This document shows, in pieces, positions 1 through 64,000 of a stretch of DNA of 64,000 nt. Source of the DNA: Sphagnum magellanicum (Eukaryota; Streptophyta; Sphagnopsida; Sphagnales; Sphagnaceae). The stretch spans positions 17,459,347 through 17,523,346 of the forward strand of contig CM038922.1 of the NCBI GenBank assembly GCA_021904315.1. The letters are read 5' to 3'. Position 1 is the first letter of the stretch, and every line of letters begins with the position of its first letter. Position numbers and translations under genes: made by a program. The notes under the pieces were generated by a model. The model was not told where the DNA came from, searched no databases, and saw only the letters and a list, made by a program, of their open reading frames with translations.

Positions 1-670
1 GAAATTGCTCAATTTGGTTAATGAATGAGGAAAATATTGGAAAGTGTTTGATGATACGTACATCTTTGGTGATGAGCAATTCTACTTTATTTGGGTTCAT
101 AAATGGTGGGTATCTATCCCTGATTCTAAGAACTGCCTGACATCGGTACCCATTTGTTAACTAACATTATTTACTATTACTTATTTTTACTTTCATAAGC
201 ATTAATCAGTCACTTATAGTTATAAGTATTAGTTAGTTACTAGTTAGTTAAGTTTAAATCTGTATTTGAATTAGTTTACTTACTAGTTATATTTATCTAT
301 ATTTAAACTAAATATTGAACATGTTACTGTTGACATTAGGTGACTAGTATTAGTTATTAGTAACCTAAACACTATAATTTTAATTTATTTTTTGTATTCT
401 TTTATTTATGGAATAGAATAAAATGCATTCATAAATTAATGATCGTTCACATTCGTTCAAGAGTTTGTTTTGTTTTATGGTAATTTTCCATGACCACCCA
501 TTGTCAAAAAGTTGAACTCTCATAACCTATAAATGTGGGCCGAAGGGAAGGAATTGAACTTCATGATGCACCCCTCAACTAATTAATACAACTAACAATA
601 GGCCTCCCTTGCCTTTATCTCTTTCTTTGTGTTCCATTATCAATTTCTTGGTGTGATATGAATTACCATA
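1..670. other. AT-rich spacer
   Basis: This stretch has short runs of repeated TTAGT/AGTTA words around 170-360 and no frame that looks coding. I see no gene, RNA gene or clear element in it. Confidence 0.5.
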
Positions 671-859
671 GTACCTTGGCCATTTCAACCCATGTCTGTT
701 GAATAATTAATTAATTTTGAAAAATTCATTTCAACAAATGAAATATTTCTTAATATTCACTATTATCCTTCACAATATTTTCTGATTACGAAGAAATAAT
801 TTTTGAAAATTTCAACATTTTTGAAAATAATATAATTAGTGCCGAATTGGCCAAGGTAC
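671..859. mobile_element. Stowaway-like MITE with TA flanks
   Basis: A 189 bp non-coding element. Its left end reads GTACCTTGGCCATTTC, and the right end read on the other strand gives GTACCTTGGCCAATTC, so the 16 bp terminal inverted repeats differ at one base. TA dinucleotides flank it on both sides (669-670 and 860-861), the target duplication expected of Tc1/mariner-derived MITEs. The interior is AT-rich with no coding capacity. Mariner assignment rests only on TA flanks and size; the terminal sequence is not a Stowaway end I recognise. Confidence 0.6.
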
Positions 860-1057
860 TAGGGTATTGTGTTCAATTTTGCATTGGGAAAACAGATATT
901 TCTTTGGGGATGATAGAAAAAAAAATGTTGGATAAGCAGGTTTGCAAAACATTAGTCACATCATAAACCCTAAAACAATCCAATTTACTGTGTAATTTGG
1001 GCTCCATGCTGCTGTGCACTACCAGTGAGTGATGATCAACTATATATTTGCTTATGG

Positions 1058-1385
1058 TTTTTAATAATTCATCATTATTTAGGTCAATGTCAATTTAATT
1101 TAAATTAATATACATTTCATGGACATGAACAAAAACATGTTAATTTTATTTTTTTTCCATATACATGTTGGTGGGTAGGGAAAAGGAGAGAGGTGATTAT
1201 AAAATGGAGGCAATTATTAGGAGGAAAGGAAGGAGGTAGTTATGAAAAATAAATAAATGAAATAGTTAGGCTTAGAAATGAGATATTTACCTTTAAAATT
1301 TTGTGTCTGAAAATGTCCAGGGATGACCATACAATCCCAAAAAAATCAACTATATTACCGATTCCTCAAAAAACATTAGTCACTG
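1058..1385. repeat. dispersed repeat, copy 1 of about 320 bp
   Basis: This stretch matches 20,718-21,055 in the same orientation. Shared landmarks in order are TAATTCATCATTA, TCAATGTCAA, TTAATATACAT, CATGGACATGAA, CATGTTGGTGG, GAAATG and GGATGACCATAC. Copies are diverged (roughly three quarters alike by eye) with several indels. No coding frame is shared. I see no terminal inverted repeats, so the family is unassigned. Confidence 0.55.
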
Positions 1386-1779
1386 GAACAAGAAGGAATT
1401 ATAAAACACTCCATACACTAGAGTATGAATGAAATATGTTTGGAGTAGGATAGAATGTGTCTTTTTTGCATGCTTCATTTATGAGAATGGCACCAACAAG
1501 CAAGTTTCAGATTGCACACTCGTCTACAACAAGGCATATAAAAGGAAGCAGAGATTCGGTGAATTTTAACAACTTTGTCATCAAGCTCACAACTTCAGAT
1601 CCATGTGCATGTTAGTACCAGTGTTGTTGCCCACTCATTGAAAACTGGCCAGTTATCAACAAGGGTCCAAGAGTAACTTTCTTTCAGTGTTATACTTCTT
1701 GCATGTCCCTTTTCATATACCCTATGACCGAACACCACCTAAGACCAAACACTTTATTAATATCTTTGTCATCTCTTCT

Positions 1780-2075
1780 TCATTTTGAGTGATTTAAAAC
1801 ACCATGCGAGCGCTAACTTGAGCTCATCTCTTTTTCATTTTGAGTGATTTAAAATGTCATGGGAGCGCTAACTTGAGCTCTCCCATTCGTCTTTGAATAG
1901 CAGAGGCAAAGGAGTAATTATAGAAGAGCAAGAAGAAAAATAAGCTTTTTTCCAAGTTATAAAATGTGTTTTTCTTCTCTTTTCGTCTATTCTATCCCCT
2001 CTTACTTTCAATGCTCATAACTTTCTCATTTCTTGTTCAATTTAAGTGATTTAAAGTGCTATAAGAGCGCAACCT
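1780..2075. repeat. local imperfect tandem repeat, about 55 bp unit
   Basis: The words TCATTTTGAGTGATTTAAAA and GAGCGCTAACTTGAGCTC recur in order at about 1,780 and 1,835. A third, more decayed copy (AAGTGATTTAAAGTGC, then AGAGCGCAACC) starts at about 2,035. No open frame follows the repeat. Confidence 0.5.
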
Positions 2076-2127
2076 TATGATCTACAAATCATCTTTTGAA
2101 TGATAAACACAATAGAGCGCCTTTCAA

Positions 2128-2131
<4 letters not shown>

Positions 2132-2161
<30 letters not shown>
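2132..2161. repeat. poly(T) tract of 30 bases
   Basis: An uninterrupted run of T. On the minus strand it is an A run such as a retroposon tail leaves, but I could not recognise a SINE or processed gene body next to it. Its length may be unreliable. Confidence 0.6.
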
Positions 2162-2162
<1 letters not shown>

Positions 2163-2754
2163 TGTGTTTGATAATAGTCTTAAAAGTGTTCGGTGGTTTT
2201 TCGTTTCCACCATTTGACCCCTGCTACTTTGGAGGGTCACATGTGACTCATTTCTTCATCTCTTTCAACCCATTCAACTTTCTGTGGGTGCGCAAATAGT
2301 AGGGCTCAAATTCCTCTTGGGGCATGAAATTCAAAGGAGCACTCTCCAGAAATTTGCAGACTTCTGAGACACTAAGTGTGTTCAGTGACCAGACTGGTTA
2401 CCCTATTAGGTTGATGATATTGGGCCCAAGGCTGAGTTTTGGCGGGTATGAGGCGGGTACCAGCCTGGGTATTAGGTAGGGTTGATGTTGCCTCAGGTGA
2501 TACCAGACTTGTATGTTCTTTCCAATACCAACATACATACCAGTACTATATACATAGGTTGCTCCCTAGATACCAGTACAACACTGGCTTGCTTGTCATG
2601 ACCTGTAAGGTCTGAAAACGGTTTTTTTCTGGCTGTCAGCTGTAGGTGCTGTTGTTGTTTCCAACTGCTTGTATCACTCCAGCAGATCTCACTAGACCAC
2701 TTAGCCCACTTAGGACATTGTGGAAATTTTATATTTGGAAACCCTAAGGAAAAA

Positions 2755-3030
2755 AAAAAGAAAAGAAAAAGTTCTGGTTTTTGGTCTTTAAATTATTTCA
2801 GAATCAGAGAACCATATATTTTTTAAAAAACCCTCACAGAACTGGCGATCTTCATGAAAGAAATGGCAAAGAGCCATCAATTATTTGATATTTGTTTGGA
2901 AAATTTGAGAATTGTGCATTTCTAAATCAGAACCAGTTCTTTGAATTTGTTTGCAAACATTGGGTGGAAACTAGTGTTGGCTGGTTCCTAGATTTTAGAA
3001 GGACTATCAAATTCAATTCTAGATTTTTAT
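2755..3030. repeat. decayed fragment of the GTTCT/AGAAC dispersed MITE family
   Basis: It shares scrambled words with the better preserved element at 25,000-25,256, for example AATCAGAGAACCATATAT, CCTCACAGAACTGGC, TTCATGAAAGAA and TTGGTTCCTAG-like ends. No clear termini or target duplication remain. Confidence 0.35.
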
Positions 3031-3194
3031 AAAAAAAATGCAAGACCTGCCCCTTCTGGGTCTAGTAAAAATTTCAAAAAATAAAAGATGTTGGTTTTGG
3101 GGCTGGGTAAAGTTCTCTAGACTACCAGTTCCTTGGTTTGACAGGTTTCAGTTTTATAAGACCTGGGTCCAAAGCCGATTCTGGGTTTTAAGGT

Positions 3195-3355
3195 TTAAAA
3201 CCTAGACTTAAAACCCTATCTAGACCCTACCTAGGACCCTACTTACAACCCTACGTACAACAGCCTACCTAAAGCCCTACTTAAACCCTAGTACCTAGGC
3301 CCTACCTAAACCCTATCTAGATCCTACCTAAGACCTTACCTGAACCCTACATTTG
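3195..3355. repeat. degenerate telomere-like CCCTA(CCTAAA) array
   Basis: About a dozen imperfect units built around CCCTACCTAAA, CCCTACTTA and CCCTATCTAGA, spaced about 11-13 bp apart. The plant telomere repeat on this strand is CCCTAAA, so this looks like a degenerate interstitial telomere-like minisatellite and not a true telomere, because ordinary DNA flanks both sides. Confidence 0.5.
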
Positions 3356-4546
3356 TAACAACAAAATAATAACCAAATCTACATATATATGAAGGAACCC
3401 TATCATAAGAAGGAACAAAAATAAATAAAAATCTAATTCTTTCAAACAAAAGGGTTTGGTAGCCCCATTTTGAATAACCACAAAATGAATACTAGTTGCT
3501 TGTAAAGAAAATGATGGTTGAATGGTTGGGATAGACATTGTTTGCCAAGGTGGTTGCAAGTTCAAACTTGGGAGAGCTTACTTAGCTTATTTCCTTTTCA
3601 CCTACTACAAACATGGCTTAAAACTCACCAGGCTGGGTCTAGCTTTGAGTCCAATCTTGTGTACACCCATTAGTTCCCAATCTTGGCTAGGTTTGGGTTC
3701 AATTGTGCCCATCATTTTCAAGCCTCGGTTAGATTTGGATTAAACCTACTAGTTCTTAGACCTAGATGTAAACTTCAACCCCACTTAAACCAACTAATGC
3801 TGGAAAAAATCATCCAAAACTCATTCTCAAATAAGGTCTATTGTGAACCAACGCCCACCAACACACCAAGTTAGGAATGAGATTATTTTAATGTCTTGGA
3901 TGAACTACAACCACAACCCCATAGCATCCCAACCCAATTCGTTCCTAAACTCTCCCCCTTCTACCTGATTTCCTCCCTCCCCTTTCCTCTCTTTTTCTGG
4001 CTATTGCCATCACCACCTCTTTCTTCTACCGCCCTTTCTTTCTCACCATTGCCATCATTATGGAGCTTCACGCTTGAGAAGAAGCTTCATTGAGACTTAT
4101 GAAGGAGAGGAGAAGACAAGGGCCTTGCAACTCCAAGCAAGTGAAGTAGATGAAGTTTTTTTTTCTATCTTCCACTTTTTCCTTTCCCGTTCTCTCCTCT
4201 TCTTCCTCCTCTCTCCTCTTTCTCTTTACTTGTTTTTTTTCTTACTATTGATACCTCTTATGACTTCTTTTTCATATGTGTTTGATTGGTTTTTATAGCG
4301 TAGAGATGGCCATGAAGCAACATTTATAACCTTTTTTATATGGAGTTTTATGTGGAGTTGCATCAAATGTCTCCCTTGAGGTGCATTTAATTCTTAGTTT
4401 GTTGTTTGGTGCTATTTGATTTTATTTTTTGGTTTGTGTATCTAGCTTGTTGGAAGGGCTTTTGGTTTCCTTTGTTGCATGTTGTTTAGTCTAATTTAAG
4501 GTTATGCCCAATGATGCAAAATATTTCTTTAGATTTTTAAGGCACA
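3356..4546. other. spacer with a T/C-rich tract
   Basis: From about 3,950 to 4,260 the plus strand is strongly pyrimidine-rich, which makes several short leucine/phenylalanine/serine-rich frames. I read these as composition effects. Nothing here resembles a known protein or RNA. Confidence 0.45.
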
Positions 4547-4780
4547 CTAGTTTGAACCCCATGCCTAATGCATAGGTGTGTGTGTATTTGACGGTACATA
4601 TTACAAAATTACAATTACAAACTACATTTCCAAAACCTCTTTATATACGACATTTCAATGTATCCATCAGGACCCTAACTGCTGAATTTTTTTGATGTTT
4701 GCATTGCCTGTGACTCGTGAAATAGCAACATACAACTGACCATGGGAATAGACCGGAGACGGCAAATATACCCCAACGTT
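4547..4780 (-). repeat. outer Helitron 3' tail, duplicate of 5,167-5,396
   Basis: This 230 bp tail matches 5,167-5,396 at about nine bases in ten. It encodes the last part of the helicase (VGVYLPSPVYSHGQLYVAIS, then RVTGNANIKK) and ends with the hairpin and CTAG. The inner copy keeps the hairpin region (5,174-5,180 with 5,186-5,192) but ends CTCC where CTRR is expected. The DNA between the tails is not Helitron coding sequence. Confidence 0.8.
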
Positions 4781-5166
4781 GGGAACAACAATAAAAGATT
4801 CTTCGAAATCAATGCATCTATGGGCAAAGCCCAAAACCCTAAACACTACCTCCAACTTCTGTTTGTTTGCTTCCCCAAACCCTAACCCTAAATTCACTAC
4901 CTACCACATTTGCGATCCTTCGACGACTTCCCAAAATACAATGTGCATACTGGTTCCAAAATATATCCATTTTCAGACATTGGTTAACCATGTCTTTTGT
5001 TGGGCCTTGCCCCCACAAGGATAGGGACTATCACATTGGATCCAACTTTTGGAAGCTTTACATTAAGCTTTACCAGTTTCACATTAAGCAAACCGGTTTT
5101 GTTGATGAAAGCATCTATATTCCATTTTTTCTCCACCTCATTGGAATAAACAGACCATGACGGGAG
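4781..5166. other. non-Helitron filler between the two Helitron tails
   Basis: About 385 bp that interrupt the Helitron tail. The part from about 5,030 to 5,120 matches 18,097-18,200 (shared CATTGGATCCAACTTTTGGA, then GTTTCACATTA and TGAAAGCAT). A 14 base word at its right edge, AGACCATGACGGGA (5,152-5,165), recurs at 12,902-12,915. This is best read as host or repeat DNA picked up between a weak inner and a working outer Helitron terminator, but a separate short Helitron inserted next to the first one would look similar. Confidence 0.5.
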
Positions 5167-5291
5167 TTTGAACCCCGTGCCTAATGCATAGGTGTGTGTG
5201 TATTTTACGGTACATATTATAAAATTACAATTACAAACTACATTTCCAAAACCTCTTTATACACGACATTCCACATGTATCCATCGGGACC

Positions 5292-6640
5292 CTAGCCGCT
5301 AAAAATCTTGATGTTTGCACTGCTTGTGACCCGTGAAATAGCAACATGCAATTGACCATGGGAATAGACCAGAGACAGCAAATATACCCCAACATTAATC
5401 AATGTCTGACCTTGACTCTTATTGATTGTGATCGCAAATGCCATTCAAACAAGAAATTGACAATGACGCAAAACAAATGGCCAATCAGTCCCAGAGGGGG
5501 ACATGATGATGCGAGGTATGAACACACGTTTGCCAACATTGTTCCTTGTGATGATCTCCGTTTCAATGACATGCTGACCCAATCTTTTGACAATCAACCT
5601 TGTACCATTGCACAATCCTATTGATTGATTGAAATTGCGCAACAAAAGGATTGGCACGCCCACTTTGAGTTCCAACTTATGATTTGTGATACCGCTGAAT
5701 TACAAAATGTTCATAAATTCCACCAGATACAATGAATCCATTGAAACTCTTGTAACAACACTTGCACCTTCTTCTGTTGGAGTCAAAAAAATTGTGCTAA
5801 GGTACGTGTGTAATTCTTCAAATAACAATTTTAGAATTGCATTGTTGACTTCATCAACGTCAATATTTTTGGGGGCCAGAATGCTACGTTGCATAAGAGA
5901 CATGGCATCTCCAAAGTGGCATTGGTGATCTGGATAGATGGTTTGGATTAATCCTTTTAAGCTGCAATCTTCTGCTGGCAGCCTCTTATGGGACGGAATC
6001 TTGATCCAATATGGATTAACACATTCTTCTTTTACAATGACAGGAAGACTACCATCTCCAACATTTAACAACCATTTGGCAAATTCTTATTGCTTTTCAG
6101 AATTGGCTGCCATGACTCGCATGTTGATATGAAGACGAAGAATCGTAACATGCTGCCAAAGATGTAATTGAGGCAATGAAGCACTAATAATGTCTTTTTG
6201 TCCTCCCTTGGGAACAACAGGCAGGATCTATCGAAAATCCCCACCAAGGACCACGGTTTTCCCACCAAAGATCTTCTCGGTTGTTTGTGCGTCATCCAAT
6301 TGCATCAAATCATGCAGGGTCCAATCAACAGCTTCGAAAGCTCGGTGATGCATCATCGATGCCTCATCCCAAATGATCAGATCAGCTTTACACACCAACT
6401 CGATCACTTTCATCTGTTATGTGATGCTGCAAGTTGACTCATCGTGTAGATCAATCGGAATCTTGAATCTTGAATGGGTGGTTTTGTCGCCTAGAAGCAG
6501 CAAAGATGCAATTCCTAATGAGGCAACTGCAAGCATGATTTTGCCTTGCCCTCGTAGACGGGACAGAAGCGTTGTCTAAACAAATGTTTTGTCGGTTCCA
6601 CCATTACCATACACAAAGAACAATTTGCCCTCTTTGTTTG
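5292..6640 (-). pseudogene. Helitron Pif1-type helicase region (broken)
   Basis: Superfamily 1 DNA helicase part of the Helitron RepHel protein, which unwinds the donor strand during rolling-circle transposition. Walker A reads GNGGTDKT at 6,608-6,585 (family form GxGGTGKT, so a glycine is replaced by aspartate). Walker B is LIIWDEASM followed by VVLGGDFR near 6,390-6,230. Later motifs include RSILAPKNIDVDEVN (about 5,890), GLCNGTRLIV (about 5,610) and the C-terminal INKSQGQTL and [13 protein letters not shown] (about 5,440-5,310), ending at a TAG at 5,294-5,292. The reading is split over several frames with in-frame stops, so no full protein can be made. The linker just upstream (6,660-6,850) carries an AT-rich stretch repeating ATTCTTTAAAATTCTT that is not helicase-like and may be a small insertion. 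Confidence 0.85.
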
Positions 6641-6951
6641 TCACGGCATTCAAAATAGTTTTGTATGCCTAGTGATGACATTCTTCATTTTGCACATTAA
6701 AATTCTTTAAAATTCTTCATTTAGCACCTTGTCATAACATTCTTTACCCGCGAATGTTTACCAAATTACACTGGTTGATCTATAAAATTCTTTAAAATTC
6801 TTGCTTCTTTGGGCTTCCATAACATTCTCGCACCAAGAATGTCATAACTATGTTTGTATGTGCTGTGCTAATCATCATTGAACCTATCTTCTACATTGTC
6901 TGCATCTGTGGTTAATGAATGTTGATCATAAGCCAGCTCTTCCTAGACCAA

Positions 6952-7842
6952 TCAGTTTCCTCCATGAACAGAAGGGACATAATTAAACTTGGGAAGCGTT
7001 AGAAAATCTTCCAAGCGGTGTTTGTTGTGGATGAAAACTTGATCGATCTCATATAATGCACGATCTTTTAGCGCATCCTCAGAAAGGATAACAGCTGGAT
7101 CATCATGCTCGCGGCGTGTCATTGCTTCAATGTCATTGCTCAAAGACTCCCTCAAAGACTTCCAATGTGCATCCCATAGTTGTCTGGGATTCGTCACTTC
7201 ACAAAACATTAGCATGGAGGCAAACATGTCACCTAGCTGTCGTCTTGAGACCCAAAGATCGGCTTCTTCCAAGGCTTGATGCCATTCATTGTCGTTTGCA
7301 AGCAAACCCATTGCAATGCATGCATCTTTGAATGTGTCGTGCTCTATGCCATCCACTATTCGCAAATGCTCGTAGGATGTGACACCTTTGACATAGTTCA
7401 GTAGCATTCACAAATAATAACGTTCCCACGATGTCGGGTGTGCATAATACATGCGACCAGTGGCAAAACTTCTCTTGTGCATTGTCCATCATTTCAACTT
7501 CCAATTCCACACCCATTGCTAAGGGAATTGATCGAACGTAAGGCTTCATGCAGCTTTTGATTCTTAGTTTGTTTTGAACCATTCTGTCAACATCGTTTTG
7601 GAAATGGCTGATTGTGTTGCCACTTCCTGCACATCATCGTCATCATCGAACAACACCATTTGTTGATTGGGCAAATGGTATTGTAGACGTTCAACGATAG
7701 GAAATCGTTCATGCATATCAAACTTGAAGATGCACCATTGCTTCCGATGTAGATACATAGCGATAATCAAGATATTTTTTAATTTCATCGACTTTGACCA
7801 CATTCCTTTTGGTGGCATTGTCGTTCCGGCGTGAGATCTCAA
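6952..7842 (-). pseudogene. Helitron RepHel central region (broken)
   Basis: Linker region between the Rep and helicase domains of a Helitron transposase. Readable stretches in three overlapping pieces include HERFPIVERLQYHLPNQQMV and FDDDDDVQEVA (about 7,720-7,600), the join to TMLTEWFKTN, then LLNYVKGVTSYEHLRIVDGI (from 7,407) and ADLWVSRRQLGDMFASMLMF (about 7,260). The last 151 residue piece is one of the best preserved parts. The order matches other plant Helitrons, and frames change between pieces. Confidence 0.8.
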
Positions 7843-8401
7843 CAGTTACACGATCATGTCCTTTATAAACGTACTTGAATAAATACTTGACTACACAAAT
7901 GTTGTTGCAGATTTCAACATTGATGTGCGCATTGTATTTGGTCGACAAATAGACATTATGCAGTACCACCCAACAATTGTCCAATTCAACGCCATGAACC
8001 AAAAGTGTGCGCCCCGTATCTCTGCATCGATAAATAGGATATCCGTTTACATCTGTCATCGTCTCGGATTGGAACTTGCGTGGATATTGTTTTTTGCATT
8101 TGCCTTCTTCCATGCATGGGGCATTTGGAAACGCAGCTCCACATGGACCATGCATCATGCATCTGGCAACCATCTCATGGGCCAACCTATTTGTCTATGG
8201 ATTAGGAAGTTCAACATTAATCATGCAGTCTACATCCTTGACCGTGTGTGGTTTGTAGTCTTCGACAAAGAAGATGAAAATGTGTGCATGCGACAACCCA
8301 CGTTTTTGAAATTCAATGACATAGATTCTCGCAATCATGCGTCTTAGAATATGCTTCTTGTGAATGTCATTGATCAACTCCTTCAACTTGATTTTGAACA
8401 T
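7718..8401 (-). pseudogene. Helitron Rep (HUH nuclease) domain (broken)
   Basis: Rolling-circle initiator domain that nicks and joins the transposon ends. The metal-binding HxH is visible as GLSHAHIFIF (about 8,310-8,280), preceded by YVIEFQKR. The catalytic two-tyrosine motif is visible as YLFKYVYKGHDR (about 7,880-7,840), fitting Y-x3-Y-x2-K. It is followed by DEIKKYLDYRYVSTSEA. Both catalytic signatures survive although the reading is split in two frames between 8,195 and 8,185. Neighbouring helicase and zinc-finger-like pieces on the same strand confirm the assignment. Confidence 0.85.
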
Positions 8402-8747
8402 TCAGGTTACTAAATCCGGTTGATCCTGAGGTTGTTATCCGAATAGCAATGTTCTCTTGATTTTAGGCCATTAGGGATAGCAAATGAATGTAATAAACGC
8501 ATCTGAGCAACAGGCCCATTTGTAGATTGCCATGGCATCTTGATAATTTTGAACCATGTGACGTGGACCTATTGTGAAAGAAGATGGCAGAATGATCCTC
8601 TGTCCAATGGCAACAACGTTATGGTCACCTGCAGCGATGGTGTCCTGAAGGCATGAAGTTTTTTTTATTGAGGCGTAAATATTTTAAGCGGTTTTGTTTG
8701 ATAACCACATAAACATCCACAATGTATTAATGCCTTAATCGGTCACC

Positions 8748-8966
8748 TCAAAGAAACACAATGCCATTAGTGTCTCGATGTTGAAGTCGATAAACATAAA
8801 ATTCGGCCATTATCGCATTGCAATGCTTTTTTTTATGCTCAAATTTTTTCACATGGTCTTCATCCAAATTTGCATTAGCAACAACACCATTGAGCGGAAT
8901 ATTCGGATGCCATCCATCCTCACCGTAAGGAAATAACAACATATAATGTAGAGCCATGTATCCCAC
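8748..8966 (-). pseudogene. Helitron pre-Rep segment (broken)
   Basis: Reads LHYMLLFPYGEDGWHPNIPL and later AEFYVYRLQHRD. This matches the segment that in plant Helitrons precedes the Rep domain (family form: HYVLLFPYGDDGWH, then YYAYRLxxR). It is separated from the Rep piece by about 350 bp in which the frame is lost. It lies between the N-terminal cysteine-rich piece and the Rep domain, in the right order. Confidence 0.75.
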
Positions 8967-9521
8967 ATGTAGTTCGAAAATGCGCTAAAACGGGCCAGCT
9001 TGCTGAGTAATGACAATGTCACGTCTGTCTATAGCCTTAGAACCATCTCCTACCATCAATGCAGTGACTTCATTGACCGTTGGCACATCATATCAACGGG
9101 CATCCTTTGTTTGAAAGGCAATGAAACGCAATTTCAAATCCATGGGAGCACCTTCTATTGCCATCATATCCTTTGCCATTTTGAAGACTTCAACATAGGG
9201 ATTGATATTGTACATCATGGTCAACAATCGATCCAACATTGTTCGATCAAGCGATGGCATAACAGCATGGCAGTTTTGACGTTCGTTCTCCGTATCATGA
9301 ATGTATAGTTATGCAAACTGTGGATGTTGTCATTCAACAGGACACATGGATCCAATTTTGTGATAAAATTCACCTTGAATGCGAAAGGAATACGGTTCAG
9401 TGCCTTTTGTTACCGATTAATCAACTTTGGCATTGAGCGAAGTGAATGCCAACACCGAATTATACATGTGAATCTGATCTTGAAATTTGACGGCACTTCT
9501 TTATTTGTTGGTTAAAAGAAC

Positions 9522-9959
9522 TTATAGTTTTTGTGGTGTTGCAGGAAGACTCGGTAACATAACTTTGCCATTTTCGTAACATAGAAAAAATTGTGGGTTG
9601 TTGTTGTTCGACTTTGCCAATTGTTCCTTGATCCACATTTTCATGTTACAGAATCCACAGATTGTGTCCATTTCTCCACAATCCCATCGTCCTGGGGCTG
9701 ACACGTTTTCGTCTCCAAATAATTGCAATGCGTCATTGTTAAGAGAAGGTTGTGCACATGTTGTCACTTGTTGTACGGTTCGTTGTTCTTGACACAAACG
9801 ATTACTTCGCTCTTGTGGTGTTTCAAATGGCCCGACCGATTTTGTACATTGCCTGGCACACTGTTCTCTCTGTAGGCGCTTGTGACATTCACGTGCAGAT
9901 TTTGATGTGTCTTGATAGAATTCTGTTGGAACATTAATATGTGGAACAAGATTTTCCAA
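9522..9959 (-). pseudogene. Helitron N-terminal cysteine-rich region (broken)
   Basis: A 145 residue frame ending CENGKVMLPSLPATPQKL-like. It contains CGFCNMKMWIKEQ and FFLCYENGKVMLPSLP, which match the zinc-finger-like N-terminal part of Helitron proteins (family form CxxCxAxxWxxE, then CCxxGKVxLPxL). One cysteine of the usual CC pair reads CY here. The frame upstream shifts into another that runs to about 10,072. This is the 5'-most recognisable coding part of the element. Confidence 0.75.
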
Positions 9960-10299
9960 AGAATCAGTTTGCTCGTCATTTTACTAAGCTTCTGGGTGCT
10001 GTCGAAGGATCGCCAAAGCAGCCAAAGCACTACCATGTTGCGCAATGAGTGCACGGATGTGATGACTCTCAAATTTCTGGTCGTGTTCTTTTTCTTCTGT
10101 CATGGGGGACTCCTTGTCCCCTTGTTGTTGCTATTCTTCACCTCAGTATTGACCATACAAACTTGGAATACCTTGTAATTGATAACACATGTAGCAACTT
10201 AGCTTCTTCTTTCACACATCATCTGCACCATTAGCACCAACAACAGTAGCCACAAGAGCAATATCTTGCATTTAAGAAGCTTTATCAAATGTAATCTGT

Positions 10300-11095
10300 A
10301 GGTCTAGGGGGCATGGAGGTTAGTGAAAGCAGCAGAATCACAAACAACCATCCTTTGGAACAATCCACTCAACTGGAACATGCTGGTGGGACAACCTTAA
10401 GTAACTTTCTTTCATCTCTCGATGGGTTCGGGTTGGATGCTGCAAACTCAATGTTGGCACTTTTCTAGTCAAGCAATGAGTTGGAAGGAATTCTAAGTTG
10501 TGGAGTGTCCAAGAGTGCTCATGAGATCTTAAAGGCCACCAGTGATTTGGTGCACACACCAAGCTTACACCCTTAACCAGGGCTCCAAAAAATCAAAGAA
10601 CTAGGTCAAAGAACATACCCTAAACCACCAATTCTTTTCATGTGAACTATCATCCTTTGGAAATTTTCAAGAACCCAAATTTAGAGGTTCTTTTGAAAAT
10701 ATTAGAAGAACTTAAACTGGAGGTTCTAATATTCTAAAATTTTCAAAAAAATTGGCACTAAAGGTTCTTTGATTTCTAAACTTTTAAAAGAACCCATAAC
10801 CAAAGGTTTTTTTATCAAAATCAAAGAACTGCCCAACAGATCCCAGCAGTTATTAGGGTAGTTCTTAAGCATCAAAGGCATAGTTCTCAAAAATCAAAGA
10901 ACCGGTCCTAATATATAACTATGGTTCTCCTTAAAATTTGGGTAATTTAATCAGATGATTGCTTATATAACCACTGGTTTTCCACTGGTTCTTTCAGAAA
11001 AACCCCACTAGTTCTTTGAGGTTTTTGAAATAACTAGAACCGATGGTTATTTGATTCTGATTCTTTTCCTCCCCACAAACTAGAATTGACAATCC
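10300..11095. repeat. spacer with GTTCT/AGAAC dispersed repeat
   Basis: From about 10,567 to 11,095 the sequence repeats words of the hAT-type MITE family, including AATCAAAGAACCGGT, ATATATAACTATGGTTCTC, CTAGTTCTTTGAGGTTTTTG and AAACTAGAATTGACAA. It is longer than the 257 bp element at 25,000 and looks like two merged or rearranged copies. Clear termini are missing. Nothing coding was recognised. Confidence 0.4.
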
Positions 11096-14000
11096 TTTGT
11101 TAATTCAAACAACTACACAACGTTGTTTTGGACTTCATGTCATAGATACATAAGCCACTGTACTCAAAATTATGCACAACCCCAACCCCTTCCCCCCCTC
11201 CCCGGGCTCTGGGTGCAGCTAAAACTGTGCATGTGAAGTAGTCAACCTTTCCTATGATTCACTTCACAAGTGCGGGCAAGGCCTGCAAGATTTGGAATGC
11301 GGTCAATGAGTGATGCCACCACAATGAGCTCCTGTCACCCACCTTGTGTATGTCCCAGCTCCTTCAACCTTGATTTTTTGCTTACAAGCAACAATTCCTC
11401 CTCCGCATCAATTGCTACAAAGATCAATAGAAAGGTATCAAACATGATCCCAGTCCTTTCATAGCCATTTAACTCACTTCTCATGTTTAAACCAAGGTTC
11501 GGTAGTTATTACCAACTCCACCAAACCCCCATTGGGTATCAGGGTAATTTTTAGGGACAATGACCACAGTTCTTAAAAAATCAAATACCTGGTTCCAATA
11601 TATAACCACAATTATCACAAAGTAAAATACCCAGTTCTGATATCAAACCATGATTATCAATTTTTAGGGTTTAGGGTTCTAGGTTAAGGGTTTTAGGTTT
11701 TGGAAATTGGACAACAAAATGTACCTAAGGAAAAACTTCCAAAAGTTGTAGTGTCATGCTGTAATGTGTCAGCATCCTCATCTTCTACAACCAGACGTGA
11801 AACATTATACTCATGATATCGTAAATAATTAATCTTATTCTGGAAGTCCTAAGTACCTCCCTAGGATGTCATCATCAGCAACATTGGCATTTCTATAGAC
11901 AAAGAAGGTGTTGAAAGCAACAGGTGGTGGTCCAGGTCGGGAATTGTTGGAATATGACCATGGTTTTCAAAAATTTTATCATTGTGAAATGCAAGTAGCT
12001 TAACATTGAAAGTGACTGCATCTTTAGCCATTGCCTCCCTTAAACCTTCTTTTGCTTCATGTAAAACACATAGCAAGAGAGGCACAAAAAAAATGATTTT
12101 CATAGAAAAGGTTTGACCAAGCCATAAAAGAATATGGCACCATCGACAGAACATCAGATCACAATAAAATAATAATGCTAAACACAATTGAAAACCCAAT
12201 ATGGGTTTAGGGTTTATGTCTCTTTTTCATTTTCTCTTTCTCTATTTCTTATGTGGGTTGGCTCACATTGAGGAAAAGTGCTATTTGGTCCCACAATTAC
12301 AATTGGTGCACATTCAAAAGCCAGATCATCCATCATCTGTATCACATGAAAGCCACCCAAAATTAGACCCACACACACATCACAACAATGCTTTAAATTC
12401 CAACAAAGAATTAAAGAAAGGGAGAGACAATCACACATTTGCCCTTAGAGGTTCAGAAAACAACATTTCTGCAAGGCTTCTTTTTTTTGGTGTATTTGTT
12501 ACCCTGCTTGTTAGCTAGATTACTTGTTTTCTTTTGCTTCAAATTCACCATGTTAGGATCAGTCTCCCCCTTGTTTACACAAAACACTCCTCGTGGTGTG
12601 ACCATAGAAAGTGGGTAAAACTTATCCAAATATCTCTCCACTGACAACTTCATCTTGGCTCACATCAAAAGGAAAATATTGTTCTTTGGGAAGTAATGTA
12701 AGTACCGCACACTCTCACCACAAATAAAGTTCATAAGAAGCTTTGACTTTTGCATTGGGCAGGATTCAGACTTGCACTAAAAAGCTGACAGTGTTTTTGT
12801 GTTATTGATTAATTTATCTTGTTCCTTGGATTTATCCAAAGTCTATGGTTTCAAGTGGTATATATATATAAAATAGAAACTTGTAGTATGATGATATTAA
12901 ATAGACCATGACGGGACGAATGGATGACGGGACAAATGGATGAAATGATGCTTCATGTCACGACGTACTTTAATATATGTAATGCAGAGAAAATGTACCA
13001 AAAATACCAAAAATGGCTTTGAAAACATTTGATTTGTTAAGTTTAATAAATTGTCACACAAATCAAAGCAATGACATGTGAATTGTTGTAATTGATCTAT
13101 CATCATCATTCTCTTCATTTTATTCCAAAGTTGCAATCTACTCTCTCATATTGTGATCCTTTACACACACACACACACACACACACATTGTGCATCTAAA
13201 TACTATACTTTTATGATTACATGTAATGTGGCCAAAACTACAATACCCACATGTGAATCATAAAATATACATTATTTTTTTGGCCAATCCTATAATACTT
13301 GCATGGACATTTCCATTTTTATACTTCAATGACATATATTGAATCTAATGAAAGAAGAAGAAGAAAAAAAAAAGGCTAAAAAATGATTTGAAAATGGGGG
13401 TATTGTGTTGTCTTAAATATTTCCCGTTGCCAATTTAAGTTTTTAATATTATATGATCATATTGGGTGAAAGCACATTAAGCCCCCCCAAAATTGTAATC
13501 ACATGTATAATTTTTTTGTAATCATTTTTTTGGGTAACATATGGACATCACACCTTGAATTAATTTTATTTTTTAAATTTTTATTTGATTAGATTTATAT
13601 TTAAGTTATTCAAGTATTTAAAAATATCCAAAAAAATTTGCAAATTTTGAATGTATGGAATATATTTGTGACAAAATAATACTTGTCACAAAGTTCGAAA
13701 ATTTACATATATATTTTAAAAATTAGGGTTGTGGATGAAATTTTCGGGTAATTTTTTCTGGTGAATGATATACATCAATTGAATATATGTCCATTTAGAA
13801 GTTAAAATTTTTTTTATTGAAAATCCATTCAAAAAAAATATTTTTGTTGCATTTTTGGAACAATAAATGCACATTAACCTTTTTTTTTTGAAAAAATCCA
13901 CTGCTTTAAGAAAGTGAATGAAAATTTATTTGTTATTGTATTTATTTATTATTTCCTTTTTTTTGGTAATGTGTCATGAATCACAAACATGAAACTTTGT

Positions 14001-15040
14001 AGTTGTTGATAAAATATTTGTTTTATGCACATTGATTTTATCCAATCCTCTTCTTTTAATGATTAGATCAAGTTTAACTTTGATTCAACATGAACTTTGA
14101 GTTCCAAATTGTTATCATGCATATTCTAAATTATTTTCTTGTGTTTAGGATTTACAAAAGATGCTATCAAAATTTTTAGCTTACTATGTATTATCATATT
14201 TGTTATACATCATTTTTTGGAACAAAAATGGTTCACCTTTATTGTGCTTTCACCCTATTACACTGATTTAAACAATTTCCTATATATGATTTAAGTTATA
14301 AAAAACATGAAAATATTACATTTTGCTATCCCCTCTTCATTTAACCCCTTCATAGGTTATGGTCGATAATTTTGTAATGTACCCCAAATGTAGGTATTAC
14401 AATATAACTTTTGTGCAATACTCGCATTTGGGGTTCACTTCATATTATCATATTATCATGGGGTTGTTAAAAGCATTGGAGCATTAAGGTATTAAAACAT
14501 CAAAATCCAATTAAGTAGAGGACATCAAGATTTTTGCAATTTTTTTCATGTTGGTAATTTTAGTAGGTTTAAGGGTAATAGGTAGATAGTTAAATGGTAG
14601 TGTTTGGCAATCCTTAAGGTTTTAAAGACTTGTTGGGTCTGGGTTTAGTAGAGTCAACAAGACACACCCTGGTTTTTAAATTTATTATTATTATTATTAT
14701 TTTCAAGAGACCCAAAGATGTCAAAAGTTTGAGAAAAATATTTTCACTCAAGTTTCAAAATGTTAGGTTTTGCACATTTTAGACCCACCAATAATCAAAG
14801 GTGGTTTTCACATATTGGTTTTCAAAAACAAAATTATTTCATATCTATATCTACTTTGATTGGCTATGAGGAAAAAAATTGCATAAAGAAACAAGTCATA
14901 AATGTGAAATTATTGGCACTATGGTAGAAAAAGGTGCCACACAAATTATTTTGATTTATCAAACATGCCTTGATACTTTATTGAAAAAATAAAATAAAAT
15001 CCATTACTCAAAATATTCAATAGGCCTTGTTGGGACATTT
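11096..15040. other. AT-rich spacer with small repeats
   Basis: Contains a further fragment of the GTTCT repeat family (about 11,560-11,660), a TTTAGGG-like degenerate tract (about 11,660-11,702), an imperfect 16 bp tandem pair GACGGGACGAATGGAT/GACGGGACAAATGGAT at about 12,910-12,943, a CA microsatellite (13,161-13,188) and a TTA microsatellite (about 14,684-14,700). I see no gene. Confidence 0.45.
13161..13188. repeat. (CA)n microsatellite
   Basis: About 14 uninterrupted CA units in AT-rich spacer DNA. Confidence 0.85.
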
Positions 15041-15051
15041 AGCACATTTGT

Positions 15052-15273
15052 TCATGCAATTTTAGAATGTTCAACATAAGGAATTAATTTTCCATTTTGG
15101 ACTTCAATTGGAAGGGCGACATTGGTGGATTGATTATTAACCCAAACGGGATGATTATTGCAAGGACCACCATCCTTAAGTAATATACATTGCATTGAGT
15201 GTTTCAATGACTCAAAAACTACCACATCTCGAAGGAAACACCCACACATCTCATTCACTACTTCCTCCCACAA
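15052..15273 (-). other. unassigned 73-codon open frame
   Basis: The frame opens upstream of 15,273 without an ATG close by and reads LWEEVVNEMCGCFLRDVVVF, then CILLKDGGPCNNHPVWVNNQ. Its composition looks more protein-like than neighbouring frames, with mixed charged and hydrophobic residues and no low complexity. I do not recognise the protein. It could be an exon or a gene fragment. No splice sites, partner exons or second copy in the window support it. Confidence 0.2.
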
Positions 15274-15924
15274 CTTGAGTGCCGAGGGTGTATGATGTCC
15301 AATTGTATTATGAAAGTTTAACGTCTACTTTAATAACATTGACATTATATTCCTAACTATTCAATGTGTTAAAGTATTGGGCAAAATTAAAAACCCCAAA
15401 TTTGGTAATTTTTAATATCCTAAGGTATCAATTTTTATTAAAAGAAAAAGAAAAAGTTTCAAATGGATGGCTTTCACTAGACTTGGAATTGGTAAATGAG
15501 TTTCAAACAAGGTATGAACCTGAGTAATACCTGAAGATATTCAACTTAAAACCCAAGCCAATTTTCAACCATTTTTTGATACATACCCAACACTGGTAAA
15601 TAGATGATCCCCTATAGGTAGGCCCACATTAATGAGTAGTAGGCATATGAAAGTAATAGGTTGGTGGTACTTAGTAAGTAATTAATAATAAGTAGGTAGC
15701 CATATAGATTAAACAAAAAGGGCAAAAACCTAGTAACAATATTTTTAGATAAATATAATTAGGTACATCGTTTCTTTTACTGACGAATTTTCGCCAAATC
15801 CCTACCTGAAAAATATGATTTCTTCCTACAGGAAAGATTTTCAAAGAAAAAAATGGCCCAAATTCGTCGGATTTCACAAAAAAGATTCTACCAATCACCA
15901 GATTTTTTACTATTAGTTCCAATA

Positions 15925-16060
15925 GGTAGCCAAAAATATAAAAAGATTTTGATTTTTTCCTACTTCCATATTAGTACATATGGCCACATTTGGCTAAATC
16001 ACATTCGAGAGGATAGCCACTTCGGCTACATCGCAAAATTGGAAAAAGAAACCCTGGTTA
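15925..16060. repeat. TAGCCAAA/TTTGGCTA dispersed repeat
   Basis: Shares GGTAGCCAAAAATATA, CTACTTCCATATTA, GGCCACATTTGGCTAAATCAC with the reverse strand of 30,050-30,320 and 51,630-51,910. Probably the remains of a non-autonomous element; ends are not defined. Confidence 0.45.
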
Positions 16061-16159
16061 GGTAGGAGCTTTAAATAAACGAACTTAACTAACCAAGGGT
16101 AGTTAGGGACAAGTATAGAATGAAAGAAATGGCCTCATTTCCTGGATAAAATGACCAAC

Positions 16160-16430
16160 TGGTGCATTGGTGGGTGCTGGTTCACGGTGGCCCCATTAAT
16201 GCACCGTCCATTTGAAACATGTTATGACTCAGTTGTGAATGAAAGCATGAATGAGTTAACCGTGGTAACTTACCTTCCTATGTCCACCTCACACTCCTTA
16301 GATAGTTCTCTATGTAAGTGGATAATTGTCATAGTTAAGTACATAGGTAATGTAAGTGATTTTAATGTATTTAGCTAAGTAGCTAAGGCATTTGGTGGCT
16401 ATTAAGTAGGTAGATACATGTAGATGGTTA
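16160..16430. repeat. dispersed repeat, copy at 16.2 kb
   Basis: Matches 22,110-22,300 and 22,335-22,590 in the same orientation. Shared order: GGTGGGTGCTGGT, GCACCGTCCATT(T/G)GAAAC, TGTTATGACTCAG, GAGTTA, CACACT, TAAGT(G/A), GTAAGTGATT. The copies are clearly diverged and no coding frame is shared. Confidence 0.5.
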
Positions 16431-18089
16431 GTTCGGGTGTTGGATGGTTATCGACAAGAGTCCAAGCGTAGCTCATTCATCTCAACATGTTCTCAAATTC
16501 TTAAACATTCAAATATTTGGGCAGTCACTTTTCATTTAGTAGCACTTCTCCAAATTCACCTCCACTTTGAGCTCCCATTTGAACTTGAATTTGTTCAGTC
16601 TGGGTTGTGGCAATTGTGAGACCAAAAACCCTAGAAATGAAGACTTTTACTTTGGGGGTTCAGTTTTACTTATAAAAACCTACCTTGATGATATACCATG
16701 TGGTTATCAGTTTGGGTGTTGAGTTGGGTGTGCCAAAATCAACTCCAATGCATACATAACAAGTGGGTATTATTACAAAACTGAAAATTTTGATAATTGG
16801 GGTATTGATTGAACAAGCAAATGATAATAATAACCCAGTCTCTCAAGCTTTTTCAAAATCTGATTATTTGATAACCTGTGTGGGACAGAAAAAATAATTT
16901 CACTGCCCAACTGGTTATGAAAAAAAGAAAGGGCAATCGGTCAACCATGGTTAGCTGTTAGTATGTAGCTAAACATTGTGGTTAGCTATGGAACATGAGG
17001 ACAACCCAAAAAAGTATTTTAAGTCCGAAGAGAGAGAGAGGAAGAAAAACCCTGTATATAAAAATCAAGGATGGGAACTCACCCATCAAAAGTACAAGGC
17101 AAATGAGAGCACGAGTAGACACAACCTAAAGAAAAAATGAAAGCAAACAATCAATAAAAAATAAGGATAAATAGAATCCATGGCTATGAAATGACGATCA
17201 ATGATAACAAAGAAGACCTAAGACAAGAAAAGTCTGCCACAAGTTGACTAATGATGGAAGTGCACTAGCTATGATGTGTGGAAAAGATGAGGAACCTCGA
17301 CCAAGTGCAGCAGCCCGCTGAAAAATCACTATGGACCTTAGTACTTCCTAAGTTGCATGCATGCATCAATATATGTTGCCTATGTGCACACATGTTTTGT
17401 TGTTGACAATGGGGAGAAGCAAGCTGCATGCTGCTAGTGTTTCTCAGCAGAGTGGATCAGGTTTGGTAGAATGGAACAATGTATCCAAAACACAAGGTGG
17501 AAAATGAAAAGCAAGCAAACAAACAAACAAAAGCCTTTTGCAATGATTTTAGCTGCACCACAAATTAATTTTTGAAAGCTTTGCCTTCATTCTTTGTAGG
17601 ACATGCCTGAAAAGGAGGTGAAACCTTTCAGCTGAAGATATAGATGGACACTCCCCCACCACCTTCTTAAGTAGAAGAATATTGTGAATCTGCATGGCAT
17701 TATTTCAAGAAAAAGAGAGGGGCAGAAAAGGGGGACTTTTAAAAAGTTATTAAAAAATTAGCGATTACAAAAAAATTCCTAATTTTTCCCCAACTCTCAC
17801 TAGAAAAAATAATCCAAAGTTTTTCCCAATTGTAATGTCCAAAAACTGAAAATAATTGTCATGAAAAACACATGCAAGGATGACCAAATAAGAGGAAGAA
17901 AATGTGGGGAAGGACATGATCTAGACTTAATTTATTATGTTCAAAATTAAGTTCAATGATCTAAAGCAAAATTAGAATTCATCCTTCAGCTACCTACAAC
18001 ATATCAACTAAGCAAATTAAGGAAAGTGAAATTATCCTTTCCAAGTGATGAATGTCCAATTTTTGATAATCGCAATAAAGATAGAAATT
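16431..18089. other. spacer, no gene seen
   Basis: Ordinary AT-rich spacer with short purine-rich tracts. I found no convincing coding frame, inverted repeat or array. Confidence 0.45.
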
Positions 18090-18205
18090 GGGCCGTATAG
18101 CATTGGATCCAACTTTTGGAAGTTTTACCTTATGAGAACCCGTTTCACATTAGGTGAACCAGTTTTTTTGGTGAAAGCATTTAGACTGTTTAGATTGGAA
18201 TGGAT
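18090..18205. repeat. dispersed repeat shared with the Helitron filler
   Basis: Matches 5,005-5,120: TTGGGCC, then CATTGGATCCAACTTTTGGA, GTTTCACATTA, AACC(A/G)GTTTT and TGAAAGCAT in the same order. No ends could be set. Confidence 0.5.
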
Positions 18206-20717
18206 TTTTTTGGTGTTCAGAGTGTGGACACGGTAAGTAGATGTATACAACATCTTATTAATTGGCAGGGCAAGCGTGTTTGTGATGCCTAGTTTCTTCC
18301 ACATGGATTCACATGGTCTCTAGACACAAGAATAAGTAAATCAACTCTTTTGTAACTGATCAAAATCACATGGATTCAACTCAGATCTCAAATTTCTGAC
18401 TTACCTTCCTCAACTCCACTTCTTGTCAGAACAACCTCCTTCCCATCTCCTAACTTGAAAACTCACGGGCTCCTCTTGTGTTTTCATTCTTTCTAGCAAA
18501 TTGCAAGGTACAACAACAACAACAACAACAATAGTGTATTATTTGTTTGTATGAGAGCTCCTTGGCCCACAAGCAACTGGACAATAACTTGACTTCCATT
18601 TAAATCAAACAACATTGTCATATTGCATGCTCCTGAGGAGGAGGAGGAGGAGTCATTGAGTGACCGATGGATGGACCGCCTGGACCTTGCTTGATTCACC
18701 ACCCTTTTGGATGTCGGTCTTATTAGCAACAAAAAATCTCAAATTCCCATAAGAGCTTGTCAGACTGGACATGCCAGTGTAGGGCTATTCTCCCTTTCAA
18801 AAACAAAAAAAGAGAAAGAACTGGCAGGTAAGGGTTGGGTATATGGACACTTGATCAAATGGGTACTATAGAACTGGTTCCGGTAGGCCCCATTCTACCT
18901 TGGAATGTGATGAGCTCATAGGGCAAGCTCTCATTCCATTAGGTGGTAGCAGTTCTGCCAGGGAATGTTACACAACTAACTGGTTTTTTAGCTTATGTTT
19001 CTTGGAAGTTGCAAGATGGTGACACTGGAGATATCATTTTTTAAAATTAAAAAATAAAAATAATTAGATTTTAATTAATTAATAATTAATTAATTAATAT
19101 TTTTGTGTAGCCAATTCAAAATCTTAGAAGCTTTGCAATTATGAACTAATGGTGCAATTATCAAATGTACTCAAGTTCAAATAAAACTTCCCCCATCAAT
19201 GTGCAATACCATAAACATATGAAGGGGTTAAATGTGCATGGTGAATAATGCACTATCTACCAAAGGCTTGACATATTAGCATTAGGGTTTTTTTTTTCTT
19301 TGGGCCCCATCATGCTAATTATTCTCACAGTTTCTTATTGATTGTTTTTTTTGGGATTAGCAGTTAATCAATTTCTGCGCCAATTTATGAATGGTAATTA
19401 TAAATGTAGACAATTGGACATTTGAGGGTTAGAGGAGTGTTAATAGGGTGTTTGGTGGTTTTGTCTAAATTTATGCATCCTTTAAGCTTGTCACTAGACA
19501 TGAATGGTGATTCTTCAATGTGAAAATCTTGCAAACTTGGGCATGCTCCCAAGGCATGTTCCCAAGCTCCTCTGCATTTGGTTGAAATAAAGAAATATTT
19601 GAGGTATGGATCAATGGCAAACTATTTCACTACTAGGAAACTTGCAGCTGAACCTACACAAAATAAACATGAATAGGGATTTGATGTTATGGGATCTGAT
19701 TGTTTGTAGATATTCATAATGACCAGCATCACACACGTATCATGGGTAAGACCAATGTATAAAATATTACTCCTAAGTATACACATCTTTCTAGTCCTTG
19801 AAAAGTCTTATGACACAAAATGACCCAAATTCTTAGTTTGAGACTCCTTCAAGGCAAGTCTTGACCTTAGTTGAAACATTTTGCTTCTATGATTTCAACG
19901 CCCTAAATATATGCCAATTCTCATTGGGGGCATTGGAACAAATGTGTGAATTTTTTGGTTGAAATCTTTCTAATCATTAAATCACATCCCAAATAGATGT
20001 CATTTTCCCTTCCAAATTGTGTTTTGAAAGTTTGATATTCCCAAAGAGTTCTTGGAATTTTCATAGGGAGAGAGCCTTTCCAAGTGGTAAAGTACAAGTT
20101 GGGGCTTTGACTTACCTTGCGCTTTGGTAATGAACTCAAGGTTTAAAGGCCATAACATGTACTAACTAACCTTAAGTCTTCAACCTTGTTGGTGAGATTT
20201 CATTTACATCATTGTGAAGTTGCTTTAATTTATTCTCACATCTATAAGTAAATGTTAATTTGATGTACTTTGATGTAGTGTTTCAAATAACAATAAACAA
20301 TTTTGATTCAATGTCCCCACTTTGTTTGTATTGTTATTTTGATATATCATTTTGAAAACAACACACTAATGTTGCCTTTTTTTTTCATTGCAAAATCGCA
20401 AATGTTTGGTTGATGATGATGTTTGGATATTGTGGACTTGAAAGAAGATCGAAACCCCCATCTATGTGTTGGTTTGATTGTGGGCAATTCTTTTTTTCAT
20501 TTCAAATGTACTGCCAATGTGTCCATGGTTACACAATTGGGATTTACCCATAATCATGGGTATTGTCATCTAGTTTTTATTTGTGCATAATATTTGAAGT
20601 TTTGATTTTTTGAAATATTTATGTGAAGAAAAACATATTTACTATCTATACAAACTTGGGCTTCACATTGTTATGCATTACCAACAACGATTTTCCTACA
20701 TAGTATGTTCCCATACG
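18206..20717. other. spacer with two trinucleotide microsatellites
   Basis: Holds a CAA run at about 18,511-18,531 and a GAG run at about 18,637-18,654, plus an ATTA-rich tract near 19,070-19,100. No gene recognised. Confidence 0.45.
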
Positions 20718-21055
20718 ATTACCAATAATTCATCATTACTTATGTCAATGTCAAATTTAATTTTAATTAATATACATATCATGGACATGAAAGGGCACAT
20801 GTTAATTTGCCTTTTCATATTCATGTTGGTGGTTAAGGAAAGGGGTGAAATAGTTATAAAGATAAAAGATGTTTATCAAGTTAGGAATGAGGTAGTTATT
20901 AAAAAGGAAATGAAATACTTATATTTGAAAATGTCTTTGAAATTGTTCATGGATGACCATACGAAGGATTATACAAAATCAATAAGGTGCCTATGAAAGA
21001 TTATAAAAAATCACCCGTATATTAGTTCCTTAAAATTCTCGTCATTGAAATTTAT
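20718..21055. repeat. dispersed repeat, copy 2 of about 320 bp
   Basis: Second copy of the repeat at 1,058-1,385 (see there). A 128-codon frame runs across it but is not kept open in the other copy, so I do not call it a gene. Confidence 0.55.
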
Positions 21056-22109
21056 GGTTTTAAACCTTTTTGAACTACACAAGCCACTTGGGAAGGATGA
21101 AAGCACTAAACAATGATCCCCTTTGGGCCTTTTGAGTTTAATGTTATAGTAGATACAATATAATTGTTTTCAAAATGCAATGCGTTTAATTTTGGGTTTA
21201 ACTTTTGGTGTTCGAGCTTTAAGATTATGACTTTTGTAAAACTATCTTATTTAATATTATTTGAGCTTCACATTATTCCACACCATCAATGACTATCATA
21301 TGTTAGTGTAAATGTAATTGTTAGGGAGGTGTTGTCCAATGACTTAGGTAAATTAGCACCTACATTCCAATACCATGGTAAAACTCACAATATGAAAAAA
21401 GAGATTTTCTAAGTGTTATAAATTTGTCCTATACATCTAGAGGCATAAAAAATCATTAAGTGAGGCAATGCTCGCAAAAAGGGAAAAAAAACAATCTTAC
21501 ACCATATATTTAAGACTAAGTCAAGAATAAAGTGATTTGAAATTTTTTTGAGAAAATATTTTCAATTTTTAAAAAGAGTTGTGCTTTTGAATGCTTTCAT
21601 CCTTTGTGTTTTGGAATGAAATGTGCATTGACACTAAAACCTAAAAGCCCATGACCATGAAAATTGGAGGAAATGACATGTCAAGATACCATTTCACTTT
21701 TACAAAAGGCTAAGGCTTAAGGGATCAAGGAAATGTGAATGGATGAAAAATGAGCATTAGATGCACTTTGGATAATGGTCTATGTTCTAATTGACTTCAT
21801 GCTTGGCCCACCTATTTGAGGTGGGTTTGATGCAAAGTCCATTAGGCCATGAGTCCATAAAGCTATGATTGGTCTAAACTTCAATATATCTTAAGGTACG
21901 TTAGCAAAGTCTTTTGTCACTTTACATTACACTTCACAACTAAGGTCCGTACATAAATGATTTTTGAATTTCCATGAGATGACATTGGGATGTGTTTTGA
22001 GGGCTTTAAGCATTCCCATGGTGCCTCACTATAGTGTAAGGGGAGCCTAAGACCCTTTGTGAAAATTGGAATTAATCAATAGGTTAAATTGGGATTGAGT
22101 GACCTAGCA
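21056..22109. other. spacer, no gene seen
   Basis: AT-rich DNA without recognisable coding, inverted repeat or array structure. Confidence 0.45.
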
Positions 22110-22590
22110 CACACAAGTGCACCATCCATTGGAAACCTCTTATGACTCAGGTATGACCCACATTTAAGTTACTAGCAGGAAACTTGGCAACTTGTATTGT
22201 AAACCCTCCTACTTCCCCTTCACACTACCTATGTAGGTGAGTAAGTATCATAGTTAAGTAGGTAAGGAATGTAAGTGATTGCTAAGTAGGTGCTTCAAGG
22301 ATATGAATACAATGAAAAATTTGTTTCCTGTTGGCACCCATCCATCCAGTATACAGTGGTGGGTGCTGGTGGAGGGTTGTGTGTCGTGCACCCACCAATG
22401 CTCCATGCATTGGAAACATGTTGTGACTCAGCTACGGATGAGCCACAACTGAGTTACCCAGGTGAAATCTTACTCCCAAATCACACTACCTAGGCCACTA
22501 ACTAGGTAAGTGGGTAAGTATCATACATATGAGTAGGTAGGGAATGTGAATGGTTACTATGTAAGTAGGTAATGGACTTCATGCCTACTA
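22110..22590. repeat. two adjacent copies of the 16.2 kb dispersed repeat
   Basis: Copy at 22,110-22,300 (GCACCATCCATTGGAAAC, CTTATGACTCAGG, CACACTACCTATGTAGGT, GTAAGTGATT) is followed head to tail by a copy at 22,335-22,590 (GTGGGTGCTGGTGGAGG, CATTGGAAACATG, TGACTCAGC, CACACTACCTAGG, GTAAGTATCATA). This suggests a local tandem duplication of the repeat. Confidence 0.5.
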
Positions 22591-22619
22591 AGTAGGTACG
22601 AGAAACATGTGGGTGCTTA

Positions 22620-22992
22620 GGATCTCTTTCCATTAGGCTCTTGTGTTCACAGCACACAGCTGTGATCAGTGTTACACACAATGTGCTATGATCACAACAG
22701 CCTAATGGAAAGACACTAACATAGGGCCTTGTTTCTTGCTGCAGGGACAACGGCTTTCCATTGGAGAGCTACAAGTGCATTATATGTAATTAATCATGTT
22801 AGGAGCTCTAGGAACGCATGTTCTCATGAAAAAGGACAAATGTCATTGTATGATGAGTCATAGTTTGACTCAGAGCACTTGCAATTGGTCAATGCTTAAC
22901 TGGTACAGCTATGAGATGACTGTGAGAACAACTAGTTGAAAAAACATAATGAAAAGTTGCTGTGATAACAGCAGCCTAATGAAAAAATGTCC
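22620..22992. mobile_element. PIF/Harbinger (Tourist)-like MITE with TTA target duplication
   Basis: A 373 bp non-coding element. Left end GGATCTCTTTCCATTAGGCT; the right end read on the other strand starts GGACATTTTTTCATTAGGCT. TTA flanks both sides (22,617-22,619 and 22,993-22,995), the usual PIF/Harbinger target. An internal arm at 22,694-22,716 also pairs with the left end (CCATTAGGCT against AGCCTAATGG), so the element contains a nested, about 95 bp hairpin. Confidence 0.6.
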
Positions 22993-22995
22993 TTA

Positions 22996-24999
22996 GTATG
23001 TAGCTAATCACTGCCATTAGCTATGGAACAGGAATACGTCCAAACTGTGTTAACTATGTGCACACACTATCCATCCTGCATGGTGCACTGGTGGGTGCTG
23101 GTGCACTCTGGCCATTAAGTAGCGTGCTGTAGTTTTTCCCCTCATGCTACAGCCTTGGACATTTGTGTGATGATCAAGTATCTCAAGGACAAACTTATGA
23201 GGTCTTTAAGAGACAAACTCAGGAGGAGATCTTCAGTTGAGCTGGATGGATGAGTCCAACCCCCTGTTGAGTGGTTATTTGATAGGTTTTGAGAACCACA
23301 GCAATTCTTTGATTACTTTTAGAGCCATGGTTATAGATTTTTAAGAACCGTCCTCCAAACCTTTGGTTATCATATGTGCCATATTACAAATAACCGCCAC
23401 CCACAACTGGTCCTAACTCCAAACATGGTGAATGTGGGGGAACGGAAGAGAAGGTGATCAGTTCTTTAAACTCATGACTATCTGACAATTCGTTACAAAA
23501 CATTGAGAAAGGAGGTGGAAGAGTCACAAATCTAGTTAGGTCACTACAGGATTTGGTTGGCAGGGAAAGGAAGATATGTAGGCCTGAATTGAGACACAAA
23601 AGTATGGAGGAGGGTACCAGAGTACTATGGTCCTACCTTCTTCTTCTTAGGCACTCTTTTTTGGGAAATTGAGAAAAGAAACTCCCCAAAAAAAGTAAAT
23701 CTGAGAAAATAAAATATTATATTCCTTAAAATATTCCATTAACTAATTGCAACAGTAACAAGAAGTTTTGGAAGGAAGAGACAATAGAAATGAAGAGAAC
23801 TCAACTCGGAAGGAGGACAAGTGGTGGCAACAACAACAACCACTTTGGTTCTATTAGATGCACTATTCATAATGCACATGGGAGGAAGAGAAGAGACCCA
23901 AACGATGGGCATGGAAAGAGCTCACTTAACTATATAAAATTCTATTGCAACAAGACTTGGGGGAGAATACCTAGCATGTAGACTTTCATGTTTCATTATG
24001 GGCAGCAAGTTGATCCTTGAAAGTACTATCCCCATACTAGATAGGAAGGTGGGGGGTGCTCTACCCTAATTCCAGTTTCCAAGGCATGCATGGCATCAAA
24101 GTGTTGCTACCAATGTTTTTGTCAGTTTTGTAGGATAACTACACACCCTTGCAATACACTAATCAAGATTGAGGTCTCTTTGGAGACATCTGCTAATCAA
24201 GATCAACATATCCTAATTACTTTCCTCAGACAACAGGGTTCAATTACACTTCAAAAGATGCAAGCATATGCAATTTCAAGTCAAGCAGTAGCAATGGAGT
24301 TTGCCACCTCTCAACCTTGGGTGCTTGCAAACTCCTCACCTCTTGTCTCTTCACAGATTTTATATGTCATAGGTGGCTTAAGGATGACTTCTAGGTTTAG
24401 CTCTAGATTATTGAGTATAGTAGCTTAATGGATTTTGGCCCCTAGGTAATAATAGGTCTATTTTTATATGAGGATTTTTGATATTTTGGCTTGTGTTGAA
24501 AGTTGAGATTCGTTATAGAGTTACAGTATCTTGAAGGATTTTGGTTTCTTTTCAAGGAAGATTATATTTTTGCATGGTGAAATATTTGAGTTTTCATAAG
24601 TTTTCTTTTGCCTTAAGATACTTTTTAATGTAAATGGCAAGGCCACAGTGTGACACGGCCCTTGTTTCTCCTTGGGGAGGGGAGATCATAATCAAAGAAC
24701 TTGAAAAACCCTCCAAGAACTGGCAGTTTTCATGAAAGAACTGGTAAAAGAATTAGCAGTTATGAAGGTGCTTATTTGATTTATTATTATTTTGGAGAAC
24801 CATGGTTATATATCAGAACTGATTCTTTTGATTTTTTGAACACCATTGGTTATGAACCCCGAGGACCACCTTGTTAACTGCCAGGTGTCTGTTCCTTGTT
24901 TTGATAACCACCTAACACATACACATATTTTTCGAACAATTCCAATCAAGTGTAAGGGCTTTATAAGACAATGAATGTCTTTTGATTTTTAGTATGCAC
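22996..24999. other. spacer with decayed GTTCT-family repeats
   Basis: Repeat fragments of the hAT-type MITE family lie at about 23,285-23,375 and 24,690-24,900, mostly in the reverse orientation (AACCATGGTTATATATCAGAAC, ATCAAAGAACTTG). A 112-codon plus-strand frame at 24,090-24,428 has no recognisable similarity or supporting copy. No gene is called. Confidence 0.4.
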
Positions 25000-25256
25000 C
25001 AGTGTTGGGTTGTTAGAAACTGCACCAGGGCAGTCCTTAGGGTTGTTAACTTTGGTTATTAAAAAAAAATCGGTTTTGATATATAACCATGGTTCTCAAT
25101 TATAACTAAAATTTGAAAAAGTTAAAATAATTGCTCAGAAAACTATCAAATCTTTCATGAAACCTCAGCTGTTCTTTGAGTGTTTTGAAATAACCAGAAT
25201 CAGCAGTTCTTTGATCGCGGGTTCTTTTTTTTGAAACCAAGAATTGAACAACATTG
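25000..25256. mobile_element. hAT-type MITE with 8 bp target duplication
   Basis: Best preserved member of a dispersed family in this window. It starts CAGTGTTGGG and ends CAACATTG, and the inverted ends differ at one base over 8. Flanks are GTATGCAC (24,992-24,999) and GTATGTAC (25,257-25,264), an 8 bp target duplication with one difference, as hAT transposases make. It is non-coding. The first ten bases match those of the autonomous-type hAT element at 41,697, so that family could have mobilised it. The interior is rich in GGTTCT and AAAGAAC words that form many short internal palindromes. Confidence 0.75.
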
Positions 25257-25264
25257 GTATGTAC

Positions 25265-26501
25265 CCAATCACATAAAATGTCCATCTTACTTTTTTTGCA
25301 CTTCAAGTTCCTTCTTTGACTCGACTCTTTAACCAAAAATCAAACAAAATTAATGCAATATAAGATGAACATAGAGTTAAAAGAGCAACAAAAACAAATA
25401 TCCAATAATTGGAACACAAATTAATGACATTATATTTTTCTTAAAGCTCTAATTACACTCCAATAAAACAGGGTCCAGAAAAACAATATAGGTTCACATG
25501 TGTGCACTGAGAAAACCCCATTGGGGTTAATAAAAGGAACATATATATGGAGCAGTCAGCGGCTGAGGGGGCAAGGCCCGTAAAGAAACAGAATCAGAAA
25601 GCCAGGGGAGAGTCAAACTGGGAGAACCTGTGAAGAAAAAGCCCAGTGTTCATCATACATTACTTTAGAATATGTTGATGCAATAATAATGATCATTATA
25701 GTTTTGAAGCTGAAGAGCATGTCAAGAGCTTTTGCACATGGGATTTAGCGAAAACAAACTCAAGACTTCAAAAATATATATAGATTACAATTTACTGAAA
25801 CATGCGGTTTAGGTAGTTGTGAAACTAGCAGCTCACTGAGTAATGACTCTGGTGCTTTACAGCAGGTTCAAACTTCAGATGAAAAACTTTTCCTTACTGT
25901 ATCTAGAAATTCTCATCTAGATGCATACACTTCTATGGAACATACCCATCCATCATATGCACATATAGTACTCCAAATGTCAGACACACATTGTGTCAAG
26001 TTTGAGCCAAAATTATGCCGGAATCTTACACCAGTGTGTGTATTCTCCTCCTTATGGGCCAGAGCCAATAAACCGAAACCTGATATATGTATATACGTAA
26101 GGGTATCCATAAATTGAAGCAAAGTTAAGTAAAATTTACCAAATTTACCAAAGTTGGAAGTATGGAAATGATTCGTGTTTTGTTATGTCTTTTAGTTCTT
26201 GGAGAATAGCTTCAAGAAGAAATCCCACAAGCTGGAATTTCTTGGTGACTCCTCCCTCGAAGGAGGATTGTCCCCTTGCCCTCCATCGTGACAAGCCCCA
26301 AGTTTTGAAGCAACGTGGTTCTTCACTTCCTTTGCCTTGTTCTTGGCTTTTCCAAGTTTGCTTTCCCTGGATACAAAAAATTGAAAGAAGTTCAACACAC
26401 ACGTACACATAAAAAAAGTGAGATGAGTGTGTCACACCCTAAAAGAAAACAAAGAAATCATATATATAAACACTAAACCCTAAACCAGAGAAAAAACTCC
26501 A
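25265..26501. other. spacer left of the duplication
   Basis: Unique DNA next to the left edge of the segmental duplication. On the minus strand a possible exon (about 26,365-26,192, after TTTTTTGTATCCAG) reads GKAKNKAKEVKNHVASKLGA and ends FFLKLFSKN stop. I do not recognise it and give it little weight. Confidence 0.35.
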
Positions 26502-26688
26502 CAACAACAATTTAATGGAGAAATAATAACAATACACAAAAAGAACTGCAAATGTACTCTGAACAACCCCAAAATTGCAAACCAATATCAAGGTATTGCA
26601 ATACCCTTTAGAGGGAAGTTAATTAGATGCCTAAATTTTCATTTCTACCAGCAACTATGTAGATTAAATGTTATAGTGTGGCCCAAAC

Positions 26689-26960
26689 CAGTGTTGTATG
26701 GGTATCATCAGAAATGGCACCAAACCCCCACCTATTATAAGGGCAGTTCTTTGAAATCATAACCACTGTTCCCAGAAAATCAGAGAACAGGTTCTGATAT
26801 ATTATCCATCATTCCTCAAAAAGTAATAACATTAATGAAAGTACCCCCAAGAAATGCATGATTCTTTGTCAGTTATTTCATGAGAACTGCAAGTTCTTGA
26901 GTGTTTGAAATAACCAAGACCAAAGGTTCTATGGTTCTGATTTTTTGTTTCCCCAAAAAC
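26689..26960. repeat. hAT-type MITE-like repeat inside the duplication
   Basis: Begins CAGTGTTGTATGGG and carries the same internal words as the element at 25,000 (AGTTCTTTGAAATCATAACC, GTTCTGATATATTATCC, GTTCTATGGTTCTGATTTTT). No right end or target duplication was found. The partner at 48,365-48,625 lacks about 95 bp at the right side. It was therefore present before the duplication. Confidence 0.5.
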
Positions 26961-27203
26961 CTCTGGTTCGGGTTATTTCAAAAACTCAAAGAACCTGCAA
27001 TTCTTTGATTAAAATTTCTAAAAGCAGGAACTGGGGCTTATTTAAACAAAATCAAATGCCTCTACAAAACTGGTCCAAATGATTGTCAAGACAATATTGC
27101 AGTTTAGCATGACTCATCATGTTATTGCATTTGAAATTCAAAAAATAATAACTTTTGAATGTTGGGTTTCAAGTCAGATTACGAAAATTGATGCATTTCA
27201 ATC

Positions 27204-27641
27204 TCAAACAAATCTAACTTTCTGTATTGGGCTTTTGGTGTTCCACAAATCATAGTTGAAGTACCTGGATATGGGATTTTTTGTGAATTCACCATCTTCG
27301 AACTTGATGATGATTTCTGTATTTTCTATCATCTCATCAGTTGACACACCCAACACAGCTTCCTTACCATGCCACACTCGGAGTGTCTTGTATGAGTCAT
27401 TTGGGTCAACCGCACTTTGTACTAAGAAGTCAGGGTTGTCAACAACACTTGTTTCTCGCACCTTGGTGTTAGTTACTAAGTTGAGATCTGATGCTGCTGC
27501 TTCTGATGATGATGATGCTGGTGGTGGTTTAGGTTTTAGCTCCTTCAATCGAGCTTGAGCTCCATTTGAAGTCACTTCATATACCACAAGGTTTTTATCT
27601 GTGTCATTCACCAATGTTGTGTACAATTTCCCCTTTGTCAT
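27204..27641 (-). CDS. small protein of unknown function, copy 1
   Basis: A 145 residue protein starting MTKGKLYTTLVNDTDKNLVV. The ATG at 27,641-27,639 is the first after an in-frame stop four codons upstream of the GTG at 27,650, so it is the likely start. The N-terminal third (TTLVNDTDKNLVVYE) looks like a beta strand-rich start. A low-complexity linker follows (KPKPPPASSSSEAAASD, about residues 37-53). The C-terminal half (DPNDSYKTLRVWHGKEAVLG, later FEDGEFTKNP) is mixed and globular-looking. There is no signal peptide or membrane segment. The frame is intact in both duplicates, with four amino-acid and about two silent changes by eye, too few to test selection. An acceptor-like TTTGTATATATTGCAG lies about 60 bp upstream (about 27,710 on the minus strand), so a 5' untranslated exon is possible. 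I do not recognise the family with confidence. Confidence 0.55.
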   Translation of the reverse strand: MTKGKLYTTLVNDTDKNLVVYEVTSNGAQARLKELKPKPPPASSSSEAAASDLNLVTNTKVRETSVVDNPDFLVQSAVDPNDSYKTLRVWHGKEAVLGVSTDEMIENTEIIIKFEDGEFTKNPISRYFNYDLWNTKSPIQKVRFV

Positions 27642-27829
27642 TGACTTCACTTTTGCTTGTCAAAAGCAAAGCAAAAGCTCTCTTTGAATACCAGTGATTA
27701 TCAGCTTGTCCTGCAATATATACAAAGGAAAATGTTTCAATGTTACAAGAGAGATCTTGTTGGTCGCTTGGGTTTTTCCAAGATGCTTGAGCATTGGGTG
27801 ACAAGCAAAACGACAATGGAAATCACAAA

Positions 27830-28215
27830 AATTCTGAATAAAATCCGGGACAGAATTCTGAGCAAAATCCTGAACAAAATCTGGAGAAAAATCATCAAAA
27901 AACTCCTGATCATGTGTCTGTTGTTGCTTACAAGGTGCTTACCAGTTATGAGCTTTTTGTTGCACTTTGATGGCTTGCACAATGTGACAGTGCTGCAACA
28001 CAGCAAGATGATGATTGACAGGGTAAAAGTATAGCTGCAAACTCACAGCTGAGAAGTATCTTCTTATCTCCAATCTTTGCCCTTCTGTTTTTGGATTTGT
28101 CTTTTATGCTTCTTCCTTTGATTCCAATCTCTCCTTGAAGGATTTGTCCTTGTGCTTCTTCGTTTGATTCCAGTCTCTTCTTGAAAGATTTGTCCTTTGA
28201 TTCCAATCTCTCCTT
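27830..28215. repeat. short-period tandem repeats upstream of the small gene
   Basis: At 27,830-27,880 a 12-14 bp word of the form AAAATCCTGAAC/AAAATTCTGAAT repeats about five times. At 28,115-28,215 the words TTTGATTCCAATCTCTCCTT and GAA(G/A)GATTTGTCC alternate three times. They make lysine/isoleucine-rich and lysine/glutamate-rich frames, which I treat as repeat artefacts. The same structure is present at 49,404-49,790. Confidence 0.5.
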
Positions 28216-28340
28216 GAACCAGCTGAAATGGAAATTTCTTTCTTTGTGCCTTCTACTCCACAATCTGCTCATGCAAAAACCTGCAAATGTGTCCAAAGAT
28301 ATAGTTTTAGTATATTTTCTAGCAGAACTTGCAACTTCTA

Positions 28341-28585
28341 ATCTTGAAGCAGCAGCAGTGGCTGTAGTAGTGCGCTTTCATTTGTCGAATGAATCCAGAT
28401 TCAATTTGTATCTTGATGCAACAACATAGTGCTCTTTTGTTGTTGAACGTATCCGGAAACAAATTATATCTCAAAGCAGCAGAGTAGCACTCTTTTTGTT
28501 GTGGAATGAATCAAGGATTGCTTTTTATCTTGAAGCACTGGCAGAAGAAGTGCTCCTTTTATTGTGGAATGAATCCAGAATCCAA
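28341..28585. repeat. four-unit minisatellite, 58-69 bp unit
   Basis: Units start at about 28,341, 28,410, 28,468 and 28,527. Each runs ATCTTGAAGC, AGCAG, GTGCTC-TTTT, TTGT-GAATGAATCC. Units are diverged from each other yet nearly unchanged in the second genomic copy (49,915-50,159), so the array predates the segmental duplication. It lies upstream of the small gene on that gene's strand. Confidence 0.6.
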
Positions 28586-29250
28586 CAAGTCAGCAGTCAT
28601 CAGATGTCAACATGAGGATCCAGGTGAAGACTATTCAAGGTCTTTGGATCTCTCAATATGATGTGAAGAAGAATTGGAGACTACGAAGCTCTTTGGTATC
28701 TCATGGTCTGAAAAACTCAAGACTATCAAGAAGGTCTCTTGATCTCGTTCAGGAGCAGGATCTTTTCTCTTTCCATCCCTCTCTCTCTCCTCTCCTCTCT
28801 CTCAATGTGCTTTTTACATTCAAGCAATCTGCGGCCATGTTAGACATGTGTACCTTTGAAGCTTTTGTTTCATAGTGGAGAGAACTTAAAAAACTTGCTG
28901 TTGCAAAAGAGCTTTGAAATGAACACTGAGAACTGTGACTATTGGAGGCTTAGCAGTGAGGGATAGTGCAAGGCAGGGCCGCAAGATTTTCCTGGCAAAA
29001 GATGGTATTCAACAAAGACCACAGCAGTGAGCACCACGCACGCTCTGAAACACACTGTAAAACCTAATTAACTGGTACAAACTCGTTCTTCCCCGCGTTG
29101 ATGGCTCCAGTACTCTTTTCTTCACTATCCTTTTGTGTGCTACCTAGAACCGTTTCTCCTACTTCCCGCAGAATCAGCTTCTAAGGTTTTGGTCTTTCTA
29201 TATTTCAAGCAAACAATAAGCCTCTTCCTCGACGGGATAGACTTCTTCCG

Positions 29251-29288
29251 CCTCCTCCTCCTCCTCCTCCTCCTCCTCCTCCTCCTCC
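29251..29288. repeat. (CCT)n microsatellite
   Basis: About 12-13 units. The partner tract at 50,825-50,847 is 15 bp (five units) shorter. It creates poly-leucine and poly-arginine frames that are not genes. Confidence 0.8.
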
Positions 29289-30049
29289 GCTTGTTTCTCA
29301 CTCCGGTTCCCGTTCCTCTTTCCCGCAAGACAATCAACTATTTTCTCCTCTTCCTTTTTTGCTCTGTTTCAAACAGATAGCGACAAACTCTTCCTCAACT
29401 TGTTTCTCCTCTTCCTTATGCTCTAATAAGAACTTGCCTATTTTCTTTCAAGCACACAGTCAGACTCTAATGTCCTTGTTTACTTACTGGATTGACCTCC
29501 GCGGCTGCATCATCATCATCCTCCTCAATCGCTTGCACGAGTATCAAAGCCCGAAGCTCCACGATCAGCAACTATAGCGACACAAACCACTGCCAATGTC
29601 TCCTGAAATCTTCCTTCAACGCTCATACAATTGCTGCAAATTCCTATTCTCCAACAACAGACAAAGAGAGAAAGAAAAATTATATGCACCTGTCGTGGAG
29701 ACTAACAACAACCAGTGCTGCTCGCCCTTCTTGTTGTTGTTGTTGTTGTATTATCTTGTTCTTCTCCACCTCCTCCTCTCTCCTGTCGACTTGAAAAGTT
29801 CTTAGGAGGAGCTCCAAAAGCATCTTACCGACACTTGCAAAAGCACTCTGGCATTTTACTTGTGGAATTGGTGGGGTTTTGATGATGAATGAATGAATCC
29901 CTGCCAAACTTTTATTAACGAAAAGGCACCAATCTGGAAGGAGAAATGGATGATCATTTACTTATTTCTTTATTTTAGTTTTTGGGGTTCCATTGCAACC
30001 CAAGAAAATGTGTCAAGGGTAGCTGCTGACTCCGACAATGTGTTTTTTT

Positions 30050-30685
30050 TTTGGGGTCAATTTTGTGATTTAGCCAAAGTGGCCATCATCCATGCCAAGA
30101 TTTAGTCTAATTTGGCTACACGCATAATATGAAAGTAGATTTTCTTAAATATTCTTCTATATTTTTGGCTACCTACTTGAACCAGGTATAGAAAATTTGA
30201 AATTAAAAAAAAATTGGTCGAATTCTGGCTATTGAAAATAGCAAATAGCACTTGATTTTAGCAATTTTAATTTTTAATTTCACTTTTTGGCTGTAGCCAG
30301 CCGGAAAAAAGGCTATCGCTGAGTCACTGACCCTATTATTGCACCTTTAACAACCAATGTTTTTCTTAGCGATTTCTGTTTATAGCTCAAGTGCCAATCA
30401 TTCATTGGAAGATGTAAAAAAAGTGGCAATCATCCCTAGAAAGATTTAGCCAAATATGGCTATAAACCATAAATAAAGTCCAAATCTTTAATCATCCTTC
30501 TATATGTCTGACTACACAATGAAAAGCAAATAAACAAATCAGGTGATTTTTTACTTTTTTTCCCCCCTCATTTCTGGCGAGTGAAAAGCTCCAAAATCAC
30601 TTCTTTTTCAAACTTTTAGTTTTTAATTTCGCATTTTTTTTGGCGAAATTTCGCCAGTTAAAAGAAAGGGCTCTTAATAAGAACA
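30050..30685. repeat. tandem pair of TAGCCAAA/TTTGGCTA repeats
   Basis: Two related units, about 30,050-30,320 and 30,410-30,685, each with TTTAGCCAAA near the left, CTTCTATAT with GGCTAC or GACTAC in the middle, and a GGC-rich right part. They match the reverse strand of 15,925-16,060. The same pair is at 51,630-52,250. Confidence 0.45.
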
Positions 30686-30925
30686 TGTTTTAAGATATTG
30701 ATCTTGTGATACAAAAATATTTCTTGTTGAAATTTTGGTATGTAGGTAGCACCTATGGATTCCTATTATGGCTATTGAAACCCCAATTTTCAGAATTAAA
30801 GTACAAATATATGATAAGTATGTGAAAATTTGGGGCTTACAACTAACTTAATCAATGTCAAATGAGTTCATCATTTTTCTCCCTATGACTGCACACTTCA
30901 TGGGACAACTTGTTGAACTGCACAA

Positions 30926-31109
30926 AATCAATTCTTCAAATGTAGAGCAAGCAAATTGCTCAAACAAAAAAAAAGCCCTATCAATTCTTCAATTTCTAAA
31001 GTAAGCACATTGCTCCCAGTAAAAAAAAAATAACAAAATCAATTGTGTAATTTCTAAAACAAGGACATAGGTTAAGCAAAGCTCACAACTGAACCTTTGA
31101 ATCTAGAGT
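30926..31109. repeat. 48-55 bp minisatellite, truncated at the duplication break
   Basis: Three units plus the start of a fourth, each beginning near AATCAATTCTTCAA and containing TCTA-AGCAAGCAAATTGCTC. In copy 2 the same array continues to about six units (52,495-52,785). Copy 1 switches inside unit four, at TTTGAATCTAGAGT, to the ankyrin-side DNA. Confidence 0.65.
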
Positions 31110-33368
31110 TTTGTAATTTTGATTTGTTAGGTTTGTTAGCTATGGATTATCTTCCAAAGGTTGTTGTAAGTTTAGAAAGTCCTTGTTAAACATACAAATC
31201 ATTGTCACATAGATTTTGTAGTCTTATAAAAAAATCCTTTGTGCCCAATATCCAACTTTTGCTTGGTATACTACATTGATAAATTTCATTTTTTTTTTCC
31301 CAACTACAAGGTGTAAGTTTAAGTCCTAAGGAGTTCAACAAGCCAGGTCTTTTGTCTTTTACAAGGTGGAGCAAAGTAGTTGAGAGTAGAAAACTTGTAC
31401 AAAAAATTCCTAGCACGACAAATGAACACATTGTTACTAATAATGTGTGTTATGAAAGCTCATGGGTTAAATACCCACTTCTTGAATAATTAAAATGTGG
31501 TTGTATTTGAATATAATAATTTGCCAATTTGAGTAACAACAAACACAAACATGTTGGATTTAATGACAATGACAATTAGATTATATATGGAAAATGGCAT
31601 TATTAAATTCCAGAAACATATTCATAATAATGTACTTTTTAATTTTTCACATTTTCTTCTTACATTCTTTAGTTACCTAACACTTTCTACTTGATACATT
31701 TGCAAACCTTGCATCCAATTTTTCATTTTGTCTTATTACAATAGCCTTTTCACAATAATTTTATTTGAATGGTTGAAATATCTTTTGTTAGAAGATTATT
31801 ATATTGTATAAAACATTATAATATATGACCACCAAAATATCTATCATCTATGTTTCAAATTAACAAGTTTGTGTTGTAGCTATGTTAAAATTTCATTGCC
31901 ATTAAATGGCCACAAGTGACATGATGAAATATTCGAATATTTTGTTAACATGACAAAATATGCTTGTGCTATCAGAAAATATTTCGCCACATTGAAAATG
32001 TGTCAAAAAATATTTTTGTGACATGGTAAAAATATATAATAAAATATTTGTTTTTGCTCATCTTCACAAGCAATCATGTTCATAGACTTGTGAAATAACA
32101 TTCCCCATTTGTAACTTACAAATTGGTGATAAAAAAACAAATCAAGTTTTAAAACCTTGGCTTGAATAATTTTATTTTTCCCCTAAAGTATTCACACAAA
32201 GATGAGATGGAGATAAAACTAGGGAAATTAAGACTAGTAGAAACATGTTCATGTAAAGAAAAAAATTATTTGTAATGACAATATTGTGAAGGGAAGAACT
32301 GGTATAGGTGAGATCAATATAAGGTCAAAACAGTAGGATCAAGTACAAATGTCCACATATATAAGTTGATGTGTTAATTGTTATCTTGAAGTTTCCATGG
32401 CTTGTGTAAAGTAGGATCTCTTAGTCTTTTTATTTATCGTCTAGCAAAAGGGAATAATTTTGGATTATGAACATCCCCATTCTCAAACTTCAAGTACAAA
32501 ATCTATTATGCAAATGAGAATAATAATTGTTCACATTTGATTTGATTTGATTTTTTTTAGGCTCATTTAAATTTTGCAAGGTTGAAATCCAATCTGCTCT
32601 TTATTTGTAAAAAAGTTTGGGATTTATTTTGTTAAATGACCATTTTTAGAGGTATTAGATAATTGTCCGATCTTTTTTTTATCGTCCTATTATTATTTAA
32701 TTTTTTAATGTATACATATTACAACCATCATGTATTAATTATAATTCATTATTTCAAATTGTTGCATACCTTATATTATAATTAAATTGATTATTTGAAT
32801 AAAATGTACCTTTTTAAAAACTAATTAATTTATAATTTCTACTCAACAACCAATATATTGCACCCTATTTTTACTCACCTATTTTTTACTTTTCTTCCCC
32901 CCGCCCCCAAATTCTATCTATTATTTCAACTTGTAAACATGTACATCAACATAAATAATGTCATCAATTGTTATGCTATGCACACTTAATTTTCTTGGAA
33001 CCACATTCAATAATTTATGATTTCATCACTTTATGATTTTCTCTCAACTAAGTCCACCATTTCTACTTCATTAATTTCTGTTGCTCTAGTAAAATCCAAA
33101 ATATTCTTAGTTTCACACCTGGCTCTAATATCATGAAAAGATTGGATATGAAACTAGAAACTTAGAGAGAGATTATATATATATATATATATACAACAGA
33201 AAAAAACATTTGTCATGTATATTTATAATTTTAGGTGTGACAAAGGTCATTTCTTATGTCCAAGTAGAGCGTCCACCAAATGAAATACATAGTCCAAATA
33301 ACTAGTTACAACAAAGGGTAATTTTAAACTAACGACCTATTCCCTCATACATCCCAACTTCGATAGAA
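31110..33368. other. 3' flank of ankyrin gene 1
   Basis: AT-rich non-coding DNA homologous to 57,411-60,597 but clearly more diverged (about 85% near 31.2 kb, about 91% near 32.2 kb by eye) than the DNA on either side. It contains a TA microsatellite at 33,174-33,193. The site CATTC at 31,663-31,667 is the unfilled target of the solo LTR in copy 2. Confidence 0.6.
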
Positions 33369-35429
33369 TCATCGCTCCCCATCACTCCCCATCACTCCCA
33401 TAGACTTGCTTTCTGGAATGCTTGGCTCGTCGCCCATTAGTGATCCCATTCTTGAACCTGGATAGTGTGCAGGGTTTATGATTGTTCTGTAATACCTTTC
33501 AACTCGTGTAAGTAAATGTTTGTACAAGAACTCCCTACTTCTGAAATCTATATACAAGAAAAATGGACTGTAGGCTCTTGCAAGTCTTCGTAAAAAGCCA
33601 ACTAAGAAGTTCAAACAGAAAGTTCCTCCAATACCTATAGTGACTATGATTCTCCTCTTATATTTGATACTAGGAGCGTAATAAAATGCTGCAGTTGCAA
33701 AAGCTCCTATGGCACATGAAATTGAAATTGCCAAACAGAAGGAAGCTGCATGAATTGTGTGTCGAATATCGGCAATTGTGCTGCCTCTACTCGGCAGGGC
33801 AGCACCTGCTGCAGCAAGTAATGTTGACATGGCAAACAAGAAAGACAAGCTGCTGAACACCCAAAAGAGAGTGGACTCGGCAACTGTGATTAGTGACCAT
33901 GCATTGAACGTCACTGTCGCAAGAAGTGCAGCAACCACCAAAATTGCATTCGCAGCACCTGCATAATCCTCGCGAGTACCATACAACCCACAGCGCTCTA
34001 AATAGTTTTGCAACTTATCCACCGCTTTGTACTCAGGTTGTTGAAAAGCAACGTCCCAAGCCGACTTTCCTTTCGAGTCCTTCATATCAAGATTGACTTT
34101 GTGCGCCCCCTCTTCTAATATCAGATTCATTAATTCATAGTCTCTATACTCTATAGTGCTGTGGATTGCGCTCTTTCCTTCATGGTCAGTCTGGTTTATA
34201 TTTTCTGGGCAATTTGTCTTCATATGTCTGATTAGTCTTCTTATTATCCATGTCAATTCTTCTGAATGATCTTTTTCGCTAATTCTTTTGTGTACAGCAA
34301 GGAGAAGAGGTGTCTCTCCCTCATTGGATTTAACACTGACATCTATGGTACTGTTATAATATTCCCCCGCACTTGGTTTCCACTCTAAAAGCCTTTCCAG
34401 CCTTCTTTTGAATTTGCCCCTTACAGCAAAGTGTAATGGAGTTTTACCATCGTTGGACACCGCATTGGCATTCATAGAGTTGCGACCCATCTCTGAGTTC
34501 ATTATCATATCGATCACCTCGTAACGAGGTTGTTGAAAAGCGACTTCCCAAGCCGACTTTCCTTCCGAGTCCTTTATATCGAGATTGACTTTGTGACCCC
34601 CGTGTTCTAATATCAGATTCATTAATTCATAGTCTCTAGACTCTATACTGATGTGGATTGCGCTCTTTCTTTTATGGTCAGTCTGGTTTATATTTTCTGG
34701 GCAATTAGTCTTGATATGTCTGATTAGTCTTCTTATTATCCATGTCAATTCTTCTGAATGATCTTCTTCGCTAATTCTTTTGTGTACAGCAAGGAGAAGA
34801 GGTGTCACTCCCTCATTGGATTGAACACTGACATCTATGGTACTGTTATGATATTCCCCCACACTTGGTTTCCAATCTAAAAGCCTTTCCACGGTTCTTT
34901 TGCATTTGCGCCTTACAGCAAAGTGTAATGGAGTGACACCATCTCTGGACACCGCATTGGCATTCATAAAGTAGCGACCCTGACATGAGTCCATCAACAT
35001 ACGGATCATAACGCCGTGATTTACAGGTGAACGGCAAGCCATGTGCAAAGGTGTGTAACCAAATTTGTCCTGAACATTAATGTCCAGTTCTAAACTTCCA
35101 TACGTTAATATGAATTCCACAATTTCCTCCTGCCCATTGGCAACTGCCATATGCAATGCTGTTCTACCCGGACAAACAACATATTCGCCATCCATACATA
35201 GCGTATCCTCTCTACGCGCATCCGGCTGTTGAGGTGTGAGCCCATGTTCGGCCCAACGTGAGTCAACCTTAACGTGAAAGTTCAGGTCAACACCACTCCA
35301 TAATTGCTTGAATTTCTCAATGGGTCCATCCCTGGCTGCTTCCATCATTTCTTTTACACGATTTGCATCAAGGTCGGAAAAATGGGATTCATTCCGACGT
35401 GCAAAGAATGTCGGCTGGCTCGGATCCAT
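33369..35429 (-). CDS. ankyrin-repeat transmembrane protein (PGG/ACD6-like), two-module form
   Basis: A 686 residue plant ankyrin-TM protein. Relatives such as ACD6 and ITN1 act at the plasma membrane in salicylate defence or salt-stress signalling; the role here is inferred. Ankyrin units are seen at residues 88-108 (GRTALHMAVANGQEEIV) and from 123 (FGYTPLHMAC). Two near-identical 164 residue modules follow at 156-319 and 320-about 475. Each contains TPLHFAVR, TPLLLAVHKR, KSAIHISIE and GKSAWEVAFQQP. The C-terminal domain starts AGAANAILVVAALLATVTFN (from 490), which fits the PGG domain but lacks the PPGG residues, and has four membrane segments (about 489-510, 522-545, 561-582, 594-613). The start is the first ATG; the frame is open 25 more codons upstream and then meets a TGA with no ATG, so a spliced upstream exon is possible. 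Stop TGA at 33,371-33,369. Confidence 0.9.
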   Translation of the reverse strand: MDPSQPTFFARRNESHFSDLDANRVKEMMEAARDGPIEKFKQLWSGVDLNFHVKVDSRWAEHGLTPQQPDARREDTLCMDGEYVVCPGRTALHMAVANGQEEIVEFILTYGSLELDINVQDKFGYTPLHMACRSPVNHGVMIRMLMDSCQGRYFMNANAVSRDGVTPLHFAVRRKCKRTVERLLDWKPSVGEYHNSTIDVSVQSNEGVTPLLLAVHKRISEEDHSEELTWIIRRLIRHIKTNCPENINQTDHKRKSAIHISIESRDYELMNLILEHGGHKVNLDIKDSEGKSAWEVAFQQPRYEVIDMIMNSEMGRNSMNANAVSNDGKTPLHFAVRGKFKRRLERLLEWKPSAGEYYNSTIDVSVKSNEGETPLLLAVHKRISEKDHSEELTWIIRRLIRHMKTNCPENINQTDHEGKSAIHSTIEYRDYELMNLILEEGAHKVNLDMKDSKGKSAWDVAFQQPEYKAVDKLQNYLERCGLYGTREDYAGAANAILVVAALLATVTFNAWSLITVAESTLFWVFSSLSFLFAMSTLLAAAGAALPSRGSTIADIRHTIHAASFCLAISISCAIGAFATAAFYYAPSIKYKRRIIVTIGIGGTFCLNFLVGFLRRLARAYSPFFLYIDFRSREFLYKHLLTRVERYYRTIINPAHYPGSRMGSLMGDEPSIPESKSMGVMGSDGER
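34005..34964 (-). repeat. two 492 bp ankyrin modules in gene 1
   Basis: Module boundaries taken at the NANAVS codons: 34,964-34,473 and 34,472 to about 34,005 (the last is shortened where it joins the membrane domain). The spacing of the shared word GGTTGTTGAAAAGC on the plus strand is exactly 492 bp. The modules are far more alike than separate ankyrin repeats usually are. Confidence 0.85.
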
Positions 35430-36267
35430 TCTGGGATTCTGTTGTCTTGTTGTGCTTTTCGAAGGCGTGCCCTGAGCCGTCCCACTCACTATAGTTGGAC
35501 TCAAACAAATTTGCCGAATTGGTCAACGTCCACCTGAATATGCTTCTAGCCGATGATCACCTCCTGTTTCTCTAGCTCACAATATCAGCCGTTTTCCCTT
35601 GCTTTTGGAACTACTGGTGCTTGGCACCTTGCAGTGCGTTTGATGTTCTGCAGCACATAATATTGTTCATTAGTGTGAAGTCGATCTCAACAACTTGGAT
35701 AAGACAACTTTGAGAAATTTACTGTGCAAAAGAAAATTATGACCCTACTTGTAATATCATTTTCAAAATTTAAGCAGTTTCTTCGCCTATTATGCATAGG
35801 CACCAGGAGTTCACTTCTCAGTCTTTGAACTTATAGCAATTTGGTATAATTGACACCCATCAAATTGACCGCCTTGCACCTCTAGAACACGGAGGAGAGA
35901 TCAAAAACTTGCAATAAACCAACCAAGACCTTGGAAGGTCGGCATCAACGAGCCTAGATTGATGACAGATTGAAAAATGTTTGATGACAGTTCTTTCACA
36001 CCAAATAGCAGAAACATTCAACAAAAAGCTCTATACTTCCATTCTCGCATGAGCATCTATTCCACATGCAAAGAGGCTAGCTACCAAGAGCCCGAGAACT
36101 CAAAGTTGTCACTTATTTTAGCAGAAGAAGTCACAAGTTTCTTAACTAATTTTCTTAGGTACACATGACCTTGTTGGACAGTCAATCGGGAGCAAAGGTT
36201 CATATAAACACACCTAATTTGAACGCTCGACGTCCATCAGATGTCTGAAGGCTAGCTACAAGCTCAC
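35430..36267 (-). promoter_or_regulatory. conserved 5' flank of ankyrin gene 1 (putative promoter/5' UTR)
   Basis: About 840 bp upstream of the ATG that match the 5' flank of gene 2 (63,154-64,000) at about 98% by eye, much better than the 3' flanks match. Small differences include a short indel near 35,665. I could not fix a TATA box or transcription start. Recent duplication or conversion explains the similarity without needing selection. Confidence 0.35.
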
Positions 36268-37371
36268 TGCTAGCAATATTGATCTAACAATATTGATGGC
36301 GCTGGCGCCCGCATGAAATGCCTCCTAACCTGCACATAATGTAAGTAACACAAGTTTCAAAATATATAAGTTGTGATGAACAAAACACATGAATTGTGGG
36401 ATCTTGTACAATGAGGCATGCATGGAACACACTGAAATTTGAATAGCATCTCAAAACTAATGTATTACCAATCTAGAAAGGTTGGTCGATTAGTTTTGTT
36501 GTAGAAGTTAAGGATTTCATTTATTGATCTCATCTGGAAAGTTTCATAATCTTTAATGATTGCTCTGAAACTGAGTATCTACTCCAGAAAGAAGGAGTTT
36601 TTATACAACTCCCTGTGTGCAATGTGGGAATGCTCTTAGTTATCCCTGTTAGAAATAGCTCTTAGAACCAATGTCAAAGGAAAATTCGCTTCTCACAATA
36701 GGTGCTTTCCAACCAAGGAAAAATTACCAACTTCTCCTTTGACATTGGTTCACAGTATCCTTCTAGATGGCATAATTGAACTTTCCATGTGAGGCTGCCT
36801 GGGAATGTTGCAAAACTTCCTATGTTGCACAATTCCTTGTTGCTTGCGTTTCTAGTCTATTCTTGGAGGTAAAATTAGACAATTTTTCCACAAGGGAATC
36901 ATCCAACAGCCTCTTGCGAAAATTCTTCTTACATTGGAATGAACGAACTAAGTCAATTTGCTCTTACATTTTCTTCACGCAGTTAACAAACGAAGTTCCT
37001 ATGAAGCTGAACGACTTCCTTAAAACTATTTCACTTGGGGGCCATCTGCATCCAGCTAGTACGTTAAAAGTTCAAACCAGTGCATGCCAAAAACAAAAGA
37101 TCTCAAAACATGTGCATAAGAGATAGTGCAAGCCAAAAAAAAAGATCTTGAACACGTGCATAGAAGATGAGTCAATAGATTCGAGTAAATGCACAACATC
37201 AAGTGTGACATATGTTTAGCAACGTCTCGGGGGAATAGACAAATGTCGAACAAATTGATTGCAAAGATCTAGAACCCGACAATGAGGAAGCAGTATTCAT
37301 TCAGATAACACTGGAAAACAACAGATAGCATCATCTTGCTTCATGAAAATGACCGCAATATGTATGGGCGT
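36268..37371. other. spacer upstream of ankyrin gene 1
   Basis: Its partner in copy 2 lies beyond the window. A 116-codon plus-strand frame (36,776-37,126) has no recognisable similarity. Contains the foldback at 36,665-36,752. Confidence 0.4.
36665..36752. repeat. short foldback with 17 bp perfect arms
   Basis: GAACCAATGTCAAAGGA at 36,665-36,681 is the exact reverse complement of 36,736-36,752, with a 54 base loop. Pairing does not extend in either direction. It may be a small MITE remnant or a transcribed hairpin. Confidence 0.6.
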
Positions 37372-37991
37372 GGACAAAACACTCGTACCTTTCAAGGATT
37401 CTCCGCGCCTGTATTAACTCCTCAAGAAATATTCTAGGGTAGAAGCTCCGTCACTTCTCTGCAGCTCACCTCGTGCACACAACCTGATACCAAGTGCACA
37501 CCTTAAAATTTTAGATCTTAAAATTGTGCAGCTAGCTTCACAATTAACTCCCGACAAAAAACACTTCATATTTGACGTCAATTAAGTAGGACTAACGTGT
37601 AAACAACAAAGACATTAGATTTTGCGTTCCATTGGGCCCACAGCAGGTACCTTAAGGTTTCAAAATAACCTCAACAGGACAAAACATTCGTACCTTTCAA
37701 GGATCCTCCGCGCCCTGTATTAACTCCTCAAGCAAAGTTCAAGGGTAGAAGCTCCGTCACTCCTCTACAACTCAGCTCATGCATACAACCTGCAGTTTGC
37801 TGTGCTGATACCAAGTACACACCTTGAAGTTTTAGATCATAAAATTGTGCAGCTAGCTGCTTAACAAACTTGACCCCAAAAAAATCATATTTGACGTCAT
37901 TTAAGCAGAACTTGTGACCTGTGAACAACAGAGACAGATGTATTGCGCCAGCAGCAGGGTACTTACCTAAGGGTTCAAAATGACCTCAACA
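37372..37991. repeat. tandem duplication, about 305 bp unit
   Basis: Units 37,372-37,676 and 37,677-37,991, both beginning GGACAAAACA and CGTACCTTTCAAGGAT and ending ACCTCAACA. They differ by substitutions and small indels (roughly 85-88% alike). The second unit runs straight into the minus-strand frame at 37,992-38,327. There is no coding frame in common. Confidence 0.75.
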
Positions 37992-38327
37992 CTAGTACAT
38001 AGAACCTCCGAGACGTTTGCTGATGGCCTTGGGCAGCAGCTCCACAAACTTGGGGAACACCCAGGCAGAGATACACGGGAGCTTCCACACACCGGGGGAA
38101 GACTTGCAGATACTACACAGCAGTAAGGGGTTGCGAAAGTGTGGACTCGGGAGCGAAGGGCAAACAGAAAGACTTGGGACTTGAATGAAAGCAGGGGATA
38201 GACAGAAATGTGCAGCCTGCCTTTGTTTTATAGATGAAAAAGTCCTCACGTGTTTTTCTACTGTAGTTGCAGACCCGGCGGGCCCGGTATTGGGCACCTT
38301 GTGGATGTAAAAGGAACTATTTACCAA
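37992..38327 (-). other. unassigned open frame, possible exon
   Basis: The minus strand reads VWKLPCISAWVFPKFVELLP, KAISKRLGGSMY and stop, after a CTGTGTAG acceptor-like site. The tail (aromatic and proline-rich, then a basic SKRLGG end) looks like the C-terminal exon of a real protein, but I do not recognise it. The frame has no nearby ATG-started partner exon I could identify. Treat as a candidate gene fragment. Confidence 0.25.
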
Positions 38328-38927
38328 ACCTATTTTTGAAGTTTAAAGACCCCACTTCTTGCATGCGTACGTCATGTGGACGACTGAACTTTTGCTTTAC
38401 ATTCTGGATTTGGTATAAATAAATAAATAGTTAAGTTTTGGTCCACACGTGAGAATCTCCCAAAATGGAGAGAGCAGGATTGGCTCCAATGGACACGGTG
38501 CTCTTTATTATTTGAGGAATGCCTGGATTCTAGAGCCGTGCCTTACACAAATTTCTGGGGCAGGAATCAGCTTTTTTTTGGCCCTTCTCTGTGGTGAATC
38601 TTCGTCATTTGGCGATTTTCTTCTCAGAAACATAATATTGTGTACAATATTCCTTTTATCAAAAAATTCGAAAAAAAGTTCCAGAAAATCACCATTTTTC
38701 TACACATTGTTCAAGCAGATAGCCAGGATATAAAAGAATTTTAATAAAATTCTATTTTTGTAGCTGGTCTATACCCCAAACGTGGTTTAATCTCCTTGTG
38801 GATGATCATGAATGTTACAACATCCCAAAATTGAAAAAAAAACACTGGCAGGAATCCTGTGATCTTTTTGGGAGATTTTTGGTAACCTTTTCACCTGAAA
38901 AATCTGATTTAGACCTATGCAAAAAAA
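38328..38927. other. spacer, no gene seen
   Basis: Includes A/T-rich stretches distantly like the TAGCCAAA repeat family (about 38,860-39,010). Nothing coding recognised. Confidence 0.4.
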
Positions 38928-40573
38928 TTAATGACATTGAAGAAAATTCCCCAATTTTTCTTTTATAAAAAATTAACAAATGCCAGATTGCTATATTAGG
39001 TAGCCAACAATATAGAAAGTTGCTAAAATCTTACAACTGCAATATCTCATTTGTAACCAAATTGGGCTAGTGAATCTTCTTTTAGAAGACAGCCAGCTGC
39101 TACATGAGAAACTTGAGAGAAGAAAAAAGAAGCATCGTTAAGGATGAAGTGCATGTTTACTAAAGGACCAACTATTTTCTGATGGGAGAGTTATCAGTAA
39201 AACCTTAATACCTATTTCTGTAACTTTTCATTTCCCCTTCAAATACAATGAAGACCTGGATTGTCTTGAGAGTCTAGGCCTTACACCCCTAATATTTACA
39301 TTGGAGCACTTCTAATGTTGTAGTACATGGGTTAGTTCACTGTTAATTCATTATTTGTGAAATTTTCAATTTTTTTGATAAATGCTAGATAATTCTGTTA
39401 AAAGGTCAAGAAAAACATGAATATTTTGATCTTTCCACGTGTTTTTTAACCCATTCAATGAATCTTGGTTTTCAAATACTTTCATAGCAAAATCAACGGG
39501 CTCTCTAGTGCATGCACCTGTGAAAGTCAAGGACTTATAGGAGATGTGCTATAAAAGTAGACTCTCAAGATCATGAAGTACTTTCACAAAGAAACCAAGC
39601 AACTCTCGGGTATGTTCACATGTGAAAATCGGTAGCTCGATGAGAGAATAATAAGAACTTTTTTGCATGTGAAAATCAGTAGCTTGATGAGAGAATAATA
39701 ACAACTTTTTCCCATGTGAAAATCGGTAGCTTGATGAGAGAATAATAACTTTTTTTTCCCATGTGAAAATTGGTAGCTGAGTTTATGAATCACAAATTGA
39801 GTTTAATGAATTTAAAGAAAATTCCCCAATTTTTTTTTTATAAAAATTAACAAATGCCAGATTGCTATATTAGGTAGCCAACAATATAGAAAGTTGCTAA
39901 AATCTTACAACTGCAATATCTCATTTGTAACCAAATTGGGCTAGTGAATCTTCTTTTAGAAGACAGCCAGCAGCTACATGAGAAACTTGAGAAAAGAAAA
40001 AAAAAGCATCAGTAAGGATGAAGTGCACGTTTTAAAGGACCGACTATTTTCTAGTGGGAGAGTTATTAGTAAAACCTTATTACCTATTTCTGTAACTTTT
40101 CATTTCCCTTTCAAATAAAATGAAGACCTGGATTGTCTCGAGAGTCTAGGCCTTACACCCCTACTATTTACATTGGAGCACTTCTAATGTTGTAGTACAT
40201 GGGCTACTTCACCGTTAATTCATTATTTGTGAAATTTTCAATTTTTTTGATAAATGCTAGATAATTCTATTGAAAGGTCAAGAAAAACATTAATATTTTG
40301 ATCTTTCCATGTGTTTTTTAACCCATTCAATGAATCTTGGTTTTTAAATACTTTCATAGCAAAATCAACGGGCTCTCTAGTGCATGCACATGTGAAAGTC
40401 AAGGACTCATAGGAGATGTGCTATAAAAGTAGACTATCAAGATCATGAAGTACTTTCACAAAGAAACCAAGCAACTCTTGAGTATTTTTGCATGTGAAAA
40501 TCGGTAGCTTGATGAGAGAATAATAACAACTTTTTCCCATGTGAAAATCAGTAGCTAAGTTTATGAATCACAA
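38928..40573. repeat. tandem duplication, about 875 bp unit
   Basis: Unit one 38,928-39,802 and unit two 39,803-40,573, both starting TTAATGA and AAGAAAATTCCCCAATTTTT and sharing AAATGCCAGATTGCTATATT, GGATTGTCT, AATGTTGTAGTACATGGG. They are about 96% alike by eye. Unit two is shorter mainly because it carries two minisatellite copies instead of four. Confidence 0.85.
39619..39785. repeat. 47 bp minisatellite, four copies
   Basis: CATGTGAAAATC starts at 39,619, 39,666, 39,713 and 39,760, an exact 47 bp period; each unit continues GGTAGCTTGATGAGAGAATA. The second large unit has only two copies (40,491 and 40,538). Degenerate relatives of the unit occur at about 40,790 and 41,119-41,170. Confidence 0.85.
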
Positions 40574-41270
40574 AATGGATCATGAGATATTTATAGATAA
40601 CCATATATAAAAATCCCTTGAAAACAGCGAAAACGGCAAACTTATATGGAGAGGGAGGTGGCATTGCTGCAGTTGGAGTCCAGATCTGCACACACAAACA
40701 TCTCCGATAATAAGAGATCAAAACTGCATAAAGACCTCCATTCCATGAACACAACTTGTGCGTTGCATGACAAATATAAATCTAAAAAGTTATGAGAGAA
40801 TAATAACAACTTTTCCATTGGTCTAAAAGTAGAGTACTGAACCTCATGTAGTGCTTCCACAAATGAATTAACTATCTTAGGTCAGTTTCCACATCGACAA
40901 AACACATATTTATTTTTTTCAAAAAAATAATTTTTTTTTAAAATTTGAAATTATATTTTTTCCATCATCTACTGTGAGATTGTGATATAAGTAGTGAAAT
41001 TATTCAGAATGTAGCCTATGATAATTATGTTGATTGTCAACTACATATTTTCACAAAATTTCATTTCACTATTTTGAGGATTATTTAATGATGAAGCTGA
41101 CCTTAGGGTAAGGTCTGTGCACATGTGAAGCTCAGTAACCTACATTGATGAGAGAGTAGTAATAACTCTTTCACTCCTAACAACTGAACTAACAATCAAC
41201 CTTTGTCAATTTTATAATTAATACTTCAAATCGTAGAGTACTGATACCGTGGGCTGTAGATTAGCGGGTG
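40574..41270. other. spacer with degenerate 47 bp units
   Basis: Contains two decayed relatives of the 47 bp minisatellite unit (GAGAGAATAATAACAACTTTT near 40,793; CACATGTGAAGCTCAGTAA near 41,119). No gene seen. Confidence 0.4.
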
Positions 41271-41273
41271 TAA

Positions 41274-41621
41274 TAGCATCTCCAGCGGTTCACTGGAAAA
41301 TGGACTGCACGCTATGTTTTCACATCCCAATGTTGTATTAAAAGTGTTTCCCTCCCCACCCAAGAACTCCAGATACCAGACTTTAAACATTGAGCAATCG
41401 TGTAAAGCTCACACGTGGACCAATTTTTGCGACCAGCCAATGGTAGCAGGAAGTGTTTGAGCAGTAAATGCAAACACCCAACTAGCAGTAGTCTTTTTTC
41501 TGTGTCCCATGTCTCTCGAAATCCCAGTATCCTACAATGAATTGATGTACCCACACCCACTATATTGCTTCATCTAAAACTGGCGTGCAGGCCATTTTCC
41601 AGTGAACCGCTGGAGATGCCC
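41274..41621. mobile_element. Tourist-like MITE with 37 bp inverted repeats
   Basis: A 348 bp element. The left arm (from 41,276, GCATCTCCAGCGGTTCACTG) and the right arm (to 41,619) are inverted repeats of about 37 bp that differ at one base. TAA flanks both sides (41,271-41,273 and 41,622-41,624), the 3 bp target of PIF/Harbinger elements, and the GGGCATCTCC-type end fits that group. The near-perfect arms suggest a young insertion. The short frames inside are not coding. Confidence 0.8.
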
Positions 41622-42079
41622 TAAGAGTTTTCAAAAGGATTTTGACAAAGTAACCTTAATGGGCATTGTGTGCATGCTGCTAGGCAAGGTAAAAACCAGT
41701 GTTGGGCGGATATCCTACAAATTCAGATATCTTGCCTGGATATCACTCAGGATATCATTTAAAAAAAATTCTGGATATCAAAATATTTGATATTCGAGGT
41801 GATATCTTTATTTTCAGATCTTAAAGTGATGAGATTCGGTCATATAATATTCGGACTGGGTAAACAAATTTCAAAATTTGATATTCAGGGTGGATATTAG
41901 ATCCCTACCCAAATATGGATATGAGGGGGTTTAGATTTAGGGTGTAGGCTGTTAGAAGGGGAAAAAAAACTCTAGGTGCTACTGTTAAACCTAAAAAAGA
42001 CCTAAAACCAAAACAAAATGGGACACAAGCTCAAGCTCGAGTTGTACCTTTTTTGGCTTCTTCTTCTCACTTGATGTTG

Positions 42080-42640
42080 CTATCCTCTTTTTCTCTTTGC
42101 ATTCACTAGTGTTTTGTTATTTGTTTGTTGTTGCTCTCCTCTTCATGTGTGGTGTTGTTTTTTTTTCGCATGATTATGCTCTTCTTTTCTTTGCATTCAT
42201 TGCATTTTTCCTATTCACCTATTGTTGCTCTCCTCTTCACATGTGGTGTTGTTTCCCTCTTCGCACAATGTTGCTTTCCTTTTTGCGCGGTGTTACTTTC
42301 CTTTTCACGAACATAATGCTATTCTTTTCTTCATGTGCTACTCTTGTTTTCTTTGTACGCACTACTATTGTCCTTTTTACATGTGCTATTGTTTTTTTTT
42401 TTTTTGCACATGGTGCTGCTCTTCTTTTCGTGTGTTGTTACTACTCTCTTCTTCACTTGCTACTATTCTCCTTTTCATGCACATTGTTGCTCTCCTCTTT
42501 GCCCTCAAATACAAGGTCTTTCACTATTGCTCCTCTTTGCACTTGCAATTGTTTTCCTTTTCACATGCTATTGTTCTTTTCTTAGTGTGCTATTACTTTC
42601 CTTTTCATGCTATTGCCCCTATGTTGTTATTCGTCAAAAA
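42080..42640 (+). repeat. T/C-rich degenerate minisatellite inside the hAT element
   Basis: Imperfect units of about 21-27 bp such as TGTTGCTCTCCTCTTCACATG and TGCTATTCTTTTCTTCATG repeat over about 560 bp. The composition keeps all three forward frames largely open (up to 162 codons of Leu/Phe/Ser/Cys), which should not be mistaken for a membrane protein gene. Confidence 0.65.
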
Positions 42641-43237
42641 AGCTTGCACTACCCCCTTCCATTCCTTTTTGCAAGTTGGGAACAAATGGGAGTTGATAAC
42701 CTAATGAAATTTTTCCCATTAAAGATTTTTTTCATTTTTTTGGGTTATTTTTCCTCATGTCTTTTGATCCTCTTTTAAAAAAAAAATTCCAATTTGTGGT
42801 GTAAGGCTTGTTATAAATTGTTTTGGAAACAAACATAAACCCTTTGAAAAATATTTTTTACGATTTTGTTTCTTTGCTTACTAATAAATGTTTTGCATCA
42901 CTTTCAATTATGCATAAGAATTATTTATCAACATTTTGCGTCATATTTAGTTGTGCATCAGAATATTATCATTGCATCACACAACAACAAATTGCATTTG
43001 TTTCATTAGTTTTTTCCACCTTTTGGCCTTGTAGAATAGTTGTGAGAGATGGAAGGGTCAAATGAATGTTATAACCAAATAATGCAAAATGAAAATAATA
43101 TAATATGAAATGATGAAACTAAAATTCATTAAGTAATGGAAAAAAGGGAAAATCCAAAATTGGAAACTAAAATTAATAAGGTTTCAAAAGAATGTGAAAA
43201 AATTAACAAAAAAAATATTAAACACATTTTGGAATAG

Positions 43238-43640
43238 TTGCAGATTCAAAGAAAAAAATGGTGTCCTCGTAATAGAAATGCTCTATGTTGGTCTTTTTAT
43301 TATGTTAATGACAATTTAAAAATGAACCTTGATGTTTTTCAAATGATGTGTTGTTTGTTATGTAATTTTCAATTTGTCTTTTTTGTGAATCCAATAAAAC
43401 AATTAAGGGAAGGTCTAATATCATGTCATAAAATAAGTAGCACAACATGTTTGTAGAAATATTTTGATGCAAACCATCCAAGGACTTTAAAAAAAAATTA
43501 GGAAGAAATTAATAATCAAGGGAAAAAAATGTTGAAAGACAATTTGTAAAAAAAAAGGCTTGGATTTCCAATTTTTCCATATTTGAATTATTTGCTTCAA
43601 ATAATCCCTTCCAAAAAAATGATGTGGAATGCAAGATGTT
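43238..43640 (+). pseudogene. hAT transposase N-terminal (zinc-finger) part, broken
   Basis: Reads CCLLCNFQFVFFVNPIKQLR, GLISCHKISSTTCL, then KYFDANHPRTLK after a stop. The C-x2-C followed by a histidine-containing segment fits a BED-like DNA-binding finger of plant hAT transposases. The region ends where the solo LTR is inserted; the same strand carries the rest beyond it. Confidence 0.6.
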
Positions 43641-44552
43641 TAACGCACCCCAAACTCCCTAAAAGACTCAAATGTGAGTTCGAAAGTGAAAATAATAGAA
43701 GAAGGAATTAAGGTACGTTCCTTAGCTTATAACACTTCAAGGGTAAGAAAAGCATGTTGGAGCTTTGGAATGGGGACTAAGATGAGTGACAAGCGAATCA
43801 ACTATTCACATTAACATGCACAAACCAAACAACAAGTTGATTAGTGCATAGTTGGAGCATTTTTGGTTCACAGATGAACCACGGGCATACACATACCCAC
43901 AGGACTCATCACAGCCTGAACTTGGGGGAGGCCACCACCTTCCCCCTTATAGTATTCTTTGTGATAGCCATGGGGGTTACATCCAAATGTCATTTTGTCC
44001 CAGGAGTCCCAATTTGGGAGTCCCAAAATTCTCAAAATTGAGACTCACAAAACTTTGGAGGCCCATAATTTCTTATGTAGATTTCCAATTGAAATGAGGT
44101 CTAAAGCAAAGTCGTTGCCCTCATCAATAGTTTTGCAAAAATATGTGGCATGCCACCTGTACGCACATAATTTAATGTGATTCCCGATTTTTAGTGGTTG
44201 GGAATCAAATTGACACTTTGATTCCTGACCTTTTTTTTCAACCATAACTTATGTTATAAGTATTCAATGGGTCATGCGAGCCCATTTTAGACATCTACGT
44301 CTCAAGAAATTTTCAATGGTATAAAAATTTCCTTAATCCAATGAGTTTTGATCTTTGAAATCCTTCTTTGAAAATTCAGGACTCCATAGGGACTCTAATT
44401 CCCAAATGCCCAAAGTGGGAGTCCATTTGGAAGTGTGTGGGTTCATTCCTTCACTCTCTCACTCTCAGGAATGCAAATGTGACTCTTGAGTTGCACTTTT
44501 AGCCAACTCCTTTCCATGCCTTGGTCACAAGCTTAAAGTTAGGGTTGTGATA
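43641..44552. mobile_element. solo LTR (fossil), copy A, in the hAT element
   Basis: A 912 bp relic of an LTR retrotransposon with no internal region. It is bounded by an imperfect 5 bp target repeat, ATGTT (43,636-43,640) and ACGTT (44,553-44,557). It shares its full length with the relic at 57,925-58,822, about 80% by eye. The short imperfect inverted termini suit an LTR. The lineage (Gypsy or Copia) cannot be told from an LTR alone. It is old, judging from divergence between the two copies, but younger than the hAT element it interrupts. There is no coding capacity. Confidence 0.7.
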
Positions 44553-44557
44553 ACGTT

Positions 44558-46330
44558 TATCAAGAATTTTGCACTTTTAATAGTGAAAAATCACTTGCTT
44601 TTGCAATTTGTAAAACATATGTGGTTAAAACATTTAATGTTGCAATTATGTTTTCATGTTCAATTCCCTTCTTGAAAATTATTTTCACACATTGTTATAC
44701 TTAAATTGGTGGAATTTGTTTTTTAAACATATGTTTTGCCTTTGTAAATGAATGTTGTTATGCTACTTCTAGTTTTGATCTATCAAAAGGTGCACATGAG
44801 GTGTTTGCCTTGGTCACAAATTTTTTGCGATTTTATTGGAAACCAAAACAAATAACTCTTAGTTTGTTTAAAGTTATTAAAATTATAAGACAAACACTGG
44901 CCAAGAATTTTATTGATCTTTTGAATACATATGGCAAATAAAATAATAACATATGTGAAGGATGAAGGTTCAAATTTAAATACATTGACTAGTGTTTTGA
45001 AATTTGTAAGTAAATGTGAAATTTTAAGTTTGGAAGAAAGTTTTTAGGGAATCTATTTTAATCATGTTTTTTCCAAAGCATGCCAATATGCCACAACTTA
45101 TGAAAAAATATGTAAGAACTTGAAATATGTGTTTATTAAATTTGCCCAAGTAGATTTGTAGAAATGCATTACTTGGCCAAAGAAATTTGGTAAAAGTTGT
45201 TAAGAATGGAACAAAACTTGCATTGAAGTTGGTTTGAGGCCTAGAAAAGTGAACACTCCAATAAAAATTAAGTATTCTATTTTTAATCATAAATAACCTT
45301 TAATGTTCCATTTTTACAAGTCTTTTGTTTTTAGTTTTTATAAATTGTAAATTGTTTTGTTGATCCTTGATTTACTTCTATAGGTTTGTAAGTAAAATCA
45401 TACTATTTCAAGAGGCATTACAATTTAGGGCAACAATTGTTCTTTGTTATAATCGACAAATTGCAATGAGGACTACGAATTGTGTTCCTTCACATTTAAT
45501 TTAGCACATATCTCAAATCATTGTTGATGTTTTGTTTTTAATTGTAAGCGCGTGTTTTTTAAACAAATCTCATGAGCATTGGTTATTTTTTGATGCTTTG
45601 AATGCAACAATTAATATGAGTTCAAAACTTTAAAAGAAATCTAGAATTTCATCTAATTTGGAGGATTTAATTGATGAAAATTCTATTGTAACTTTGAAGT
45701 TGTCATTGTTTGCATTTAAAATTAGGAGAGAAGTACTTAGGGTTTAAAATGGGTTTCTTTCATTCTTCAAGAAATATGACAAAACTAAAGCACATAGCAT
45801 GTTGCCCCTTATGTTAGACCCTAAATTTAAAAATCTAAGGTTGGTTTCATTCCTTATTAATCAAGAACATGTTGTTTCCATTGTGAAAGAATATGATCAA
45901 TGATCCTTATTCCTATGCTTTTAAAATGCTACCACATCTTCCACCTTATGGCAAAATTTGGACTTGTGGCAAATATGTAAACTAATGAAAAATGTAATCT
46001 CAACATTTTTGAAATGTTTATTGGAACGAGTAAGCCAACAAAGGAGGTGGTGAATAAGGAGTTACAGATGTTTAAGAGGTTTCAAATGGATGCTAAAGAC
46101 ATTAAATGTCCTTTAGAATGGTGGGCAAAACATGAATCTATGTTTCCAACTGTGGCATTTTTTATTCATTACATTCTTAGCAATATTGGTTTTCAAATAG
46201 AAATTGAAAGATTTTTTCATTGGCTAGAATTTTTACAAATTTGAAGAGATGTTTATTGCAATCAAATAGTTTTAATAAATTAATTTTTGTTAATAAAAAT
46301 TAGCCTAGTGATCCTAGGGTGGTTGTCGTT
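44558..46330 (+). pseudogene. hAT transposase core and C-terminal dimerisation region, broken
   Basis: Recognisable stretches in order: HMRCLPWSQ-type start near 44,790, YVKDEGSNLNTLTSVLKFVS (about 44,955), FSKACQYATTYEKICKNLKY (about 45,070), then, after a gap near 45,300-45,410, HWLFFDALNATINMSSKL (about 45,575), MLPLMLDPKFKNLRLVS (about 45,800) and the dimerisation part PLEWWAKHESMFPTVAFF with QIEIERFF (46,110-46,220). The last pattern is the hAT C-terminal hallmark. Many stops and frame changes show it is inactive. The gap near 45,300 could be an intron or non-coding insertion. Confidence 0.8.
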
Positions 46331-46682
46331 CACCTTCTAATTTGATAGAATTGATTAAGGCTAATGCTCTTAAAAGAAGAATTAGAACAATATGAAGGTG
46401 AATCCGAATAAGACGAACTTGTGAAATTGTAACTTTATTTTGATATCTTTTAGAAAAAAAATGTTTTATTTTGTTATTTAGATTGTTAGGATATTCGATG
46501 GATATTAGTGTTGCTGGATATCCAACCACATTGAAATCTAGGATTAGATTAATTCATTTTATTTGTTATCTTTACATGATATTACAAGTGATTTTTAAAT
46601 AATAATAATAACTAAAATTGATGGATAACCAAAACTAGAGGATATTGAAAAAATCTTAAATTCACCCAACACAAGTGAAAAC

Positions 46683-48179
46683 CTACATAATCTATTTTAG
46701 TGTTTTTTCAACTTTTAGAAATAGTTATCTTGGTTAAGGCCCTAAGGGATGTAGTCACCATGGCCTAAATGGCTAGTTTGGTGAAATGTTTCTAGGATGG
46801 GTACGTGATTTGGCTTTTAATATTCAAAACTTATGATGACAATTTTTTTTTATCAATGAAAATTTGTGTCCTCTCAAATTGTACAATTTAGATTAATTTA
46901 GTTATGTGTGTTTGACCCACATTAAAAATTAGGCAATTTAAAAATGTTTTAAAGATCTTTCGGGTGATGAATAAGTTCATTGAAATGAGATTTTGGAATA
47001 TGATTTGTTGGGAAATCTTGTGAACATTAAAGATCTTGTGAATTGACCACTACAACACAAGTCTTTTTCTACATAATGTGCACAAAACACACAAAGTTCA
47101 AACACAATGAACGAACATGTCTAAAGTTAAAAACTAGTTATACCCATTGTCTACTTATTAAAATTGACTTGTGGAAGAATTAAACCTTTATATAGTTTGT
47201 GAAATGAGATTTTGAAGGCAAAACATGTGGGTTAAATATTTTAATTACACCCTAATTGCAATTCAATTGTAACTACAAAAATGATTTTCTCACGTGCTTT
47301 ATGTTTGATTTTAATTTTGTGATTAATCTTAATTTATAAATAATCATTTGACATAATTATTTGAAATTTAATTATTTGAATGAATTATCTGATAATTAAT
47401 TATCCAAATGGATTATTTGAATTAATTAATCAAATTTAAATTGTTAGTGAGTTAGTTAATTTAGATAATTTATTATTAGATAATTAATTATCTGATTTTT
47501 TATATTTATTTATCTATTATCTAAATTAACTAATAGAATAATTATTTATATTTGGTTAATGAATTCATATGAATAGTTCATTATTCAGTTTAATTAATTA
47601 GTTCATAGTAACTAAGTATATTACATATTAATTACTAATGAGTAAATTATTAAATGAAATTCATTATGAAATATTAAATAATAAAAATGAATTTGAGTAG
47701 AAGACATTGAGGTATATAAAGACATATCCATATGTACACCCTTATTGAATGTATAATAGTATATATACATTGCCTTTAATTTCAATTCAAAAGTAAACTT
47801 TCATTCTTTGTGAAAGTTTATGTTTTGATATGTATGTATGTCAACATAATATTGTGAGTTGCGATGTAGCGGTGAATATTATTAATACAACAATTGAAAA
47901 CCAATCACAAGAAATAGGACAACAATATTTAATACAACATTTAAAAGTTAGTTATTTAGTTCATTGTGCAAAAATGAATTATCAAAATGAATTAATTTCA
48001 CAATGTTTTGAATTAAATTGATTAATTTAGATTAAAGTCTAATTATTTTTTATCTAGGTTTTAACTCATAGTAATTAAGTAAATTAAGGCATAATATTTA
48101 ATATTTCGTAAATCATTTAAAAACATTTCATATTAAATATGCCACAAGTCAAGATGCAACAATTTAATATTTAAATATG
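46683..48179. other. AT-rich spacer before duplication copy 2
   Basis: From about 47,330 to 47,660 the DNA is a dense mix of AATTA/TAATT palindromes such as GATAATTAATTATC. The word CAACAATTTAAT at 48,157-48,168 also occurs just inside the left edge of both duplication copies. No gene was seen. Confidence 0.5.
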
Positions 48180-48364
48180 CAACAACAATTTAATGGAGAA
48201 ATAATAACAATACACAAAAAGAACTGCAAATGTACTCTGAATAACCCCAAAATTGCAAACCAATATCAAGGTATTGCAATACCCTTTAGAGGGAAGTTAA
48301 TTAGATGCCTAAATTTTCATTTCTACCAGCAACTATGTAGATTAAATGTTAGTATGGTCCAAAC

Positions 48365-48625
48365 CTGTGTTGTATGGGTATCATCAGAAATGGCACCAAA
48401 CCCCCACCTATTATAAGGGCAGTTCTTTGAAATCATAGCCACTGTTCCCAGAAAATCAGAGAACAGGTTCTGATATATTATCCATCATTCCTCAAAAAGT
48501 AATAACATTAATGAAATTACCCCCAAGAAATGCACAATTCTTTGTCAGATATTTCATGAGAACTGCAAGTTCTTGAGTGTTTGAAATAACCAAAACCAAA
48601 GGTTCTATGGTTCTGATTTTTTGTA
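48365..48625. repeat. hAT-type MITE-like repeat, copy 2
   Basis: Partner of 26,689-26,960, with a changed first base block and about 95 bp missing on the right relative to copy 1 (join at TTTTTTGT-ATCAAATGCC). Confidence 0.5.
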
Positions 48626-48777
48626 TCAAATGCCTCTACAAAGCTGGTCCAAATGATTGTCAAGACAATATTGCAGTTTAGCATGACTCATCATGTTATT
48701 GCATTTGAAATTCAAAAAATATTAACTTTTGAATGTTGGGTTTCAAGCCAGATTAGAAAAATTGATGCATTTCAATC

Positions 48778-49215
48778 TCAAACAAATCTAAATTTCTGTA
48801 TTGGGCTTTTGGTGTTCCACAAATCATAGTTGAAGTACCTGGATATGGGATTTTTTGTGAATTCACCATCTTCGAACTTGATGATGATTTCTATATTCTC
48901 TATCATCTCATCAGTTGTCACACCCAACACAGCTTCCTTACCATGCCACACACGGAGTGTCTTGTATGAGTCATTTGGGTCAACCGCACTTTGTACTAAG
49001 AAGTCAGGGTTGTCAACAACACTTGTTTCTCGCACCTTGGTGTTAGTTACTAAGTTGAGATCTGATGCTGCTGCTTCTGATGATGATGATGCTGGTGGTG
49101 GTTTAGGTTTTAGCTCCTTCAATCGAGCTTGAGCTCCATTTGAAGTCACTTCATATACCACAAGGTTTTTATCTGTGTCATTCACCAATGTTGTGGACAA
49201 TTTCCCCTTTGTCAT
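48778..49215 (-). CDS. small protein of unknown function, copy 2
   Basis: Duplicate of the gene at 27,204-27,641: 145 residues from MTKGKLSTTLVNDTDKNLVV, same length, same start context and same stop. It differs at four residues (Tyr to Ser near residue 6, Ser to Thr and Thr to Ile in the LGV-TDEMIEN-EI stretch, Val to Phe near the C-terminus). Intact frames in both copies support a real gene, but the copies are so recent that an untranslated frame could also have survived. Upstream minisatellites and the CCT tract are also duplicated. Confidence 0.55.
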   Translation of the reverse strand: MTKGKLSTTLVNDTDKNLVVYEVTSNGAQARLKELKPKPPPASSSSEAAASDLNLVTNTKVRETSVVDNPDFLVQSAVDPNDSYKTLRVWHGKEAVLGVTTDEMIENIEIIIKFEDGEFTKNPISRYFNYDLWNTKSPIQKFRFV

Positions 49216-49914
49216 TGACTTCACTTTTGCTTGTCAAAAGCAAAGCAAAAGCTCTCTTTGAATACCAGTGATTATCAGCTTGTCCTGCAATATATACAAA
49301 GGAAAATGTTTCAATGTTACAAGAGAGATCTTGTTGGTCGCTTGGGTTTTTCCAAGATGCTTGAGCATTGGGTGGCAAGCAACACGACAATGGAAATCAC
49401 AAAAATTCTGAATAAAATCCTGGACAGAATTCTGAGCAAAATCCTGAACAAAATCTGGAGAAAGTTCATCAAAAAAATCCTGATCATGTGTCTGTTGTTG
49501 CTTACAAGGTGCTTACCAGTTATGAGCTTTTTGTTGCACTTTGATGGCTTGCACAATGTGACAGTGCTGCAACACAGCAAGATGATGATTGACAGGGTAA
49601 AAGTATAGCTGCAAACTCACAGCTGAGAAGTATCTTCTTATCTCCAATCTTTGCCCTTCTGTTTTTGGATTTGTCCTTTATGCTTCTTCCTTTGATTCCA
49701 ATCTCTCCTTGAAGGATTTGTCCTTGTGCTTCTTCGTTTGATTCCAGTCTCTTTTTGAAAGATTTGTCCTTTGATTCCAATCTCTCCTTGAACCAGCTGA
49801 AATGGAAATTTCTTTCTTTGTGCTTTCTACTCCACAATCTGCTCATGCAAAAACCTGCAAATGTGTCCAAAGATATAGTTTTAGTATATTTTCTAGCAGA
49901 ACTTGCAACTTCTA

Positions 49915-50159
49915 ATCTTGAAGCAGCAGCAGCGGCTGTAGTAGTGCGCTTTCATTTGTCGAATGAATCCAGATTCCATTTGTATCTTGATGCAACAACA
50001 TAGTGCTCTTTTGTTGTTGAACGTATCCAGAAACAAATTATATCTCAAAGCAGCAGAGTAGCACTCTTTTTGTTGTGGAATGAATCAAGGATTGCTTTTT
50101 ATCTTGAAGCACTGGCAGAAGAAGTGCTCCTTTTATTGTGGAATGAATCCAGAATCCAA
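49915..50159. repeat. four-unit minisatellite, copy 2
   Basis: Same four units as 28,341-28,585, differing at only a few bases. Confidence 0.6.
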
Positions 50160-50824
50160 CAAGTCAGCAGTCATCAGATGTCAACATGAGGATCCAGGTG
50201 AAGACTATTCAAGGTCTTTGGATCTCTCAATATGATGTGAAGAAGAATTGGAGACTACGAAGCTCTTTGGTATTTCATGGTCTGAAAAACTCAAGACTAT
50301 CAAGAAGGTCTCTTGATCTCGTTCAGGAGCAGGATCTTTTCTCTTTCCATCCCTCTCTCTCTCCTCTCCTCTCTCTCAATGTGCTTTTTACATTCAAGCA
50401 ATCTGCGGCCATGTTAGACATGTGTACCTTTGAAGCTTTTGTTTCATAGTGGAGAGAACTTAAAAAACTTGCTGTTGCAAAAGAGCTTTGATATGAACAC
50501 TGAGAACTGTGACTATTGGAGGCTTAGCAGTGAGGGATAGTGCAAGGCAGGGCCGCAAGATTTTCCTGGGAAAAGTTGGTATTCAACAAAGGCCACAGCA
50601 GTGAGCACCACGCAGGCTCTGAAACACACTGTAAAACCTAATTAACTGGTACAAACTCGTTCTTCCCCGCGTTGATGGCTCCAATACTCTTTTCTTCACT
50701 ATCCTTTTGTGTGCTACCTAGAACCGTTTCTCCTACTTCCCGCAGAATCAGCTTCTAAGGTTTTGGTCTTTCTCTATTTCAAGCAAACAATAAGCCTCTT
50801 TCTCGACGGGATTGACTTCTTCCG

Positions 50825-50847
50825 CCTCCTCCTCCTCCTCCTCCTCC
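50825..50847. repeat. (CCT)n microsatellite, copy 2
   Basis: About 7-8 units, five fewer than the partner at 29,251-29,288. A second CCT tract near 51,329-51,346 is longer than its partner near 29,769. Confidence 0.8.
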
Positions 50848-52494
50848 GCTTGTTTCTCACTCCGGTTCCCGTTCCTCTTTCCCGCAAGACAATCAACTAT
50901 TTTCTCCTCTTCCTTTTTTGCTCTGTTTCAAACAGATAGCGACAAACTCTTCCTCAACTTGTTCTTCCTCTTACTTATGCTCTAATAAGAACTTGAATGT
51001 TTTCTTTCAAGCACACAATCAGACTCTAATGTCCTTGTTTACTTACTGGATTGACCTCCGCGGCTGCATCATCATCATCCTCCTCAATCGCTTGCACGAG
51101 TATCAAAGCCCGAAGCTGCACGATCAGCAACTATAGCGACACAAACCACTGCCAATGTCTCCTGAAATCTACCTTCAATGCTCATTCAATTGCTGCAAAT
51201 TCCTATTCTCCAACAACAGACAAAGAGAGAAAGAAAGCTTATGTGCACCTGTCGTGGAGACTAACAACAACCAGTGCTGCTCGCCCTTGTTGCTGTTGTT
51301 GTTGTAGTAGTATTATCTTGTTTTTCTCCTCCTCCTCCTCCTCCTCTCTCCTGTCGACTTGAAAAGTTCTTAGGAGGAGCTCCAAAAGCATCTTACCGAC
51401 ACTTGTAAAAGCACTCTGGCATTTTACTTGTGGAATTGGTGGGGTTTTGATGATGAATGAATGAATCCCTGCCAAACTTTTATTAAAGAAAAGGCACCAA
51501 TCTGGAAGGGGAAATGGATGATCATTTACTTATTTCTTTATTTATTTTTTATTTTTTGGGTTCCATTGCAACCCAAGAAAATGTGTCAAGGGCAGCTGCT
51601 GACTCCGACAATGTGTTTTTTTTTTGGGGGTCAATTTTGTGATTTAGCCAAAGTGGCCATCATCCATGCCAAGATTTAGTCTAATTTGGCTACACGCTTA
51701 ATATGAAAGTAGAATTTCTTAAATATTCTTCTATATTTTTGGCTACCTACTTGAACCAGGTATAGGAATTTGGAAATTAAAAAAACAAATTGGTCGAAGT
51801 CTGGCTATTGAAAATAGCAAATAGCACTTGATTTTAGCAATTTTAATTTTTAATTTCACTTTTTGGCCGTAGCCAGCCGGAAAAAAAGGCTATCGCTGAG
51901 TCACTGACCCTATTATTGCACCTTTAACAACCAATGTTGTTCTTAGCAATTTCTGTTTGTAGCTCAAGTGCCAATCATTTCATTGGAAGATGTAAAAAAA
52001 GTGGCAATCGTCCCTAGAAAGATTTAGCCAAATTTGGCTATAAACCATAAATAAAGTCCAAATCTTTAATCATCCTGCTATATATTTGACTACACAATGA
52101 AAAGCAAATAAACAAATCAGGTGATTTTTTACTTTCTTTTTCCCCCTCATTTCTGGCGAGTGAAAAGCTCCAGAATCATTTCTTTTTCAAATTTTTAGTT
52201 TTTAATTTCGCTTTTTTTGGGAGAAATTTCGCCAGTTAAAAAAACTGCTCTTAATAAGAACATGTTTTAAGATATTGATACAAGAATATTTCTTGTTGAA
52301 ATTTTGGTATGTAGGTAGCACCTATGGATTCCTATTATGGCTATTGAAACCCCAATTTTCAGAATTAAAGTGCAAATATATGATAAGTATGTGAAAATTT
52401 GGGGCTTACAACTAACTTAATCAATGTCAAATGAGTTCATCATTTTTCTCCCTATGACTGCACACTTCATGGGACAACTTGTTGAACTGCACAA

Positions 52495-53205
52495 AATCAA
52501 TTCTTCAAATGTAGAGCAAGCAAATTGCTCAAACAAAAAAAAAGCCCTATCAATTCTTCAATTTCTAAAGTAAGCACATTGCTCCCAGGAAAAAAGAAAA
52601 AAACAAAATCAATTGTGTAATTTCTAAAGCAAGGACATAGGTTAAGCAAAGCTCACAATTGAACCTTTGAATCTAGAGTGAACAAGGAAATTGTTGAAAC
52701 ATGTACAATCAATTCTTGGAATCTAGAGGAAACAAATTGCTTAAACAAAGGTACAATCAATTCTTCAAAATCTAGAGCAAATAAATTGATCAATCCTTCC
52801 CTCATGGACTAAAACCATTCCTTTGCATCATGAGTATAATAATATAATGACAATTTAAAATAATCAAACTTTCACACAAAGCACAAATTAATCAGTCAAT
52901 TATAAAGTTGACAAATTGGTTCAATCAAGTCATTCAATTCCTAAAGAAAGCAAGTCATTCAAGCAATTATGATCAAATCTTCAAAGAAAGCACAATTAAA
53001 CCTTCAAATACAGAGCGAGCAAATTGCTCAAACAAAATATTCTTCAACTATGTGCTTTAGAAACTGAAGAATTGATTATGCTTTTGTTTGAGCAATTTGG
53101 TTGCTTTATATTTGAAGAATTTGTTGTGCATTGTTTAAAGATTTGATCTTGTTATGTTTGAGCAAATTTCTTGCTCTAGATTTGAAGAATTTGGTTGCAC
53201 TTTGT
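52495..53205. repeat. 48-55 bp minisatellite ending in an inverted array
   Basis: About six direct units (52,495-52,785) of the form AATCAATTCTTCAA then TCTAGAGCAA, CAAATTGCTTAAACAAA. Scattered relatives run to 53,035, followed at 53,040-53,205 by about three units in the opposite orientation (TTTGTTTGAGCAATTTGGTT, GCTCTAGATTTGAAGAATTT). The two orientations could fold into a large cruciform or hairpin. Copy 1 of the duplication breaks inside the fourth direct unit. Confidence 0.6.
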
Positions 53206-53287
53206 TGTTCTTTTTAATTTTCAAGTAGGGTGTTTTTGTTGGGTACATAGGAAAATAATTTTATTTTGTAAAATTTTGTCGAGTTCT

Positions 53288-53310
53288 CCCCCCCACCCCC
53301 CCCCCCCCCC
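53288..53310. repeat. C-rich homopolymer tract
   Basis: Seven C, one A and then 15 C in AT-rich DNA. The length may reflect sequencing uncertainty. Confidence 0.6.
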
Positions 53311-54145
53311 GCTTTAGTTGTTCATCATAAAAGGAAGGTTAATTTATTGTTGGAATTGGGGTTGTCTAAAGTCTTTGAATGTTTTCCTAATAGGAATAAT
53401 GTTTCAAGTTAATTATTGGAAACATGAATTCAAGTTTCATGTTTTTGTTAATTCAAACATGTTACCGGTTAACTTAACAAATTGATTATATGTTGCTTAA
53501 TAACAACTTAACAATTTAAAAGAATGATAATGCTTGATTGGTTACTAGTTGGTAACAATTGGTTACTAGTTACATAAAGTGAAAATTTGGGTTAACAATT
53601 GTTCTTTTCTTTATATATTATATATATTTCTTTTTCCTAAACCCTTATTGCCTAAATTATGTTGGGATGGAACACATGTTATGAATTCAAGACATTATTT
53701 AAAGCACATGAGCTTTCCTTATCATAACCAATATTGGACTTAACATGGTTGGTTTTGTGAATCTTTAAATGGTGGTTACACTCTCATCCTTTCCAAATGA
53801 ACGAAATAATGATGAATTGGATGGTGGGGAAAAAAGTTAAAGGATTACACCAAACATAAATTTTAATCATTTTTTTTTCAAAATGGACCCCAAGCCTTTA
53901 GACACATTCTATATGCCCTAGGAAAAAATATTTTTTGAATGTCTAAAATTGTCTAATTCAAGTTTGAAATTACTTCAAATTAGTCCTTAGGAATTTTGTC
54001 CTTGGACCCTAGTTTAAAGTGCATCCAAGGAGTGACCTTGGTATAAATAGTTATAGGAAGCAAAAGGGAAAAAAACGTTAATGACACATGTTAGCACATA
54101 GTTCTAGGATTACAATACAACAAGGACAAGAAAGGAAAATTATAG

Positions 54146-54309
54146 GAGGAATCAATAAATTGAAATGCCACTAAGTTGAAAGTTTTCAAAGCAAGAGATA
54201 GGAGGAATCAATAAACTAAAATGCCATTAAGTCGAAGTTTCCAAACAATAGATAAGAGGAATCAATAAACTAAAATGCCACTAAGTTGAAAGTTTTCTAA
54301 ACAATAGGA
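54146..54309. repeat. three-unit tandem repeat, about 55 bp unit
   Basis: GAGGAATCAATAAA begins units at 54,146, 54,202 and 54,256; each continues TAAAATGCCACTAAGTTGAA and ends in CAAACAATAG-like DNA. No coding frame. Confidence 0.75.
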
Positions 54310-57300
54310 AGATAACAAAAAGCGTGAGAATGATGTGAAATAAGCAAGAGAAGAACACATTATCATAGATATGGAAATCAAACAAACCAGCAATCGTGAA
54401 AAGGTTAAGTAAGACATGATAAATATGAAAAATATGATAGGGTGGAATCACTAGGTCATTAGTCAATATCAAAGTAATTTAATTAATTTATGGTCTTTCT
54501 AGAGTGTCATATCAAATCAAGCCAACAACATCATTCCATGTATGTCATTGGTGTTTGGTGACATGGGATTTGCACGGTGGTTAAGAAAAATAAAATCACC
54601 ATTTAGTCCTTATCATGAAATCATTACATGGCTATATGATTCTAAGAAGATGAGCTGTAAATATGAACATGGAGTCAGGCTTCAGGGCACAATTGACCAT
54701 GGTACAACAAACCATTTTGAACTTCACAAAATTTTCAGGATAATATTCACAAATTTTTGTTTGATGCATAGAAAATGAAATGAAATAAATGAAATTTTAT
54801 TTATATAATCCTTAAGATATTGTACAAAAATGGTTTGTTAGTTAAATAGTTACTAACCCATGTTCAGTTGTACTTTGAAACTTTATTCATTATCCATATT
54901 TATTTTTTGGAATCAAATGGCAATGTAGTGGTTTCATTTTAGGTCATGTGTCTTTCTTGTCCCATGATTATGTTACCACCACTTCATTCACCTATTTCAA
55001 TGGTGGCGAAATCTCTTTAAAAGGTCTAAGTATCACGAGGAGACACATTTCATAATGAGGTGAAAGGGGTTTGATTTTATTAAGGACACATGTTTCATGG
55101 GATTCAAGAATTTAAAAAATTGGTGGAACTTTTAATCTCCATTTGATCATTCAACACCAAATGTTATCAAACCATTAGTAACTTTTACCTAATTCATTTA
55201 TGGATACATAGGAGCCCTAATAGACACATAGAAAAAGAGTAGTTTTGACAAAAAATTGGGAATGTTTGTTTGAATTAGTAATCATTTAGTAGAGATTCCT
55301 TGAATGGTTAAGGGTAGACTACAGATGTAAGTACATGTGGCAAATGAGGATATATTTTAAACAAGAAAGTTTAAAAGCCCACAAGAGGATGTGAAAGAAA
55401 CATGTTCCAGATGCAAAAACTTAGCAAACTTCCGACTAGAATTCAATAAAGAACAAGAAGAAGGTGTGGCAACAACTGGACCCATATCAAAGCAGACAAT
55501 GAAACTTAATTATGGCTGAAAAAAACAAGGAGATGCGCTTGGTGAATAGTGAGACAAAAGGTGTCGTCCTTTGTTAGAATTATTATTTTGATGCTAAACT
55601 AAGGAATTAAGATGTGTAGTGTTGTGTACTTGGATCACTATTTGTTGCTAAACATATTTTTGTGTATATGTGAAAGAAATAAAAATATCGAGAAGAGGAA
55701 AGGAGCTTGATTTCTCTGAAGGGAGAGAGGAATTGGTCGAGGTAAGAATTTTTGCATTATAGGACAAAATGCATTTCATTATGAATGGAAATATATTGAA
55801 TGAATAGATTCCATGAGTTTAACTAGTGGATATCTTTCATCAAAGGAGCAGGAGGGAGTGGGATATGGCGCAAATTTGGGGATGATGATAATAGAACACA
55901 AAGCATAAGCCATCATCCTTTAGTACATCCTAGCGCAATTAGGTTTTTAATAAGGGTTCACATGTAAATTAAAAGTTCAAATTCAAAGTTTGAATTACAT
56001 ACTAGATGTCATAGTTTAAGATGCATACATAATAATGTAAAACTTAATATAAACATGATATTTCAAAGTAGAGTTTGCATTTGTTTGTCATATCAAAGTT
56101 TATAATTTAGTTCATGATGCTTGAGTTTGAAATCGCATTTGTAAAGGATGGATAATTTTGTGCAGTTAAGTTGTGATAAAGTTCAACTAAGTCAATTCAA
56201 TATTCAATTGAGATATCCATCTAGTGCTTTTCATGTAACATAGTTCAAGTTTCAATTCAATGCTTAATTTAATACGTAGTCCAAACCTCAATTTATTGTT
56301 CATTTTTTTGCATAGTTCATAGCTTAGTTCAACTTTCAATGCACTTAGTTATTTTCCAAGCGGTAACCATTTATCAATAATGGAGATGGCCATTGAATAA
56401 TGAGGTCTTAGCTTGAAGTTCACCGTGTTTTTCACTAATTTGTGAAGAATAGCCCAAGTAATCCACATGCTTTTTTAAAATCTTTATTTGATTATTTTTT
56501 ACAATTTGGGTGTATGCACTCTAAGGTGGTTCATTTTTAACAGATGATCCATTCCTTAAAGGTCCATATGGTAGTGTTAAAATGGTAGTTTATTTTAATA
56601 TCATTAATTTAGTAGGGAATTATATGGTGGTTAATGAATTAAAACACCAATATGAAAAATATCCATTCTAAACAAAATTTTAATGTACATGTTAAGCAAA
56701 TAAAAATTGAGATCCACCCAATAATGATTATGATATGGACTTATGAACATATGGCTCATTTTAGGCCATTCAAAAATCCATAACTGTTTTTTGGTTAAAT
56801 ATTTTCTAGCAATTGTTTTTCACATATGTTCCTTTTGTTTTAACATATCATATATTGAGTCCCTATAATATATCCCAAATAAAAGTCATACACAAAAATG
56901 CATGTATATAGAGGCATAAACAACAAACTAGTCCCCATGTGTTTCAACTTTAAAAATCCATTATTATATATTTGGTGTATATGTGTTGCAATTTTTTTTT
57001 TTATAGATGCCTTCTTCTTCAAGTTGACAATTTAAATCTAGCTACAAATTTGGAATTTTTTTGTTTTTATGCCATGTTAATAGCATGTAAATGCACACCA
57101 CTATTGAAAAAATTGGATTGCGACGCAAAAAGTGAGCCATTCTACTTTGCAACCACCCCATAGCTTATAATGTTTTATCATTGTTATCGTTCCAAGATCC
57201 TTGCATTCTGGGTAGAGTTTCAATGTCGGTTTTCACTAGTGGCACCATCATGTTTAGCTCCCTGCAATAAACAAATGTTGGTGATTCGTATTCATTGTCC

Positions 57301-57410
57301 TCCAAGTTGCTTTGGTTATTTGGTCATTTTTTGTTGATTGTGATCTCAAGGGAATACTTATTTTGAGATATAAGTCCCAATAGATAATTAAACTACCTCA
57401 AAAGTTTAGT

Positions 57411-60400
57411 TATGTAGTTTTGATTTGTTAGGTTTGCTGGCTATGGATTGTTTCCTAGAGGTTGTCGTAAGCTACTAAGAAAGTTTTCATCAAACATACA
57501 AATCACCATCACATAGATTTTGTAGTCCTACAAGAAGTTCCTTTGTGCCCAATATTTAACTTTTTCTTTGTATACTACATCAATAAACTTTATTTTTTTT
57601 TTCCCAATTACAAGGTACAAGTTTAAGTCCTAAGGAGTTTGAAAAGCCATGTTTGTTGTCTTTTACAAGTACAACAAATGTACATGTTGTTATTGATAAT
57701 GTGTGTTATGAAAGCTTGTGGGTTAAATACCCACTTTTCAAATAATTAAAATGTGGTTTGCATTTGAATTTAATAATTTGTTAATATGAGTAACAACAAC
57801 CACAAACTTGTTGGATTTAATGATAATGACAATAAGATTTTATATGGAGAATGGCATTGTTAAATTTTAAAAAGATATTCATAATAGTTTACTCGTCAAT
57901 TTTTCACATTCTCTTTGTACATTCTAACGAACCCTTAAGTTCTTTGATGGATTCAACTGCGAGTCCAAAGGTGAAAACAACAGAACGAGAAGGAGTTAGG
58001 GCGCGCTCCTTGGTTCGCAACGCTTCGGGGGTAAAGGGGTGTGTTGGAGCTCCGAGATGGGACTAGGAAGAATGACAAGTAGTTCAATTATTCACATGGA
58101 CTTACACAAACCAAACAACAGGTTGGTTAATGTGTAGTTGGAGCACTTTTGGTGCACAAACAAGCCACGGGCAACCACGGATTCATAAGACTCACCACGG
58201 CCAAGATTTGGGGGAAGCCACCACCTTCCCCTTTAAAGTATTATCTATGCCTAGCCATAGGGCCAGCACCCAAATGTCATTTTGTCTTGGACTTGGGAGT
58301 CCTGAAATTCCCAAAATTGGGACTCCCGCGATTTTGGAGGCGCATAACTTTGTGTGTAGACCTTCGATTGAGGTGAGGTCTGAAGCAAAGTCGTAGCCCT
58401 TATTGAGAGCTTTCCAACGGTTTATGGCACGCCACCTGCACATAAGAAAATCAGGGCGATTCCCGACTTTTAGTGGTTGGGAGTTAAGACGTTCGGCCCT
58501 TCGTTTGGCCATAACTTGTGTTTCAAATACCCCAATGGATCATGCGAGCCCATTTCATACATTTACGTTCCAAAAGCTTTTCAATGATATAAGGAACTTT
58601 TCAATTCAATGAGTTTTGACCCTTGTAATCGCTTTTTGAAGATTCGAGAGTCCATCAGGACTCAACTCCCAAAGTGGGAGTTCACTTTGGAGTGTGGAGG
58701 TTCATTCTTTCGGACTTTCTCACACTCCTAGGAGCATGAAATGTGACTCTTGGGCTTCACTCTTGGTCCGCAGTTTTGTAAGCCCTTGCTTTGGTCATGA
58801 GCCCAAGGTTAAAGCTACGACACATTCTTACAGTGATGTCCCCAATTATCTAACATTTTGTATTTGATACATTTGCAAACCTTGCATCAATTTTTCATTT
58901 TGTTTTATTACAATAGCCTTTTCACAATAATCTTGTTAGAATAGTTGAAATATCTTTTGTTAGAAGATTTTTGTATTGTATAAAAAATTATAATATATGA
59001 TCACCAAAATATCTATCATCTATGTTTTAAATTAACAAGTTCATGTTGAAGTTTTGTTAAACTTGACTGCCATTACAACGGCCAGAATAACATGATGAAA
59101 TATTCGAATATTTTGTTAACATGACAATATGCTTGTGCTATCATAAGATATTCTGCCACATTGAAAATGTCTATCAAAAAATATTTTTGTGATATGATAA
59201 AAATATACAATAAAATATTCATTTCTACTCATGCTCACATTCACGTTCATAGGCTTGTGAAATAACATCCCCCATTTGTAACTTACAAATTGGTGATTAA
59301 AAATAGGTCAAGTTTAAAAACCTTGGCTTGAATAATTTTGTTTTTTCCCTAGAGTATTAAGACAAAGATGAGATGGAGATAAAACCAGGGAAATTAAGAC
59401 TAGTAGAAACATGTTAATGTAAAGAAAAAAATTATTTGTAGTGACAATATTGTGAAGGGAAGAACTGGTATAGGTGAAATCAATATAAGGTCAAAGCAAT
59501 AGGGTCACCTATGAATGTCCACATATATAAGTTGATGTTTTGATTGTTATCTTGAAGTTTCCATGGCTTGTGTAAAGTAGGATATCTAGATTTTTTTATT
59601 TATCCACTAGCAAAAGGGAATAATTTTGGATTACCAACATCCCCATTTTCAAACTCCAAGTAAAAAATCTTTTATGCAAATGAGAATAATAATTGTTCAT
59701 ATTTTATTTTTATTTTTTTAAAGGTTCATTTAAATTTTGCAAGGTTGAAATCCACTGTGCTCCTTATTCATAGGAAAGCTAATATCACATTCTATCCTTG
59801 AAGGGACGCTTAGTGAAAAGTTTGGATTTATTTCATCAAACAATCATTTTGAGAGGTATTAGATAATTATCCAACCTATTTTTTTTATCACCCTATTATT
59901 ATTTAATTTTTAAATATATACATATTATAGTGACTCTTTATTAATTATAATATATTATTTCAAATTATATAATTAAATTATTTTTTGGAATAAAATCTAC
60001 CCTATTTTTCAATTAATTAACTTATAATTTCTACCCAACAACCAATATATTGCACGTTATATTTTTACTCACGTATTTATTTATTTTTTTCCCTCTTCCC
60101 CCCCTCCCCCCAATTCTATCTATTTATGTCCTTGTAAACATGCGCATTAACATAAATCATGTCATCAATTGTTATGCTATGCACACTTAGTTTTCTTGGA
60201 ATCACATTCAATAGTTTATAATTTCATCACTTTGCAATTTTCTCTCAACTAAATCCAACATTTCTACTTCATTAATTTCTGTTGCTCTAGTAAAATCCAA
60301 AATACTCTTAATTTCACACCTGGCTCTAATATCATGAAAAGATTGGATATGAAACAAGAAACTTAGAGAGAGATTATAGATTATATCTATATATATATAC

Positions 60401-60597
60401 ACACAACAGAAAAAAACAAACGTCATATATATTTATAATTTTAGGTGTGCCAAAGGTCATTTCTTATGTCCAAGTAGAGCGTCCACTACATGAAATACTT
60501 AGTCAAATTAACTAGTTACAACAAAGGGTAATTTTAAACTAACGACCTATTCACTCTTCTGTCCCCACTTCGATAGAATCATCGCTCCCCTTCACTC
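57411..60597. other. 3' flank of ankyrin gene 2
   Basis: Homologous to 31,110-33,368 with many substitutions and small indels. It contains the solo LTR (57,925-58,822) absent from copy 1 and a TA/CA-rich stretch near 60,385-60,405. No gene seen. Confidence 0.55.
57925..58822. mobile_element. solo LTR (fossil), copy B
   Basis: An 898 bp LTR relic without an internal region. It has a perfect 5 bp target repeat CATTC at 57,920-57,924 and 58,823-58,827, and the unfilled site CATTC is seen in copy 1 at 31,663-31,667. It entered after the two ankyrin flanks separated. It is the same family as the relic at 43,641-44,552 and more GC-rich than the surrounding DNA. The superfamily is undetermined. Confidence 0.8.
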
Positions 60598-63153
60598 CTA
60601 ATAATTGCTTTCTGGAATGCTTGACTCGTCGCCCATTAGTGATCCCATTCTTGAACCTGGATGCTCTGCAGGGTTTATGATTGTTCTATAATACCAGTGT
60701 TTTAGGTCCACTACAAATTTGCGTCCCATCAGCCACCTTTCAACTGGTGTAATTATATGTTTGTACAAGAACTCCCTACTTCTGAAATCTGTATACAAGA
60801 AAATTGGACTGTAGGCTCTTGCAAGTCTTCGTACAAAGCCAACTAAGAAGTTCAAACAGAAAATTCCTCCAATAGCTATAGTGACTATGACTCTCCTCTT
60901 ATATTTGATACTAGGAGCGTAATGAAACGCTGCAGTTGCAAAAGCTCCTATGGCACATGAAATTGAAATTGCCAAACAGAAGGAAGCTGCATGAATTGTG
61001 TTTCGAATATCGGCAATTGTGCTGCCTCTACTTGGCAGGGCAGCACCTGCTGCAGCAAGTAATGTTGATATGGCAAACAAGAAAGACAAGCTGCTGAACA
61101 CCCAAAAGAGGGTGGACTCGGCAACTGTGATTAGTGACCATGCATTGAATGTCACCGTTGCAAGAAGTGCAGCAACCACCAAAATTGCATTGGCAGCACC
61201 TGCATATGCTTCCGGATTACCATACAACCCAACGCGCTCTAAATAGTTTTGCAATTTACACACCACTGCGTAATGAGGTTGTTGACAAGCGACTTCCCAA
61301 GCCGACTTTCCTTCCGAGTCTTTTATATCGAGATTGACTTTGTCACCCCCCTCTTCTAATATCAGATTCATTAATTCATAGTCTCTATACTCTATACTGA
61401 TGTGGATTGCGCTCTTTCTTTTATGGTCAGTCTGGTTTATATTTTCTGGGCAATTAGTCTTGATGTGTCTGATTAGTCTTCTTATTATCCATCTCAATTC
61501 TTCTGAATGAAACTTTTCGCCAATTCTTGAGTGTACAGCAAGGAGAAGAGGTGTCACTCCCGCATTGGATTTAACACTGACATCTATGGTCCTGTTATAA
61601 TATTCCCCCGCACTTGGTTTCCACTCTAAAAGCCTATCCACGGCTCTTGTGAATTTGCTCCTTACAGCAAAGTGTAATGGAGTTTCACCATTTTTGGACA
61701 CCTCATTGGCATTCACAAAGTTGAAATCAATGTTTGAGTGCACCAATATATCGATCACATAGTAACGAGGTTGTTGAAAAGCGACTTCCCAAGCCGACTT
61801 TCCTTCCGAGTCCTTTATATAGAGACTGACTTTCTCACCCCCCTCTACTAATATCAGCTTCATTAATTCATAGTCTCTAGACTCTATACTGATGTGGATT
61901 GCGCTCTTTCTTTCATGGTCAGTCTGGTTTATATTTTCTGGGCAATTAGTCTTGATATGACTGATTAGTCTTGTTATTATCCATGTCAATTCTTCTGAAT
62001 GATCTTCTTCGCTAATTCTTTTGTGTACAGCAAGGAGAAGAGGTGTCTCTCCCTTATTGGATTTAACACCGACGTCTATGGTACTGTTATAATATTCCCC
62101 CGCACTTGGTTTCCACTCTAAAAGCCTATCCACGGCTCTCATGAATTTGCTCCTTACAGCAAAGTGTAATGGAGTTTCACCATTTTGGGACACCACATTG
62201 GCATTCACAAAGTTGAAATCAATTTTTGAGTCCAACAACATATCGATCACATCGTAACGAGGTTGTTGAAAAGCGACTTCCCAAGCCGACTTTCCTTCCG
62301 AGTCCTTTATACCGAGATTGACGTGGTAACCCCACTCTTCTAATATCAGATCTATTAATCCATAGTCTTCAGACTCTATACTGATGTGGATTGCGCTCTT
62401 TCTTTCATGGTCAATCTGGTTTATATTTTCTCGGCAATTAGTCTTGATATGACTGATTAGTGTTCTTACTATCCATGTCAATTCTTGTGAATAAATTTTT
62501 TCGCTATTTCTTTTGTGTAAAGCAAGGAGAAGAGGTGTCTCTCCCTCATTGGATTTAACACCGACGTCTATGGTACTGTTATAATATTGCCCCGCCCTTG
62601 GTTTCCACTCTAAAAGCTTTTCCACGGCTCTTTTGAATTTGCCCCTTACAGCAAAGTGTAATGGAGTTTCACCATTGTTGGACACCTCATTGGCATTCGC
62701 AGAAATGAGATCAATGTTGGAGCCCAACAACATATCGATCACAGCGCCGTGACTTGCAGGTGAATGGCAAGCCATGTGCAAAGGTGTGTAACCAAATTTG
62801 TCCTTAATGTTCACTCGTACATCACGAACCCCGCATATGAAGCGCACAATTTCCTCCTGCCCATTGGCAACTGCCATATGCAATGCTGTTCTACCCGGAC
62901 AAACAACATATTTGCCATCCACACGTAGCGTCTCCTCTCTACGTGCATCCTGCTCTTGAGGGTGCCCAAGTTCGGCCCCACGTGAGTCAACCTTAACGTG
63001 AAAGTTCAGGTCAACACCACTCCATAATTTCTTGAATGTCTCAATGGGTCCATCCCTGGCTGCTTCCATCATTTCTTTTACACGATTTGCATCAAGGTCG
63101 GAAGAATGGGATTCATTCCGACGTGCAAAGAATGTAGGCTGGCTCGGATCCAT
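60598..63153 (-). CDS. ankyrin-repeat transmembrane protein (PGG/ACD6-like), three-module form
   Basis: An 851 residue paralogue of the gene at 33,369-35,429. After N-terminal ankyrin units (GRTALHMAVANGQEEIV, FGYTPLHMAC) it has three 164 residue modules at residues 153-316, 317-480 and 481-about 640, one more than gene 1. The membrane domain begins AGAANAILVVAALLATVTFN (from 651), with four predicted segments at about 650-671, 683-706, 722-743 and 755-774. Compared with gene 1 it has 14 extra residues (WLMGRKFVVDLKHW, 807-820; 42 bp at 60,694-60,735) near the C-terminus and ends earlier (SIPESNY, then TAG). The start is the first ATG after an in-frame TGA at 63,249-63,247. A membrane defence or stress role is inferred from ACD6/ITN1. 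No disabling change is seen. Confidence 0.9.
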   Translation of the reverse strand: MDPSQPTFFARRNESHSSDLDANRVKEMMEAARDGPIETFKKLWSGVDLNFHVKVDSRGAELGHPQEQDARREETLRVDGKYVVCPGRTALHMAVANGQEEIVRFICGVRDVRVNIKDKFGYTPLHMACHSPASHGAVIDMLLGSNIDLISANANEVSNNGETPLHFAVRGKFKRAVEKLLEWKPRAGQYYNSTIDVGVKSNEGETPLLLALHKRNSEKIYSQELTWIVRTLISHIKTNCRENINQIDHERKSAIHISIESEDYGLIDLILEEWGYHVNLGIKDSEGKSAWEVAFQQPRYDVIDMLLDSKIDFNFVNANVVSQNGETPLHFAVRSKFMRAVDRLLEWKPSAGEYYNSTIDVGVKSNKGETPLLLAVHKRISEEDHSEELTWIITRLISHIKTNCPENINQTDHERKSAIHISIESRDYELMKLILVEGGEKVSLYIKDSEGKSAWEVAFQQPRYYVIDILVHSNIDFNFVNANEVSKNGETPLHFAVRSKFTRAVDRLLEWKPSAGEYYNRTIDVSVKSNAGVTPLLLAVHSRIGEKFHSEELRWIIRRLIRHIKTNCPENINQTDHKRKSAIHISIEYRDYELMNLILEEGGDKVNLDIKDSEGKSAWEVACQQPHYAVVCKLQNYLERVGLYGNPEAYAGAANAILVVAALLATVTFNAWSLITVAESTLFWVFSSLSFLFAISTLLAAAGAALPSRGSTIADIRNTIHAASFCLAISISCAIGAFATAAFHYAPSIKYKRRVIVTIAIGGIFCLNFLVGFVRRLARAYSPIFLYTDFRSREFLYKHIITPVERWLMGRKFVVDLKHWYYRTIINPAEHPGSRMGSLMGDESSIPESNY
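61234..62697 (-). repeat. three 492 bp ankyrin modules in gene 2
   Basis: Modules at 62,697-62,206, 62,205-61,714 and 61,713 to about 61,234, defined from the NANxVS codons. The shared word GGTTGTTG recurs at 61,277, 61,769 and 62,261, exactly 492 bp apart both times. Codon phase is kept, so module gain or loss does not shift the frame. Confidence 0.9.
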
Positions 63154-64000
63154 TCTGGGATTCTGTTGTCTTGTTGTGCTTTTCGAAGGCGTGCCCTGAG
63201 CCGTCCCACTCACTATAGTTGAACTCAAAAAAATTTGGCGAATTGGTCAACGTCCACCTGAATATGCTTCTAGCCGATGATCACCAACTGTTTCTCTAGC
63301 TCACAATATCAGCCGTTTCCCCTTGCTTTTGGAACTACTGGTGCCTGGCACCTTGCAGTGCGTTTGATGTTCTGCAGCACATAATATTGTTTCATCATGT
63401 CATTAGTGTGAAGTCGATCTCAACAACTTGGATAAGACAACTTTGAGAAATTTAGGGTGCAAAAGAAAATTATGACCCTACTTGTAATATCATTTTCAAA
63501 ATTTAAGCAGTTTCTTCGCCTATTATGCATAGGCACCAGGAGTTCACTTCTCAGTCTTTGAACTTATAGCAATTTGGTATAATTGACACCCATCAAATTG
63601 ACCGCCTTGCACCTCTAGAACACGGAGGAGAGATCAAAAACTTGCAATAAACCAACCAAGACCTTGGAAGGTCGGCATCAACGAGCCTAGATTGATGACA
63701 GATCGAAAAATGTTTGATGACAGTTCTTTCACACCAAATAGCAGAAACATTCAACAAAAAGCTCTATACTTCCATTCTCGCATGAGCATCTATTCCACAT
63801 GCAAAGAGGCTAGCTACCAAGAGCCCGAGAACTCAAAGTTGTCACTTATTTTAGCAGAAGAAGTCACAAGTTTCTTAACTAATTTTCTTAGGTACACATG
63901 ACCTTGTTGGACAGTGAATCGGGAGCAAAGGTTCATATAAACACACCTAATTTGAACGCTCGACGTCCATCAGATGTCTGAAGGCTAGCTACAACCTCAC
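63154..64000 (-). promoter_or_regulatory. conserved 5' flank of ankyrin gene 2 (putative promoter/5' UTR)
   Basis: Matches 35,430-36,267 at about 98% by eye up to the window edge. Differences include a small indel near 63,390. No core promoter element could be fixed. Confidence 0.35.

Follow-up and report, generated by a model that had tools for sequence, protein, structure and literature searches.

The window, a stretch of 64,000 nucleotides of Sphagnum magellanicum (C16:17459347-17523346) taken from one 439-Mb assembly of 31 contigs, carries two genes of shared architecture, gene 1 and gene 2, in which ankyrin repeats precede a C-terminal part with four hydrophobic regions (Table 1). Both were translated as uninterrupted open reading frames (ORFs) with no internal stops, of 686 codons in gene 1 and 851 codons in gene 2, and matches to the Ank_2 profile (2.1e-40 and 1.1e-52, respectively) indicated that an ankyrin array is present in both. 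The arrays are repetitive in their DNA. TRF reported a period of 492 bp in 3.0 copies in gene 2 (61270-62743, score 2459) and in 1.9 copies in gene 1 (34035-34980, score 1654), scores that place the repetition far beyond chance, and repeat finding in the DNA gave head-to-tail copies in genes 1 and 2 at spacings of 492, 492 and 492. Self-alignment led to the same layout, which confirmed the claim of an earlier note on this DNA that gene 1 has two and gene 2 three in-frame units of 492 bp. Its further claim, that the ankyrin part changes length by multi-repeat blocks and the membrane part is kept, was also supported.

Table 1 Features of the two ankyrin genes and of the duplicated segment, in positions of the window
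Feature	Position	Strand	Basis
Gene 2, 851 aa, ankyrin repeats and C-terminal part with four hydrophobic regions	60598..63153	-	translation, Ank_2, hydropathy
Gene 2 N-terminal part (aa 1-137): N-terminus, ankyrin repeat 1, helix A of repeat 2	62743..63153	-	self-alignment, translation
Gene 2 block 1 (aa 138-301)	62251..62742	-	self-alignment at 164-aa shift, identities
Gene 2 block 2 (aa 302-465)	61759..62250	-	self-alignment, identities
Gene 2 block 3 (aa 466-629)	61267..61758	-	self-alignment, identities
Gene 2 membrane helices (aa 651-777), four hydrophobic regions, PGG-like	60823..61203	-	hydropathy maxima, PGG score, homology
Gene 1, 686 aa, architecture as gene 2 with two blocks	33369..35429	-	translation, Ank_2, hydropathy
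Gene 1 block 1 (aa 141-304)	34518..35009	-	self-alignment, identities
Gene 1 block 2 (aa 305-468)	34026..34517	-	self-alignment, identities
Gene 1 membrane helices (aa 490-612)	33594..33962	-	hydropathy, PGG scan
Duplicated segment with gene 1; partner, 57408 to beyond the window end	31107..36919	.	BLAST, stepwise profile

The five block copies are alike without being the same. The unit had been described as exact, which is true of its length only, because the copies are 86.6-92.3% identical in DNA and 70.1-82.9% identical in protein. The four motifs quoted for the unit fared likewise: TPLHFAVR is identical across all five copies (two in gene 1, three in gene 2), but TPLLLAVHKR (two and one), KSAIHISIE (one and three) and GKSAWEVAFQQP (one and two) are not in all of them. 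These differences bear on whether the extra block was mis-assembled. Such repeats are mishandled by short-read assemblies, as the accessible text of a study on Podospora NLRs relates (PMC12222747). The pairs of blocks differ at 38-66 of 492 positions and each block has private changes, whereas a duplicated contig end would be near-identical, and both genes are interior to an 18.3-Mb contig. Relative to the majority sequence, each copy has 20 to 38 changed positions, and a simple doubling in the assembly is therefore unlikely; we consider an artefact highly improbable.

Aligning either protein to its own sequence, displaced by 164 residues, located the start and the end of the likeness. The unit starts at helix B of ankyrin repeat 2 (VIDMLL...) and ends with helix A of the last repeat (...GKSAWEVAFQQPRY), the helix labels being taken from the ankyrin motif. 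One unit thus comprises three whole ankyrin repeats and two halves, and the halves fuse at a block junction into one hybrid repeat, so that 164 residues correspond to four, rather long, ankyrin repeats. Repeat 2 and the last repeat are broken at equivalent points, between helix A and helix B, so that the reading frame and the solenoid register are both kept, and the motif pattern shows that an added block should leave the solenoid in register. AlphaFold returned a mean pLDDT of 37.4 for gene 2, with gene 1 as the only other row, and of 36.5 for a 251-residue piece with five rows; with both models too low in pLDDT, the placement of residues on the surface rests on the motif register. A sequence search of solved structures gave varied ankyrin-repeat proteins and no plant ankyrin-transmembrane (ANK-TM) protein by name among the best 60 of 302 matches.

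The C-terminal parts were assigned to a family by profile and by homology, their four hydrophobic regions having been placed by hydropathy only. The PGG model (PF13962) stayed below its gathering score of 24.1 in the C-terminal pieces, with 15.9 bits for gene 2 and 15.4 bits for gene 1, and PGG was not listed at E 0.01 in the profile scan of the whole proteins. Only about 20 positions of the profile match, at the first helix, and the loop that gives PGG its name is absent when read by eye. Over a stretch of about 100 aa, the membrane part shares 37-44% identity with PGG genes on C6 and C2. Among six relatives scanned for PGG, two pass the cut-off (L046 with 40.9 and L052 with 35.6 bits) and L041, L042, L045 and L049 fall below it. 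The link to ACD6/ITN1 drawn earlier thus stands as homology to PGG-bearing paralogues, but not as a match to the PGG model itself. We class genes 1 and 2 with a PGG-derived ANK-TM subfamily, rather than as an ACD6 orthologue.

A protein search of the moss's own genome gave at least 85 matches, and 12 close loci were read for ORFs. One locus (L061) was a fragment and was left out. The 11 close paralogues that remained, on C3, C4, C6 and C18, have long single ORFs with one block each. DNA self-comparison of these 11 revealed no repeated ankyrin block; repeats in L044 lie outside the ankyrin part, where the C-terminus of this single-block ORF carries an eight-residue minisatellite, SSHGDDPT, in about seven copies. 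Extra weak matches (22-35% identity) that might have been second blocks in L047, L049-L051 and others were taken as likeness of one ankyrin repeat to another. When a tree was built with the modules of the 11 paralogues, the five blocks were set apart at 100/100 support and all modules of the relatives fell outside them, which answers the proposal that modules of other cluster members be compared. The single block in all 11 paralogues and this separation indicate that the expansion arose in the lineage of genes 1 and 2.

As a separate observation, a short stretch resembling YCxLEKQEVII... precedes the start codon in L041, L042, L044, L045, L049 and L051, where it is open and in frame. At 63154-63310, upstream of gene 2, a similar stretch is broken by stops, as judged by eye. 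One reading of it would be an old exon end or a leader.

Block expansion as a process is not unique in this genome. A PGG gene on C2 (L073, C2:32273000-32277500), with an ORF of 961 aa, contains three copies of a 383-bp stretch whose starts are separated by 824 and 939 bp; longer matches, of 646 and 838 bp, link pairs of copies. Shorter repeats of 72 and 34 residues are nested inside its multi-ankyrin stretch.

The tree of the five modules that had been proposed as a check on their history favoured grouping of the copies by gene, with most of the signal in the first 117 nt, but kept two position-wise trees over nt 118-492. With the whole block, the gene 1 copies paired at 94% bootstrap, and the three position-wise trees tried were all rejected by the AU test (p 0.031, 0.031 and 0.005). 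The first 117 nt alone clustered by gene at 93%, whereas nt 118-492 set blocks 1 and 2 of gene 2 apart from the other three blocks at 89%, and two of three position-wise trees were not rejected there (AU p 0.21 and 0.42). Grouping by gene is seen at 6 of the 19 two-way informative sites, all of them within nt 30-115, and three of the five three-way sites (16, 56 and 415) also pair the gene 1 copies. A by-gene signal that is strongest in the first 117 nt and weaker beyond them indicates a mosaic block history. Silent divergence was 0.024-0.075 between the copies of one gene and 0.026-0.094 between genes; values so nearly equal suggest that the block and gene duplications were close in time.

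A different history would begin with a three-block ancestor older than the gene duplication, followed by loss of one block in gene 1. The two position-wise trees that stand over nt 118-492 agree with it, as does the similar silent divergence within and between genes. It is opposed by the rejection of every position-wise tree tried on the whole block and by the 94% pairing of the gene 1 copies, and no informative site unites block 1 of gene 1 with block 1 of gene 2 alone, so that we regard such an ancestor as unlikely. The simplest reading would be that the block was duplicated at about the time when the gene was, that gene 2 duplicated a block once more, and that the copies exchanged some sequence.

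The segment that encloses the genes is itself mosaic. Past the start codon, its two copies are 98.6% identical over 838 bp of noncoding DNA (97-100% per 150-base step), and past the stop codon they are 87.4% identical over 741 bp of it (81-94% per step). Gene conversion or unequal exchange is a likely source of such a pattern. BLAST further aligned 26502-26948 and 27051-31109 with 48180-52679 at 97% identity; this duplicate of ~4.5 kb (26502-31109 and 48180-52679) adjoins the ankyrin genes and contains an ORF at 27204-27650 on the reverse strand.

The block copies diverged mainly through amino-acid change, and their dN/dS exceeds 1 by formal test. The ratio was above 1 in all 10 block pairs, with a range of 1.55-5.16 and a mean of 2.22 (codon bootstrap 1.43-3.90). 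Between gene 1 and gene 2 it was 1.22 in the N-terminal part and 0.77 in the C-terminal part (gene 2 aa 630 to the end). Counted against the majority base, the blocks have 133 replacement and 16 silent changes, that is, 89% replacement where the observed mutation spectrum leads to an expectation of 79% (binomial test, p = 7.6e-4; five positions have tied majorities). The excess persisted when only codons with a single change were counted (98:9 replacement to silent, p = 1.7e-4) and when changes with changed neighbours were also removed (70:6, p = 0.001), and the 133:16 of the blocks differs from about 26:12 in the C-terminal part (p = 0.004). Codon models gave a ratio of 2.94 on a star tree (LRT 15.5, p = 8e-5) and of 2.71 on a by-gene tree (p = 3.7e-4). 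None of 200 neutral simulations was as extreme as the observed LRT or ratio, the largest simulated LRT being 9.7. The signal was weaker in nt 118-492 alone (codon model 2.30, p = 0.012). Site model M2a was preferred over M1a with an LRT of 42.8 on the star tree and 30.7 on the by-gene tree, values from a fit that stopped at parameter bounds and from a test that recombination among copies can inflate. The blocks thus look as if they are diverging under positive selection, and the earlier suggestion that they diversify surfaces gains support from ratios above 1 in the blocks against 0.77 in the C-terminal part.

Other ankyrin genes served as yardsticks for these values. Sixteen ANK-TM genes on C6, C8 and C12, with ORFs as far as the loci hold them, gave 120 pairs, 118 of which passed the filter of ankyrin-part pS 0.02-0.25; the pairs are non-independent and compare genes, not blocks within a gene. 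Their dN/dS in the ankyrin part had a median of 0.82; it exceeded 1 in 20 pairs and 1.5 in none, with 1.37 as the maximum. In the membrane part the median was 0.78, and among the 30 of 124 pairs listed many exceeded 1, the highest at 2.49, on small numbers of silent changes. Ratios near 0.8 in both parts, and membrane parts often above 1, indicate that proteins of this family also change fast outside their ankyrin parts and that the contrast between the ankyrin and membrane parts of the C16 pair is not a family rule. In a survey of pepper ANK genes the ratio was likewise measured between paralogues, there over whole genes, and in its accessible part 22 of 23 pairs lie below 1 with a highest value of 1.05, compared with an average of 2.2 for the C16 blocks (PMC7055287). 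For the blocks of the C2 gene the ratios were 0.56, 1.36 and 3.21 in a slice of 122 residues, one of the three pairs being below 1. Short-block ratios in other genes, 0.60-5.11 (eight of nine defined), come from few sites and were not used as proof; the value of 5.11 belongs to the same C2 gene, in a slice other than the one that gave 3.21.

These yardsticks lend some weight to relaxed constraint, under which redundant blocks would drift neutrally or toward pseudogenes with dN/dS near 1. In the family both parts commonly have ratios near 0.8, membrane parts above 1 occur, and the noncoding DNA past the stop codon, at 87% identity, is about as diverged as the blocks. Drift would give a ratio of 1, not of 2-3, and it sits poorly with a lower bootstrap bound of 1.43, with 0 of 200 neutral simulations, with binomial tests that used the observed mutation spectrum (p = 7.6e-4 and 1.7e-4) and with ORFs intact over 851 and 686 codons. 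We consider relaxed constraint somewhat unlikely.

Variable residues make up 73 of the 164 positions of the block unit. They are dense at unit positions 5-25, the hairpin at the block start, where 14 of 21 positions vary (p = 0.035, for a stretch picked after viewing the data) and where 36 of the 117 residue changes fall. The next-densest place is the hairpin between the third and fourth repeats, with 10 of 15 positions variable. The evidence that changes are concentrated in the hairpin that opens each block is suggestive. When unit positions 5-25 were left out, the block pairs still averaged a dN/dS of 2.16 (1.24-4.95). The randomised positions of DARPins were tried as a predictor of variable residues, and no enrichment was found (12 of 24 against 73 of 164, p = 0.36). 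A binding surface is a plausible reading of the blocks.

The added length could also matter mechanically, as a longer spring or reach, with the sequence change secondary. Extra ankyrin repeats have been argued to act as a spring in TRP channels, and whole repeats were added here with the register undisturbed. Two other ANK-PGG genes have long arrays of very similar 34-residue ankyrin repeats, L069 (C7:9235500-9241500), with an ORF of 1821 aa, and L072 (C10:9707500-9712000), with one of 1032 aa. Among their repeats dN/dS averaged 0.64 (from 28 of 38 motif starts) and 0.85 (from 20 of 22), respectively. Such long regular arrays fit a spacer and are without the signal, and a spacer needs no dN/dS above 1; for the C16 blocks we hold this to be quite improbable.

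The reading that we favour, and consider reasonably probable, is that genes 1 and 2 belong to the plant ANK-TM family as tandem paralogues and that their ankyrin solenoid grew through tandem duplication of a four-repeat block. The breakpoints fall between helix A and helix B, leaving one hybrid repeat per junction. After duplication the blocks diverged chiefly by amino-acid replacement, with the C-terminal membrane part changing less, and the mosaic trees suggest some sequence exchange among block copies. The lengthened solenoid would serve as a binding surface under pressure toward new or changing partners, and the membrane helices may convert binding to a signal, as proposed for the channel-like ACD6 and LR14A.

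Among the genes with an effect on disease resistance are ANK-TM members such as ACD6 and Lr14a; to our knowledge, little is known about partner recognition by the ankyrin part of these proteins. A review reports calcium conduction by ACD6, its modulation by small proteins and a link to salicylic acid (PMC11387256). The available text on LR14A describes a race-specific rust resistance protein and proposed channel with 12 ankyrin repeats and six predicted helices, encoded in three exons, at a locus whose flanking tandem repeats are proposed as a substrate for unequal crossing-over (PMC7878491), and in grapevine a cluster of three ACD6-like genes at Rpv12 responds to downy mildew, as stated in the part available (PMC10200900). 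The C16 pair resembles ACD6 of Arabidopsis, LR14A of wheat and the Rpv12 cluster in joining an ankyrin solenoid to a C-terminal multi-helix membrane part. Like them it belongs to plant ANK-TM proteins found in tandem gene clusters, and its membrane part is homologous to PGG genes of the same genome. In contrast to ACD6 and LR14A, it has PGG below the cut-off, uninterrupted ORFs, four hydrophobic regions and tandem four-repeat blocks. By analogy with these proteins, we infer a putative immune-sensor or channel role for genes 1 and 2, an immune role for the C16 pair being at most a fair guess.

Growth by blocks of four is ordinary for ankyrin arrays. Bjorklund et al. 2006 describe repeats that often spread several domains at once and in mid-array, and ankyrin duplications in which four at a time is more dominant; in the accessible text, selection on the copies and one-block differences between paralogues lie outside its treatment (PMC1553488). 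Selection together with repeat-number change is already known for fungal NLRs with WD, ANK or TPR repeats (Podospora HNWD), where positive selection acts on repeat residues and repeat changes are proposed to rebuild the binding surface (PMC4986451, PMC12222747). As the available parts of these studies present them, fungal NLRs are NOD-like, without this membrane part, and exchange single, highly alike repeats, whereas the C16 pair has four-repeat blocks with 17-30% protein difference; highly conserved repeats account for 0.4% in plants (PMC4986451). Among the matches listed in a search of titles and abstract starts in the open-licence literature, we found no description of plant ANK-TM genes in which block duplication is combined with positive selection. 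We put forward tentatively, as a possible though doubtful generalisation, that plant membrane-anchored ankyrin proteins run a scheme like that of fungal NLRs, in which multi-repeat sensor blocks are copied, lost, exchanged and driven apart by selection, with the fixed membrane part as output. If this were true, two or more independent cases would be present in this genome, the C16 pair and the C2 gene among them.

The sequence test of selection strengthens the central idea of the earlier note. Two paralogues set one block apart, and diversifying selection that can be measured in their blocks, amount to a natural experiment on block swap or removal, and they suggest that block number, beside SNPs, may be worth scoring when ANK-TM loci are mapped for resistance.

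Other PGG genes of this genome have features of their own. A tandem cluster at C6:24.03-24.54 Mb contains 23 PGG matches in about 0.5 Mb, with many long single ORFs, some short ORFs and one with a stop. In two ANK-PGG genes, on C17 (L070) and C11 (L071), the ORFs run more than 200 residues past the membrane part, in a region that appears SPRY-like by eye.
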